A stretch of 27,010 nucleotides of DNA from a virus. The position numbers and the translations under genes are program-made. The notes under the pieces are model-generated. The model worked only from the letters and a program-made list of their open reading frames with translations, had not been told where the DNA came from and made no database searches. The stretch lies in the IMG/VR virus record IMGVR_UViG_3300044712_000320, positions 1 through 27,010 of that record; one strand, 5' to 3'. Of this stretch, positions 1-27,010 are shown one piece after another (position 1 is the stretch's first letter; every line of letters starts with the position of its first letter).

Positions 1-2
1 CT

Positions 3-1154
3 ATGTCAGAGTTCATCAAGAACCAGGCAGAAGTTCGCAACAACCTAGTTGCTCAGATGCGTGAAGTTATTGACTTCGCTGAGGCTGAGAAGCGCGGACT
101 TTCTGCTGAAGAACTACAAAAGATTGACCGTCTAGAGGCGGACATTGCGCAGCGCGATGCTTCAATCGAAACTGCAAAGCGTGTTGAGGAGCGCGCAGCT
201 CAGGCTTCTGAGGCTGCTACTTCTTTCGCACCAACCACTACTGCTTCACAGTCAGATGCAGACTTGCTTCGCGCAATCGCAACTGGTGAGATTCGTGGAC
301 ACGAATTCGCTCGTGAGGCTCGTGCAGCACTTGTTCCATCTGCTAACACAGTTGGTCAGTCATTCTACAACCGCGTGTTTGAAATTGCACAGTTGGTTGG
401 CCCAATGCTTCAGACTTCTGAGGTATTCAACACCGCTTCAGGTGAAACCCTTGTTATCCCAACCGTAACTGCAACCTCATCTGCTGGTTCAGTTGCAGCA
501 GGTTCAGCAATTTCAGAGTCAAACCCAACCTTCTCAAGCATCTCACTAGGTGCAGAGAAGTATGGTGCTTTGGTATCTGTTGCTTCAGAACTTGTTGCCG
601 ATGCAGGTTTCGACATCACCGGTTACATTGCTCAGGAACTAGGAACCTCTCTAGGTCTTCAGACCAACTCAGTTCTAACCGCTAAGTTGGTTGCTGCTGC
701 TGGTTCAGTAGTTACTGGTGGAACTGGTGTTGCTGGTGCTGCTACATACGAGAACCTAGTGGATCTTGTATACGGTATCGCTGACGGCGCTCGTGTGCTT
801 CCAGGCCTAGGCTTCCAGATGTCAAAGACTGGTATTGCTGCTGCTCGTAAGCTAAAGGATGGCAACGGTTCATACATCTGGCTAGACAACGCTGCAAACG
901 GTCAGCCAGCACAGTTGCTTGGTTACTCTGTATACGAGAACCCTGCTGTTCCTGCTGTTGCTACTGGTGCTAAGTCAGTTCTATTCGGTCACCTACCTTC
1001 ATTCAAGGTTCGTGTTGCTGGTGGAGTTCGCGTAGACCAGTCAGCTGATTACGCATTCAACACAGATGTTGTGACCTACCGTGGTCTAACTCGCATTGAT
1101 GGTGGATTGACTCACGCAACCCACATTGGATATTTCAAGGGTGGCGCAAGCTAA
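3..1154 (+). CDS. HK97-fold major capsid protein
   Basis: This 383-residue protein is the likely shell subunit of the phage head. The first 75 or so residues are charged and helical (EAEKRGLSAEELQKIDRLEA), as in the N-terminal delta (scaffolding) domain of HK97-type capsid proteins. An Ala/Thr-rich linker follows, and then a body rich in beta-structure with the order typical of the family: GETLVIPTV, the segment FSSISLGAEKYGALVSVASE, a helix around DITGYIAQELGTSLG, and a late LLGYSVYENPAVP segment. The delta region suggests that a protease encoded outside the window cleaves it, probably near residues 75-105. The gene ends just before a strong intrinsic terminator, fitting a highly expressed capsid gene. 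The ATG at 3 lies at the window edge, so its ribosome site cannot be judged. Assignment to the fold is confident; the cleavage site is inference. Confidence 0.9.
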   Translation: MSEFIKNQAEVRNNLVAQMREVIDFAEAEKRGLSAEELQKIDRLEADIAQRDASIETAKRVEERAAQASEAATSFAPTTTASQSDADLLRAIATGEIRGHEFAREARAALVPSANTVGQSFYNRVFEIAQLVGPMLQTSEVFNTASGETLVIPTVTATSSAGSVAAGSAISESNPTFSSISLGAEKYGALVSVASELVADAGFDITGYIAQELGTSLGLQTNSVLTAKLVAAAGSVVTGGTGVAGAATYENLVDLVYGIADGARVLPGLGFQMSKTGIAAARKLKDGNGSYIWLDNAANGQPAQLLGYSVYENPAVPAVATGAKSVLFGHLPSFKVRVAGGVRVDQSADYAFNTDVVTYRGLTRIDGGLTHATHIGYFKGGAS

Positions 1155-1174
1155 ACCTTGATTCAAACTGGATT

Positions 1175-1213
1175 CCCCTCAGAGTGCGTAGGCTCTGGGG
1201 GGTTTCCTTTTCT
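1175..1213 (+). terminator. Intrinsic terminator after the capsid gene
   Basis: CCCCTCAGAG (1175-1184) pairs with CTCTGGGGGG (1193-1202), with one T-G wobble, around the 8-nt loop TGCGTAGG. A T-rich tract TTTCCTTTTCT follows. It isolates the capsid gene from the glycosyltransferase cassette. Confidence 0.85.
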
Positions 1214-1227
1214 GCTAGTCTTTTCGT
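1213..1227 (+). promoter_or_regulatory. Extended -10 promoter for a leaderless glycosyltransferase mRNA
   Basis: TGC-TAGTCT (1213-1221) matches TGnTAnnnT and is followed by exactly 6 nt before the ATG at 1228. The predicted +1 is therefore the A of the start codon. There is no Shine-Dalgarno sequence, and no convincing -35 box was seen. Confidence 0.5.
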
Positions 1228-2418
1228 ATGTCAAAACCTACGCAAAAACTAAAGGGAACTGTAACCGTCTGGAGTAATAGTCCGGGCGAGGCAACTGGTT
1301 ACGGCCAGCAAGCCGAGTATCTTGTAAATCGCCTAAAGCGTGACGGTGCGGATGTTGCCGCTTCTTCTAACTATGGTGCTGAAGGTTCGCTAAAGACTCA
1401 CAAGACACCTTATGGTGAAATCCCTGTTTACCCTCGCGGACTTGATCCTTACTCTAATGATGTTGCACCTATGCATCACGCTCATTGGAAATCTAAGAAC
1501 GCTGACCAGCCTGACACTCTAATTACGCTTTACGATGTTTGGGTGCTGAAGGGCAAGGCTTGGGATTCGATAAACATAGGTTCTTGGGTTCCTATGGATC
1601 ACGCTGGGATAACTCCAGGTGTTGAGGCTTGGATTCGTAAAGATAATGTGACACCGATTGCTATGGCTCCAAATGGTAAGCGCTTTATGGAAGCTAAAGG
1701 TATCGAGTGCGAGTATGTGCCTCATGGCATTGACACTAAGATTTTCAAACCTACTGCCAACATTCAAGGTATGCCTGTTCGCGAATTTATGGGCCTAACA
1801 GATGAGTTTGTTGTGGGCATGAACGCTGCTAATAAGTCCAGCGGTCTAATTCACCGCAAGTCTTTTTCTGAGAACTTGCTGGCTTTCTCTATCTTCCGCG
1901 AGCGCCACAAGGATGCGGTGCTTTACTTACACACAGAGCCTTTAGGTGCTGCTGGTGGTTGGAATCTTATTTCTATGCTTCAGGCTTTTGGTATCCCTAA
2001 AGAGGCTGTGATGTTTCCACCTATGGTGGATTACAAGTATGGGATGAGCCAACAGGATTTGGCTGCTCTTTATTCGGCTATGGATGTTTTGCTTGCACCT
2101 GGAATGGGTGAGGGTTTTGGCCTTCCAACTGTTGAGGCTCAGGCTTGTGGCACTAGGGTTATTGGTTCTAACTGGGCGGCTACGCCTGATCTTGTGGCTG
2201 AGGATTCTTGGCTTGTGGAAGGTCAGCCTATGTGGGATGCTGGTCAGAACGCTATTTGGACAACCCCACTTATTCCTTCGATTGTGAACGCTTTAGAGCT
2301 TGCTTATCAGGCTGAGCGTGGCCCTAGCCAGATTGCTATGGACTTTGCTAAGCAGTTTGATGTGGATACTGTTTGGGATAAGTATTGGTTGCCAGTTCTA
2401 AAGAAACTTCTAAAGTGA
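1228..2418 (+). CDS. GT-B fold glycosyltransferase (GT4-like)
   Basis: This 396-residue protein should transfer a sugar from a nucleotide-sugar donor. The N-terminal Rossmann half carries GEATGYGQQAEYLVNRL (about residues 19-35), a glycine-rich acceptor-side loop common in GT4 enzymes. VPHGIDTKIFKP (about 164-175) is the usual inter-domain motif. The C-terminal half has GEGFGLPTVEAQACGTRVIG (about 295-314), the E-x7-E donor-binding signature. Its length is typical for a complete GT4 enzyme, and no membrane segment is visible. It is the first gene of a three-gene unit whose next two members (a GT2-like enzyme and a TagD-like nucleotidyltransferase) overlap one another by a few bases. The unit sits between the capsid gene and the head-tail connector, which suggests glycosylation of virion proteins or of the host surface. 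The acceptor is unknown. Confidence 0.85.
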   Translation: MSKPTQKLKGTVTVWSNSPGEATGYGQQAEYLVNRLKRDGADVAASSNYGAEGSLKTHKTPYGEIPVYPRGLDPYSNDVAPMHHAHWKSKNADQPDTLITLYDVWVLKGKAWDSINIGSWVPMDHAGITPGVEAWIRKDNVTPIAMAPNGKRFMEAKGIECEYVPHGIDTKIFKPTANIQGMPVREFMGLTDEFVVGMNAANKSSGLIHRKSFSENLLAFSIFRERHKDAVLYLHTEPLGAAGGWNLISMLQAFGIPKEAVMFPPMVDYKYGMSQQDLAALYSAMDVLLAPGMGEGFGLPTVEAQACGTRVIGSNWAATPDLVAEDSWLVEGQPMWDAGQNAIWTTPLIPSIVNALELAYQAERGPSQIAMDFAKQFDVDTVWDKYWLPVLKKLLK

Positions 2419-3062
2419 TTCCTGTTCTGGGATTTTGCACTCTAAAGAGATTTGACCTTGCTGACCGCCTTCTTCGTTCTGTGGATTATCCTGTGGAACA
2501 TCTCGTGGTGGTGGATAATTCGGGAACTCAGTCGTGGAATCCTGTCAAGCCAGATTTGGTGCGGAATATGTGGGTTATTCGTGTGCCTTTTGGTCTTGGA
2601 CTTGTTGGTGCTTGGAATCTGATTATCAAGTCCACGCCTTATGCGCCTTACTGGGTTCTGGTCAATGATGATGCTCACTTTGAGCCAGGTGCTTTGCAAA
2701 TTGTCGCTGGTGAGGTGGATACTGAAGCTTTGAACTTTTTAGACATTGTGCCTCAATGGTCGGCTGTTGTTTTTGGCGAGGGCATGATTGACAAAGTTGG
2801 GCTTTATGATGAGCGGTTTTATCCGCTTTATTTTGATGACAACGACCTTGAGCGCCGAGTGGATAAGGCTGGTGTGCCTAAGAAAACTATTCAGGCTAAA
2901 GTGCATCACGATAACTCAAGCACTCTCAAGGCTGGGTTTGCCGAGAAGAACGCTGTCACTTATGACCGCAACGCAAAACTATTTGGCCAGAAATCAAATG
3001 AAGAAGATTATAGTCAGGGCGAGTGGACTCTAAAAACAAGAAGGGCTAACCGATGGGATTGA
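2415..3062 (+). CDS. GT-A fold glycosyltransferase (GT2-like)
   Basis: This is a compact family-2-like glycosyltransferase of about 215 residues. IPVLGFCTLKR starts the first beta-strand, VVVDNSG is the usual nucleotide-binding acidic turn, GAWNLIIKST is the helix before the DXD-type motif, and VLVNDDAHFEPGAL supplies the metal-binding Asp pair. A late DERFYPLYFDDNDLERRV resembles the catalytic ED region of GT2 enzymes. The start chosen is GTG at 2415, which overlaps the TGA of the upstream glycosyltransferase as GTGA, a classical translational-coupling arrangement. An in-frame ATG at 2385 would add ten residues that do not look like this family. It overlaps the next gene by 10 nt. Donor and acceptor cannot be deduced. 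Confidence 0.8.
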   Translation: MIPVLGFCTLKRFDLADRLLRSVDYPVEHLVVVDNSGTQSWNPVKPDLVRNMWVIRVPFGLGLVGAWNLIIKSTPYAPYWVLVNDDAHFEPGALQIVAGEVDTEALNFLDIVPQWSAVVFGEGMIDKVGLYDERFYPLYFDDNDLERRVDKAGVPKKTIQAKVHHDNSSTLKAGFAEKNAVTYDRNAKLFGQKSNEEDYSQGEWTLKTRRANRWD

Positions 3063-3490
3063 GAGTTTACACAGGCGGATCATTCGACCTTTTTCACTCA
3101 GGCCATGTTTCATTCCTAAAGCGTTGCCGAGAACTGGCAGGGTTAGATGGTGAAGTGGTTATTTCACTAAACACCGATGAGTTTATTTTGGCTTACAAGG
3201 GCAAAGGCTTGGTTATGAACTATGCCGAGCGTGAGGCTGTTCTAAAAGCGTGTCGCTATGTGGACTGGGTATTCCCTAACTATGGCGGTGCGGATAGCAA
3301 GCCAGCAATAGAAGAAGCAAACCCTGACCTTATTGTGATTGGTTCGGACTGGGCTAGGAAAGATTATTATGCCCAAATGCAGTTTGACCAAGACTGGCTT
3401 GATGAGCGCGGTATAGGCCTTTGCTACATTCCTTACACTCAGGGCATTAGCTCGACAGACATCAAAACTCGGTTGCGGTTCGAGCGGTAG
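3053..3490 (+). CDS. TagD/RfaE-type cytidylyltransferase
   Basis: This 145-residue enzyme belongs to the nucleotidyltransferase superfamily that joins CTP (or another NTP) to a phospho-alcohol or phospho-sugar. The family signature is complete: GGSFDLFHSGH (residues 8-18, with the H-x-G-H catalytic pair) and the C-terminal ISSTDIKTR (about 133-141) that binds the triphosphate. Its length matches glycerol-3-phosphate cytidylyltransferase (TagD). In this cassette it probably makes the activated donor (CDP-glycerol or an NDP-heptose-like compound) used by one of the two upstream transferases; that link is inference from gene order. The gene starts with ATG inside the end of the GT2 gene. Its TAG stop forms the first three bases of the -10 box of the following gene. 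Confidence 0.85.
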   Translation: MGLRVYTGGSFDLFHSGHVSFLKRCRELAGLDGEVVISLNTDEFILAYKGKGLVMNYAEREAVLKACRYVDWVFPNYGGADSKPAIEEANPDLIVIGSDWARKDYYAQMQFDQDWLDERGIGLCYIPYTQGISSTDIKTRLRFER

Positions 3491-3499
3491 AATTGTGTT
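3488..3499 (+). promoter_or_regulatory. Promoter for the leaderless head-tail connector gene
   Basis: TAGAAT (3488-3493) is followed by TGTGTT and then ATG at 3500, a 6-nt spacing that puts +1 on the start codon. The 17-nt string GGTAGAATTGTSTTATG recurs at 5387-5403. There is no Shine-Dalgarno sequence. Confidence 0.55.
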
Positions 3500-4099
3500 A
3501 TGGCAATCGCAAACGGATACGCAACTCTAGCCGAGGTAAAGGCTGCCCTTCGCATAAGCGACAGCATTGATGACTCGCTATTAGAAATGGCTATTGAGTC
3601 GGCTTCTCGACTGGTAGATGCTTACTGTGCGCGTTCTTTCTACAATGCCGGAACTGCTGCTCGCTACTTTGTTGCTGACAATGACTTCCTAACAAACATT
3701 GATGATGCAATCACAATTACTGAGGTTGCAACTGACACTTCTGCCGATGGCACTTATGATGTTGTATGGCAAGCAGATGACTACCAACTAGAACCCCTAA
3801 ATGGGCGTGTAGACGGCCTTGTATGGCCTTACAACGCCGTTAGAGCCATTGGTGACTACACCTTCCCAATCTGGGGTGGCGAAGCCCTTGTAAAGGTCAC
3901 AGCGACTTGGGGATTCTCAGCCATTCCAACTGCTATCAAGCAAGCCACAATCATCCAGGCCAGCCGAATCTTCAAACGCCTAGATTCACCGCTTGGTGTT
4001 CTATCAAGCCCAGACCTCGGCTTCATTCGTGTCGGCTCTCGCCTTGATCCAGATGTTTCTCAACTTGTGGATTCTTACAGGATTGTGAAGTTCGCATAG
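3500..4099 (+). CDS. Head-tail connector (HK97 gp6-like adaptor)
   Basis: This 199-residue protein resembles the adaptor that binds below the portal ring. The N-terminal half shows the usual pattern: ATLAEVKAALRISDSIDDSLLEMAIESA (28 residues; the key parts are the L-x-E-V-K helix and the D-D-x-L-L-x-x-A-I helix), then SRLVDAYCARSFY, a helix that leads into a beta insertion. Near the C-terminus PTAIKQATIIQASRIFKRLDSP is the long helix seen in gp6-like proteins. The mRNA appears leaderless. The next gene starts within its stop codon (TAGTG), so the two are coupled. Function is assigned from sequence pattern and gene order. Confidence 0.75.
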   Translation: MAIANGYATLAEVKAALRISDSIDDSLLEMAIESASRLVDAYCARSFYNAGTAARYFVADNDFLTNIDDAITITEVATDTSADGTYDVVWQADDYQLEPLNGRVDGLVWPYNAVRAIGDYTFPIWGGEALVKVTATWGFSAIPTAIKQATIIQASRIFKRLDSPLGVLSSPDLGFIRVGSRLDPDVSQLVDSYRIVKFA

Positions 4100-4506
4100 T
4101 GGCTTCGATTACCGCTATTCGCTCAGGTCTGGCAACTAACCTGGGAACTATTACAGGGCTACGCTCTGGGGCAACAATCCCCGACAATGTGAACCCACCT
4201 TATGCGATTATCCAGCCTTCATCTGTGGACTATCACCGAGCTTTCAACAATGCTCTTTCAACTTACAATTACACGATTACTCTGGTCGTTGGCCGAGTAT
4301 CAGAGCGCACCGCTCAAAACAATCTTGATGCCTACTGTTCGCCAACTGGTAGCAGTAGCATTAGGGTAGCGATTGAATCAGACAAGACTCTTGGTGGGGT
4401 TGCCTTTGATACAATAGTTACAGGCATGAGAAACTACGGCTCAGTCACCATCGGTGAGAACACTTATCTTGCCGCTGAATTCGATATCGCTGTGCAAGCA
4501 GACTAA
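4099..4506 (+). CDS. Putative tail terminator / tail completion protein
   Basis: This 135-residue protein begins with GTG at 4099, sharing one base with the TAG of the connector gene. The start MASITAIRSGLATNLGTI is a helix followed by YAIIQPSSVDYHRAF and strand-rich sequence (TYNYTITLVVGRVSERTAQNNLD), then a C-terminal strand ending in FDIAVQ. This helix-plus-mixed-sheet pattern and its position between connector and tail tube fit the tail terminator that caps the tail tube. The sequence alone does not prove this. No membrane segment or enzyme motif is present. Confidence 0.55.
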   Translation: MASITAIRSGLATNLGTITGLRSGATIPDNVNPPYAIIQPSSVDYHRAFNNALSTYNYTITLVVGRVSERTAQNNLDAYCSPTGSSSIRVAIESDKTLGGVAFDTIVTGMRNYGSVTIGENTYLAAEFDIAVQAD

Positions 4507-4523
4507 ACAAAAGGAAAATCACA

Positions 4524-4934
4524 ATGGCAAAAACTGTTGTAACTAGCCGTTATGTGTCAATCGGCACAGCGGATGTATCATCAGCCCTTTCAGGTGCATC
4601 TCTTGAGATCACCGTTGAAGAAGTAGATAAGACCTCTCTAGGTTCAGCCGGATGGCGTGAAGTTGCAGCAGGTTTGAAGTCTGGTTCTGTAACCCTAAAC
4701 TTCCAGCAAGACTTTGGTGTTGGCGGAGTAGATGCTTTGCTTTACCCTCTAATCGGAACAGAGGCTACTGTCACTATCCGTAGCTCGAGCGCGACTGTAA
4801 GCGCCACCAACCCTTCATACTCAGCAGTTGTGCTTGTATCTCAATACACACCTATTGCTGGTGCTGTTGGTGACCTTGCTACTTTCGATGTTACCTTCCC
4901 AACTGTTGGCGCGGTATCACGCGCAACCGCATAA
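4524..4934 (+). CDS. Major tail tube protein
   Basis: This 136-residue protein is small, strand-rich and Ser/Thr/Val/Ala-rich. Features typical of tail tube subunits are the early ISLE-like strand (ASLEITVEEVDKTSLGSAGW), the central GLKSGSVTLNFQQDF, and the later TPIAGAVGDLATFDVTFPTVG, which resembles the final beta-hairpin of the fold. A Shine-Dalgarno AAGGAAAA lies 7-8 nt before the ATG. It is followed directly by the tail-assembly chaperone pair, the position where the tail tube gene nearly always sits in siphoviruses. No Ig-like decoration domain is seen at the C-terminus. Confidence 0.75.
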   Translation: MAKTVVTSRYVSIGTADVSSALSGASLEITVEEVDKTSLGSAGWREVAAGLKSGSVTLNFQQDFGVGGVDALLYPLIGTEATVTIRSSSATVSATNPSYSAVVLVSQYTPIAGAVGDLATFDVTFPTVGAVSRATA

Positions 4935-4943
4935 GGATAAATA

Positions 4944-5195
4944 ATGAAAATCAACCTACGCATCCTATTCCTTGACGGAAACAGCAAGGAAATCACCTGC
5001 TCGGCTTCAGACCTTGTAAAGTTTGAGGACAAGTTCAACATCTCAGTTAGCCGTATCCAGGAAGAAGTGAGAATCACTCACCTTCTATTCCTGGCTTGGG
5101 CTTCTGAAAACCGCACTAAGGCAACAGCTTTAGACTTCGATGCTTGGACTGAAACAGTTGAATCTGTTGGAGCGAGTGAACTAGACCCAAAATAG
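4944..5195 (+). CDS. Tail assembly chaperone, short form (gpG-like)
   Basis: This 83-residue, mostly helical protein lies between the tail tube and tape measure genes. The sequence KEITCSASDLVKFEDKFNIS and ITHLLFLAWASENR is typical of G-type chaperones of actinophages, which coat the tape measure during tail assembly. The reading frame ends in CCC-AAA-A followed by TAG, a canonical slippery heptamer placed right at the stop, so a fraction of ribosomes should make the longer form listed next. A start signal AAGGATAAATA precedes the ATG. Confidence 0.8.
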   Translation: MKINLRILFLDGNSKEITCSASDLVKFEDKFNISVSRIQEEVRITHLLFLAWASENRTKATALDFDAWTETVESVGASELDPK

Positions 5196-5347
5196 TAGGG
5201 CTTGGCGATTCATCAAGTCATTGGTATATCGCCAGCCTTGCTGTTGAAACAGGCATCGCACCTTCAGTTCTTATGCAAGAGTCTGATCGTATGTTGTGGA
5301 CTATGGGTAGGTATCTTATCTACCGAGCGCAACAGATGAGCAAATAG
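4944..5347 (+). CDS. Tail assembly chaperone, -1 frameshift form (gpG-T-like)
   Basis: The frameshifted product has about 134 residues: 83 from frame one, then about 51 from the -1 frame. After slipping at 5186-5192 the ribosome reads IVGLGDSSSHWYIASLAVET and continues to a TAG at 5345-5347. The -1 frame has no start codon near the junction, is fully open, and has protein-like composition (ESDRMLWTMGRYLIYRAQQMSK at the end). This is the conserved G/GT arrangement, in which the fusion protein bridges the tape measure and the tail tube. The terminator at 5352 follows immediately, so both forms come from one transcript. The frameshift was inferred from sequence and its efficiency is unknown. Confidence 0.8.
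5186..5192 (+). other. Programmed -1 frameshift slippery site
   Basis: CCCAAAA fits X-XXY-YYZ in the correct frame (GAC CCA AAA TAG) and is directly followed by the zero-frame stop TAG at 5193. Both tRNAs can re-pair after a one-base slip. Confidence 0.8.
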
Positions 5348-5351
5348 AAAA

Positions 5352-5377
5352 CCCCCGACTACGCATCGGGGGCTTTT
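5352..5377 (+). terminator. Intrinsic terminator after the tail chaperone
   Basis: CCCCCGA (5352-5358) and TCGGGGG (5366-5372) form a perfect 7-bp stem around the loop CTACGCA, followed by CTTTT. Confidence 0.85.
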
Positions 5378-5388
5378 CGCTTCTAAGG

Positions 5389-5400
5389 TAGAATTGTCTT
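5389..5400 (+). promoter_or_regulatory. Promoter for a leaderless tail gene
   Basis: TAGAAT (5389-5394), TGTCTT, then ATG at 5401. The arrangement is nearly identical to the promoter at 3488, with a 6-nt spacing and no Shine-Dalgarno sequence. It restarts transcription after the terminator at 5352. Confidence 0.55.
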
Positions 5401-5949
5401 ATGGCTGATGTGGTTTATTCTAATGTGCGTGAGCTGCACAGGCGCTTAGATGCCATTGACCCAGCACTAAAAAAAGCAATGGTCAAAGATGCAAAACTGG
5501 CCGCTAAACCGCTTCAGACTGGTATCAAGTCAGCAATTCCAACTGTAAGCCCTCTATCTGGTGCTAACGAAAATGGCCGTTTAGGTTGGGGTCAAGGCAA
5601 GCCAGTAAAGTCTGTGACTGTTTCTTATAGAACTGGTCGCTCAAAAACAACAGCCGTAACTTCTTTGCTTTCTGTAAAAGTCAATTCACCAATAGTTGCT
5701 CTTATGGATTATGCAGGTCGCAAACCGCGTGGCCCAGTTCGTAATGTGACTAGACCTTATGCCTATAAGGGTGGCACTCGCCAGCACCGCGTAAATGGTC
5801 AAGGCGAGGCAATGATTGACAGACTAAATATGCTTCGTAGGGCTTCACGCTTTGCTTGGCCAGCCGCCGAGCGAGCTTTGCCAGCGGTTCAGGCACAGGT
5901 CAAAGGTATTCTAGATAGAGCATCCAAAACAATAAGTAGGACTTTCTAA
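5401..5949 (+). CDS. Putative structural protein, HK97 gp10/tail-completion-like
   Basis: This 182-residue basic protein has no enzyme motif. The N-terminal helix ELHRRLDAIDPALKKAMVKD, followed by AAKPLQTGIKSAIP, resembles the start of HK97 gp10-like neck or tail-completion proteins, and the C-terminus FAWPAAERALPAVQAQVKGI is a closing helix of the same kind. In most siphoviruses that gene precedes the tail tube. Here it lies between the chaperone and the tape measure, behind its own leaderless promoter. Its stop overlaps the tape measure ATG (TAATG), so the two are coupled. The assignment is tentative. Confidence 0.45.
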   Translation: MADVVYSNVRELHRRLDAIDPALKKAMVKDAKLAAKPLQTGIKSAIPTVSPLSGANENGRLGWGQGKPVKSVTVSYRTGRSKTTAVTSLLSVKVNSPIVALMDYAGRKPRGPVRNVTRPYAYKGGTRQHRVNGQGEAMIDRLNMLRRASRFAWPAAERALPAVQAQVKGILDRASKTISRTF

Positions 5950-7979
5950 TGGCTGTAATTATTCCAGTAGCATCCAAGTTTGATGACTCAGGCATCAAGG
6001 CTGCTAAAAAAGCATTTGGTGGGCTAAGTTCCAGCCTAAAATCTACTATTGGTGCGCTTGGTGTTGGCTTCGGTATCTCTGCCCTTACTAAGCAACTTAT
6101 GGATGCTTCTAAGGCAGCGGTTGAGGATACAAAGAGTCAGGCTCTACTTGCTAACCAACTAAGAAACACCACAGGCGCTACCGATGCCGCTATTGCTGGA
6201 ACTGAGCAGTTCATAAGTGCCTTAGAGTTACAAACCAGCATCGCCGATGACACCCTTCGCCCAGCCCTTTCTCGCTTAGTTTTGGCTACTGGGTCGGTTG
6301 ATCAGGCTCAAAAACTTCTTGCTCTTTCAACAGATATTGCTGCTGGAACAGGCAAAGACCTAAGCACCGTTTCCGCTGCTGTTGCTAAAGCTGCTGCTGG
6401 TCAAACAACTGCTCTTTTCCGTCTTGTGCCAAGCCTCAAAGGTTCTAGCGACTGGGCTGGCAAGGCTGCCATTGAGTTTGATGGTATGGCAGAAGCAGCC
6501 GCTAACAATGATCCATTCTTGCGCTTAGAAACTATTTTCGGCAGAGTCCAAGAAGAAATTGGTATGCGCTTATTGCCAGAACTAAACAACCTGGCTGATT
6601 ACTTTGCAAGTCCGGCTGGCCAAAAAGAACTACAAGGCTACGCTTCGCTTGTAAAACAACTGGCTGAAGTCTTTATCTTTGTTGGCACAACTGTTGCTGA
6701 GTTCTTGGCAGGTTTCAAGGTTGTTGGTGCTGCCTTTGGCAAACTGTTCTCTGGTGACTTTGCTGGCTTTATTGAGCTAATGAACAGCCGAGGCATGGTT
6801 GATGCTTTGGCAAAACTCGACAGCATTGGCACAACTGCTGCTAGTTCGGCAAATACTCAAATAACTGCCTCGGGTATTACTGTTGGTGGCTCTAGGACAA
6901 CTGGCAAGACTGGCACTCCTAAAAAGACTAAAGCTCAGATTGCTGCCGAAAAGGCTGAGGCTGCCTATAAAAAGGCTCTTGCTGATCTAGCCTCATTCCA
7001 GGATGAACTAAAGGGAATGAATGACTTTAGTGGGCTAACCACTATGACAAGGGAACTTGGTCAATTCCAGCAATCTGTTGTTGATACTTTTGACGGCATC
7101 AATAAGAAAATTGCTGAGGGCTTGGCTAACAAGACAATCAGCACAAAGGGTTTAGACAAACTTCGTTCTTTCCTAAAGGCTCAACAGGCACTTCTTGAGG
7201 AGAACGCTCGCCAGCGTGATGCAATCATTGAAAAGCGTTCGCTTGCTCAAACTCTTATCAATGATGTAAATGGTGCGCTCAAAGGCACAGGCAACCTTGC
7301 CAGTTTGTTAGAAACACAAACAAAGCAGGTCACAACCTCTGTTACAAAGATTGTGGATGGCTTTGCGGTCACAACCAAACGAACTGTTGATGAGGTTGTA
7401 GGTGGCAAGGGTGTTGTTAGCAAACTCAAAGAAGTTGTTGCCAAGACTAAAGCTTTTGCTACTCAACTCAAGGATCTAAAGGCGGCTGGTCTAAGCCCTG
7501 ACCTTTTCAAGCAAATTGTGGATGCTGGCCCTGATGTTGGTGGCCAGTTAGCAACAGAAATCCTTGCAGGTGGTGCTGACTCTGTAACAGCCCTAAATGA
7601 CACCTTCAAAGAGCTTGAAACCGTTTCTGCACAGGTAGCCGAACAGACTGCTGTTGTGATGTATAACAATGGTGTAGAGGTCGCTGGTGGCCTTGTAAAC
7701 GGTCTGCTATCTCAAGAGCAAGCCCTTGTAGATGCTGCGAAGACTTTGGCAGATGCGTTCAATACCGCTTACCAGGCTCAAATTATGCAACTGACCGTTC
7801 CTAACGCACCAGTTGTAACACCAAAATCAGGTGGAACAGTTGTAAACAACACCGCAAAAATTCAAATCAAGGCAACACCTTCAACAAAGGCAGATGCTCA
7901 AAAACTAATCTCAGCCCAGCAAAAGTTCTTCAGCTCTAACACCGGCTCTAAAGTATCCGCTGGAAAGTTTGTGTTCTAG
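5949..7979 (+). CDS. Tape measure protein
   Basis: This 676-residue protein is the longest in the window and follows the chaperone region. Its composition is typical of tape measures: long Ala/Lys/Gln/Asp-rich helices, a hydrophobic patch early on (LKSTIGALGVGFGISAL, about residues 32-48), a second around VAEVFIFVGTTVAEFLAGFK-like sequence near 240-260, a lysine-rich linker (TGKTGTPKKTKAQIAAEKAE) and coiled-coil segments around residues 345-430. No lytic or peptidase domain is apparent. By the usual rule of about 0.15 nm per residue the tail would be roughly 100 nm long, an estimate only. It starts with ATG overlapping the upstream TAA and ends in TAGTG, which overlaps the next GTG start. Confidence 0.85.
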   Translation: MAVIIPVASKFDDSGIKAAKKAFGGLSSSLKSTIGALGVGFGISALTKQLMDASKAAVEDTKSQALLANQLRNTTGATDAAIAGTEQFISALELQTSIADDTLRPALSRLVLATGSVDQAQKLLALSTDIAAGTGKDLSTVSAAVAKAAAGQTTALFRLVPSLKGSSDWAGKAAIEFDGMAEAAANNDPFLRLETIFGRVQEEIGMRLLPELNNLADYFASPAGQKELQGYASLVKQLAEVFIFVGTTVAEFLAGFKVVGAAFGKLFSGDFAGFIELMNSRGMVDALAKLDSIGTTAASSANTQITASGITVGGSRTTGKTGTPKKTKAQIAAEKAEAAYKKALADLASFQDELKGMNDFSGLTTMTRELGQFQQSVVDTFDGINKKIAEGLANKTISTKGLDKLRSFLKAQQALLEENARQRDAIIEKRSLAQTLINDVNGALKGTGNLASLLETQTKQVTTSVTKIVDGFAVTTKRTVDEVVGGKGVVSKLKEVVAKTKAFATQLKDLKAAGLSPDLFKQIVDAGPDVGGQLATEILAGGADSVTALNDTFKELETVSAQVAEQTAVVMYNNGVEVAGGLVNGLLSQEQALVDAAKTLADAFNTAYQAQIMQLTVPNAPVVTPKSGGTVVNNTAKIQIKATPSTKADAQKLISAQQKFFSSNTGSKVSAGKFVF

Positions 7980-9202
7980 TGCCTAACCAGTTAGTAGAAA
8001 TTGGATTTGATCAGGTTATTCCTGGTGGAAACTGGTTCACGCTTGATGATGCCACAAAGGGAAAGTTAGATAATACTTCTTACCATCTGGCTGGTTTCGC
8101 CTACTACGACATCACCGACTATGTGACAGACATTCAGGTTACTCGCGGTAAATCAGATGACATTGGCAGTATTTCCTCTGGAGAACTTGTTGTAAGCCTA
8201 AATAACCGCACTCGTGCCTTTGACCCAACCTATACTGCTGGGCCTTTCTATGGCAATATTTTGCCTAAACGCCTTGTTCGCTATTCTGCTAATGGAATCC
8301 AGCAGTATCAGGGTGTTATTGATGACTGGAATCTTGAATACACTCCAGATGGCGATGCTGTTGCTTCTTTCGTTTGCTCAGATGGTTTCGTTTACCTAAA
8401 CAACCAGACATTGAACGCTGGAACAGCGACAGCCCAACTATCAGGTGCAAGAATCAATGCGATTCTTGATTCTGAATTTGTAAAATGGCCAACAACAGAT
8501 CGTGACATTGATGCTGGTGCAACAACTCTTGGTGCAAATGTTGTAGCCGATAACCAAAATGTTTTGGAGTATTTGCAAGAGGTAGAAACCTCAGAACTTG
8601 GCCTTTTCTTTATTTCTAAAGATGGCAAGGCAACATTCCTAGACCGAACCCACACCCCAATCACAACAGACCTAGTTGTTTTGGCTGATAATGGCTCAGG
8701 CATTCCTTATCAGAACTTGCAAATTAGTTATGGCTCAGAATCGCTTGTAAATGAGGTGGTAGCAACCTCGGTTATTACAAATACTCAAACAACTGTTACT
8801 GATACCGACTCTCAGACCGAATACGGTATTTTTAACGCTACTTTTGACAACTTGCTCCTTAGCACAGATGCACAGGTAGAAACTTTTGCTACAACGATAT
8901 TGGCTAAATACTCTCAGCCTGTTTACCGCTTTACCGAGGTTGAAATTCGCCTAAATGACCTAAGTGTTGAAGCTCAAGCGAATGTGCTAGGAATCGAACT
9001 TGGTGACTTTGTTCAAGTAATCTTCACACCAAGCAACATCCCACCAGCCATTACCGAATACGCTTCAGTAATCCGAGCCAATCACAATGTAGACATCTCA
9101 GGCGAACACATTGTCACCCTCGGTCTAAACACCCTAAATACAACCTCCTTCGTTCTAGATGACCTAATCTTTGGTAGACTAGACGAAGGCTCACTCGCTT
9201 AA
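7979..9202 (+). CDS. Minor tail / tail-tip hub protein
   Basis: This 407-residue protein is encoded directly after the tape measure, where distal tail and hub proteins sit. Early sequence DITDYVTDIQVTRGKSDDIGSISSGELVVSLNN matches the strand-rich start of actinophage minor tail proteins (its core is the R-G-K-S/D ... G-x-x-x-v-x-L-x-N pattern). It continues with RAFDPTY, GPFYGNILPKR and a strand-rich middle, and the C-terminal LGDFVQVIFTPSNIP and HIVTLGLNTL resemble the closing strands of a gp27-like hub. The GTG start at 7979 shares one base with the tape measure stop. It is inferred to attach the tail tube to the receptor-binding tip. Confidence 0.7.
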   Translation: MPNQLVEIGFDQVIPGGNWFTLDDATKGKLDNTSYHLAGFAYYDITDYVTDIQVTRGKSDDIGSISSGELVVSLNNRTRAFDPTYTAGPFYGNILPKRLVRYSANGIQQYQGVIDDWNLEYTPDGDAVASFVCSDGFVYLNNQTLNAGTATAQLSGARINAILDSEFVKWPTTDRDIDAGATTLGANVVADNQNVLEYLQEVETSELGLFFISKDGKATFLDRTHTPITTDLVVLADNGSGIPYQNLQISYGSESLVNEVVATSVITNTQTTVTDTDSQTEYGIFNATFDNLLLSTDAQVETFATTILAKYSQPVYRFTEVEIRLNDLSVEAQANVLGIELGDFVQVIFTPSNIPPAITEYASVIRANHNVDISGEHIVTLGLNTLNTTSFVLDDLIFGRLDEGSLA

Positions 9203-9212
9203 GGAGAAATAA

Positions 9213-9743
9213 ATGGCTGGACTAGGCCGTAGAGTATTTACAGCATCAGAGGTTTTGACTGCTGCAAATGTTAATAACTACCTGATGGATCAGGCTGTTA
9301 TGGTTTTTGCTGGAACAGCAGCTCGCTCATCAGCGATTGGCACACCTTCTGAGGGTATGGTCAGTTACCGCTCTGATTCAAACATTATCGAAGTTTATGA
9401 TGGTGCTTCTTGGGTGGGTGTGAATGACCGCACTATTACTTCTATGACAGCCACCGCTTATACAGCGACTTTGGCGAACGCTAATGGTTTGATTTATGCT
9501 TCTAATGCTTCTGCTCAGACAATCACCGTAAATGATGTTTATGAAGTTGGCCAGGGCTTTGAGGTTATTCGTGATGGTGCTGGAACTGTAACTATTTCAG
9601 CCGGAACTGGTGTGACTTCTTGGGCTGGTGCTGGAACTGCTGGAACAGCGGTTGCTTTCAAGATTGATCAGCAATACAACGGCGCACAGGTTGTAAAAGT
9701 TGCTGCAAATACTTACCGAGTTATTGGAAAGATAACTGCATAA
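9213..9743 (+). CDS. Minor tail protein with conserved actinophage N-terminus
   Basis: This 176-residue protein has a strong ribosome site (AAGGAGAAATAA before ATG). The first 75 residues (GRRVFTASEVLTAANVNNYL, then DQAVMVFAGTAARSSAIGTP, then PSEGMVSYRSDSNIIEVYDG) follow a pattern I recognise from many actinophage tail proteins, in which an anchoring segment precedes a variable virion-surface domain. The C-terminal half is strand-rich (YTATLANANGLIYA, QTITVNDVYEVGQGFEVIRD, GTVTISAG) and resembles a small beta-sandwich of the kind found in baseplate or fibre tips. Its TAA overlaps the ATG of the next gene. The exact virion location is unknown. Confidence 0.65.
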   Translation: MAGLGRRVFTASEVLTAANVNNYLMDQAVMVFAGTAARSSAIGTPSEGMVSYRSDSNIIEVYDGASWVGVNDRTITSMTATAYTATLANANGLIYASNASAQTITVNDVYEVGQGFEVIRDGAGTVTISAGTGVTSWAGAGTAGTAVAFKIDQQYNGAQVVKVAANTYRVIGKITA

Positions 9744-10309
9744 TGCCTTTTAGTTTAGGGTTTTGGGCGACTGCTGGTGCTGGTGGTGCTGCTGCTGGTT
9801 CTTATGAGCTAATTAGCACCGCTTATGGCACAGGCTCGTCAGGCACAATAACTTTTTCATCAATTCCCCAAGATTACAAACATTTACAAATTCGCGGAAC
9901 AGTTAGAGGCACAAACGCTGCTTCTTTTGACGGTTTCAGAATTTATGCAAATGGTATTTCAACCGATACTTACGCTGTTCACATTTTGCAGGGTAATGGT
10001 TCATCAGTAGCTTCACAGGGTTACACCGCCTCTGCCAATGATTTAGTTTGGTATGGTGCTGGTGGAAATATGGCAACCGGTGTTTATTCCCCTTTCGTTG
10101 TTGATTTGCTTGATTACACATCTACAAATAAAAATAAAACTTTTAGAGCTATTTCTGGTGTCAATGGTGCCGGTTTGGGCAGTTATATAACAATGAACAG
10201 TTCATTATTTCTTTCGACAAATGCCATAACTTCAATGACTATTCGTAGTTCTAATAATGCCAACTATGCATCAGCAACTCGTATGAGTCTTTATGGAATC
10301 AAGGGATAA
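9743..10309 (+). CDS. Tail-tip beta protein, paralogue 1 of 3
   Basis: This 188-residue protein starts with a short Gly/Ala-rich segment (GFWATAGAGGAAAGSYELIS), then a beta-rich domain: SGTITFSSIPQDYKHLQIRG, a middle VDLLDYTSTNKNKTF, and the ending ITSMTIRSSNNANYASATRM followed by SLYGIKG. The same opening, middle and ending motifs recur in the next two genes, so this is a tandem family. Such sequence (F-S-S-I-P-Q ... D-Y-T-S-T-x-K-x-K ... I-T-S-x-x-I ... F-S-L-Y-G-I) is typical of phage tail-fibre or receptor-binding heads. It begins inside the previous stop codon (TAATG). Receptor and role are unknown. Confidence 0.6.
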   Translation: MPFSLGFWATAGAGGAAAGSYELISTAYGTGSSGTITFSSIPQDYKHLQIRGTVRGTNAASFDGFRIYANGISTDTYAVHILQGNGSSVASQGYTASANDLVWYGAGGNMATGVYSPFVVDLLDYTSTNKNKTFRAISGVNGAGLGSYITMNSSLFLSTNAITSMTIRSSNNANYASATRMSLYGIKG

Positions 10310-10311
10310 TA

Positions 10312-10824
10312 ATGCCAACATCTACTTACACGCCTTTGGCTAACATCACACTTGGTTCATCAGCTGCTTCTGTGACTTTCAGCAGCATCAGTCAGGCTTA
10401 CAGGGACTTAGTGCTTGTCATGTCTTTGAAGTCTGCTGCAACAGGCCCAGAAATTCCTGTCATCAACTTTAACGGTGTAACTACAACAACATACAGTTAT
10501 GTAACTGCTCAGGGTAATGGCACGACTACAAGGTCTGGTTCATATTCTCCCGATACTGGACTGTGGACTTCTGATTCTTACAACCTTGTCAGCCTTACTG
10601 ATTTTGATGCAATGGTTATCAATGTAATGGATTATTCGGCAACAGATAAACACAAAACTGCTTTGATTCGTGGCGGTTCTACTACTGCTGGAAACCCTGG
10701 TGTCACTATGACTGCTGGTCGTTGGGCTTCAACATCTGCTATTACTTCTTTGGCTGTGAATACTGCTTATAGCCGAGGTTGGGCTGCTGGGTCCACATTC
10801 AGTTTGTTTGGGGTGGCAGCATGA
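10312..10824 (+). CDS. Tail-tip beta protein, paralogue 2 of 3
   Basis: This 170-residue protein is the second member of the tandem family. It opens with YTPLANITLGSSAASVTFSS followed by ISQAYRDLVLVMSLKS, has VMDYSATDKHKTALI in the middle, and ends ITSLAVNTAYSRGWAAGSTF then SLFGVAA. It lacks the Gly/Ala-rich leader of paralogue 1. It starts two bases after the previous stop and its TGA is overlapped by the ATG of paralogue 3 (ATGA), so the three genes are translated as a coupled set. The spacing of the conserved segments is the same in all three copies. Confidence 0.6.
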   Translation: MPTSTYTPLANITLGSSAASVTFSSISQAYRDLVLVMSLKSAATGPEIPVINFNGVTTTTYSYVTAQGNGTTTRSGSYSPDTGLWTSDSYNLVSLTDFDAMVINVMDYSATDKHKTALIRGGSTTAGNPGVTMTAGRWASTSAITSLAVNTAYSRGWAAGSTFSLFGVAA

Positions 10825-11360
10825 CGATGACTTTGGTAAGCACCGTAACGGTTGGTTCTGGTGGTGCAGCAAGTATTGATTTCACATCAATTCCTCAAAC
10901 TGGAACTGACTTAGTTTTGCTTCTTAGTGGTCGCTCAACCGCTGGTAGCGGAAACGACATTGCAACACAGATAACCCTGAATGGTGTCACTACATCTTCT
11001 TATTCTTACAGGGCATTATATGGAACTGGTAGTTCTGCTTTTAGCGACTCATCAAGCGGTCAAACAGAAATCCAATCTGCCAGAATCAACGACACATCTT
11101 CAACATCTAACACCTTTGGAAATTACCAAATTTACATACCTAATTACACATCTACGACAAACAAATCCTTGTCTTTTGATGCTGTAACAGAAAACAATGC
11201 AACAGCAACCTATGGACATCTAGTAGCGGCTTCTTTCACAACAAGTTCGCCTATAACATCTCTAGCAATCAAAATTGCTGGTGGAAATAGTTTTGCCATA
11301 GGCAGCACCGCTTCTCTTTACACAATAAAAAACGGAAGTGGGGGGGCTTCGGTAGCCTAG
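10821..11360 (+). CDS. Tail-tip beta protein, paralogue 3 of 3
   Basis: This 179-residue protein starts at the ATG at 10821, chosen because it gives a 4-nt ATGA overlap and leaves the family motif at the N-terminus ([20 protein letters not shown], then [16 protein letters not shown]). A further upstream in-frame ATG at 10779 would add an unrelated stretch read inside paralogue 2. The middle [14 protein letters not shown] and the end [20 protein letters not shown] plus SLYTIKNG match the other two copies. After it comes the leaderless promoter of an HNH gene, so it is the last structural gene of this run. Confidence 0.6.
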
Positions 11361-11361
11361 A

Positions 11362-11376
11362 TGCTATAATGTAAGT
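11362..11376 (+). promoter_or_regulatory. Extended -10 promoter for a leaderless HNH gene
   Basis: TGC-TATAAT (11362-11370) is a perfect extended -10 box, followed by GTAAGT and the ATG at 11377. The 6-nt spacing places +1 at the start codon. No -35 box or Shine-Dalgarno sequence was seen. Confidence 0.65.
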
Positions 11377-12018
11377 ATGTGCATTGTAGATACTTGCGAA
11401 AAAGCAACTAAATCAAAAGGCTATTGCCAATCCCACTATCGGAATTACCGTCTTTATGGTGAACCATTAAAGACAGGCCGTAAGAAAAATTATTGTCCAA
11501 TTGATGACTGTGGTAAACCAGCTCGAGGTCAAGGCTTATGCTCAAAGCACTATAGCCGTTTATTAAGAAATGGTGACCCTACTAAAGTCACTATGGCTGG
11601 GCGAAACTCACAAGGCGAATGTCCAGTTATTGAAGACGGAGTGCAATGCCCTAATAAATTCTTGGCTAAAGGCTATTGTGGCACTCACTATAAACGCTGG
11701 CAAAAGTATGGTGACCCTTTGCTTGGTAAGCGCATCTATAACGGTGCAGCCAAGTATCGTTTCAAGATAGCGAAAAATCATCCAAATGCCAGGTCTGATG
11801 GCTCAATTATGGAACATCGCTTAGTGATGTCTGAACATATTGGTCGAGCTTTGTTGCCTCACGAAAATGTTCATCACATAAATGGCGATAGATTTGATAA
11901 CCGTATTGAGAACCTTGAATTGTGGTCACACTCACAACCTCGTGGTCAGCGTATCGAAGATAAGGTAGAATGGGCTTTAGAACTATTACAGACTTATGCC
12001 CCAGAAAAACTAAGGTAG
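11377..12018 (+). CDS. HNH endonuclease with three N-terminal zinc knuckles
   Basis: This 213-residue protein carries three repeats of a C-x4-C ... K/Q-G-Y/L-C-x2-H-Y-x-R knuckle (about residues 2-26, 40-65 and 82-110; for example [17 protein letters not shown] and [16 protein letters not shown]), presumably binding zinc and DNA. The C-terminal HNH_3-type nuclease core is [20 protein letters not shown], then [19 protein letters not shown], with the catalytic His pair in HHINGD and the Asn of DNRIENL. It has its own promoter and sits between the tail genes and a small tail-associated gene, a position typical of free-standing homing endonucleases. The same knuckle occurs in two small proteins at 21611 and 25770. 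Confidence 0.8.
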
Positions 12019-12021
12019 AAA

Positions 12022-12258
12022 ATGACTGAAACACTTACCAAAATTGTTGTGGACTGCTCAACAGGCGAACAGACTATCGTTCCTCTAACTGTTGAGGAGA
12101 TTGCACAGCGTGAACTTGATGCACAGGCTTACGCCGAACAGCAAGCAATCGCTGAGGCTGAAGCACAAGCTAAAGCCGAAGCCAAAGCGGCTGGCATTGC
12201 AGCTCTTGTAGCATTGGGTCTTACTGAGGAACAGATTTCTGCCATTACTGGCAACTAG
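12022..12258 (+). CDS. Small Ala/Glu-rich protein, tail-associated
   Basis: This 78-residue protein begins MTETLTKIVVDCSTGEQTIV, followed by a long Ala/Glu/Gln/Lys helix (AQAYAEQQAIAEAEAQAKAE) and GLTEEQISAITGN. Short proteins with the pattern V-D-C-x-T-G-E followed by an Ala-rich coiled helix and L-x-E-E-x-x-A are common at the end of phage tail operons, but their role is not settled. AAGG lies 8 nt before the ATG, partly inside the HNH stop codon region, which suggests that the HNH gene was inserted directly upstream. Confidence 0.6.
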   Translation: MTETLTKIVVDCSTGEQTIVPLTVEEIAQRELDAQAYAEQQAIAEAEAQAKAEAKAAGIAALVALGLTEEQISAITGN

Positions 12259-12304
12259 TAAAATAGACTAAACGGCCTACGCAACCGGACAAGAAAGACC
12301 GATT
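12259..12304 (+). promoter_or_regulatory. Promoter and short 5' leader for the lysis genes
   Basis: TAAAAT (12259-12264) with 6 nt to a predicted +1 at A12271. The leader then has CGG (12273-12275) and CCG (12285-12287) around the loop CCTACGCAA, and an AAGAAAG ribosome site before the GTG at 12305. The 3-bp stem is weak. Confidence 0.4.
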
Positions 12305-12526
12305 GTGTCAGATCAAGAGCAAATCCCATCTTGGGCGATTGAACTCATCAAACAGGTTGAACGCCTAAATGAGAAGATTCCAACCCATGTCGAATGGGTT
12401 GAACGCAACATCAAAGACCATGAGGGTCGGCTACGCACCCTGGAACAGTTCCGTTGGATGATTGTTGGAATGGTTGGCCTTGCTGGTGTTCTTGGCGGCG
12501 TAATCACTAAGTTGCTAGGACTCTAG
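12305..12526 (+). CDS. Small membrane protein, XhlA/holin-like
   Basis: This 73-residue protein has an N-terminal amphipathic helix (WAIELIKQVERLNEKIPTHV), a charged linker RNIKDHEGRLRTLEQFRW, and one C-terminal membrane segment (MIVGMVGLAGVLGGVITKLL). This is the layout of XhlA-type hemolysin-like proteins that assist holins. It starts with GTG after AAGAAAG. It lies two genes upstream of the M23 endopeptidase, although an antisense HNH gene now separates them. A holin-accessory or holin role is likely but unproved. Confidence 0.6.
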   Translation: MSDQEQIPSWAIELIKQVERLNEKIPTHVEWVERNIKDHEGRLRTLEQFRWMIVGMVGLAGVLGGVITKLLGL

Positions 12527-13101
12527 AGCCTTTTTCTTCTACTCAGATTACACAGGCCATGAGTGGGCTGAACATTCCATTTCAAATCTGGGCCATTTAT
12601 CAAAATTGGTATTACATGATCTAAATGAAGGCCATTCTCCCAGCCTGGTTCTCCAGTTTTTCTACTAGCCTCTAAATCTATCTTTTTACCACAAAGCCAA
12701 CAGCAATCCCCATGCAACGCAATTATGTCTTGCCAAGAATAATTTTCATGAGGAACATTGGCTTTTCTTGCATGCCTATTTCTAATCGAGTTTTTTACGA
12801 CCTCTGGGTTATCTAAGTATCTTTGTTTGACCTGAGTCAAAATAGTTTGCTTGTTCTTCTGGTAGTTCTTTTTTTGTCGCAGGCTTATTTTTGAGCGATT
12901 TTTTGAGATGTAATCTTTTTGGTATTGCCTCAGCTTGTCTGAGTTTCTAAGATAGTAGTTTTTAGCTCGCTCAGAATGACAGACTTTACAATCAGGTCGT
13001 AAGCCGGTTATGTTGCCTGAATGCTTGGCAAAATACTCATTATTGCAAGGCTTAGTTTGACCGCACTTTGTGCAGGCCTTATACTGTTCTTTATCGGACA
13101 T
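12523..13101 (-). CDS. HNH endonuclease, antisense, within the lysis region
   Basis: This 192-residue protein is read from the minus strand. It starts with a zinc ribbon CTKCGQTKP ... CKVCHSERAK (about residues 10-50), continues with a very basic helical linker (RQYQKDYISKNRSKISLRQK, then KNYQKNKQTILTQVKQRYLD), and ends with an HNH core: CCWLCGKKIDLEA, HLDHVIPILINGPDLKWNVQ and PTHGLCNLSRR, with the two CxxC pairs and the D-H-V motif intact. It overlaps the upstream membrane protein gene by 4 nt at their 3' ends. Its leader (13102-13164) matches the leader of another, unrelated HNH gene at 17385. The gene is a probable selfish insertion. Confidence 0.8.
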   Translation of the reverse strand: MSDKEQYKACTKCGQTKPCNNEYFAKHSGNITGLRPDCKVCHSERAKNYYLRNSDKLRQYQKDYISKNRSKISLRQKKNYQKNKQTILTQVKQRYLDNPEVVKNSIRNRHARKANVPHENYSWQDIIALHGDCCWLCGKKIDLEASRKTGEPGWENGLHLDHVIPILINGPDLKWNVQPTHGLCNLSRRKRL

Positions 13102-13164
13102 ATTCTATTCTGTCTGGTCATGCCCCAGGTTGTTAGTGCAACGCTGGGGTCTTTTACTATCCTA
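13102..13164 (-). promoter_or_regulatory. HNH leader cassette: promoter plus 5' stem-loop
   Basis: On the minus strand TGG-TAGGAT (-10 at 13159-13164) is followed by GTAAAAG and the hairpin CCCCAG-C-GTTG ... CAAC-CTGGGG (13149 down to 13123, loop CACTAA), then GCATGACC and the HNH ATG at 13101. The stems, flanking ACCCCAGCGTTGC and the GCRTGACC tail are the same as at 17385-17436. In the HNH direction no U-tract follows the stem, so it is not a terminator for this gene. Confidence 0.6.
13123..13155 (+). terminator. Intrinsic terminator on the plus strand (shared hairpin)
   Basis: Read on the plus strand, CCCCAGGTTG (13123-13132) pairs with CAAC (13139-13142) and CTGGGG (13144-13149), with G13143 bulged, and is followed by TCTTTT. 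It should stop plus-strand transcription coming from the upstream membrane-protein gene. Confidence 0.65.
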
Positions 13165-13169
13165 CCACC

Positions 13170-13225
13170 TGATACAATGGACTTATCAGCCTACGCCCCT
13201 GAGAACTACGAGGAGCGTAACCCTA
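13170..13225 (+). promoter_or_regulatory. Extended -10 promoter and leader of the M23 endolysin gene
   Basis: TGA-TACAAT (13170-13178) with 6 nt to a predicted +1 at A13185. The leader begins with a small stem TCAG (13186-13189)/CTGA (13199-13202) and carries GAGGAG about 11 nt before the ATG at 13226. Confidence 0.45.
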
Positions 13226-13687
13226 ATGGGAACATGGCAGTATCCAATCGCTAAATTCAAGCGAGGCCCAGTATTCGGTGTTGTAGATTCTTGGCATCCA
13301 AATGGCCACCGAGGCACAGACCTAAATGGTTTCAAAGAAGGCACTCCAACTGTTGCGCCTCAAGACGGCAAGATTGTTGTAAACAAATGGTCTGACGGTC
13401 TTGGCAACTGTGTTGTGCTTGAGGTTGAGGCTACTTGGAAGGGTGAGCCTAAGAAGATTTACTTTGGTTTTGCTCATGGTAGCAAGCCATCACCTCACAA
13501 GGTTGGCACGAAGGTCAAGGCTGGGGATCTAATCCTTGCTGCTGGAACAACTGGCAAGTTTAGCTCAGGAACTCATTGCCACTACACACTTGGCTTAACT
13601 AAAGATGCTCTTTTTGCTGGCAAAGTTTACGATGCCCACGCTTACATTGCTCGCCGTATCAAAGAACAGGAAGCCCTAAATGCCTAG
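13226..13687 (+). CDS. M23 metalloendopeptidase (endolysin)
   Basis: This 153-residue enzyme should cut peptide cross-links in the host cell wall. The zinc ligands of the M23 (LytM/lysostaphin) fold are all visible: H28 and D32 in GHRGTDLNG, H84 in FGFAHGSK, and the H117-x-H119 pair in GTHCHYTLG. The core AGDLILAAGTTGKFSSGTH is typical. There is no signal peptide and no separate wall-binding domain, so export depends on holins. The start at 13226 is chosen because the upstream in-frame stretch back to 13070 reads through the terminator and the HNH leader and gives non-protein-like sequence. GAGGAG precedes the chosen ATG. The gene overlaps the next one by 8 nt. Confidence 0.85.
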   Translation: MGTWQYPIAKFKRGPVFGVVDSWHPNGHRGTDLNGFKEGTPTVAPQDGKIVVNKWSDGLGNCVVLEVEATWKGEPKKIYFGFAHGSKPSPHKVGTKVKAGDLILAAGTTGKFSSGTHCHYTLGLTKDALFAGKVYDAHAYIARRIKEQEALNA

Positions 13688-14039
13688 AGATACTAAAAAG
13701 ATTGTTGCCTCAATCATTATCCGCACTCTGGGTGTATTTATGGCTTTTTTTCTAACTGGTGCTGGTGTTGCCGCTACAACTCCTGTTGGCTGGTTCTGGG
13801 GTGGCCTTATTGCTGTCGGAACTGTGTTGGGAACTGTTGTGACTGTTCTTGGTGTGATTCTTATTTGGAAAGCTCATTGGACTCTTGAGGATGTTGAAAA
13901 GACTTTCCGCGCTGTTGTAGCCCAACAAGCAGAAGATAATGAAACAATCCAAGATGCGTTAGAAATTGCTGAGATGGACAGTTTTGAGTTTGCTGACTTA
14001 GCCGACTTTGATGATGAACTGGATGACCTAGACCGATAG
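13680..14039 (+). CDS. Two-TM membrane protein, probable holin
   Basis: This 119-residue protein has two membrane segments near the N-terminus (about residues 9-32, IIIRTLGVFMAFFLTGAGVA, and 38-62, FWGGLIAVGTVLGTVVTVLG) and a long acidic C-terminal tail rich in Asp and Glu (ADLADFDDELDDLDR). Two helices plus a charged tail and overlap with the endolysin gene suggest a holin. Actinophages often have two membrane proteins beside the endolysin, and this window has both this one and the protein at 12305. Which of them triggers lysis cannot be told from sequence. Confidence 0.65.
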   Translation: MPRDTKKIVASIIIRTLGVFMAFFLTGAGVAATTPVGWFWGGLIAVGTVLGTVVTVLGVILIWKAHWTLEDVEKTFRAVVAQQAEDNETIQDALEIAEMDSFEFADLADFDDELDDLDR

Positions 14040-14046
14040 GGGTCTA
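14029..14046. terminator. Possible bidirectional terminator between convergent genes
   Basis: TAGACC (14029-14034) and GGTCTA (14041-14046) form a 6-bp stem around GATAGG, between the stop of the holin candidate and the stop of the WhiB gene. No U-tract follows, so termination is uncertain. Confidence 0.3.
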
Positions 14047-14051
14047 AATGC

Positions 14052-14402
14052 TTACTCGAACAATCGTGGCGTTGCTGTCGCTCCAAGCGCGTTGGCTTTT
14101 GCGGAAGCGTAAATAGCCTTCCTATCTGTCGGGCTTGTGCCACCCCAAACGCCATGAGCCTCGTGTGCCAAAATAGCGTAAGAGGCACATAGAGCCTTTA
14201 CAGGGCAGAAGTCGCAAATTAGTTTGGCATCCGCCTCGTTTTGCCTAATTAGCCTCATTGCAAGGCTGTCAGGCATACCCACAGGCATAGGTTCAACAAA
14301 GAATAGCCCTGAGTAGCGTTCATCCGCACATTGCGGTTCGCCTTCCATATCTGCTATGGCGTGGCTCAACTCAAGATAAGCCTTTTGTGCTTTTTTGCTC
14401 AT
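14052..14402 (-). CDS. whiB: WhiB-family iron-sulfur transcription factor
   Basis: This protein of about 116 residues is of the WhiB type, found only in actinobacteria and their phages. The four cluster ligands are C25, C63, C66 and C72 (the last three in CDFCPVKALC), and the GVWGG turn lies at residues 84-88, followed by basic residues (TDRKAIYASAKA). WhiB proteins bind a 4Fe-4S cluster and act with the main sigma factor. Phage copies can redirect host transcription, and some block superinfection. The ATG at 14402 is chosen because GAGAG lies 6 nt upstream. An ATG at 14441 would add 13 residues but has no ribosome site. It is convergent with the lysis genes and divergent from the recombination genes. 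Confidence 0.85.
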   Translation of the reverse strand: MSKKAQKAYLELSHAIADMEGEPQCADERYSGLFFVEPMPVGMPDSLAMRLIRQNEADAKLICDFCPVKALCASYAILAHEAHGVWGGTSPTDRKAIYASAKANALGATATPRLFE

Positions 14403-14463
14403 AACTTGCTCTCTGTCGGTGGGTGGGTCTATGTTAGACATTACAAGACAGGAAGGGTAATTT
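14403..14463. promoter_or_regulatory. Divergent promoter region between whiB and the exonuclease
   Basis: On the plus strand TATGTT (14429-14434) can serve as a -10 for the exonuclease, which has a strong AGGAAGGG site before ATG 14464. On the minus strand TAAATT (starting near 14465) could be the -10 for whiB. The region also separates late from early genes, so it is a likely control point. No operator repeat was recognised. Confidence 0.35.
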
Positions 14464-15345
14464 ATGCAACTACTCAATGAAAGCCTTATCACATCAGCCA
14501 CACTAATTGGCTACCTAGAAAACGGTTCTGAGGCTTGGCACTCAGCTCGCAACGAACCTGGTGCGATAGGTGGCTCGGACATTGGTGCTATCGCTGGCTG
14601 GAATCGCTGGGAATCGGCTATCAGCAAGTGGGCCAAAAAAACTGGCAAGATTGATGACCACATTGAGCCGAGTCACCGTATGCGTATGGGAACAAAGTTC
14701 GAGGATGACTTGCTGGAGATTTTCCAAGAGGATCACCCAGAACTTGAGGTTTTTACTACTGGCACTTGGGCTTCTACTTTCCAGCCTCTAAACCGCGCCA
14801 ACCCAGATGCGATTGCTATTGATGAGAATGACGAGTTGGTGCTTATTGAGGTGAAGTTCGCCGGTGACAATATGTATGAAATCCCTCAGTCTTACAAAGC
14901 TCAGATGCAATGGTATATGGGCATCTTGGGAATTAGGCGAGGCATCTTGGTTGCTTGCGCTGGCTCTAACTATGTCGAATTGCCTTTAGATTTTGATGCT
15001 TTTGAGTTTGACACTCTTTGCTTACTGGCTGACCAGTTCCGCCGCTATGTCGAGAATGACATTATGCCTGACTGGGATGGCTCAAACAGCACCTATGAAA
15101 CTATGCGAGCTTTGCACCCAGACATTGATCCAGAGGCTAGTGAGGAACTAGGCGATTTGGGGATTCACCTGTCAAACACTTATGCTGAGTTGCAAGAACT
15201 TGAAAAGAAATACAAAGAACTTCAGAGCCGAACCCTGGATGCTATGGGCAAGGCTAAATGGGGAGAAGTAGACGGCCAAAAGGTTGTTTACAGAACTGCT
15301 AGGGGTAATGGTGCGCCATACCTAGCCTTCAAGAAAGGTAAGTAA
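14464..15345 (+). CDS. YqaJ/lambda-exo family recombination exonuclease
   Basis: This 293-residue nuclease of the PD-(D/E)XK superfamily should chew one strand of double-stranded DNA so that an annealing protein can pair the exposed single strand. The family motifs are in order: AWHSARNEPGAIGGSDIGAI (about 24-43), the helix RMRMGTKFEDDLLEIF with the conserved Glu (about 73-88), ANPDAIAI (about 112-119, the catalytic Asp), LVLIEVKFA (about 126-134, the E-x-K pair), and YKAQMQWYMGI (about 146-156, the Q-x-Q-W-Y helix). A helical tail (LEKKYKELQSRTLDAMGKAK) is typical. The ATG has a near-perfect ribosome site. The putative annealing protein at 15730 is its expected partner. Confidence 0.85.
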   Translation: MQLLNESLITSATLIGYLENGSEAWHSARNEPGAIGGSDIGAIAGWNRWESAISKWAKKTGKIDDHIEPSHRMRMGTKFEDDLLEIFQEDHPELEVFTTGTWASTFQPLNRANPDAIAIDENDELVLIEVKFAGDNMYEIPQSYKAQMQWYMGILGIRRGILVACAGSNYVELPLDFDAFEFDTLCLLADQFRRYVENDIMPDWDGSNSTYETMRALHPDIDPEASEELGDLGIHLSNTYAELQELEKKYKELQSRTLDAMGKAKWGEVDGQKVVYRTARGNGAPYLAFKKGK

Positions 15346-15536
15346 TGAATCTTTTGCTAAATGACCAAGTGCAGGTTTCTATCGAAACTCGCTTTGGTTT
15401 GACTCTTATTACTGGAACGGTTATTAGTCTTGGTGAGGTTTTGACTAAGCCTGATGTTTACTGGTTTCAACTGGCTGGTTTGACTAGCACTTTTTACACC
15501 GATGATGATGGCTTATCTGTAAAGAAGGTGAGCTAA
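15345..15536 (+). CDS. Small beta-rich protein of unknown function
   Basis: This 63-residue protein is almost all short strands (DQVQVSIETRFGLTLITGTV, VYWFQLAGLTSTFYTDDDGL) and could form an SH3-like barrel. It starts at ATG 15345 within the exonuclease stop codon and ends by sharing a base with the next gene, so it is part of the recombination operon. I do not recognise a family. Confidence 0.6.
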   Translation: MNLLLNDQVQVSIETRFGLTLITGTVISLGEVLTKPDVYWFQLAGLTSTFYTDDDGLSVKKVS

Positions 15537-15730
15537 TGTCTAACTCTAAATGGGATAAGGCATTCCCAGCCGGTGCTAAGGCTGGCTTGCAAGGTGAAAG
15601 AAAAAGAGTAATTGCCTATCTTGAGCGCCGAATGGCTGAACTAAAAGAGTGTGGCAAGGATGACACTTGTAATGACCTTTGGCACTTTACTCAAGGGCTA
15701 ATCGAAGATATAACTGAAGGGGAACACTAA
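15536..15730 (+). CDS. Small helical protein with the ER-x-R(V/I)I motif
   Basis: This 64-residue protein contains AGLQGERKRVIAYLERRMAE, followed by ECGKDDTCNDLWHFTQGLIE. The G-x-x-x-E-R-x-R-I/V-I-x-x-L helix recurs in at least five other small proteins between 21243 and 24206. It starts within the TAA of the previous gene and its own TAA overlaps the next ATG. Function is unknown; the motif could be a protein-binding helix. Confidence 0.6.
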   Translation: MSNSKWDKAFPAGAKAGLQGERKRVIAYLERRMAELKECGKDDTCNDLWHFTQGLIEDITEGEH

Positions 15731-16326
15731 TGGCTGCATTCAATCCAGCGGATTATGAAACCGTTGCCGAGCGCATCAAGCGCTTTTATGCTGACTGGCC
15801 AGAAGGCAGAATTATTACTAAGAATCAGACAACTAAACAAGACCGATTGGCAAGCACTTGGGTTGTTGAGGCTCAGATTTGGTTGCCACTTTGGAAACTA
15901 GACCAAGAAGCAAGTATGTGGGTTGTTCCTGGTGGCAATACCAATCCTTTTTATTTGAAAGCTACAGGTCTAGCCTTTGAGGTAGATGGTCAAGGAATGG
16001 CAAACGAAACCTCGGCGCTTGAGAATGCAGAAACCTCGGCCATTGGTCGCGCACTCGCAAATGCTGGCTATTCAGGTGACAAGCGAGCCAGTCGGGAAGA
16101 AATGGAAAAGGTTGCTCGAGCTAATGCACCTAAGCGAGATTGGATGGCTGAGGCTGATGCTCTAGCTCTTGTCTACAACCTTGATGGATTGCGTAAACTA
16201 TACTCAGAGGCCGTTGCTGCTCGTGCCTTGCCAGAAATAGTAGAAAAGATAAAGTCTTTTGGAAATGAACTTGCAGGATCACAGGATTCTAGTGGCGGCG
16301 CTTCTGGAAATAAAGGAGTTGCATAG
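15730..16326 (+). CDS. Putative single-strand annealing protein (ERF/Sak-like)
   Basis: This 198-residue protein lies downstream of a lambda-exo-type nuclease, where the annealing partner is expected. The best signature is ATGLAFEVDGQGMANETSAL followed by ENAETSAIGRALANAGY (about residues 77-113). I recognise the E-N-A-E-T-S-A-I-G-R-A-L-A-x-x-G pattern from ERF/Rad52-like annealing proteins and related actinophage proteins. The N-terminal YETVAERIKRFYADWPEGRI and STWVVEAQIWLP strands also fit. The C-terminus is a helical region and a flexible Gly/Ser tail (GSQDSSGGASGNK). No ATP-binding motif is present, as expected. The alternative is a conserved phage protein of unknown role. Confidence 0.6.
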   Translation: MAAFNPADYETVAERIKRFYADWPEGRIITKNQTTKQDRLASTWVVEAQIWLPLWKLDQEASMWVVPGGNTNPFYLKATGLAFEVDGQGMANETSALENAETSAIGRALANAGYSGDKRASREEMEKVARANAPKRDWMAEADALALVYNLDGLRKLYSEAVAARALPEIVEKIKSFGNELAGSQDSSGGASGNKGVA

Positions 16327-16748
16327 TGAACTCATCACCAGAGGCCAGCCAAATTCAGCAACAACCCTTATCCCTTGCATCTTCGATAGAGCCGAGCGGA
16401 TTACAACCAACCGATATGCCAATGGGAGTGGTGGCCGAACTCCGCCTCATACAAACTGAGGTTCAAAAAGGTATAAAGGCACTTTACGATTGCGAGATAA
16501 AGCTTGCAGATGCCGAGAACGCTTATGACAGGGAACTGCAATTAGCCTTTATGAACGCTCAGGGAACAGTCGCGGATCGTCAGGCTGTGAGCCGATTACA
16601 GGCCTCGGAAAAGCGATTAGCGGCAGACTTGCACAAAGCAGAATACAACCGCGTGAAGGCCAAGCTAAAGGCTTTAGAGATGGCTCAGATGTCGCTTCAG
16701 ACACAGAGCAGACTGATTGAAACCGAACTCAAGACTCTGGGCAGATGA
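16326..16748 (+). CDS. Coiled-coil protein downstream of the annealing protein
   Basis: This 140-residue protein starts with GTG inside the previous stop (TAGTG). The first 30 residues are polar and flexible (Gln/Pro/Ser-rich). The remainder is one long charged helix (LRLIQTEVQKGIKALYDCEI, then RLQASEKRLAADLHKAEYNR and VKAKLKALEMAQ) that should form a coiled coil. The segment AFMNAQGTVADRQAVSRL is a pattern I have seen in other actinophage recombination operons, but no function is known. It overlaps a tiny membrane protein gene by ATGA. Confidence 0.6.
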   Translation: MNSSPEASQIQQQPLSLASSIEPSGLQPTDMPMGVVAELRLIQTEVQKGIKALYDCEIKLADAENAYDRELQLAFMNAQGTVADRQAVSRLQASEKRLAADLHKAEYNRVKAKLKALEMAQMSLQTQSRLIETELKTLGR

Positions 16749-16876
16749 TAGTCTTACTTTTATGGCTGGCTGCCTTGATTCTTTTGGTGGCTATTCCTTC
16801 CAGATGGTATTGGAATGTTCTTTTCCGCCTTGAAATTTGGGTTATTGGCAAGTTCGGTAAAATAGAGGAATTATGA
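16745..16876 (+). CDS. Tiny single-TM protein (43 aa)
   Basis: Positions 16745-16876 encode 43 residues, starting MIVLLLWLAALILLVAIPSR, a membrane segment followed by WYWNVLFRLEIWVIGKFGKI. The ATG overlaps the previous stop (ATGA) and its own TGA is overlapped by the next ATG in the same way, which supports a real gene. Function unknown. Confidence 0.55.
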   Translation: MIVLLLWLAALILLVAIPSRWYWNVLFRLEIWVIGKFGKIEEL

Positions 16877-17076
16877 TTAGCGAGTCTTGCGGATGTGGTG
16901 CTTCTTTTCAAGCCGAACGCAATGATGAAATCAAACTGCTAAATCAATGGCGAACAACTCATCAATGTCGAGAAGTCGCTAACCTGGCGATTGTGGACAC
17001 TTCCAAGACCGAACTGGCTAACTGGCATCCTATTGGCTTCAGTCCGTTCCCAGATGTCGAGGAAGATGATGAATAG
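16873..17076 (+). CDS. Small Cys-containing protein
   Basis: This 67-residue protein begins MISESCGCGASFQAE, with a C-x-C and a later lone Cys (TTHQC), then a Trp/Pro-rich end (ANWHPIGFSPFPDVEEDDE). The pattern E-S-C-x-C-G-A-S-F occurs in other actinophage small proteins. It may be a zinc-binding adapter. AGAGGAA lies just before the ATG. It overlaps the next gene by 11 nt. Confidence 0.6.
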   Translation: MISESCGCGASFQAERNDEIKLLNQWRTTHQCREVANLAIVDTSKTELANWHPIGFSPFPDVEEDDE

Positions 17077-17395
17077 CCGCGAGTTTGCTAAATACCTAGC
17101 AATTCAGCCTTACTGCCCTCATTGTGGGGATACTGAAACCCTTGTGCCGAATCATCGAGCCAACCGAGGGGCAGGATCACCCAAGAGCTTGAATAGGCCG
17201 AGCAACATAGTTGTTCTTTGTTCGCTTATGAATGGTCTTATTGAATCTGATGCTAAAGCCGCCCAGACTGCTAGGCGCTACGGCTGGAAACTAAGCAAGT
17301 ATCAGAATCCTAGCGAGCAACCTTATTATGATTTAGTTGCTGGCAAATGGTTTTTGCTTTCTGATGACTTTACAAAAGGCGTTATGCTAGAATAA
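17066..17395 (+). CDS. HNH-like zinc protein, possibly degenerate
   Basis: This protein of about 109 residues has two possible starts (ATG 17066 or ATG 17069; GAGGA at 17059-17063 fits the second better). It has CPHCGDTETLVPNHRANRGA, then NRPSNIVVLCSLMNGLIESD. This follows the HNH outline C-x2-C ... H-R ... N-x-x-x-L-C-x-x-x-x-x-x-I-E, but the last metal or catalytic His is replaced by Asn (NGLIES). The C-terminal half (ARRYGWKLSKYQNPSEQPYY and DLVAGKWFLLSDDF) is a conserved-looking tail. It may be an inactive nuclease reused as a DNA-binding protein, or an active variant. Confidence 0.5.
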   Translation: MMNSREFAKYLAIQPYCPHCGDTETLVPNHRANRGAGSPKSLNRPSNIVVLCSLMNGLIESDAKAAQTARRYGWKLSKYQNPSEQPYYDLVAGKWFLLSDDFTKGVMLE

Positions 17396-17454
17396 GTAAA
17401 ACCCCAGCGTTGCTATCAACAACCTGGGGCGTGACCGACTAATAAGGAGTCAGT
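17385..17454 (+). promoter_or_regulatory. HNH leader cassette: extended -10 plus 5' stem-loop
   Basis: TGC-TAGAAT (17385-17393) gives a predicted +1 at A17400. The transcript then starts with CCCCAG (17402-17407), bulged C, GTTG (17409-17412), loop CTATCAA, CAAC (17420-17423), CTGGGG (17424-17429), and continues GCGTGACCGACTAAT to the ribosome site AAGGAG before ATG 17455. It is the second copy of the cassette found upstream of the antisense HNH gene. On the opposite strand CTGGGG-TTTTACTT would act as an intrinsic terminator. Confidence 0.65.
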
Positions 17455-17934
17455 ATGGTTTATCATACATCATTATTTCCAAGCATTACGCTTGAAGAAT
17501 TACTTGCAAATACTCGACAAACTGAAACCGGTTGTCTTGAGTGGCAAGGTAGAAAAATAAAAAACTATGGTTCAATTTCTTTCAAAGGCAAGAATCTAGC
17601 TGCTCATAGGATAAGTTGCTTCTTGGCTCATGGGGAACCACCAAAAGATAGTTTTGCCTTACACTCTTGCGATAATCCGCCTTGTATAAATCCTGAGCAT
17701 CTTCGCTGGGGAACTCATGCGGAAAATGTTTTAGATACTGTGATTAGAAATCGCCGAGCAATAAAAAGAGGCGAAAGAAATGGCAGATCTAAGTTGAATG
17801 ATGCTAGGGTTAGAGCAATCAGAGCCATTGCTGGAACTGGCCCTACTAATGGTGAAATTGCCGAGTTGTATGGAATCAGTAATCAAATGGTTTCAAGAAT
17901 CATAAAAGGGGAAGCATGGCAACACTTACAATAG
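17455..17934 (+). CDS. HNH endonuclease with C-terminal HTH
   Basis: This 159-residue nuclease has the start TGCLEWQGRKIKNYGSISFK (about 25-44), typical of the HNH_3 group, and the core AAHRISCFLAHGEPPKDSFA, then LHSCDNPPCINPEHLRWGT (about 74-92) with the catalytic His of LHSCDN and the zinc Cys/His set. The C-terminal KLNDARVRAIRAIAGTGPTN and GEIAELYGISNQMVSRIIKG form a helix-turn-helix module, as in many intron-less homing endonucleases. It has its own promoter and hairpin leader, and overlaps the methyltransferase start by 19 nt. The neighbouring split methyltransferase could be related to its arrival. Confidence 0.85.
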   Translation: MVYHTSLFPSITLEELLANTRQTETGCLEWQGRKIKNYGSISFKGKNLAAHRISCFLAHGEPPKDSFALHSCDNPPCINPEHLRWGTHAENVLDTVIRNRRAIKRGERNGRSKLNDARVRAIRAIAGTGPTNGEIAELYGISNQMVSRIIKGEAWQHLQ

Positions 17935-18518
17935 GTTCGCTATTTAGCGGATATGGTGGCTTAGATTTAGCAGTATCAAAAGTGCTAAATGCCGAGGTTG
18001 TCTTTCATTGTGAATGGGATGAAGCTCCGAGCAAAATACTTGAAAAGCATTTTCCAGGCGTTCCTAATTACAAAGATGTCAGCAAAGTTGATTGGGCAAC
18101 AGTTCCAAAGGTAGATATTTTGACTGGTGGTTTCCCTTGTCAGGATTTATCCCTTGCTGGTAAGCGAGCAGGTCTAAAAGATGGAACACGCTCAGGTTTA
18201 TGGTCTGAGTTTGCAAGAGCGATTGAAGAAATACAACCTAGATTGGTGGTTATAGAAAATGTTAGAGGAATCCTTAGTGCAACAGCCCACTCTGATTTGG
18301 AATACTGTGCGTGGTGTATGGGAGAAGCCAATGGCGAGCCTTCTTTGCGAGCATTGGGAGCTGTTCTCGGAAGCCTGGCCGACCTCGGGTATGATGCAAA
18401 ATGGGTTGGTTTACGAGCTTCCGATGCAGGAGCGCCTCACAGCAGATTCCGAATCTTTATCACAGCCACAAGAATTGATGCCGACTCCAGCAGTAGCACA
18501 CTTACGCAATCACGATGA
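17916..18518 (+). CDS. C5 cytosine DNA methyltransferase, N-terminal part
   Basis: This 200-residue protein contains the catalytic half of a C5 methyltransferase. Motif I SLFSGYGGLDLA (residues 8-19) binds S-adenosylmethionine. GGFPCQDLS (71-79) has the catalytic C75. ENVRG is at 114-118, and the HSRFRIF region (175-181) is motif VIII. Motifs IX and X, and the target recognition domain, are missing; the reading frame stops at TAG 18516-18518 after a polar tail (DADSSSSTLTQSR). Motif X is found in an overlapping ORF in the +1 frame (next entry). A strong ribosome site AAGGGGAAG precedes the ATG. It should work only together with the second part, either as a two-chain enzyme or after frameshifting, or else it is broken. 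Confidence 0.8.
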   Translation: MATLTIGSLFSGYGGLDLAVSKVLNAEVVFHCEWDEAPSKILEKHFPGVPNYKDVSKVDWATVPKVDILTGGFPCQDLSLAGKRAGLKDGTRSGLWSEFARAIEEIQPRLVVIENVRGILSATAHSDLEYCAWCMGEANGEPSLRALGAVLGSLADLGYDAKWVGLRASDAGAPHSRFRIFITATRIDADSSSSTLTQSR

Positions 18519-19134
18519 AGATTTAGATGCCTATCAAACTCGCCGTCAAGATTTCATAGATGGCAAAGTAAAAGGTATGCCAGGCGCTTCATTAGGCGTT
18601 GCAATCCGGATGAATCAGCAAGGGATAGAACCACTAAAAAGCTTGCCTACTCCTACTGTTGCTGATACCTTCACAGCCAACCTTGCAAGTTCACAACAAA
18701 AGGAAGGCTCTATGCATTCAGTTAGCCTCGCTCAAGCAGTAATTAGACCTGACTTAATGCCAACACCGACAACTCAAGATGCTAAAAATAATGGCGGCCC
18801 AAGTCAATTTGAACGCAATACAAAACCGCTAAATACCCAAGTTTTAGTTGAGTCAGAATGGGGCAAGTTTGAGCCAGCAATTCGCCGTTGGGAACAAACA
18901 CTCAGATTAGAAGCACCAGCACCAACAAAACCAGATGGTAAAGAAAATGCTCACCGTCTAAGCTCAGAGTTCACAGAGTGGATGATGGGGCTAGAACCTG
19001 GCTGGATAACAGATTGCGGACTTACACGCAATGAAGAACTAAAGGCAGCAGGAAACGGAGTTGTGCCACAACAAGCCGAACTCGCCCTAAGAATCTTGTT
19101 GGCGCAAACAGATTTCATAAACGACTTAGAATAG
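18331..19134 (+). CDS. C5 methyltransferase C-terminal part (motif X), overlapping frame
   Basis: This ORF is open in the +1 frame from 18259 (291 residues). The ATG at 18331 (267 residues) is preferred because GGAG lies 6 nt upstream, inside the N-terminal gene. The end HRLSSEFTEWMMGLEPGWIT and AAGNGVVPQQAELALRIL (motif X) is the normal C-terminus of phage Dcm-like enzymes. The middle holds repeated L-M-P-T-P / L-P-T-P segments (ELMPTPAVAH, SLPTPTVADTF, LMPTPTTQDA), also usual there. The overlapping first part (CEHWELFSEAWPTSGMMQNG and LVYELP) is itself reminiscent of a segment I know from phage methylase-associated proteins, so both frames may be under selection over this stretch. The frame change would fit a split two-subunit methyltransferase. 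Confidence 0.7.
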   Translation: MASLLCEHWELFSEAWPTSGMMQNGLVYELPMQERLTADSESLSQPQELMPTPAVAHLRNHDEDLDAYQTRRQDFIDGKVKGMPGASLGVAIRMNQQGIEPLKSLPTPTVADTFTANLASSQQKEGSMHSVSLAQAVIRPDLMPTPTTQDAKNNGGPSQFERNTKPLNTQVLVESEWGKFEPAIRRWEQTLRLEAPAPTKPDGKENAHRLSSEFTEWMMGLEPGWITDCGLTRNEELKAAGNGVVPQQAELALRILLAQTDFINDLE

Positions 19135-19170
19135 ACATTTGCAGTTGAGGTCATTTGACCGTTGGGCAAC

Positions 19171-19176
19171 TATAAA
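19171..19176 (+). promoter_or_regulatory. -10 box for the candidate noncoding RNA
   Basis: TATAAA lies 6 nt before position 19183, which is the start of the closing helix of the proposed RNA. No clear -35 box; TTGACC at 19155-19160 is too close. Confidence 0.45.
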
Positions 19177-19181
19177 ACCCT

Positions 19182-19451
19182 GCTCTCGGTTCACAGCCGG
19201 AGATATAGGCCGTTAGAAGGTGTCTATTTGGCTCACCTGTAATTGTGAAGCCTTAGATCAGGTGAAAGTTCTTGAGAGTAGAACAGAGCTTAGATTGATG
19301 TTGTTAATTCGTATCTACCTAGCAACCTAGTAATCAAATAAGCAAATGGCGTAGATAGTCGGCATCGTAAGACCCGACACATTAGAAAACCTGACAGTCC
19401 TTATACCTGTGGTTTGAGATGGTCGCATAGGCCATTTCTACCCTCGAGAGC
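19182..19451 (+). ncRNA. Candidate structured noncoding RNA (about 270 nt)
   Basis: The 348 nt between the methyltransferase and the next gene hold no convincing ORF but many stems. The ends pair over long range: GCTCTCGG (19182-19189) with TCGAGAGC (19444-19451). Internal stems are GTTCT/AGAAC (19268-19272/19280-19284), TATCTAC/GTAGATA (19312-19318/19351-19357), GTCGG/CCGAC (19358-19362/19374-19378), AAACC-TG-ACAG/CTGT-GGTTT (19387-19397/19407-19415), and GAGATGGTC/GGCCATTTC (19416-19424/19430-19438, loop GCATA). A -10 box ends 6 nt before the closing stem. I do not recognise a known family (not tRNA, tmRNA, RNase P or group I intron by motif). No terminator was seen after it. Confidence 0.55.
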
Positions 19452-19467
19452 CTTGCCCTGTGATTAG

Positions 19468-19482
19468 TGCTACCCTTGAGAA
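19468..19482 (+). promoter_or_regulatory. Extended -10 promoter for a leaderless zinc-finger gene
   Basis: TGC-TACCCT (19468-19476), then TGAGAA and ATG 19483. It has the same TGC-TAnnnT-N6-ATG layout as at 1213 and 11362, with no ribosome site. Confidence 0.45.
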
Positions 19483-19752
19483 ATGCTTGAAGAACAGTTG
19501 TTTGTGTGCCGCCGTTGTGGGTTTCAGGAGTTTGTTCCTGCTGATAAACGCAAGCGTTCTGATTCTTTGTGTGCTGATTGCCGAAGAAGGCCAGCGAAAA
19601 GTATAAATTATGGTTTGGATAAACCTTGTAAGCCTTGGTCTGGCAGTTTTGATCACAACGACAACCCGATTGAATTAGGGCATCTTTATCTACCTGGCAA
19701 GCGTGTTTGTAAGCACTCTGATTGTGTTGAGGCCTCGCACATTTTGTCTTAG
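19483..19752 (+). CDS. Small zinc-finger protein
   Basis: This 89-residue protein has C-x2-C pairs CRRCGFQEF (about 9-17) and CADCRRRP (about 30-37), a linker KSINYGLDKPCKPWSGSFDH, and the end YLPGKRVCKHSDCVEASHIL. The second half matches a pattern found in actinophage proteins of unknown role (C-x-P-W-x-G-x-F-D ... L-P-G-x-R-x-C-x-H-x-D-C-x-x-x-x-H). It is likely to bind zinc and perhaps nucleic acid. It lies between two candidate structured RNAs, so an RNA partner is conceivable, although nothing in the sequence proves it. Confidence 0.65.
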   Translation: MLEEQLFVCRRCGFQEFVPADKRKRSDSLCADCRRRPAKSINYGLDKPCKPWSGSFDHNDNPIELGHLYLPGKRVCKHSDCVEASHILS

Positions 19753-19757
19753 CGAAC

Positions 19758-19766
19758 TGCTACGCT
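19758..19766 (+). promoter_or_regulatory. Extended -10 box upstream of the SSB leader RNA
   Basis: TGC-TACGCT (19758-19766) lies 6 nt before G19773, which is the first base of a 10-bp stem. It matches the TGnTAnnnT promoters elsewhere in the window. Confidence 0.45.
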
Positions 19767-19772
19767 GGAATA

Positions 19773-19840
19773 GTTGCTGGCTTGGAACGCCGACTAGATG
19801 GTGGCCACCTGCTAGACCCGACCTCTACTGAGCCAGCGAC
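19773..19840 (+). ncRNA. Structured 5' leader upstream of SSB
   Basis: GTTGCTGGCT (19773-19782) pairs with AGCCAGCGAC (19831-19840) to give 10 bp (one G-U). Inside lies CTAG (19794-19797)/CTAG (19812-19815) around GGTGGCCACC (19800-19809), which can fold on itself. The predicted transcript starts at the first base of the stem. The element ends 26 nt before the SSB ATG at 19867. It may be a regulatory leader (for example SSB autoregulation), an RNA-stabilising structure or an independent small RNA. Confidence 0.5.
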
Positions 19841-19866
19841 ACTTCCTACTAATGAAAGAGCTAACA

Positions 19867-20298
19867 ATGGCTAAATGCACTATCCAGGTTAAGGGCAACC
19901 TTGCCAGAGATGTAGAAACAAAAGTATCAAAGGCTGGTAAGTCTTATTCAGTCCTAAGTGTGGGGTCTACTCCGTCTAAGAAGAACGCTTCAGGCGAGTG
20001 GGAGAATGGCGAAACAATGTGGTTCAATGTGACCGTTTTCGCCGAGCTAAATCCTTTTGAGTTCAAGAAAGGTTCTCCGGTTGAGGTTGAGGGAACTTTT
20101 GTTGCCAGACATTATCAAAAGAAAGATGGCACACAGGGCTTGAGTCTTGATGTGAGCGCCGATGGTGACAAGGTGAAGGTTATTCCGCGTAAGGATTCTG
20201 TTAGCCCTAATTCGGCTCAGGCTCAGGACAACTGGAACGCTCCTAAGACTTGGAGTGAAGTGACTCCTCTTGTAAATCTTGAGGATGCACCTTTCTAA
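19867..20298 (+). CDS. ssb: Single-stranded DNA-binding protein (SSB)
   Basis: This 143-residue protein has an OB-fold start KCTIQVKGNLARDVETKVSK, a strand segment ETMWFNVTVFAEL and VEVEGTFVARHYQKKDGTQG, all in the usual order for a short phage SSB. The C-terminus ends in the acidic tip NLEDAPF, which resembles the D-x-P-F tip that recruits partner proteins. The ATG at 19867 is chosen over the in-frame ATG at 19852 because GAAAGAG lies 6 nt upstream and the family begins with M-A-K. It follows a structured leader RNA and is followed by RusA, so replication and recombination functions are grouped. Confidence 0.85.
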   Translation: MAKCTIQVKGNLARDVETKVSKAGKSYSVLSVGSTPSKKNASGEWENGETMWFNVTVFAELNPFEFKKGSPVEVEGTFVARHYQKKDGTQGLSLDVSADGDKVKVIPRKDSVSPNSAQAQDNWNAPKTWSEVTPLVNLEDAPF

Positions 20299-20299
20299 T

Positions 20300-20731
20300 A
20301 TGAAAGAACTTCGATTCATGGTGGCTGGCTCACCTACGCCTCAAGGGTCTAAATCGGCCCGAGTTTACAATGGGCGAGCCATCATGTTCGAGGCCAATAA
20401 AAAACTCCCAGCATGGCGCACAGCGGTTTCTGAGGCTGCACGGTTGGCTATGGTAGATGAACTGCAATGGGTTGAGCCTTTTGATAAGCCTGTCAAGATT
20501 GTTTTGACCTTTTTTATGCCTAGACCTGCCAAGCCTAAGCACCAGCAGTATCCAGGCTCTAAGCCCGATTTGGATAAGTTGGTGCGATCAGTCTTTGATG
20601 CTTTGACTGCTGGCAAAGTATGGCTTGATGATTCTTTAGCGGTTGAGATTCACGCCCAGAAGCTTTGGTGCGGAACTGACACAAATACCTACCCGAATCC
20701 TGGCTGTTCCGTCTATATTTGCGAAAAATAA
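20300..20731 (+). CDS. rusA: RusA-like Holliday junction resolvase
   Basis: This 143-residue protein resolves four-way DNA junctions produced by recombination or replication. The opening RFMVAGSPTPQGSKSARVYN is the typical first strand and loop of the family (P-x-P-K/Q-x-x-x-R/K). The metal-binding acidic residues are seen in SKPDLDKLVRSVFDAL and KVWLDDSLAVEIHAQK, which match the D-x-D-K-x-x-K/R ... D-x-L ... D-D-x-x-V signature of RusA. The start ATG 20300 lies two bases after the SSB stop; in-frame alternatives at 20279 (TTG) and 20285 (ATG) would overlap SSB. It is probably coupled to SSB translation. Confidence 0.85.
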   Translation: MKELRFMVAGSPTPQGSKSARVYNGRAIMFEANKKLPAWRTAVSEAARLAMVDELQWVEPFDKPVKIVLTFFMPRPAKPKHQQYPGSKPDLDKLVRSVFDALTAGKVWLDDSLAVEIHAQKLWCGTDTNTYPNPGCSVYICEK

Positions 20732-20842
20732 CAGTTTCATAACATCGGCGAGTCTTTTGCTAAATTGCTACATTTACCCCTAGAAAAGTGCTACATTTGT
20801 CTTACAGCCAAAAAGGCCTGAAAGATAAGAAGGGGAAACAAA
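20732..20842 (+). promoter_or_regulatory. Tandem extended -10 promoters with 5' stem-loop for the small-gene operon
   Basis: This 111-nt gap holds three TGC-TAnnnT boxes: TAAATT (20761-20766), TACATT (20769-20774) and TACATT (20792-20797). From the last, +1 is predicted at A20804 and the transcript begins with CAGCC (20805-20809), AAAAA, GGC-C-TG, a small stem with one bulge. A ribosome site AAGAAGGGG precedes ATG 20843. The direct repeat TGCTACATTT (20766-20775 and 20789-20798) is best explained as two copies of the promoter. Confidence 0.5.
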
Positions 20843-21070
20843 ATGACTAAGGAACTAGCAAAACTACTAAAGGCTTCACTAAAGGTTCAGTTCCCATACT
20901 GCACATTCAAGGTGACCACTCAGCGCGGAATTATGCTTGACCAGATCACCGTAAACTTTGATGGCGAAGTTGATGTTCAAGAGCTACGCTCAATCTGCCG
21001 CTCATGGACTACCGACAACCTAAGCGTTATCGCCCAGGGCAAGGCTTACACCTTGATGCAGGTGGCATAA
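20843..21070 (+). CDS. First gene of the small-protein operon, unknown function
   Basis: This 75-residue protein (MTKELAKLLKASLKVQFPYC, then TFKVTTQRGIMLDQITVNFD) mixes helix and strands, ending with VIAQGKAYTLMQVA. It could be a small alpha-beta DNA-mimic or inhibitor type protein, but there is no recognised motif. A good ribosome site and the upstream tandem promoters suggest strong early expression. Its TAA overlaps the next ATG. Confidence 0.65.
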   Translation: MTKELAKLLKASLKVQFPYCTFKVTTQRGIMLDQITVNFDGEVDVQELRSICRSWTTDNLSVIAQGKAYTLMQVA

Positions 21071-21243
21071 TGCGAGGCCTAACAGACTTCCTAGTAATCC
21101 TTGCCGGATTCTTAGTCCTATCCGCCGTCATTGCTTTTGGTGAATGGCTCGGATCACAACCACTATTTGGCTGGTTGGCTTTTGGCGGTATCACCGCACT
21201 ATCTATTTGGGGAACAATCACACTTTGGAAGGCAACTCGCTAA
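21070..21243 (+). CDS. Small two-TM protein
   Basis: This 57-residue protein has two hydrophobic segments: LVILAGFLVLSAVIAFGEWL (residues 8-27) and FGWLAFGGITALSIWGTITL (33-52). It is likely to sit in the host membrane. It starts in the previous stop codon (TAATG) and ends in the same way. Function is unknown; early phage membrane proteins sometimes exclude other phages. Confidence 0.6.
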   Translation: MRGLTDFLVILAGFLVLSAVIAFGEWLGSQPLFGWLAFGGITALSIWGTITLWKATR

Positions 21244-21452
21244 TGGACATTTTTGAGGAAATCAAAGAAGCAGTAATGCAAGCAACACCTGGTGAAAGCA
21301 CTCGCAACTATTATCGCAATCAAGGCATAGAAGCCGAGCGAACCAGAATTATTATTCGACTTGACCTGTTCCATGAGGAAAATCATGAGAACTGGGAAGA
21401 AGGAACTTGTGATTGCAATGAACTTATCCAGTTAGTAGGAAATAATGCTTGA
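21243..21452 (+). CDS. Small ER-x-RI family protein
   Basis: This 69-residue protein (MDIFEEIKEAVMQATPGEST) has NYYRNQGIEAERTRIIIRLD, then HEENWEEGTCDCNELIQLV-like sequence. The G-I-E-A-E-R-x-R-I-I-I-R-L core matches the family seen at 15536, 21445, 21798, 23104 and 23994, and the late C-x-C plus E-L-I resembles the GCEII and ELIKG ends of the others. The ATG at 21243 is chosen because it shares a base with the previous stop; an ATG at 21144 would read through the preceding gene in another frame. Confidence 0.6.
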   Translation: MDIFEEIKEAVMQATPGESTRNYYRNQGIEAERTRIIIRLDLFHEENHENWEEGTCDCNELIQLVGNNA

Positions 21453-21621
21453 ACTATCTAAAGATGCTTTTGCAGCAGCACTCAAAGACACATTAGAGGC
21501 TGGTAAAGAACTAGAACGCCAAAGAATCATTGACTCACTCAATGCCGATGCAGTCTTACAGATGAATCTTTCAGCTCAATGGTTGGGATACATAGTTGGG
21601 ATGATTGAAGATGTGCAGTAA
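21445..21621 (+). CDS. Small ER-x-RI family protein (58 aa)
   Basis: Positions 21445-21621 encode 58 residues: MLELSKDAFAAALKDTLEAG, then KELERQRIIDSLNADAVLQM and a hydrophobic end AQWLGYIVGMIEDVQ. The motif E-R-Q-R-I-I places it in the small-protein family. GTAGGA lies upstream of the ATG, and it overlaps both neighbours by 8-11 nt, as is usual in this operon. Confidence 0.55.
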   Translation: MLELSKDAFAAALKDTLEAGKELERQRIIDSLNADAVLQMNLSAQWLGYIVGMIEDVQ

Positions 21622-21805
21622 GCCAGGTTGCGAAAAGCCAGTAAGGGCTAGAGGTTTCTGCATCAATCACTATTCACACGCCACTATGGAACTAAGAAAA
21701 GCCAACGGTTATGTGCCACCGCTTGATATGCGGAGAGTAAGTTTCACCGCTGAGGAAATGGAAGATTACTGGCAATGGGTAAAAAAGGAGTTGAACCTTG
21801 TTTAA
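21611..21805 (+). CDS. Small zinc-knuckle protein
   Basis: This 64-residue protein starts at ATG 21611, MCSKPGCEKPVRARGFCINH, followed by Y. The knuckle C-x4-C-x7-G-F-C-x2-H-Y is the same module that is repeated three times in the HNH endonuclease at 11377 and twice in the protein at 25770. The remainder, RRVSFTAEEMEDYWQWVKKE, is helical. A single knuckle without a nuclease suggests a DNA-binding or adapter role; no function is known. Confidence 0.6.
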   Translation: MCSKPGCEKPVRARGFCINHYSHATMELRKANGYVPPLDMRRVSFTAEEMEDYWQWVKKELNLV

Positions 21806-22028
21806 CACAAAACGCCGCCTAGCCTCGGCTTGGGCTAAAGGCCTAATGCTTGGTAAGGCTGTTGGTGCAAGAGATGAGCGTGATCGCATTGTTATCTTGC
21901 TAGAAAATGATTTTTGGCATGACATTTATTTTGCCCCATCTGTCTTTCCAGAATTGCCTACAAAAACACACAAACCAGATTGCCCTGGCTGTGAAATTAT
22001 TGCTGAAATAATTGGAAAGAACAAATGA
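21798..22028 (+). CDS. Small ER-x-RI family protein with a TTG start
   Basis: This 76-residue protein begins with TTG at 21798, supported by AAGGAG 7 nt upstream (21785-21790). The next in-frame ATG at 21847 lacks such a site. The sequence has GLMLGKAVGARDERDRIVIL, then LENDFWHDIYFAPS, and ends KPDCPGCEIIAEIIGKNK. The D-E-R-D-R-I-V-I-L-L-E core belongs to the small-protein family, and the end P-x-C-x-x-C-x-I-I matches the C-x-C ... ELI ends of relatives. The overlap with the next gene is ATGA. Confidence 0.6.
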   Translation: MFNTKRRLASAWAKGLMLGKAVGARDERDRIVILLENDFWHDIYFAPSVFPELPTKTHKPDCPGCEIIAEIIGKNK

Positions 22029-22159
22029 CTGAGATAGACCTAGAAACTCGCATAGAGCTACTACTGGCTAACTATGCCGGAATGATTCAGCACCTTGCAG
22101 AACTAGAACGCAAAATGAACAACTTTGAAGATTGGATGAAACAATGGCGGAACTCGTAG
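22025..22159 (+). CDS. Tiny helical protein (44 aa)
   Basis: The 44 residues starting MTEIDLETRIELLLANYAGM are predicted to be all helix and probably a short coiled coil (QHLAELERKMNNFEDWMKQW). It starts by ATGA overlap and overlaps the next gene by 16 nt. Unknown function. Confidence 0.5.
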   Translation: MTEIDLETRIELLLANYAGMIQHLAELERKMNNFEDWMKQWRNS

Positions 22160-22242
22160 AACTTATTGCTTGGTTCATGATTATCACCAGTATTGGTATG
22201 GGTGTGCTGTTCTTTATTGTCGCGAATGGCGAAGATGAGTAA
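22144..22242 (+). CDS. Tiny membrane protein (32 aa)
   Basis: The 32 residues MAELVELIAWFMIITSIGMG plus VLFFIVANGEDE are one membrane segment with an acidic tail. The ORF overlaps both neighbours, which supports it but does not prove it. Unknown function. Confidence 0.45.
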   Translation: MAELVELIAWFMIITSIGMGVLFFIVANGEDE

Positions 22243-22342
22243 GCACAGGGCAGAACGGCCTTATCCGCTTATGTGGGAACTTACTTATCTGAAGCGTATG
22301 TGGCATGGCAAATGGAAATACAAACTAAGGGGCAAGAAGTGA
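22235..22342 (+). CDS. Tiny basic Trp-rich protein (35 aa)
   Basis: The 35 residues are very basic and carry three Trp (PYPLMWELTYLKRMWHGKWK). It starts 8 nt before the previous stop and ends by sharing GTGA with the next gene. It may be a small nucleic-acid-binding or membrane-active peptide; that is speculative. Confidence 0.45.
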   Translation: MSKHRAERPYPLMWELTYLKRMWHGKWKYKLRGKK

Positions 22343-22593
22343 AGAAAGCAAACAAGGACTGGATTCTTGAACTTGAGCGTGAACGCTTTGACCAGTCTTG
22401 GAAGAACCCACCAAAAGAGGTAGGCCTAACCCAGTTCACCAAAATTGTTTACCGCGACAAGGTTGTAGATCACCGATTTCGCGACAACATAATGTTCCAG
22501 GCAGGGCGCTACTCAATGGGCGCAAGAGATTCTGAGGCTATGAACGGCCACCGAGTTGCTGCCAACCTAATTAGCAAGAAAGGCAAAAAGTGA
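22339..22593 (+). CDS. Small charged protein, unknown function
   Basis: This 84-residue protein starts with GTG at 22339, overlapping the previous TGA, with AAGGGG a few bases upstream. An upstream in-frame ATG at 22273 would overlap the previous gene by 70 nt. The sequence (ANKDWILELERERFDQSWKN, KIVYRDKVVDHRFRDNIMFQ, AGRYSMGARDSEAMNGHRVA) is charged and largely helical. No recognised family. It is coupled by GTGA to the NrdH-like redoxin gene. Confidence 0.6.
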   Translation: MKKANKDWILELERERFDQSWKNPPKEVGLTQFTKIVYRDKVVDHRFRDNIMFQAGRYSMGARDSEAMNGHRVAANLISKKGKK

Positions 22594-22838
22594 AAGTTAC
22601 AGTTTGGACTAAAAGTTACTGTGTGCAATGCGACATGACTAAGAAGCAGTTTGACAAACTTGGTATCGAGTATGAGGAACAGAGCCTTGAGGATAATCCT
22701 TTGGTGCTTGAGGGTTTCAAAGCTCAGGGTTTACTGGCAGCACCAATTGTTACAACCGATTCTAAGTCTTGGTCTGGTTTCCGGTTAGACAAGATTCAGT
22801 CACTTGCTCGCCATCTAAAAAGCACTGAGGGCAACTAA
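22590..22838 (+). CDS. nrdH: NrdH-like glutaredoxin
   Basis: This 82-residue protein is a thioredoxin-fold redox protein. The active-site CVQC (C11-C14) in the first helix turn is the form used by NrdH, which supplies electrons to ribonucleotide reductase. APIVTTDSKSWSGFRLDKIQ has the cis-Pro and the S-G-F-R-x-D-K-I signature of NrdH rather than glutaredoxin. Its length is normal. The GTG start overlaps the previous stop as GTGA. No ribonucleotide reductase is visible in the window, so it probably serves the host enzyme or one encoded elsewhere in the phage. Confidence 0.85.
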   Translation: MKVTVWTKSYCVQCDMTKKQFDKLGIEYEEQSLEDNPLVLEGFKAQGLLAAPIVTTDSKSWSGFRLDKIQSLARHLKSTEGN

Positions 22839-23104
22839 TGAGTAATCAAGAACGCAACAAAGACGCACTAATTGCTCACATACACGCACAAGACACAATC
22901 ATTCGTAATCGCAATAACCGCATTACAGAATTAGAGGCTTTGCTAAGAGGCGAAGAAGTGAAACCGTTATCGGAACAAATCCAAAAGAAAATAGATAAGG
23001 CTTACAAGTCTGGTTGGAAAGACGCTTACAGGGCTATGTCTACACGCATAAACAAGGCTTTTACTATTTACGACCTTTCTGTGCCACCAGAAAATGATAA
23101 CTAA
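22838..23104 (+). CDS. Small helical protein, unknown function
   Basis: This 88-residue protein is mostly helix with a charged coiled-coil start (DALIAHIHAQDTIIRNRNNR and ITELEALLRGEE), then KAYKSGWKDAYRAMSTRINK. ATG shares a base with the redoxin stop, and the end (TAATGG) overlaps the next start. No recognised domain. Confidence 0.6.
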   Translation: MSNQERNKDALIAHIHAQDTIIRNRNNRITELEALLRGEEVKPLSEQIQKKIDKAYKSGWKDAYRAMSTRINKAFTIYDLSVPPENDN

Positions 23105-23295
23105 TGGATACCGAATACACTAAAGGCTTTAAGGCTGGGCTTGCGTGGGAGCAGGAACGCATTATCAAGTTGCTAGAGCCACACCGAATTACAGGTAAAT
23201 CAGTTGGCGGATTTCTAGGCGTGTGTTGTTGCGGCGAGTCTATTGACGATTATCAACTGCACCTAATCGAACTTATCAAGGGAGAAACAAAATGA
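23104..23295 (+). CDS. Small ER-x-RI family protein with ELIKGETK end
   Basis: This 63-residue protein, MDTEYTKGFKAGLAWEQERI plus IKLLEPHRITGK, carries the family helix, then a Cys-rich turn (GVCCCGES) and the end LIELIKGETK. The DNA for the last residues (23263-23295) is repeated exactly at 23965-23997 and supplies the AAGGGAG ribosome site of the next gene. A 20-bp piece of the helix (23158-23177) is repeated at 24075-24094. These repeats point to recent shuffling or duplication among the small genes. Confidence 0.6.
   Translation: MDTEYTKGFKAGLAWEQERIIKLLEPHRITGKSVGGFLGVCCCGESIDDYQLHLIELIKGETK
23158..23177 (+). repeat. Direct repeat copy 1, ER-x-RI helix
   Basis: CGCATTATCAAGTTGCTAGA is identical to 24075-24094. 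It encodes R-I-I-K-L-L-E in both places. Confidence 0.8.
23263..23295 (+). repeat. 33-bp direct repeat copy 1 (ELIKGETK plus ribosome site)
   Basis: Begins CTAATCGAACTTATC and ends AAAATGA; identical to 23965-23997. It contains the end of one gene, the Shine-Dalgarno site AAGGGAG and the start codon of the next. Confidence 0.85.
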
Positions 23296-23534
23296 TTACA
23301 AGAAAAGAATACAAAGAGCTAAGCAAGGCACTTGATGATGAACGCAAGTTGGGTTATCTTGATGGTCTTGAGTCAGCAAAGGAACTCATTATCAATGCAC
23401 TGCTAGAGGAATACGGGGAACGCTTATCAGATGGTAGGCGTGTGCCAAGTATTCAGAATGAAGCACTTGATGAAGCAATCGCATTTATTGAAGAAACATT
23501 AGAAAAAGAAATCCTAGAAGGAGAAAACAAATGA
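23292..23534 (+). CDS. Small acidic helical protein
   Basis: This 80-residue protein is helical and charged (RKEYKELSKALDDERKLGYL, GLESAKELIINALLEEYGER, EALDEAIAFIEETLEKEILE). The middle LDGLESAKELIINALLEE is a loose match to the ER-x-RI helix. The ATG is served by the ribosome site inside the 33-bp repeat. Function unknown. Confidence 0.55.
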   Translation: MITRKEYKELSKALDDERKLGYLDGLESAKELIINALLEEYGERLSDGRRVPSIQNEALDEAIAFIEETLEKEILEGENK

Positions 23535-23650
23535 ACTATGAACTACTAAACCTACTTTTTGACGCATTTATCTGGATACCTATTGGCATTATGGCGATTG
23601 CATACCTTTTTGCTATTGGTATCCGTATCAAGCAAGGTAGAAATAAGTGA
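23531..23650 (+). CDS. Tiny single-TM protein (39 aa)
   Basis: The 39 residues include WIPIGIMAIAYLFAIGIRIK, a membrane segment with a basic end (QGRNK). Starts by ATGA overlap and ends by GTGA overlap, as usual in this operon. Unknown function. Confidence 0.5.
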   Translation: MNYELLNLLFDAFIWIPIGIMAIAYLFAIGIRIKQGRNK

Positions 23651-23775
23651 TTTTACTAATAATAGTTGGGGTGATTATTGTGCTGGTTTTAGTGGTTGAA
23701 GACACTTACTCTCAGCCACCAGTAAGAAAACAACGCCCACGCCCAGGAAAAGCTAAAGGTAGAAAAAGATTTTAA
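23647..23775 (+). CDS. Tiny TM protein with basic tail (42 aa)
   Basis: The 42 residues start at GTG: MILLIIVGVIIVLVLVVEDT forms a membrane segment, followed by a basic, Pro-rich tail (PPVRKQRPRPGKAKGRKRF). The tail would face the cytoplasm or bind nucleic acid. Unknown function. Confidence 0.5.
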   Translation: MILLIIVGVIIVLVLVVEDTYSQPPVRKQRPRPGKAKGRKRF

Positions 23776-23796
23776 ATCATAGAAAGAGGATAACTA

Positions 23797-23997
23797 ATGG
23801 TACTGAAGCGGTATACGCAAGAGGGTGACATGGGCGTTCCATACATGGATGAGTGCGAAGATGGCGAGTGGGTGCTTCTTGACGATGTAATCAAGTTGCT
23901 AAACACATTGGAAGGACACGATGCAATGTATAACGCTGTTGAAGGTGAGCCTGAAATGAAAACACTAATCGAACTTATCAAGGGAGAAACAAAATGA
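23797..23997 (+). CDS. Small acidic protein with ELIKGETK end
   Basis: This 66-residue protein (MVLKRYTQEGDMGVPYMDEC, WVLLDDVIKLLNTLEGHDAM) ends LIELIKGETK with the same 33 bp as the gene at 23104. DDVIKLLN is a degenerate form of the family helix. An AGAGGATAACTA ribosome site lies upstream. Confidence 0.6.
   Translation: MVLKRYTQEGDMGVPYMDECEDGEWVLLDDVIKLLNTLEGHDAMYNAVEGEPEMKTLIELIKGETK
23965..23997 (+). repeat. 33-bp direct repeat copy 2
   Basis: Identical to 23263-23295. A third, diverged copy begins at 24173 (AATCGAACTTATTAAGGGAG and so on to 24202). Confidence 0.85.
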
Positions 23998-24206
23998 CCA
24001 TTCATGAACGCATGGTTCCTAGAAGTGAGCGTGAAAAAGACTTGTTGAAGTATGGGCGTAGTCAGGAAAGGCAACGCATTATCAAGTTGCTAGAAACTGA
24101 GTTTTGTGAGCCAGAGTTTAAGGGTGATAGTTTTACGCCAGCGGATAATCTGTTGGTAAATCTAGGATTAGCAATCGAACTTATTAAGGGAGAAACAAAT
24201 GAATGA
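23994..24206 (+). CDS. Small ER-x-RI family protein with ELIKGETNE end
   Basis: This 70-residue protein has MTIHERMVPRSEREKDLLKY, then GRSQERQRIIKLLETEFCEP and the end AIELIKGETNE. It has the family helix intact and a third copy of the ELIKGET end (24173-24202), with one base changed and one A lost. It overlaps the previous gene by ATGA and the next by 8 nt. Confidence 0.6.
   Translation: MTIHERMVPRSEREKDLLKYGRSQERQRIIKLLETEFCEPEFKGDSFTPADNLLVNLGLAIELIKGETNE
24075..24094 (+). repeat. Direct repeat copy 2, ER-x-RI helix
   Basis: Identical to 23158-23177. Confidence 0.8.
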
Positions 24207-24402
24207 CTATGAAGTGCTTGATGAAGCCATTGTGCTACTAGAAACACCACACCTTGTCTGGTCTAACGACTTCGAGGCTATTCGTGACCACCTTTATTCC
24301 TTGCTAGTTAGTGAAAGAAAATCACTAGCACCACACGAAGCAACATTCGACCTAGCCAAAGAGCTACTTGACGGCTATCACAATGACTTCACGATAGGCT
24401 AA
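24199..24402 (+). CDS. Small acidic protein, unknown function
   Basis: This 67-residue protein (MNDYEVLDEAIVLLETPHLV, FEAIRDHLYSLLVSERKSLA, FDLAKELLDGYHNDFTIG) is all helix. Its ATG follows the AAGGGAG site in the third ELIKGET copy. No recognised family. Confidence 0.55.
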   Translation: MNDYEVLDEAIVLLETPHLVWSNDFEAIRDHLYSLLVSERKSLAPHEATFDLAKELLDGYHNDFTIG

Positions 24403-24406
24403 CAAA

Positions 24407-24631
24407 ATGGGTTTATTAGATGATTTGAATGTTCCACCAGCAAAGGTTTGGACTTGCAGAGTTCGGACCCTTGCCAGCGAGTTAGAAAAAAAAGATCAGG
24501 ACATTTTTTGGGAAGCAATCGCTAACCCACAATGGAAGGCTGAAACACTTTCTAAGGCTCTTTCTCAAAAGGGTCTAAGCATTGCTGGCTCAGGTATTAC
24601 ACGACACCGTAAAGGACAATGCTCTTGCTAG
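24407..24631 (+). CDS. Helix-turn-helix DNA-binding protein
   Basis: This 74-residue protein (MGLLDDLNVPPAKVWTCRVR, TLASELEKKDQDIFWEAIAN, AETLSKALSQKGLSIAGSGI, TRHRKGQC) ends with a helix-turn-helix: E-T-L-S-K-A-L-S-x-x-G-L-S-I-A-x-S-x-I-T-R-H-R is the recognition pattern. I recognise the pairing of such a protein with a following phosphoesterase from other actinophages. It overlaps the phosphoesterase gene by 13 nt. Confidence 0.65.
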   Translation: MGLLDDLNVPPAKVWTCRVRTLASELEKKDQDIFWEAIANPQWKAETLSKALSQKGLSIAGSGITRHRKGQCSC

Positions 24632-25770
24632 AAAATCTTGGCCCAGCACCAAAGGTCGAAACACCGATTGGTTGGAAACCAGCAGTCGAGTTTGACGGCT
24701 TTGAAGGCACAGCAACAACACCTGGACTTGCTGATGGTGCAGACTTTACTGAGTTTCTTGTAGAGGCTGGCTATTCGCCGGACAAGTATGAGGTTGTTGG
24801 CACACCGCGCACATCTCGCTGGCAGGTTTATGATGAGTCTTGGCGCACCTCTTACCGTTTCCAGTTTCGCCTAAAGCCAGACAACGCCACACCTTTGCCT
24901 TTGCTTTACTCACAGGCCAAGCGAACCAAAGCTAAAGAACTGAAGCCAGTAGACAATGGCAAAGTGCTAGTGATAGCAACCGCTGACTATCAGGTGGGCA
25001 AAGTAGCTTCTAGGGGTAATACGGCTGACCTCGTGAGCAGATTGATGACCTCATACGCCAAGATTGAAAAGCACCTGAAGAAAAACAAGTATGAACAGAT
25101 AATCATCCTTGATGCTGGTGACATTATCGAAAACTTTGGCAACGCCGCTGACATGGCACAACTTCAGTCAAATGACCTCAGCCTCATGGATCAAGTAGAC
25201 CTTGCAGCAACCTTGCAATGGGATTTGCTAAAGCTTGCCAGCAAGTTCGCAAAAACAACCTACGCATCTGTCGGTTCTAACCATTGCCAATGGCGTGTAA
25301 ACAAACAAACAGTAGGCAAGCCAGTAGATGACTGGGGAATCTTTATTGTCAAGCAACTACGCAAACTAGCAACCGAGGTTGGTCTTGATGTCAAGTTCCT
25401 AATCCCAGATGACTATGATGAATCACTAGCCTTTGACCCTTTCAATGACCAATTCCATGTTGTTGGCCTCTTTCATGGCCACCAGGCAGGTAGACCAGAC
25501 TCAGTTCCTAACTGGCTAGACAAACAAGTAGCAGGACTACAACCACTTAAGAACTTCACTATTGCCGTATCAGGACACTTTCACCACACCAGAGTCCAGC
25601 AACTCGGTGCAGCACATAATGGCGGTTCTCGCTGGTGGGTAATGGCTAGCACAAGCGACAACGGCTCAGACTGGTATCGCCTAACATCAGGCCAAGACTC
25701 AACAACAGGCATCACAGCCTTTGAGCTAGAGCGTGGAGTGCTATTCAATGGGTCGGTGATTCGCTTTTGA
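24619..25770 (+). CDS. Calcineurin-type metallophosphoesterase
   Basis: This 383-residue protein has an N-terminal, mostly hydrophilic region of about 120 residues, then a metallophosphoesterase core: ATADYQVGK (about 120-128, the D-x-H/Q motif), DAGDIIENFG (about 165-174, G-D-x-x-E/D), GSNHCQW (about 219-225, the G-N-H-D/E variant), VGLFHGHQAG (about 281-290) and SGHFHHTRVQ (about 315-324, G-H-x-H). The changes at motifs I (Gln for His) and III (Cys for Asp/Glu) are unusual and could alter substrate choice. Related actinophage proteins are often called exonucleases or phosphodiesterases. AAAGGAC precedes the ATG; the TGA overlaps the next ATG (TGATG). Confidence 0.75.
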   Translation: MLLLENLGPAPKVETPIGWKPAVEFDGFEGTATTPGLADGADFTEFLVEAGYSPDKYEVVGTPRTSRWQVYDESWRTSYRFQFRLKPDNATPLPLLYSQAKRTKAKELKPVDNGKVLVIATADYQVGKVASRGNTADLVSRLMTSYAKIEKHLKKNKYEQIIILDAGDIIENFGNAADMAQLQSNDLSLMDQVDLAATLQWDLLKLASKFAKTTYASVGSNHCQWRVNKQTVGKPVDDWGIFIVKQLRKLATEVGLDVKFLIPDDYDESLAFDPFNDQFHVVGLFHGHQAGRPDSVPNWLDKQVAGLQPLKNFTIAVSGHFHHTRVQQLGAAHNGGSRWWVMASTSDNGSDWYRLTSGQDSTTGITAFELERGVLFNGSVIRF

Positions 25771-26003
25771 TGTGCCATTGTGGAGAACCAATCAAAGCCA
25801 AAAGCCTATGCTCCAAGCATTACCTAGCAGACTATCGCGAGCGTAAGTTGCAAGGCCTAATAAAAAAGACACCAATCATTGAACTTGTCGAGGCAACCTA
25901 TAAAGACACACCTAACTGTGGAGTCTGTGGAGAACCTAAGCGAGCTAAGAACCTATGCACTAAGCACTACTTTCAACTAAGGAGATCCGATGCCAGTCTA
26001 TGA
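25770..26003 (+). CDS. Double zinc-knuckle protein
   Basis: This 77-residue protein starts at ATG 25770 (a TTG at 25767 would also be in frame). It contains two knuckles, MCHCGEPIKAKSLCSKHYLA and NCGVCGEPKRAKNLCTKHYF, joined by a helical linker (RKLQGLIKKTPIIELVEATY). They match the C-x2/4-C ... K-x-L/Y-C-x2-H-Y unit of the HNH enzyme at 11377 and the single-knuckle protein at 21611. It probably binds zinc and nucleic acid. It overlaps the FmdB-like gene by 14 nt. Confidence 0.65.
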   Translation: MCHCGEPIKAKSLCSKHYLADYRERKLQGLIKKTPIIELVEATYKDTPNCGVCGEPKRAKNLCTKHYFQLRRSDASL

Positions 26004-26163
26004 CTTCAAGTGTGAATGCGGTAAGACAAGCACAATAACAATCAGCATCCAAGATGTAGAGAACTTCAAGACAACCTGCATCTGTGGCAAGGTAATGGTC
26101 AGACAGTTTGGGGTTGGAGCAATAACCTTCAAAGGCTCAGGGTGGGGCAAAGATGCCAACTAA
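25990..26163 (+). CDS. FmdB-like zinc ribbon protein (57 aa)
   Basis: The 57 residues start MPVYDFKCECGKTSTI, the hallmark M-P-x-Y-x-F-x-C-x-x-C-G of FmdB-type zinc ribbons, with the second pair in CICGKVMVRQFGVGAITFKG. The end GSGWGKDAN fits the usual F-K-G-x-G-W/F ending. AAGGAG precedes the ATG by 5 nt. Role unknown; small phage copies may regulate transcription. Confidence 0.75.
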   Translation: MPVYDFKCECGKTSTITISIQDVENFKTTCICGKVMVRQFGVGAITFKGSGWGKDAN

Positions 26164-26608
26164 CGGACATGGCAACCAGTCTTATGAAGAAAGAAACAAT
26201 CGCCCAGATAACTATGGCGAACAACTCTTTGTAGACTACTGCCGAGTAGAGGGATACAAACTACACCGCATAGGCTTTGATGAGAAGCAAGACAAGGTGC
26301 AGAACTTCTACAACCTAAACAAAGTAATACGCCAACTACCCGACTATGTGTGCATAAGCCCTGCCTCTGGTCGCATGGCAGTCGTATCAGTCAAAGGCAC
26401 AAACAAATTCAAAGAACAAGACTTCAACAACCTATCTTGGCTTGAGTCCGTCTATGCCAGCCCTAAAGCACCACTCAGGTTTGTGTTTGCTATTCGTGGC
26501 CAGATTCATTGGCGAACCACACAAGAGGTAGCCGAGCTGTATCGCACAGCCACCGAACAAGGCCAATGGCCAGACGGCAAGGCCTACCGAGTGCTAGACA
26601 TCAAGTAA
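26153..26608 (+). CDS. Putative PD-(D/E)XK-like nuclease-related protein
   Basis: This 151-residue protein has YGEQLFVDYCRVEGYKLHRI (about 21-40, with a conserved-position Glu), then LPDYVCISPASGRMAVVSVK followed by GTNK (about 61-84). The order E ... P-D ... V-x-V-K-G-T is that of restriction-like PD-(D/E)XK nucleases, but the expected Glu before V-K is Ser (VVSVKG). It could be a variant or inactive fold, or unrelated. It overlaps the FmdB-like gene by 11 nt. Confidence 0.4.
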   Translation: MPTNGHGNQSYEERNNRPDNYGEQLFVDYCRVEGYKLHRIGFDEKQDKVQNFYNLNKVIRQLPDYVCISPASGRMAVVSVKGTNKFKEQDFNNLSWLESVYASPKAPLRFVFAIRGQIHWRTTQEVAELYRTATEQGQWPDGKAYRVLDIK

Positions 26609-26618
26609 GAAAAAGAAA

Positions 26619-26954
26619 ATGAAAAGATTGCCCGAGCCATGCCTTACTTGTAATCGCTTAACAACAAACGGTAACCGTTGCCCTGAACACCAACAACAGG
26701 TGGATGCCCAATACCAACTACGCCGATACCAAACCAAACAACAAACAGGCCAATACAAAGGCGCTTATTCACGCCTTGCCAAAATCATTAGAGATACAGG
26801 CCGAGTGTGTCACCTATGCGGTAAAGAGTTTGAACTAGGGGACAAGATAGAAGCCGACCACCTATACCCAGGCACACCCGTCACCGACCTCAGCCAACTA
26901 GCACCAGCCCACGCCCTCTGCAACCAACGCCGAGGCAACGCACACCTCTCATAG
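26619..26954 (+). CDS. HNH endonuclease (packaging-type)
   Basis: This 111-residue protein has an N-terminal C-x2-C / C-x2-H pair (CLTCNRLT ... CPEHQQ), a basic linker (LRRYQTKQQTGQYKGAYSRL), and an HNH core: VCHLCGKEFELGDKIEADHL with the A-D-H-L motif, then LAPAHALCNQRRGN. In many siphoviruses such a small HNH protein is encoded beside the terminase and helps cut DNA during packaging, which would fit if terminase follows outside the window. It starts after an AGAAAAAGAAA purine stretch. Confidence 0.8.
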   Translation: MKRLPEPCLTCNRLTTNGNRCPEHQQQVDAQYQLRRYQTKQQTGQYKGAYSRLAKIIRDTGRVCHLCGKEFELGDKIEADHLYPGTPVTDLSQLAPAHALCNQRRGNAHLS

Positions 26955-27010
26955 CCCTATGGTTATCCCGGGGGACTACTCCGTTCATTAGGAACTGGGG
27001 CGAGCAAGAC
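26955..27010 (+). other. Window end, no gene seen
   Basis: These 56 nt after the HNH stop have no ORF I can support. They include CCCGGGGG and GGGACTACTCC, and are close to where terminase genes or an end site would be expected, but nothing more can be said. Confidence 0.3.

Follow-up and report, generated by a model that had tools for sequence, protein, structure and literature searches.

The classical RNA primer of replication is ColE1 RNA II, in which one segment (beta) pairs alternatively with two similar ones (alpha and gamma). RNA-based replication of prophages has also been reported in actinobacteriophages (PMC7157519): in the parABS mycobacteriophages Alma, LadyBird and RedRock, non-coding RNA origins are required for prophage replication. 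RNA-initiated phage replicons on record are few (PMC7157519, which mentions ColE1 RNA II as well), and none of those we found has a covariation-supported fold. Phages also carry ornate RNAs of unknown function, such as GOLLD and ROOL (PMC12286853), and RNA elements such as the HK022 put RNA, which is about 70 nt long, consists of two stem-loops and acts in cis on RNA polymerase (PMC9378689).

The window analysed here is the whole 27,010-nt stretch of the IMG/VR viral record IMGVR_UViG_3300044712_000320. A 348-nt gap (19135-19482) lies in it between a C5-methylase ORF on one side and an 89-aa zinc-finger ORF, followed by the SSB and then the RusA genes, on the other; the surroundings of the gap are recombination genes, and no tRNA gene adjoins it in the window. 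The first-pass annotation had pointed out this gap and proposed for it a new structured phage RNA of no known family, and both points held: the gap is non-coding, as no open frame is conserved among the homologues, in which the longest open stretches vary in frame and length, compensatory changes exceed those of shuffled and slid controls, and a structured RNA does exist here that Rfam does not contain. We favour, with a probability of roughly 60%, the reading that this is a free-standing, phage-specific RNA some 330 nt long, which is transcribed rightwards under a promoter of its own and stands in for a replication initiator. The elements of the locus are as follows.

19127-19132 (+): TAGAAT, candidate -10 box of the RNA's own promoter
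19143-19473 (+): the structured RNA as a whole, delimited by blastn and profile homologues and by covariation; conservation fades at about 19473-19480 on the 3' side
19143-19171 (+): helix P1 (19143-19147 with 19167-19171, and 19149-19152 with 19157-19160), 100% paired, double changes in 6 of 9 pairs
19183-19202 (+): hairpin P2 with a 7-nt loop (L2), 100% paired, with double changes
19206-19226 (+): hairpin P3 with a conserved GUUAGA-type loop, 97% paired, double changes in 3 pairs
19233-19265 (+): hairpin P4, 84% of cells paired, the inner five pairs firm
19268-19284 (+): hairpin P5 with loop UGAGAGU, 100% paired in the close set, its stem strongly varied in the divergent set
19288-19343 (+): long hairpin P6a (11 bp) plus P6b (7 bp), double changes in 10 of 18 pairs
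19312-19357 (+): pseudoknot of the P6 loop (19312-19318, UAUCUAC) with 19351-19357 (GUAGAUA), 100% paired, three double-changed pairs
19358-19378 (+): hairpin P7, outer pairs double-changed (4 of 5)
19406-19413 (+): R2, the first of two co-varying direct repeats, from the R2=R3 identity test
19416-19438 (+): hairpin P8 with loop L8, 98.9% of cells paired
19457-19464 (+): R3, second repeat copy, from the same identity test
19471-19476 (+): TACCCT, -10 box of the zinc-finger ORF, leaderless type, 6 nt before the ATG at 19483
19483-19752 (+): the 89-aa zinc-finger protein ORF, usually adjoining the RNA and outside the RNA unit (alignment A2, 101 viral relatives)

Relatives were reached in IMG/VR through SSB and the 89-aa protein, followed by motif scans and profile searches. 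By blastn, relatives share 78-90% nucleotide identity with window positions 19142-19480, and the RNA region aligns even in some whose SSB identity is only 57-58%. In total 19 distinct RNA homologues were collected, and later a 20th (G035) by profile; eight of the homologues are divergent (L005, L072, L076, L094, L096, L097, L155 and L158), L155 and L158 being the yield of one further motif scan, while another brought no additions. Every RNA-bearing sequence comes from a viral record of metagenomic origin; several of these records are incomplete, and the homologues are mutually related. A DNA search gave no match in isolated phages at the sensitivity of that search, and bacterial genomes scanned for exact motifs, a method sensitive to close relatives only, gave no true homologue. 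The nearest isolate by capsid is Pontimonas phage phiPsal1 (47%), and the start of the early region of the window carries a WhiB-like regulator (14052-14501, minus strand), which fits an actinobacterial host.

Other parts of the window also deserve mention. The C5 cytosine methylase lies in two overlapping frames (17916-18518 and 18259-19134), of which only the first has a Pfam match and the second ends with a methylase-like C-terminus; L038 shows the same split layout (2249-2818 and 2547-3608), and a programmed frameshift or a two-subunit enzyme is possible. Beside the capsid gene, the structural module (1228-3490) holds two glycosyltransferase-like proteins and a cytidylyltransferase-like protein. 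At 23104-24402 there is an array of small tandem ORFs, several with the common terminal motif IELIKGETK, within which near-identical short DNA repeats occur at 23263-23295, 23964-23997 and 24173-24207; this small paralogous or repeat-linked gene set is found in relatives too.

Helices P1 to P8 and the pseudoknot were first derived on a hand alignment, and since such an alignment leans towards its own structure, the test was made on a sequence-only MAFFT alignment of 11 sequences (A3). There, 95.6% of the cells were paired, as against 85.2% in shuffles, 32 of the 71 pairs had changed on both sides, and the covariation score was 0.390 (0.186 when shuffled); when the partners were displaced by 1-3 columns, pairing fell to 31-45%. 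Over 19 sequences, P6b was paired in 128 of 133 cells and the H-type pseudoknot in 95.5% (80% in shuffles, with a maximum of 89%). The 20th homologue, found once the structure was fixed, has P1 to P6, P8 and the pseudoknot, with new pairing sequences such as AACUAC/GUAGUU. The ratio of G·U to A·C in the helices, tallied over the 19 sequences, was 56:2, and the plus-strand transcript is therefore the selected molecule. Folding energy against shuffled sequence, one of the checks proposed beforehand, was weak when taken alone (z = -1.8; -0.9 relative to the remainder of the window) and is superseded by the covariation, the comparative structure being far beyond chance. None of the 4227 Rfam families matched the window at the gathering cut-off, and a gathering-score scan of the diverged relatives likewise gave no match.

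The comparative fold departs in several respects from the one first drawn. That stems form within the gap proved correct, and the 9-bp hairpin at 19416-19438 is P8; some of the other stems then listed were wrong. The long-range helix joining 19182-19189 to 19444-19451 shows zero compensatory changes and equals its shuffles (76.1%), its 8 pairs shrink to 5 in relatives, and its 5' strand belongs to P2. A 9-bp bulged hairpin at 19387-19415 shows no covariation and is confined to the closest relatives; L046 and L048 have lost it. The box TATAAA (19171-19176), read at first as a -10 element, is part of the RNA itself, forming the junction that follows the 3' foot of P1, with its first T (19171) still in P1; it is not a conserved promoter (TTTAAA, GTTAAG or CTAAGT, for example, in relatives), and P1, around and upstream of it, covaries perfectly. 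The proposed 5' end is wrong too, and the length of about 270 nt gives way to one of about 330 nt (19143-19473) for an RNA that has no closing terminal helix.

On either side of P8 stand the 7- to 8-nt direct repeats R2 and R3, found at the same places in all homologues, near-identical within a phage and different between phages (CCUGUG, CCGGUG, GGCUGG, CGGCAGG, CGGAUAG and CGACUG among the variants); mismatches between the two copies are often G to A. Their identity was 7.4 as against 4.8 when permuted, and none of 20000 permutations reached as high a value. Loop L8 is often complementary to both copies (P = 0.0014, uncorrected over some 51 fields and failing strict correction); a scan of loops for a partner of R2/R3 gave J1 as an uncorrected lead (P = 0.01), and a narrower scan pointed to the same regions, J1 and L8 (P = 0.005-0.025 among 153 windows). 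By analogy, we suspect an alternative pairing of L8 with R2 or R3. An operator or promoter role for the repeats was considered and rejected, as the motif does not recur as a promoter element elsewhere in the phages. Direct repeats would also suit an origin acting at the DNA level, in which the hairpins and R2/R3 would bind protein or form single-strand structures while the transcript plays no part, and such an origin would fit an exchange with initiator modules too. We nevertheless hold it to be very improbable: the excess of G·U over A·C points to selection on plus-strand RNA, the spacing between R2 and R3 is variable among the homologues, two repeats are few for iterons, and a protein to bind them is missing.

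As regards transcription, a TANNNT motif stands at the corresponding offset upstream of P1 in 15 of 19 homologous loci (the controls averaged 3 and never exceeded 8), so that TAGAAT at 19127-19132 is likely to be the -10 box of the RNA, with a transcription start expected at about 19138-19141. Judged by sequence signals, no terminator-like site follows the RNA. A search for sigma-70-like sites on both strands, antisense included, found none, the same scan having also missed the conserved -10 box. A -10 box placed 6-7 nt before the start codon is the usual spacing of leaderless transcripts. The zinc-finger ORF has TANNNT 6-7 nt ahead of its start in all 18 loci compared (the window and 17 relatives), as against 0.25% in the control, mostly without a Shine-Dalgarno-like sequence, and thus shows a conserved leaderless-type start.

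These data bear on the possibility that the RNA acts in cis, as a leader that controls the downstream genes of the early operon either by processive antitermination, as put does, or as a riboswitch. Its place at the head of the early genes, with a -10 box upstream and no terminator-like site after it, is what such a leader would show. However, a leader of the zinc-finger ORF is disfavoured, since that ORF is served by a leaderless-type promoter of its own and is often found where the RNA is missing (dozens of its relatives, indeed most, have none upstream); other genes follow the RNA in L155 and G035, known put elements are only about 70 nt long (PMC9378689), and the distribution of initiators described below would be left unexplained. 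We consider a cis leader of any kind improbable. In L155 (6361-7697) and in G035 (L170 2791-5872), the zinc-finger ORF comes before the RNA and an exonuclease-like gene lies downstream, which represents a second gene order.

A ribozyme, an intron or a guide RNA working with the zinc-finger protein might be imagined from the pseudoknotted fold and from the weak similarity of this ORF to PHROG HNH endonucleases (E = 0.002-0.05), its structure model being of low confidence (pLDDT 69). We find such a role scarcely credible, given that no group I, group II or HEARO family of Rfam matched, that the RNA is missing beside the majority of the ORF's relatives, and that L003 and L005 have nearly identical zinc-finger proteins and strongly different RNAs.

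The preferred reading, in which the RNA takes the place of a replication initiator, comes from what occupies the locus in relatives devoid of the RNA. There, the slot before the zinc-finger ORF, SSB and RusA often holds a DnaB helicase or a RepO-like initiator; the gene directly upstream of the zinc-finger ORF is often DnaB (phrog_19, E = 5e-80), a RepO-like gene (phrog_270), or a 131-aa gene, the companion that comes after RepO. Phage phiPsal1 carries RepO and a "replisome organizer" in the corresponding early region. When whole records were searched, none of the 19 RNA-bearing ones gave the phrog_270 initiator or DnaB, as against 24 and 9, respectively, of the 27 others. Primase-polymerase, DNA polymerase A, DnaC-like, Rep_3 and D5 families were absent from the RNA-bearing records as well. 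As SSB was recovered in 10 of the 19 by the same type of search, such searches do work on these records. The lone apparent exception was G035, which at first showed neither an initiator or DnaB nor an RNA beside its zinc-finger ORF; the profile then located the RNA elsewhere in it (E = 3.7e-26), after an HNH gene, like in the window. Compilation of the 46 related records gave a complete separation: (i) all 20 RNA-bearing records are without a recognisable initiator or DnaB, and (ii) all 26 RNA-less records have one (Fisher P = 1.8e-13, a value that overstates the evidence since the records are related and often incomplete).

One pair of records captures the exchange itself. L048 and L085 are 97.3% identical over the 2.8 kb before a swapped segment and 95-98% identical after it; within the segment (L048, reversed, 10555-11706; L166, 7125-9714), L048 has the RNA, the zinc-finger ORF and SSB, while L085 has a GNAT-like 205-aa gene, RepO, the 131-aa gene, a 78%-identical zinc-finger ORF and a different gene at the position of SSB. 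On the best zinc-finger ORF tree, in which these two are sisters, the state changes seven times, at least two of the changes falling on starred branches. The swap and the tree thus indicate that the RNA and initiator states replace each other as modules. GC skew gave no origin signal and was uninformative.

It is because of this mutual exclusion and of the module swap that we propose an RNA-based start of replication; the RNA probably acts in replication, as far as sequence comparison can tell. A trans-acting ornate RNA that serves infection in some other way (as a GOLLD/ROOL-like scaffold, in counter-defence or in host take-over) would also be a free-standing unit with its own -10 box and a position not tied to one neighbour, and ornate phage RNAs of no known function do exist (PMC12286853); the exclusion would then reflect linkage within the early module. 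We judge this unlikely, for it predicts neither a perfect exclusion of initiators nor an RNA at a different place in the one record that had seemed an exception. A protein initiator of an unrecognised kind could also be present in the RNA-bearing phages.

Under the proposed RNA-based start, replication in these actinobacteriophages would begin either by a protein module, namely a RepO/DnaD-like initiator with its companion or a DnaB helicase, or by the RNA. The likeliest mechanism would be an RNA-based origin: the transcript would fold into P1 to P8 with the P6 pseudoknot and, by analogy with RNA II of ColE1, might hybridise with nearby template DNA and so prime synthesis or offer the host replisome a landing site. 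In its most specific form, the proposal would be that actinobacteriophages have a new family of RNA replicators, pseudoknotted and repeatedly exchanged with RepO/DnaB modules, in which L8 pairs with one or the other of the identical R2 and R3 and thereby sets the activity, in the manner of the alpha/beta/gamma switch known from RNA II; this complete version is tentative and, in our estimation, rather doubtful.

If the main reading is true, RNA and protein would be interchangeable starters of phage DNA replication, the natural swap between near-identical phages would allow testing, the replication of these aquatic actinobacteriophages without a recognisable initiator would be explained, and a small replicon would be at hand for bacteria with few genetic tools. 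Function aside, the locus provides an RNA family outside Rfam whose pseudoknot covaries and whose two co-varying direct repeats call for an explanation.

Compared with known systems, the RNA resembles HK022 put in that both are phage RNA elements whose transcription precedes that of the early genes, but it is five times larger and pseudoknotted, and fits put neither in size nor in fold. Like GOLLD, ROOL and OLE it is phage-borne, elaborate and pseudoknotted (PMC12286853); those RNAs exceed 600-800 nt as against about 330 nt here, and the present RNA lies away from tRNA genes and has no Rfam match. With ColE1 RNA II it shares a structured transcript, its own promoter (here a candidate), the lack of a terminator, a replicon without its own initiator protein (with the caveat that RNA-bearing records may be incomplete) and, as a suspicion only, an alternative pairing (R2-L8-R3). 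Sequence and fold are unrelated as far as tested, and in contrast to ColE1, which has the antisense RNA I, no promoter-like antisense site was seen here, in a scan that also overlooked the conserved -10 box. As for the parABS non-coding RNA origins, the 26000-27500 region of Alma gave no match to the RNA profile (nhmmer), and the parABS RNA adjoins parA and is transcribed away from it, whereas the present RNA stands among recombination genes (PMC7157519). A conserved fold is not described in the accessible part of that source, while the present RNA has a covarying one; both are actinobacteriophage non-coding RNAs of a similar size class, in phages without a protein initiator (PMC7157519).
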